From the NCBI GenBank assembly GCA_007127275.1, contig SKZP01000106.1:1-11062 (forward strand): a stretch of DNA of 11,062 nt. The letters run 5' to 3'. The stretch comes from Planctomycetota bacterium (GTDB lineage: Bacteria; Planctomycetota; UBA8742; SKZP01). Position numbers and translations under genes: made by a program. Below are positions 1-11,062 of the stretch, in pieces; the stretch's first letter is position 1, and each line of letters starts with the position of its first letter. Under the pieces are notes generated by a model. It saw only the letters and a list, made by a program, of their open reading frames with translations. It had not been told where the DNA came from and did no database searches.

Positions 1-801
1 CGTCGGGAAAATGCCGGTCCAGCCGATCTCCAGCCCGAAGGAGCCGAACTCAATGCCGGCTGCGAGGCGCGTTGCGGCCCGCCAGCGACTGAACTCGTCG
101 CGCGGATAGCTGTTCTCGTAAATCAGCGCGAACTCGTCGGCGGTACGGAAGGAGACGAATTGAAGCCCCGCGCCGAGCTCAAAGTAAACGCTCGGCGAGG
201 ACGAGCCGAGGTACATGCGCAGCGTGCCCAGCGCACGCGTTTGGAAGGAGTAGAGCGCGGCGAAGTCGTGGTTGTCGTAAACGGCCCCGAAGCTGAACGG
301 CGTAATTTCGAAGCCGTAGTACAGCGGTCCCCCGGTGGAGTGGAGGTGACGGTAAAACAACCCGGCGGAGCCGTTCTTGTGATCGAGGCCGGTGAAGCGG
401 GAGAACTCCATGCCAAGCAGGCCGACGTAGCGCGGAAAGTTTCGGCGCCACTCGAGTTCGCGACGACGCTCAAGCAGGTAGGGCTTGCCGTCTTCTTCGA
501 CGACGGAGTATTCGACCACGTAGTCGCCGTCGCTGGAGACCCGTCGCGACGGCAGCGAACCGAGCATCCGCGCGCGGATCATCGGCGGTTGCTCGCCGTC
601 CGTGCGGTCGCAGGACCCCGAGCCGGTGGAGACGACGGGGCCGTGTTGTTCGGGCGCGACAAATCCCCCGAGCGAGTCCGCCTGCGAACTCCACTGCCAT
701 GGCGTCGAAGCTTGTCCGTGGTGCGAGGCGTGCGCCAATGCCGGTACCGCGAGCAGGGCAAAAATCGCGAGGGCGAACGTCGAAGCGAGGGAAGTACGCA
801 T
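1..801 (-). CDS. Exported, probable outer-membrane beta-barrel-like protein (3' part missing)
   Basis: The frame reads 267 codons from an ATG at 799-801 (minus strand) to the left window edge without a stop, so the C-terminus is missing. Residues 1-25 look like a Sec signal peptide: Arg at position 2, a hydrophobic core (about 9-19) and AXA sites (ALA at 21-23, AHA at 23-25). The next 50 or so residues are low in structure and contain the only Cys (64). From about residue 93, alternating polar and hydrophobic or aromatic stretches appear (around 160-175, 180-198, 204-218, 240-263), including a GAGLQF-type turn near 210 and GIEFGSFGLEIGW near the end, as in outer-membrane barrels. It lacks a lipobox. 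It follows the histidine kinase in the same direction after 194 bases. The ribosome site is weak (GAG 8 nt before ATG). I do not recognise a specific family; localisation is an inference. Confidence 0.8.
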   Translation of the reverse strand, partial: MRTSLASTFALAIFALLAVPALAHASHHGQASTPWQWSSQADSLGGFVAPEQHGPVVSTGSGSCDRTDGEQPPMIRARMLGSLPSRRVSSDGDYVVEYSVVEEDGKPYLLERRRELEWRRNFPRYVGLLGMEFSRFTGLDHKNGSAGLFYRHLHSTGGPLYYGFEITPFSFGAVYDNHDFAALYSFQTRALGTLRMYLGSSSPSVYFELGAGLQFVSFRTADEFALIYENSYPRDEFSRWRAATRLAAGIEFGSFGLEIGWTGIFPT

Positions 802-812
802 GGCTCGACTCG

Positions 813-828
813 TTCGTAGAAGTACGAA
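813..828. repeat. Perfect 6-bp inverted repeat in the leader of the exported gene
   Basis: TTCGTA and TACGAA flank a 4-base centre (GAAG on the plus strand), giving a perfect stem of 6. It lies 12 to 27 nt before the ATG of the exported gene, so in mRNA it would form a tetraloop hairpin directly before the ribosome site, or in DNA it could be a small operator. The 8-mer GAAGTACG inside it recurs at 791-798, within codons 2-4 of the gene. Confidence 0.5.
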
Positions 829-995
829 GGTTTCCGGTTTCGGGTTAACCGTGGCCCGCGCGGCGGGAACCGTACAGGCCGGGCAAGTGACCACAGAATG
901 ACCGAATCCGCGTTCGAATGCAAGAGCGAGCCGCGCCCGATTCCTTTTGTTGGCACTCTGGGCGCAACGGCCCCTTCCGCAAAGAACGGGCGAAT

Positions 996-3233
996 TCATT
1001 CCTCCGTTGTGGGCTCGGAGCCGTTTGATAGCGGCAGCCTGATCACCACGGTGGTTCCTTGGCCCGGCGTGCTGTCGATGTGCATGCGGCCCTGATGTTG
1101 CTCGACGATCCGCTTGGCGATGGGCAGGCCGAGGCCGGTGCCGCGGTGGCGCATACTGAAGAAGGGCTCGAAGACCTTTTCCAGCGCCTCGGCGTCAATG
1201 CCCGTGCCGTAGTCGCGCACCGTCAGCTCGGCGCTGTCGGCTCCCTCGGCGCATGTGCTCGCGGTCAGTTCGATGGATGCCGGCGGCTCGCTGGCTTGCA
1301 CGGCGTTGTGCAGCAGGTTCGAAATGACGTTGACCAGCTGCCGCCGATCGGCGCGCACGAACAATCCGCTCGGAACCTGTTGCTCGAAAGAGATGTTCCG
1401 GGCATCCGGATCGGCGGAGACGAGGCGCACGACTTCGCTGCACAGCGGCTCGAGTTCGACCTCGGCAAGCTGCGGCGGTCGCGGCCGCGCAAACTGCAAC
1501 AGGTCGTGCACCATCTCGTTGAGCGCGTCGATGCGGCTGATGATCTCACCGATCACCTCCCTCTCGGGGGCCTCCTCGTCGAAGCGCTTGCGGATGATGC
1601 CAATGGCGCCACGAATCCCCGCAAGCGGGTTGCGCAACTCATGGGCGACCACCGCCGCCATTTCGCCGAGCCGGGAAAGTGCTTCGCGTTGGCGCAACTC
1701 CGCCTCGGCGTCGCGCAACTCGGTGATGTCGTTGGCCACGGCAAGCACACCCTCCACCTCCTCGGCGAAGATGTCCTGCGAAGCGAGGATGCTCTCTCCC
1801 TCGGACTCCCCCTCGCGAATCGGCGCGTAGCGGACGTCGTAGCTGCGGGTGCGCAGTTGCGTCACCGTTTGCTGTGCACGCCCCTTCAGGGCCCGGTCGA
1901 GCACCTCCGGCTCGACAGGCAACTCCGTGACAAGCTCGGTGATCCGTTGCCCGAGGCGGGATTGCGGCTCGACCCCCAGACCCTCGAGGCCGCGGCCGTG
2001 CAGGAACGTCAGACGGCCCTCGCAGTCGGTCATCCACAGGATGATCGGCGAGTTTACAACGACCATGTGAAAACGGCGCAGCGTCTCGTGCAACTCCTGC
2101 TCGGCCTGCTTGCGGTCGGTGATGTCGTTGCGGATCGCGAGGTACTGATACGGCCTTCCCTGGTTGTCGACCAACGGCACGATGGTCGTGGCGACCCAAT
2201 ACATCTCGCCGGTCTTGCGACGGTTGCAGAGTTCGCCGCGCCAGACCTCGCCTCGGCTGATCGTACGCCACAACTCTTTGAAGAACTCGGGCGGGTGCGT
2301 CCCCGAGTTGACGAGGCGGTGGGTGTTGCCGATCAGTTCGTCGCGGGTATAGCCGGAGATCTCGCAGAAGCGGTCGTTGGCCCAAGTAATGATTCCCTTG
2401 CGGTCGGTGATCGCGACGATCGAGGAGGCGTCGAGGGCGTGCTCGTAGTCGATCAGCCGCCGGGCGATGCGGCGTTGTTCACCGATCGGTTGGCCGGAGA
2501 CGATCGTGCCGATCGCTTCGTCCGAGGTGTTGCGCAACGGTTGCACCGTCCAGGAAACGAGGCGGCGCGCACCGTTTGCGGTGACGAGGTGGCTTTCGTG
2601 CGAGCGCGGCATGCTTTCGCCGTCGAGGATGCGCTCGAACAGGGCGCGGCTCGCCGCGCGGTCCTCGGCGGCGAGTGCGGTGTCGAACCAGTCGCGTCCG
2701 ATGAGCCGCTCGGCCGAGGTCTCCAGCAATTCGCACGCGCGGCCGTTCGCCATGCGCACCTTTCCCTTCGAGGAGAGCACCACAAGCACGACGTCGGCCG
2801 ACTCGAAGAACTGCTGCGCTTCGTTGCGGGCGTGCGCCAGTCGGTCGAGGTCCTGCCGCCGCAGCAGGCAGAAGCCGGCAATCAGCCAGATCAACGCAAG
2901 GGCGATGCCTCGAAAGAGAAACGCCGCCCACTGCGGAAAGGCAGTAGTCACCGGCGAAAACGGCAGCACGACCGCAAGCGCCAGCGAGCCAGCCGCCGCG
3001 ACAAGCAGCGTCACTTTGCGACTCGACTGCCAGAGGCAGGCCGCCATGGGCAGGATATACAAGAGCCCCTTCGCCGAGCCCCACGGCGTGTGCAGGTCCA
3101 CGACGACGGCAAAGAGAAACAAGGTCGCGACCACGCACCACCAGCGCCAGCCGGGCGACGTTGGCACCGGCAGGTTCGACGGTCCGTATGAACTGCCTTT
3201 CGTCAACTCGACCACGCCGACCCTTCGGGGCAC
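996..3233 (-). CDS. Membrane-bound multi-PAS sensor histidine kinase
   Basis: This 745-residue kinase autophosphorylates a histidine in response to an unknown signal. Four hydrophobic segments (about 30-46, 56-68, 73-92, 101-123) with almost no periplasmic loops form the N-terminal membrane unit. Three PAS-like domains follow: about 139-250 (divergent), 262-374 (clear PAS plus PAC) and 385-508. The dimerisation/phosphoacceptor domain carries HELRNPL with His531; the ATPase domain shows the N box (NLLHN, 639-643), G1 (DYGTG, 674-678), an F box (VFEPFF, 687-692) and G2 (GTGLGL, 698-703). The layout resembles NtrB/AtoS-type kinases. The second PAS has the GEVWRG and NRRKTGEMYWV pattern also seen in flavin-binding PAS domains of Aer and NifL. 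Start is a GTG with GAAGG 5 nt upstream; a GTG at codon 7 (3213-3215), also behind GAAGG, is an alternative. No receiver-domain gene is in the window, so the partner is unknown. Confidence 0.95.
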   Translation of the reverse strand: MPRRVGVVELTKGSSYGPSNLPVPTSPGWRWWCVVATLFLFAVVVDLHTPWGSAKGLLYILPMAACLWQSSRKVTLLVAAAGSLALAVVLPFSPVTTAFPQWAAFLFRGIALALIWLIAGFCLLRRQDLDRLAHARNEAQQFFESADVVLVVLSSKGKVRMANGRACELLETSAERLIGRDWFDTALAAEDRAASRALFERILDGESMPRSHESHLVTANGARRLVSWTVQPLRNTSDEAIGTIVSGQPIGEQRRIARRLIDYEHALDASSIVAITDRKGIITWANDRFCEISGYTRDELIGNTHRLVNSGTHPPEFFKELWRTISRGEVWRGELCNRRKTGEMYWVATTIVPLVDNQGRPYQYLAIRNDITDRKQAEQELHETLRRFHMVVVNSPIILWMTDCEGRLTFLHGRGLEGLGVEPQSRLGQRITELVTELPVEPEVLDRALKGRAQQTVTQLRTRSYDVRYAPIREGESEGESILASQDIFAEEVEGVLAVANDITELRDAEAELRQREALSRLGEMAAVVAHELRNPLAGIRGAIGIIRKRFDEEAPEREVIGEIISRIDALNEMVHDLLQFARPRPPQLAEVELEPLCSEVVRLVSADPDARNISFEQQVPSGLFVRADRRQLVNVISNLLHNAVQASEPPASIELTASTCAEGADSAELTVRDYGTGIDAEALEKVFEPFFSMRHRGTGLGLPIAKRIVEQHQGRMHIDSTPGQGTTVVIRLPLSNGSEPTTEE

Positions 3234-3238
3234 AAGTG

Positions 3239-3243
3239 CCTTC
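3239..3243 (-). promoter_or_regulatory. Ribosome binding site for the histidine kinase GTG start
   Basis: GAAGG on the minus strand lies 5 nt before the GTG at 3231-3233. A second GAAGG (3222-3226) lies 6 nt before an in-frame GTG at 3213-3215, so the two starts cannot be separated by sequence alone; they differ by six residues. Confidence 0.5.
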
Positions 3244-3333
3244 GCCAGTCGCCTTCGTTGGAACTCTCGGTGTCGTTCTACCTCAAAGGGGTCGGTCTCA
3301 ACCAGTGGAGAGATTCAGGGGATCAGCCAGCTC

Positions 3334-3345
3334 TTGTTGCAACAA
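3334..3345. repeat. Perfect 12-bp palindrome, possible operator
   Basis: TTGTTGCAACAA is a perfect 12-bp dyad with no spacer. It lies about 100 bases before the kinase start, in non-coding DNA, and next to an A-run on the plus strand. The form fits a binding site for a dimeric regulator; no regulator gene is in the window to pair with it. Its role is inferred from symmetry and position only. Confidence 0.4.
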
Positions 3346-3381
3346 AAAGATTTGGACGGCACCACGTACGCAGAGCGGAGA

Positions 3382-3423
3382 ACGTTGAGCAGCAGAGGCG
3401 TGGCCGTAGCCACGTTGAGCAGC
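3382..3423. repeat. 12-bp direct repeats flanking a 6-bp-stem hairpin
   Basis: ACGTTGAGCAGC occurs at 3382-3393 and exactly again at 3412-3423, a period of 30 bases (about three helical turns). Between and partly into the second copy lies CGTGGC-CGTA-GCCACG (3399-3414), a perfect 6-bp stem with a 4-base loop. The arrangement, upstream of the kinase gene, could be a protein binding site in tandem or a transcript structure. Confidence 0.4.
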
Positions 3424-3440
3424 GGCAACGACGACAACGA

Positions 3441-3462
3441 AGCACCGTCGAGCGCCGGTGCT
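3441..3462 (-). terminator. 7-bp-stem hairpin, weak terminator candidate for the giant gene
   Basis: AGCACCG (3441-3447) pairs perfectly with CGGTGCT (3456-3462) across an 8-base loop, and a G-T wobble can extend it. Read on the minus strand it lies 233 bases past the giant gene's stop and is followed by a T-rich but not pure T tract (TTCGTTGTCGTCGTTG). It may be a transcript end, or a leader structure for the kinase. The missing U-run keeps confidence low. Confidence 0.3.
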
Positions 3463-3694
3463 CAAATTCGGAAAGTATTTTCTGACAGCTCCTTCGTATT
3501 CGGGGCGCGTGGGCGTTGCGCGGGGCGGTTCGACCGTCCTCTCCCTGGGCGGACTAGCCGCGACGCGCAACGGAGTGTGGTACCACCCTGTTGTCCCAAT
3601 GAGCCCTGTCGCCTCGGGTTTGCGAGACGCCCCACGCGTGGCGCGCTCCGCTTCGCGCCGCGGCAAACCAAGAGTCGGACGTTCCGGCCGGGGG

Positions 3695-6600
3695 CTACGA
3701 AGTGGTGACGCGGTCGCGGATGAGACTTTCTTCGCGGCGACAGAATTCGCGGATGCTTCGGTCTTCGACGGCTACGTTGCCGATGAAATGGTCGGTGAGC
3801 TTGCGCAGGTATTGCAGGGCGGCGCCGTGGCCGGCTTGTGGGCGGTTGTCTTGCTGCCGTTGCACGAGCTCGTCAATGGTTTCGAAATACGTGATGATCG
3901 ACTCTTCCCACTCGTAGGCGTGCACCTTGAGGAACCACTCCGCCCAGTACACGGCGAGATCCAACGGGTCGTCGCCGAGCAGATCCTCCCGCACGGTTTC
4001 GGTGAGCAGGGCGTTGAGTGCCGGGATGACGCGCTCGGAGGGAGAGAGGGACCACTCGGCGAAACGGATGAGGATGGCGGTCTTGACGCGGTAGAAGGTG
4101 CCGTCGGTGCCGTCGAAGGCGGCTTCGCTTTGCAGCCACTGGCGCAAGGGGGCGAGGATCTGCTCTTCGAGGCGTTTGGCGGAGAGCAGTTCCAAACCGG
4201 CGGAGACGACGCGTTCAAGGATCTCGAAAAGGAGACTCGGGTTGCCGGCGAGTTGCTCGCGGGCCGTGGCGAGAATGGTACGCAGTTGGATTTGCGAGTC
4301 GTCGTGGGCGCCAAGTTGGGCGAGGCTGCGCGTGGCGGTACTGAGAACCTGCGCGCTGTAACGGGCGTCGTTGACCTGGCGGGCGTCGCGCACGCAGTCC
4401 TCGATGATTCGCACGCCGAGCGTGCGGTTGCCGGTAAGCGGTACCGTGGAAAGCAGGTGTTCCAGCAGCCAGCCGAGACTGATGCGCACGTGGCGCGGCA
4501 ACGGGCTGCGTGACTGGGTGTAGGTGTTGCGCCAGGCGGTGTGCACCTCTTGGATGAGTTCGAGGGCGTCGTGGCGCCGTCCGAGGGCGCAGAGGTGGTG
4601 GGCGCGCGCCACCTTCATGCGGGCGGTAACGTCGAGCCACTGCGTGTCCCGCTCGCCACTGGGTGTTGCCGCTGCGTCGAGTCGGGTGAGTGCCTCGGCG
4701 TCGAGCGTGCTGAGCCGCTTGAGCACCGGCACGTAGCGGTCGGCGGCGTCCTTGTCTTTGAGCCAGCGCACCTTTTTGCAGACGCGCTCCGCCACCTCTT
4801 GCACGCGGCGCCGTCCGTCCTGCGCCCGAGTCGCGCTCAACGCCGAGTCCTGGCGCAGATACGCCGGCAGGTCGCGTCGCTCGAAAATCCGCGCCAGCTC
4901 GTCGAGCACGAGTAGCAGCCGGGCCTTTTCCGGCTCGGAGAGTTGTTTGTAGCCGGCGAGCGCCTCTTCCATCTTCGGGAGCAACTCCTCGAAGAGAAAC
5001 TCCTGGCCGAGCACGGTCAACCAGCGAAGCGGCGCGGCCTCGCTTGCCGCAATCATGGTCAGCGTGGTGCTCAAGGATTGCGCGCGCATATACCTCGTCC
5101 AGAACTCGCGCACCGCCGGATGCGCCCAGCGCAAACTGACGAGCACGAGGTAGGTGGAGATGCGCTCGCGCAACTCGGCAGGCAACTCGGTGAAGGTGTC
5201 CGTTGCGCCACCGACGGCGGCGGCTGCGGCGGGCTCACTCGTGGCGCTGCCCTCGGCGAACTGGTGCAGGGCGTCGCGGCGTTGCTTTTCGCTCGGTTGC
5301 CGCTCGGCGTCGAAGTCGGCAAGGTGCTCGCGCAGCACGCCTTTGAGCATCTGTGCCCGCGAGTGTTCGACGTGTGAGCGCAACGCCGCCAGCGGCAGTT
5401 GCTTGCCGGCGTCGCGCGACACCGTAAGCAACATCTCGGCGAACGGCATCAGCACGGGGGCCTCGCCGTGTCCGGTGTGGCGAATCATGGTGGTGATGCG
5501 TTGCAAGACGCGCACCCACGTTTTCAGAGCCGCGGGGGGCCACTCCATGGTGGCGCGCTCGTACGCGGGGCCGGCTTCGACGTCGAGGGGAACATGCGTC
5601 GGATGCTCGGGCAGTTCCTCGCCGCCGGCGGTGACGGATCCCGTTTCGTCGCCGGCCGAGCGCGAGGCGCGGGCGCGTCGCAACAGGCGGCGCACCAAGG
5701 GCAGCAGGTTGCCGCGACTTATGCCGCGCACATTGAGCTCGCCGAGCAAGTCCTCGCGTTCGCGCTCCAGCGCCACCTCGTCGCCGACCAGCGCAGCGAG
5801 GCGGCTTGCGAGCAGCCAGCGCACCTTGTACGGCAACGAGGCGCGGACCTGGCCGAGCACTTGTTGCACCTTGAGGAGGAGTTGCGGCTCGGCGCCGCCG
5901 GCGTGTGCGAGCCGCTCGAGCAACAGCAGCAGCCACACCGAATGAGTGGTGCGCCACGTTTGCTGTGCCGCCAACGCGTCGAGCAACTCCGCCGAGGGCA
6001 GCTTGCGCAACCGCGCCGCTTCGTCGGTGGACGCGGCCATATTTTGCAGCGTCGCCGACAAGGCCTGTTCGGTCAGCGGGCGTGGCTCGCCGGTCTCGGG
6101 TGTCGCCGCGGCACCGCCGGGCCTGCGTAGCCACGCCCCACTCGCCCACGCATACAGCGCCTCGTCGAAGCGGCCGCGCACCACCTTGAGCTCGGCCAGC
6201 TCGAGCCAGAGCGGCGCAAGCTGAGGGTCTGCGGGGACCGGCAAGCGCTGCGCAATGGCCTCCTCCACCTGGATCTCCCGCTGCCGCGCCTCGTCCGCCT
6301 TCGGCGGCTGCGGCGACTCGACGAACAGCGGCTCGAGCACCGGGCTAGAATCCGTCGCGGGCTCCTTGTGCAGCGTGTCGCGGAACGTCGCCGCGGGAAT
6401 GGGCTCGGTGTCGTTGGAAAGGCCGCTTGCACTGACGGGAAGGGCGGGGCGCTCCGGCTCCTGGCTTGCCTGCTTGATGGAGAGCAACCCGCTGTGAAAA
6501 GCCGTGGCGGCGGTGCGCGCGGCGAGATGCAGCGACTCGTCGAGCAACCGTTGCGGCTGCACCGGTTGCTTGCGCGAGAGCTCGAGCGCGAAGGTATACG

Positions 6601-8356
6601 TCACCACCTCGCGCAACGGCTCGAACGCATCCCGCGGAATGTGCCACACCTCGAACGGCTCGCCGCTCGCCGTTTGCAGGGTCGTGAGCGTCGGCGGGAA
6701 TGTCGCCGGGGCGCTGGCGAGGGAGCGCGGCACAAAGAGGGCCGGGCCGTCGCCGGGCGGCAACGGGATGTAATCGCCGAGGCGGCTCGGGTTGATCCGC
6801 GGACGCAACGAAAACCCCCGCGGCATGTAAACGTTCGCACAGCCGGGCAATGTGGCGAAGCCGTGCCCGGGAAACTCATGAGTCGCCGCGGACGGCTCAC
6901 GCTCCGCACGTACCAGCACCCAACGCTCGAGCTCCGGCAACGCCGCAAGCAGCAGCCCATCAAGATGGCGCTGCGACCGCAGCCGCACCACCTCGACGAA
7001 GCGCGCATACATCTCCGCGTCGAGCAGCCAGGCGGCAGGCTCGTTCCGCGCCGCGGTGTCGGCGCACAGGCGGAACTCCACCGGAACGGCCGGCGGCTTC
7101 GCCTCGACGGGAGCATCCGTTGCCGGCGCGTGTGCGTTCACTTGCGACAACCCCGACGACGACGACGTCGGCCACGTCGGCACGGGCGTTCCCGGTGTGT
7201 GCGCCGCAAGCTCGACGACGGGTGGGGCTTGCGAGACCGCGGCCACGGACGCTGCATGCGGCGCGAGCGTGCGCAGGAGGTGCGTCACGGGCGCGGATTC
7301 GTGCGCCGGCTCGAGCACGGCAAGCGGGTTGTGCTGCCACGGCTGCCACAACGCAAGCCCCGCCGGCAGCGCCTCGGTACGCTCCAGGGCCAACGGCGAA
7401 AACGCCAATCCCCAGCGAACGTAGGCGTCTCCCCCCCAGGGCGCCTCGCCGGGGCGGACACGCCGAAACAGCCAGACCTCTTCTCCGAGCATCTTGCCGC
7501 CCTCGCCGACGCCGCCGCCGTACGTGTCGTCGTTGCCGTCGTTGTCGCCCGCACGTCTGCGCGGCGGCTCGTTCATCTCCACCGGCAACGCGGCAAGCCG
7601 TGACAGGGGCTGTGGGCGTGCGTGCGGCACAAGCAACGGCACGTCGTGCGGAGACGCCTGAAAACGCAGCGCCGGGGCGTGGCCGCCGTCGGCTAGGCGC
7701 AACGTGACGCGCTCCAGCGACGGCACCAACGGCTCCCGCCAGCGGGCGTGGTGTCGCACGAGCGTGACGTTCCACCGTTCCAGTGCGGCGTGCGCCGCAT
7801 GAACGTCGCGCAAATCCGGAGACTCGGCCACCGCGGCTGCGGGCACGGCGAGCCACTCGGTTTCCGAACCGTGACTCGGCGGATACGTTCCCGCGTCCGT
7901 CTCGTCCAGCAAAGCGAGCCCAGCCCACAGCGAGGGAAGGCGCAGCACCGTATGAATGGGGCAGCGGCGGCGGGTGGTACCGGCCTCGTCAGTGAGGGTT
8001 AGCGTGTTCGACTCAATAATCGCGGGACGGAACAAGCGGGGCTGCTCGCTGCGCAAGTAGCGAGCGAACACCGGCGGTCGGCGGCGGTATGACTTGGCGG
8101 CGTAGATCAGCGCCGGTGTCGTTTCTTCCGTTGTGGCACTCGACGCGGCGGCCGCGGCCCCGCACTCGGGGTGCCAGGCCACGCGTGCAAGCCAGAGGCG
8201 CTCCGGCGCTTGCGCCCCTTGCGCATCCGCCAACGGAACCACCTCGGCGCACCGCCGCAGCGCCTCCCCCCACCCGGATTGCGTCAAGGGCGCCACCCAG
8301 CCGCGGGCGCGTTTCGCGCTGCTCGTTGGATGGTTGTCGTTGCGTGCCGCCGCCAT
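3695..8356 (-). CDS. Giant soluble protein of unknown function with TPR-like helical C-terminal half
   Basis: This 1553-residue protein matches no family I recognise. It has no signal peptide and no membrane segment, so it is probably cytoplasmic. Visible layout: residues 1-260, a mixed module rich in Trp, Arg and Leu; a Gly/Asp/Asn-rich linker (about 268-288); a second stretch 292-370; a Pro/Ala/Ser/Thr linker (about 375-425); a compact module 426-600 with Pro-rich loops (IPLPPGDGPALFVPRSLA near 530-548); another linker (630-690); and a long helical region from 690 to the end. Two segments there look like single TPR helix pairs: about 716-742 (LELAELKVVRGRFDEALYAW) and 1246-1276 (HHLCALGRRHDALELIQEVH). 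ATG at 8354-8356 is chosen because GGAG sits 6 nt before it; an in-frame GTG at 8536 would add 60 low-complexity residues and is less likely. It diverges from ftsY and is followed by a 461-base gap, so it is probably transcribed alone. A scaffold role is a guess from the helical repeats. Confidence 0.85.
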   Translation of the reverse strand: MAAARNDNHPTSSAKRARGWVAPLTQSGWGEALRRCAEVVPLADAQGAQAPERLWLARVAWHPECGAAAAASSATTEETTPALIYAAKSYRRRPPVFARYLRSEQPRLFRPAIIESNTLTLTDEAGTTRRRCPIHTVLRLPSLWAGLALLDETDAGTYPPSHGSETEWLAVPAAAVAESPDLRDVHAAHAALERWNVTLVRHHARWREPLVPSLERVTLRLADGGHAPALRFQASPHDVPLLVPHARPQPLSRLAALPVEMNEPPRRRAGDNDGNDDTYGGGVGEGGKMLGEEVWLFRRVRPGEAPWGGDAYVRWGLAFSPLALERTEALPAGLALWQPWQHNPLAVLEPAHESAPVTHLLRTLAPHAASVAAVSQAPPVVELAAHTPGTPVPTWPTSSSSGLSQVNAHAPATDAPVEAKPPAVPVEFRLCADTAARNEPAAWLLDAEMYARFVEVVRLRSQRHLDGLLLAALPELERWVLVRAEREPSAATHEFPGHGFATLPGCANVYMPRGFSLRPRINPSRLGDYIPLPPGDGPALFVPRSLASAPATFPPTLTTLQTASGEPFEVWHIPRDAFEPLREVVTYTFALELSRKQPVQPQRLLDESLHLAARTAATAFHSGLLSIKQASQEPERPALPVSASGLSNDTEPIPAATFRDTLHKEPATDSSPVLEPLFVESPQPPKADEARQREIQVEEAIAQRLPVPADPQLAPLWLELAELKVVRGRFDEALYAWASGAWLRRPGGAAATPETGEPRPLTEQALSATLQNMAASTDEAARLRKLPSAELLDALAAQQTWRTTHSVWLLLLLERLAHAGGAEPQLLLKVQQVLGQVRASLPYKVRWLLASRLAALVGDEVALEREREDLLGELNVRGISRGNLLPLVRRLLRRARASRSAGDETGSVTAGGEELPEHPTHVPLDVEAGPAYERATMEWPPAALKTWVRVLQRITTMIRHTGHGEAPVLMPFAEMLLTVSRDAGKQLPLAALRSHVEHSRAQMLKGVLREHLADFDAERQPSEKQRRDALHQFAEGSATSEPAAAAAVGGATDTFTELPAELRERISTYLVLVSLRWAHPAVREFWTRYMRAQSLSTTLTMIAASEAAPLRWLTVLGQEFLFEELLPKMEEALAGYKQLSEPEKARLLLVLDELARIFERRDLPAYLRQDSALSATRAQDGRRRVQEVAERVCKKVRWLKDKDAADRYVPVLKRLSTLDAEALTRLDAAATPSGERDTQWLDVTARMKVARAHHLCALGRRHDALELIQEVHTAWRNTYTQSRSPLPRHVRISLGWLLEHLLSTVPLTGNRTLGVRIIEDCVRDARQVNDARYSAQVLSTATRSLAQLGAHDDSQIQLRTILATAREQLAGNPSLLFEILERVVSAGLELLSAKRLEEQILAPLRQWLQSEAAFDGTDGTFYRVKTAILIRFAEWSLSPSERVIPALNALLTETVREDLLGDDPLDLAVYWAEWFLKVHAYEWEESIITYFETIDELVQRQQDNRPQAGHGAALQYLRKLTDHFIGNVAVEDRSIREFCRREESLIRDRVTTS

Positions 8357-8362
8357 GCACCG

Positions 8363-8366
8363 CTCC
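8363..8366 (-). promoter_or_regulatory. Ribosome binding site deciding the start of the giant gene
   Basis: GGAG on the minus strand, 6 nt before the ATG at 8354-8356. The upstream in-frame GTG (8534-8536) has no comparable purine-rich stretch at the right distance, and the 60 residues between them are Gly-rich and of non-coding character. This favours the ATG. Confidence 0.55.
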
Positions 8367-8370
8367 GCAG

Positions 8371-8382
8371 ACGAGCCCTCGT
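8371..8382. repeat. Short inverted repeat before the giant gene
   Basis: ACGAG and CTCGT are perfect reverse complements separated by two bases, lying 15 to 26 nt before the ATG of the giant gene. The loop is too small for a good RNA hairpin, so if functional it would be a DNA site. Such short dyads arise by chance in GC-rich DNA. Confidence 0.25.
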
Positions 8383-8567
8383 TCCCTCCCGCAGGCCCCC
8401 AACCCTCGCTACCACGTCGGTGCGTGCCGGTCCATCCCGAGGCCCAGGCGCAGCCGCCGGTGCCCCCTTTCAGCGCAGCAACGGCATTCGCAGCTTGTCC
8501 TTCTCGGCCCTGCCCCCGGAGGCTCGACGTTTGCACGTGCCGGCCGGTTCGCGGGGGTTGCGGTAGG

Positions 8568-8576
8568 TGCTACACT
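8568..8576 (+). promoter_or_regulatory. Extended -10 promoter candidate for ftsY
   Basis: TGC followed by TACACT (8571-8576) fits the extended -10 form (TGn then TAnnnT). The sequence 17 bases before it (TTCGCG at 8548-8553) is a poor -35, which extended -10 promoters can tolerate. A start near 8583 would leave a leader of about 43 nt before ftsY. It is the best sigma-70-like element I see in the 269-base divergent region. Confidence 0.45.
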
Positions 8577-8625
8577 TCCGCGGGCGTGGAGTGGTGGTCC
8601 GCAAGGGCAACGAGGACGAGGCGAG

Positions 8626-9669
8626 ATGGGGTTATTCGGCAAGAAGAAAAAGAGCGGCGGCGTGGAAGAGGTCGCCGAGGCCGTGGCGCGCGCCAGCGGT
8701 GAAGCGCAAGAAGAAGATGGCGTCGCGGAGACGCCGCGCGGGGAGCGGCGCAAGAACTGGTGGCAGCGCCTGCGCGAGGGACTTTCGAAAACGGTCGGCA
8801 GCTTCTTCGGCGGCATCCGTGCGGTTGTACTCGGCCGGCGCGTCGACGAGGATTTGATTGAGCAAGTTTGGGAGCAAATGATTGCTGCGGACATGGGCCC
8901 GGACCTTGCCGACGAGGTGACGGCGCGGCTGCGCACGGCGTGGAAGAAAGGAGAGGTAACCGAAGGGGAGCAGGTCATCCCGTTTCTGAAGCAGCAGTTT
9001 ATTGAGGTGCTTTCCGCGAAAGGCAACGAGGTGACCTTGGCGGCGACGCCGCCGACGGTGATTCTTGTGGTCGGCGTCAACGGAACGGGAAAAACGACCT
9101 CGATCGGCAAGCTCGCCTGGCATTACCAGCAGCAGGGCAAGAAGGTCATGATCGCGGCATGCGACACCTTCCGCGCGGCGGCGGAGAGCCAGCTCGAAAT
9201 TTGGGCAACGCAACGAGTCGGCTGCGCCTTTCACAAAGGGGAACCGAAGTCGGACCCGGCGTCTGTCGCCTTCACCGCGGCACAGCGGGCAAAGGAAGAA
9301 GGGGTCGAGATCCTGATTGTCGACACCGCCGGGCGGTTGCACACCGACCGCAATCTGATGGAGCAGCTTGCAAAGATCAAGCGCAGCCTCGGCAAGAACG
9401 TGGACGGCGCGCCACACGAGACACTGCTCGTGGTCGACGCAAACTACGGCCTAAACGTGATTCAGCAGACCGAGAAGTTTCTCGCCTCCGCCGACGTCAC
9501 GGGATTGTTTCTCGCCAAGCTCGACGCGACCGGAAAAGGAGGCGTGGTGTTGAACATTCACCAGCGCTTCGACGTACCGGTCAAGTTCGTCGGCACCGGC
9601 GAACAACGCGAAGACTTCGCCGCCTTCGACGCCACACAGTTCGTCGAGGCGCTCTTCGCAGAAGAGTAG
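8626..9669 (+). CDS. ftsY: Signal recognition particle receptor FtsY
   Basis: FtsY is the membrane-associated GTPase that docks ribosome-SRP complexes at the Sec translocon by pairing with Ffh. The product is 347 residues: a short acidic A region with a basic start (MGLFGKKKK), an amphipathic WWQRLREGLSKTVGSFF helix (45-61) that probably helps membrane contact, the N domain (to about 140), and the G domain. Visible GTPase motifs: GVNGTGKTT (150-158), DTFRAAAESQL (180-190), DTAGR (233-237), AKLDATGKGG (297-306) and GTGEQRED (323-330). The usual DATTGQN/DASTGQN segment reads DANYGLN (271-277) and the usual TKLDGTAKGG is altered, which is unusual. ATG at 8626 is preceded by GAGG (4 nt) and GAGGA (9 nt); the frame is open far upstream but that part is antisense to the giant gene. 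It is divergent from the giant gene and convergent with the tail-fibre-like gene. Confidence 0.97.
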   Translation: MGLFGKKKKSGGVEEVAEAVARASGEAQEEDGVAETPRGERRKNWWQRLREGLSKTVGSFFGGIRAVVLGRRVDEDLIEQVWEQMIAADMGPDLADEVTARLRTAWKKGEVTEGEQVIPFLKQQFIEVLSAKGNEVTLAATPPTVILVVGVNGTGKTTSIGKLAWHYQQQGKKVMIAACDTFRAAAESQLEIWATQRVGCAFHKGEPKSDPASVAFTAAQRAKEEGVEILIVDTAGRLHTDRNLMEQLAKIKRSLGKNVDGAPHETLLVVDANYGLNVIQQTEKFLASADVTGLFLAKLDATGKGGVVLNIHQRFDVPVKFVGTGEQREDFAAFDATQFVEALFAEE

Positions 9670-9754
9670 CGAGTGCGCGTCACGGGGCCTCTCCAACGGT
9701 GGAGCGGTCACGAGGTGTTGCCGACGTGGCGAGCGCAAGGCGTCAGCCCTGCAA

Positions 9755-9791
9755 GGCGAGCCCGCGTGCTCACGCCATGGCTTCTTCCTTT
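9755..9791 (+). terminator. Possible terminator after ftsY
   Basis: GGCGAGC (9755-9761) pairs with GCTC-a-CGCC (9768-9776), seven pairs with one bulged A and a 6-base loop. The following bases (9777-9791) are pyrimidine- and T-rich (CTTCTTCCTTT) though not a pure T run. It lies 86 bases past the ftsY stop and before the convergent gene's end. A smaller 5-bp stem (CTCCA/TGGAG, 9691-9704) sits closer to the stop without T residues. Confidence 0.35.
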
Positions 9792-9824
9792 GAGGACAAA
9801 CGAGAGTTCGCCGACTCCGCCAGT

Positions 9825-9843
9825 GGGCTTGCGCAGTGAGCCC
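9825..9843 (-). terminator. Weak hairpin after the tail-fibre-like gene
   Basis: GGGCT (9825-9829) and AGCCC (9839-9843) form a perfect 5-bp stem with a 9-base loop, 17 bases past the minus-strand stop at 9861. No T tract follows on the minus strand, so it would be at most a stabilising or factor-dependent end. Confidence 0.2.
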
Positions 9844-9860
9844 GGGCGAGGTGTGTTCCG

Positions 9861-11060
9861 CTAAACGACGTACCAGTTTTCGGTGTCCGCGGCGTAGAGA
9901 GTGACGGCTCGCCCGTCGCCCTTGATCAGGTAGTCGGCAGCGCCTTCAATGCTGTTGCCCGCGGCGGGTTGGAGGACGGTTTCGCGGTCCCCGCCAGGCT
10001 TGTGCTTGACGGCGACGGCCATGCCGAGCACGGCGGCGGTCAGCGGCGGCAAGTCAATGGTTGTTGGCTGCTCTGTGGTTTCGACAACGAGTAGGTCGCC
10101 GGCTTCGGCACTGGTGCTACTTGCGTTGACGGGGACGACACGCATGTAGGCCCGGTCAAGCACGGCCTCGCCAAGGCGGCCGCGACCGGTGGCTTGGTCG
10201 CGCCACAACATGGCGGCGGGTGTGGTGCCGGGGTTGTCGCTTTGCGCGGCAAGCTCGACGCCGGGGGTGTGCGCCGGAGCGGCGAGGTCGAGCGTGGCGG
10301 CCATGATGCTCCAGCGTTTGCTCTCGCTGCCCAGGGCTTGGCCGTCGGTGGCTGGCTCGAAGCGGTCGCCGGCGCCGAGTGCCAGGGTGTCGGCGGCGCT
10401 GCGGACGAGGCGCACGTCGCCACCGAGGCGCACCGCCGGTGCGTCGCCGCCGTCGCCGCCGCCAATGCCGGCGTTGATGTCGAGTGTGTCTTGCGGCTCG
10501 CTGGTGTTGATCCCGAGACGGCCGGGGCGAGGCTCGCCGACGTTGTCGCGAAAGGTCAGCGCCAATTCGGCGCTGCCGGGGCTTCCGGTGGGGGCGAGGC
10601 GCGGCCCGCCGGTGACACGACCGAGTTCGAACGACTCGCGGCCCCAGGCAAGCGCCACCGGCTCTCCGCCGGCGTGGCCGTCGTAGAGGCCAAACTCCAA
10701 CGTCGAGACTCGCTCCGGCGACGTTGCATCCGGCAGGTACTCCGGCGGCGCAACGAGCAACACGCCGCTTGCCGTGCCAGCGGTGAAGCGGGCCTCGCCA
10801 GGGTCTGCCTTGCGACTCGGGGTGGTGTAGTCCCAGCGGCCGTCGTCGGAGTGGATGCGGCCAATGGCGGTGAGGTGGGCAATGTGGGGCGGACGCTCGA
10901 GGTGGCCGGTTTCGAGGTGTCGCGGCAGAGCCTCGGAAGGGCCGTAGCGGCCGTCGTAGGGATGGAGGTCGGGATGGCGGGTGGCGTCGAGGGTGACGCT
11001 GGGGGCGCTGATCTCGTAGGGGCAGCGCATGGGGGCGAGCGGCCGGTGTGGCGTCAGATG
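9861..11060 (-). CDS. Phage tail-fibre-like protein, C-terminal part (5' end outside window)
   Basis: The frame is open from the right edge to a TAG at 9861-9863. The first in-window ATG (11028-11030) has no ribosome site (a C-run precedes it) and the frame continues upstream of it, so the gene very likely starts beyond the window. Numbering from that ATG gives 389 residues. Typical tail-fibre signatures: GRLGINTSEPQDTLDIN (170-186), comparable to the GIGT..P...LDV repeats of fibre proteins; GQALGSESKRWSIMAATLDLA (230-250), like the 'LG....RW..lya' segments; and a C-terminal cap (325-389) of the form 'TIDLP...G..V.VKH...G..T.LQPAAGNSIEGA..Y......AVTLY...ENWYVV'. The family forms trimeric fibres of phages, tailocins and related contractile structures that contact a target surface. 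No other phage structural gene is in view, so prophage, tailocin or host appendage cannot be told apart. It is convergent with ftsY. Confidence 0.75.
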   Translation of the reverse strand, partial: HLTPHRPLAPMRCPYEISAPSVTLDATRHPDLHPYDGRYGPSEALPRHLETGHLERPPHIAHLTAIGRIHSDDGRWDYTTPSRKADPGEARFTAGTASGVLLVAPPEYLPDATSPERVSTLEFGLYDGHAGGEPVALAWGRESFELGRVTGGPRLAPTGSPGSAELALTFRDNVGEPRPGRLGINTSEPQDTLDINAGIGGGDGGDAPAVRLGGDVRLVRSAADTLALGAGDRFEPATDGQALGSESKRWSIMAATLDLAAPAHTPGVELAAQSDNPGTTPAAMLWRDQATGRGRLGEAVLDRAYMRVVPVNASSTSAEAGDLLVVETTEQPTTIDLPPLTAAVLGMAVAVKHKPGGDRETVLQPAAGNSIEGAADYLIKGDGRAVTLYAADTENWYVV

Positions 11061-11062
11061 CA

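Follow-up and report, generated by a model that had tools for sequence, protein, structure and literature searches.

A large planctomycete protein encoded next to ftsY is likely a divergent fvmX7-type subunit of an FtsH ternary system

The locus and the encoded protein

The window, that is, the whole stretch of 11,062 nucleotides that was analysed, is the entire contig C318 of a planctomycete assembly (here called G000; 3.5 Mb, 54% complete) and has a GC content of 67%. Its minus strand carries an uninterrupted frame of 1553 codons, divergent from ftsY and preceded by a likely ribosome-binding site, in agreement with the preliminary description (one frame of about 4.66 kb). Upstream of the ATG at 8356, the frame remains without a stop codon as far as a GTG at 8536. 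The GC content at its three codon positions (0.72/0.52/0.83, measured over 3695-8536) is coding-like. The ORF at 3695-8356 is real. The features of the locus are as follows.

3695..8356, minus strand: candidate fvmX7-type scaffold gene, 1553 aa, ATG start
8363..8366, minus strand: GGAG, likely ribosome-binding site from the sequence, six bases 5' of the ATG at 8356
7247..8356, minus strand: residues 1-370, N-terminal region, in the place of the first fvmX7 half of relatives, with no detectable match
6581..7114, minus strand: residues 415-592, second fvmX7 half, an alpha/beta module (fvmX7 HMM built without the window; pLDDT)
3698..6301, minus strand: residues 686-1553, predicted all-helical solenoid (structure model; tail-only HMM)
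5678..5836, minus strand: residues 841-893, where conservation within the family is highest (RWLL...GD...ERxRExLLxEL..G; family comparison)
3707..3736, minus strand: residues 1541-1550, REESLIRDRV, C-terminal motif common to relatives (family comparison)
8626..9669, plus strand: ftsY, divergent neighbour, probably outside the system (Pfam SRP54 6.6e-67, SRP54_N 1.4e-8)

The protein has no membrane segment, as had been noted, its highest 19-residue Kyte-Doolittle mean being 1.32. Two N-terminal modules had been proposed for it. The second (about 415-592) is real by homology (see below) and modestly modelled, with pLDDT values of 71-84 between residues 431 and 520, but the model of the first (1-370) is unreliable, with pLDDT mostly <50. 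The C-terminal half had been described as helical with TPR-like pairs. Its helical nature agrees with the prediction (39 helices over residues 686-1553, mean pLDDT 59.7), but no TPR profile in Pfam exceeds its cut-off in the protein, the one match being TPR_12 at residues 1244-1298 (23.0 bits, cut-off 30.1). Fold searches returned nothing firm.

Downstream on the same strand, after a gap of 461 bases, lies a histidine kinase gene (996-3233) with several PAS domains, HisKA and HATPase_c (Pfam), the product of which has an N-terminus that is hydrophobic by eye. A 333-aa frame (1-999, minus strand) overlaps the kinase gene by four bases and is cut by the contig end; nothing significant was found for it in Pfam or NCBIfam. 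The 399-aa frame at 9861-11060 (minus strand) is likewise without a family in Pfam and NCBIfam, and its sequence may resemble phage-tail-like collar repeats. The reported lack of a MoxR or vWA partner in the window was confirmed: neither these nor FtsH were found among the five main frames scanned with Pfam or by profile searches of the contig. The adjacency of ftsY looks incidental. A link between ftsY and the large gene was dropped: a reading of the other contexts of related genes, as opposed to a directed search, brought no ftsY to notice.

Relation to the fvmX7 family

The protein had been described as belonging to no recognised family, which holds for searches with the single sequence. 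Compared to 5.8 billion proteins, it retrieved only itself (the 7988 candidates with the most words in common were scored). It had no match in genome contigs or in plasmids and none in PADLOC or NCBIfam, and a search of solved structures gave one match (E 0.16) which was judged to be due to chance. Relatives found with profiles, however, link the protein to the Pfam family fvmX7 (PF20005), and in this respect the earlier statement does not stand.

A profile search of 60 related genomes gave two faint matches besides the window, one in genome G030 and one in a C-terminal piece from genome G037. The G030 relative, a 1001-aa open frame cut by a contig end, matches residues 419-890 of the window protein (BLASTP E 9e-12) and also, at 5.3e-23, the Pfam profile fvmX7, which is described as 'FtsH ternary system domain X7'. 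BLASTP of the window protein against the G037 piece yielded short matches only (best E 4.2), though the profile search linked both. A three-row profile gave more relatives among 392 sampled genomes of the phylum. The ten-row profile A2 matched 11 of these genomes, including G000, with E <1e-80, the threshold by which an X7 gene is called confident here and which all 11 kept genomes pass. The A2 matches in the other 21 of the 32 matched genomes were rejected as repeat cross-hits (best E 1.3e-10, all at profile positions of at least 467). In the protein database, a profile search with alignment A2 returned the window protein only.

Among eight relatives scanned, the N-terminal region is present in six, and exactly these match fvmX7 above the cut-off (L004, 5e-23; L022, 9e-24; L024, 9e-25; L025, 3e-18; L026, 4e-17; L028, 2e-9); the C-terminal pieces L005 and L027 have no such match. 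When the relative from genome G132 was used as database query, 19 proteins including itself were obtained, of which 18 carry PF20005.

An HMM built from 28 family sequences without the window protein recovered the latter with a score of 110 bits, the match being made up of two collinear stretches; 0 of 200 shuffles matched. The set comprises 11 pieces from the genomes of the sample and the database proteins P0003-P0019; excluded were P0001 (the window protein), P0002 (same as G132) and P0020 (a weak partial sequence). Some genes are present in it as two pieces and many sequences are closely related; for one (L070:5692-6462), identity as an X7 tail is presumed solely from its position before MoxR. 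An HMM restricted to fvmX7, also free of the window protein, missed it with default filters; with filters off, it gave 36.9 bits over residues 401-640, collinear with model positions 258-419, the best of 500 shuffles reaching 4.2 bits. The corresponding tail-only HMM gave 77.5 bits. Homology to fvmX7-bearing proteins holds over both the X7 module and the tail; a large part of the score comes from helical repeats, a kind of sequence that can mislead. HMM matches to the window protein start only at residue 415-416, and HMM searches found no first half of the fvmX7 domain in it (the region for which the structure model is unreliable).

Judged from these profiles, the window protein is homologous to fvmX7 proteins, though divergent from them. 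It is not filed as a Pfam member because the PF20005 profile lists no match to it even up to E 10. It shares with the family the collinear second half of the domain, the helical tail, the conserved RWLL/GD/ERxRE block and the IRDRV C-terminus. Unlike its relatives, it escapes the Pfam profile, its first domain half is unrecognisable, and it is longer (1553 aa) than the four fvmX7 relatives that were read whole (1189-1335 aa). The expectation that the locus represents undescribed biology is thus not borne out, fvmX7 being an existing Pfam family, though one whose profile misses this protein.

Some further observations concern other members of the family. In the relative from genome G025 (L028:4774-8343, plus strand), residues 326-383 of the fvmX7 protein weakly match bpX2 of the beta-propeller ternary systems (E 0.0052, below the cut-off). 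This hints at a possible relationship between the X7 module and bpX2. Two X7 copies are broken, one by an internal TAG (G161:C116:7589-11368) and one being spread over two frames (G188:C37, about 21819-25589), which would reflect either assembly error or decay.

Partner genes in relatives and in the G000 genome

In genome G062, seven genes follow each other on one strand: X6 (below the cut-off, 21.1 vs 27 bits), X5, FtsH (AAA plus M41), X3-analog, X7, MoxR, and ivWA, a vWA protein specific to the system. X7 is the largest subunit of this cluster. In genome G082, one contig end carries FtsH, X3-analog and the N-terminal piece of X7, and a second contig starts with the C-terminal piece of X7, followed by MoxR and ivWA. 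The order in G030 is X6 (below the cut-off, 25.8 vs 27 bits), X5, FtsH, a zeta-toxin-like kinase, X3-analog and X7, with MoxR and ivWA adjoining on a separate contig. In G025, X7 is followed by MoxR, and ivWA (below the cut-off) is on a different contig.

The 11 genomes with confident X7 represent six families, and six of these genomes belong to a single family (f23); here the set is distributed over contigs in the five genomes read (G037, G132, G175, G188, G200). FtsH is found with X3-analog in 4 of the 5, and MoxR with ivWA also in 4 of the 5; the X7 contig is devoid of FtsH and ivWA in all five, X7 being cut by the contig end in G037 and G200. Over all f23 genomes searched, the X7 contig differs from the ivWA contig in 6/6 and from the FtsH contig in 5/5 cases, within the limits set by contig ends. 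An fvmX6 gene is divergent next to X7 in G132 and G037, as is a below-cut-off one in G188. ivWA is present in 7/7 and X7 in 6/7 of the f23 genomes, with one match each. The operons of relatives thus combine X7 with X6, X5, a soluble FtsH-like AAA+ metalloprotease, X3-analog, MoxR and ivWA.

Other genes were seen close to members of the set. The zeta-toxin/AAA_33-type kinase of G030 (L004:3507-4247, minus strand), located between FtsH and X3-analog, is a possible effector. Related proteins are encoded downstream of X7 in G037 (L005:2828-4084) and G188 (L023:17287-18321), with FHA domains shown for G037. In G132, a PRMT-like methyltransferase frame (L024:10458-11687, plus strand) has a four-base overlap with the end of the X7 gene.

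The ivWA profile (PF19997) matches in 16 of the 392 genomes, 13 of them over the cut-off, and in 0/14 controls. It was found in 11/11 genomes with confident X7 (10 over the cut-off; G025 below) and in 5/381 genomes without (three over the cut-off: G121, G147, G221). The association has a Fisher p of 6e-18, or 1.5e-16 when the cut-off is applied, with kinship ignored in both values. X3-analog and fvmX5 were found in 10/14 and 9/14 genomes searched, respectively, and each in 0/14 controls. Low-score matches to bpMoxR (PF20030) were discarded as a system marker, as they occur in 12/14 controls, and the strong class alone was used. In G121, which has no confident X7, ivWA and fvmX5 are about 3 kb apart (G121:C1:5619824-5623205); either its X7 is too divergent to be detected or the set would be one without X7.

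The genome of the window itself has two partner genes. ivWA is encoded on contig C612 (3175-3534, E 9.2e-18, over the cut-off) within a 642-aa frame, with a biotin-ligase-like gene adjoining on the opposite strand. At the end of contig C451 lies a 459-aa fragment of FtsH type with Walker A, Walker B, LRPGR and HEAGH motifs; its N-terminus, the part where an inactive N-terminal AAA domain would be expected, is cut by the contig end. This fragment shows 39-45% identity to eight FtsH of the ternary type and 28-32% to three other AAA proteins, two of which are membrane FtsH. In an unrooted tree of the 12 sequences, it is on the ternary-type side (split support 0.999). Walker A/B, LRPGR and HExGH motifs are present in the eight ternary-type FtsH, one of which is a fragment. 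These eight are free of membrane segments, whereas each of the two membrane FtsH has two. X7, ivWA and FtsH of G000 are on three contigs and not clustered, with other genes around X7 and ivWA. The best system-type MoxR match in G000 reaches 49 bits, compared to at least 198 in the other nine of ten genomes, and searches of G000 for X3-analog and X5 found neither. Because the assembly is 54% complete, these absences mean little.

Proposed role and alternative readings

The suggestion that the protein is a large, linker-joined helical scaffold of a MoxR/vWA-type machine gains support from these results: its relatives are fvmX7 proteins in FtsH-MoxR-vWA clusters, and G000 carries the vWA protein of the system as well as the matching FtsH fragment. 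We thus consider it likely that the window protein belongs, as a divergent subunit of the fvmX7 type, to an FtsH ternary (FtsH-MoxR-vWA) machine with genes scattered over the genome, in which it would most likely be a large soluble scaffold. According to Kaur et al. (2020, eLife, PMC7159879), MoxR and a vWA protein form a pair of chaperone and co-chaperone. X7 would hold together the protease, the MoxR-vWA chaperone and a client; its C-terminal alpha-solenoid and conserved alpha/beta module would bind the vWA protein, the MoxR ATPase and/or the client. The client would be brought to a soluble FtsH-type AAA+ zinc protease, which would unfold and cut, or remodel, it. The engine of the machine is probably a soluble AAA+ protease, because the ATPase and zinc-protease motifs of the ternary-type FtsH are intact and these proteins are without membrane segments. 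A scaffold role is suggested for X7 because it is the largest subunit of the G062 cluster, has no enzyme motif recognised by profiles, and consists mostly of a helical solenoid plus one alpha/beta module. We infer the physical complex, the scaffolding by X7, the client and its proteolysis from homology, gene company in relatives, co-occurrence, the two partner genes in G000, and the intact FtsH motifs.

The FtsH ternary systems of Kaur et al. (2020; PMC7159879) resemble the present set in that G000 has ivWA and an FtsH-type AAA+ protein and that relatives have the full gene set. They differ in that the G000 genes are unclustered, no effector was seen, and searches of this incomplete genome did not yield system-type MoxR, X3-analog or X5. 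That paper describes two FtsH-type AAA+ domains; the partner FtsH found here carry an M41 protease domain, and the terms 'M41' and 'fvmX' are absent from its main text. X7 is thus tied to it through Pfam's description. Among the papers searched, the phrase 'FtsH ternary system' occurs only there, and none of those listed mentions fvmX7, fvmX3, fvmX5 or PF20005; where 'ivwa' occurs, it has another meaning, judged by the titles. The partner FtsH share AAA+ and M41 domains with membrane FtsH proteases, and differ from these by being without membrane segments. The C-terminal domain of MecA/YpbH, an adaptor of the ClpC protease, was also counted among the closest known systems.

Three other readings were weighed. 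The first, compatible with the assignment as a ternary-system subunit, is that the protein is the scaffold of a conflict system (anti-phage or cell-suicide). We regard this as possible but rather doubtful. The family assignment argues for it, given that FtsH ternary systems were filed as conflict systems on genomic arguments (Kaur et al., 2020; PMC7159879), as does the kinase gene within the G030 cluster. That kinase, however, is the only possible effector recognised among those neighbors of X7 that were scanned, and the near-universal single-copy genes in f23 are unlike the patchy pattern of defence islands. In the seven f23 genomes, an inherited machine accounts for the pattern no less well than a conflict system does.

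It is unlikely that the protein is an X7-derived orphan which departed from the FtsH machine and now acts in a different complex, possibly one related to ftsY and membrane insertion. Such a departure would agree with the solitary position beside ftsY, with an N-terminal region that has diverged or been replaced, and with the partners not found in G000. Yet this incomplete assembly retains ivWA and a matching FtsH fragment, and a lone X7 is nothing unusual, as the f23 genomes show within the limits of their contig ends. That the protein merely belongs to the generic repeat proteins of TPR or HEAT-like type, resembling fvmX7 proteins through its helices alone, is highly improbable in view of the collinear match of the 415-592 module (36.9 bits vs 4.2 for the best of 500 shuffles), of cross-hits in the 392-genome scan that reach at most 39.3 bits (a rough yardstick, as they come from another profile), and of the co-occurrence of ivWA with X7.

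The fvmX7 family and the FtsH ternary system are already known, from computation and genome comparison. New are the divergent X7 copy that stands alone, the dispersal of the set in planctomycetes, and the test of co-occurrence. The single-copy presence in nearly all sampled f23 genomes raises the question of whether the FtsH ternary machine serves defence or housekeeping. Tentatively, the FtsH-MoxR-vWA set of some planctomycetes might be a constitutive, vertically inherited cytosolic machine rather than a conflict system, in which the giant X7 scaffold couples a soluble FtsH metalloprotease to a MoxR-vWA chaperone, encoded by single-copy genes scattered among ordinary genes; in the lineage of the window, the scaffold would have a rebuilt, perhaps client-facing, first part. 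The X7 subunit can drop below profile detection, so that standalone copies remain 'hypothetical', and where lone X7 genes have their partners elsewhere, neighborhood methods overlook the FtsH ternary machine.
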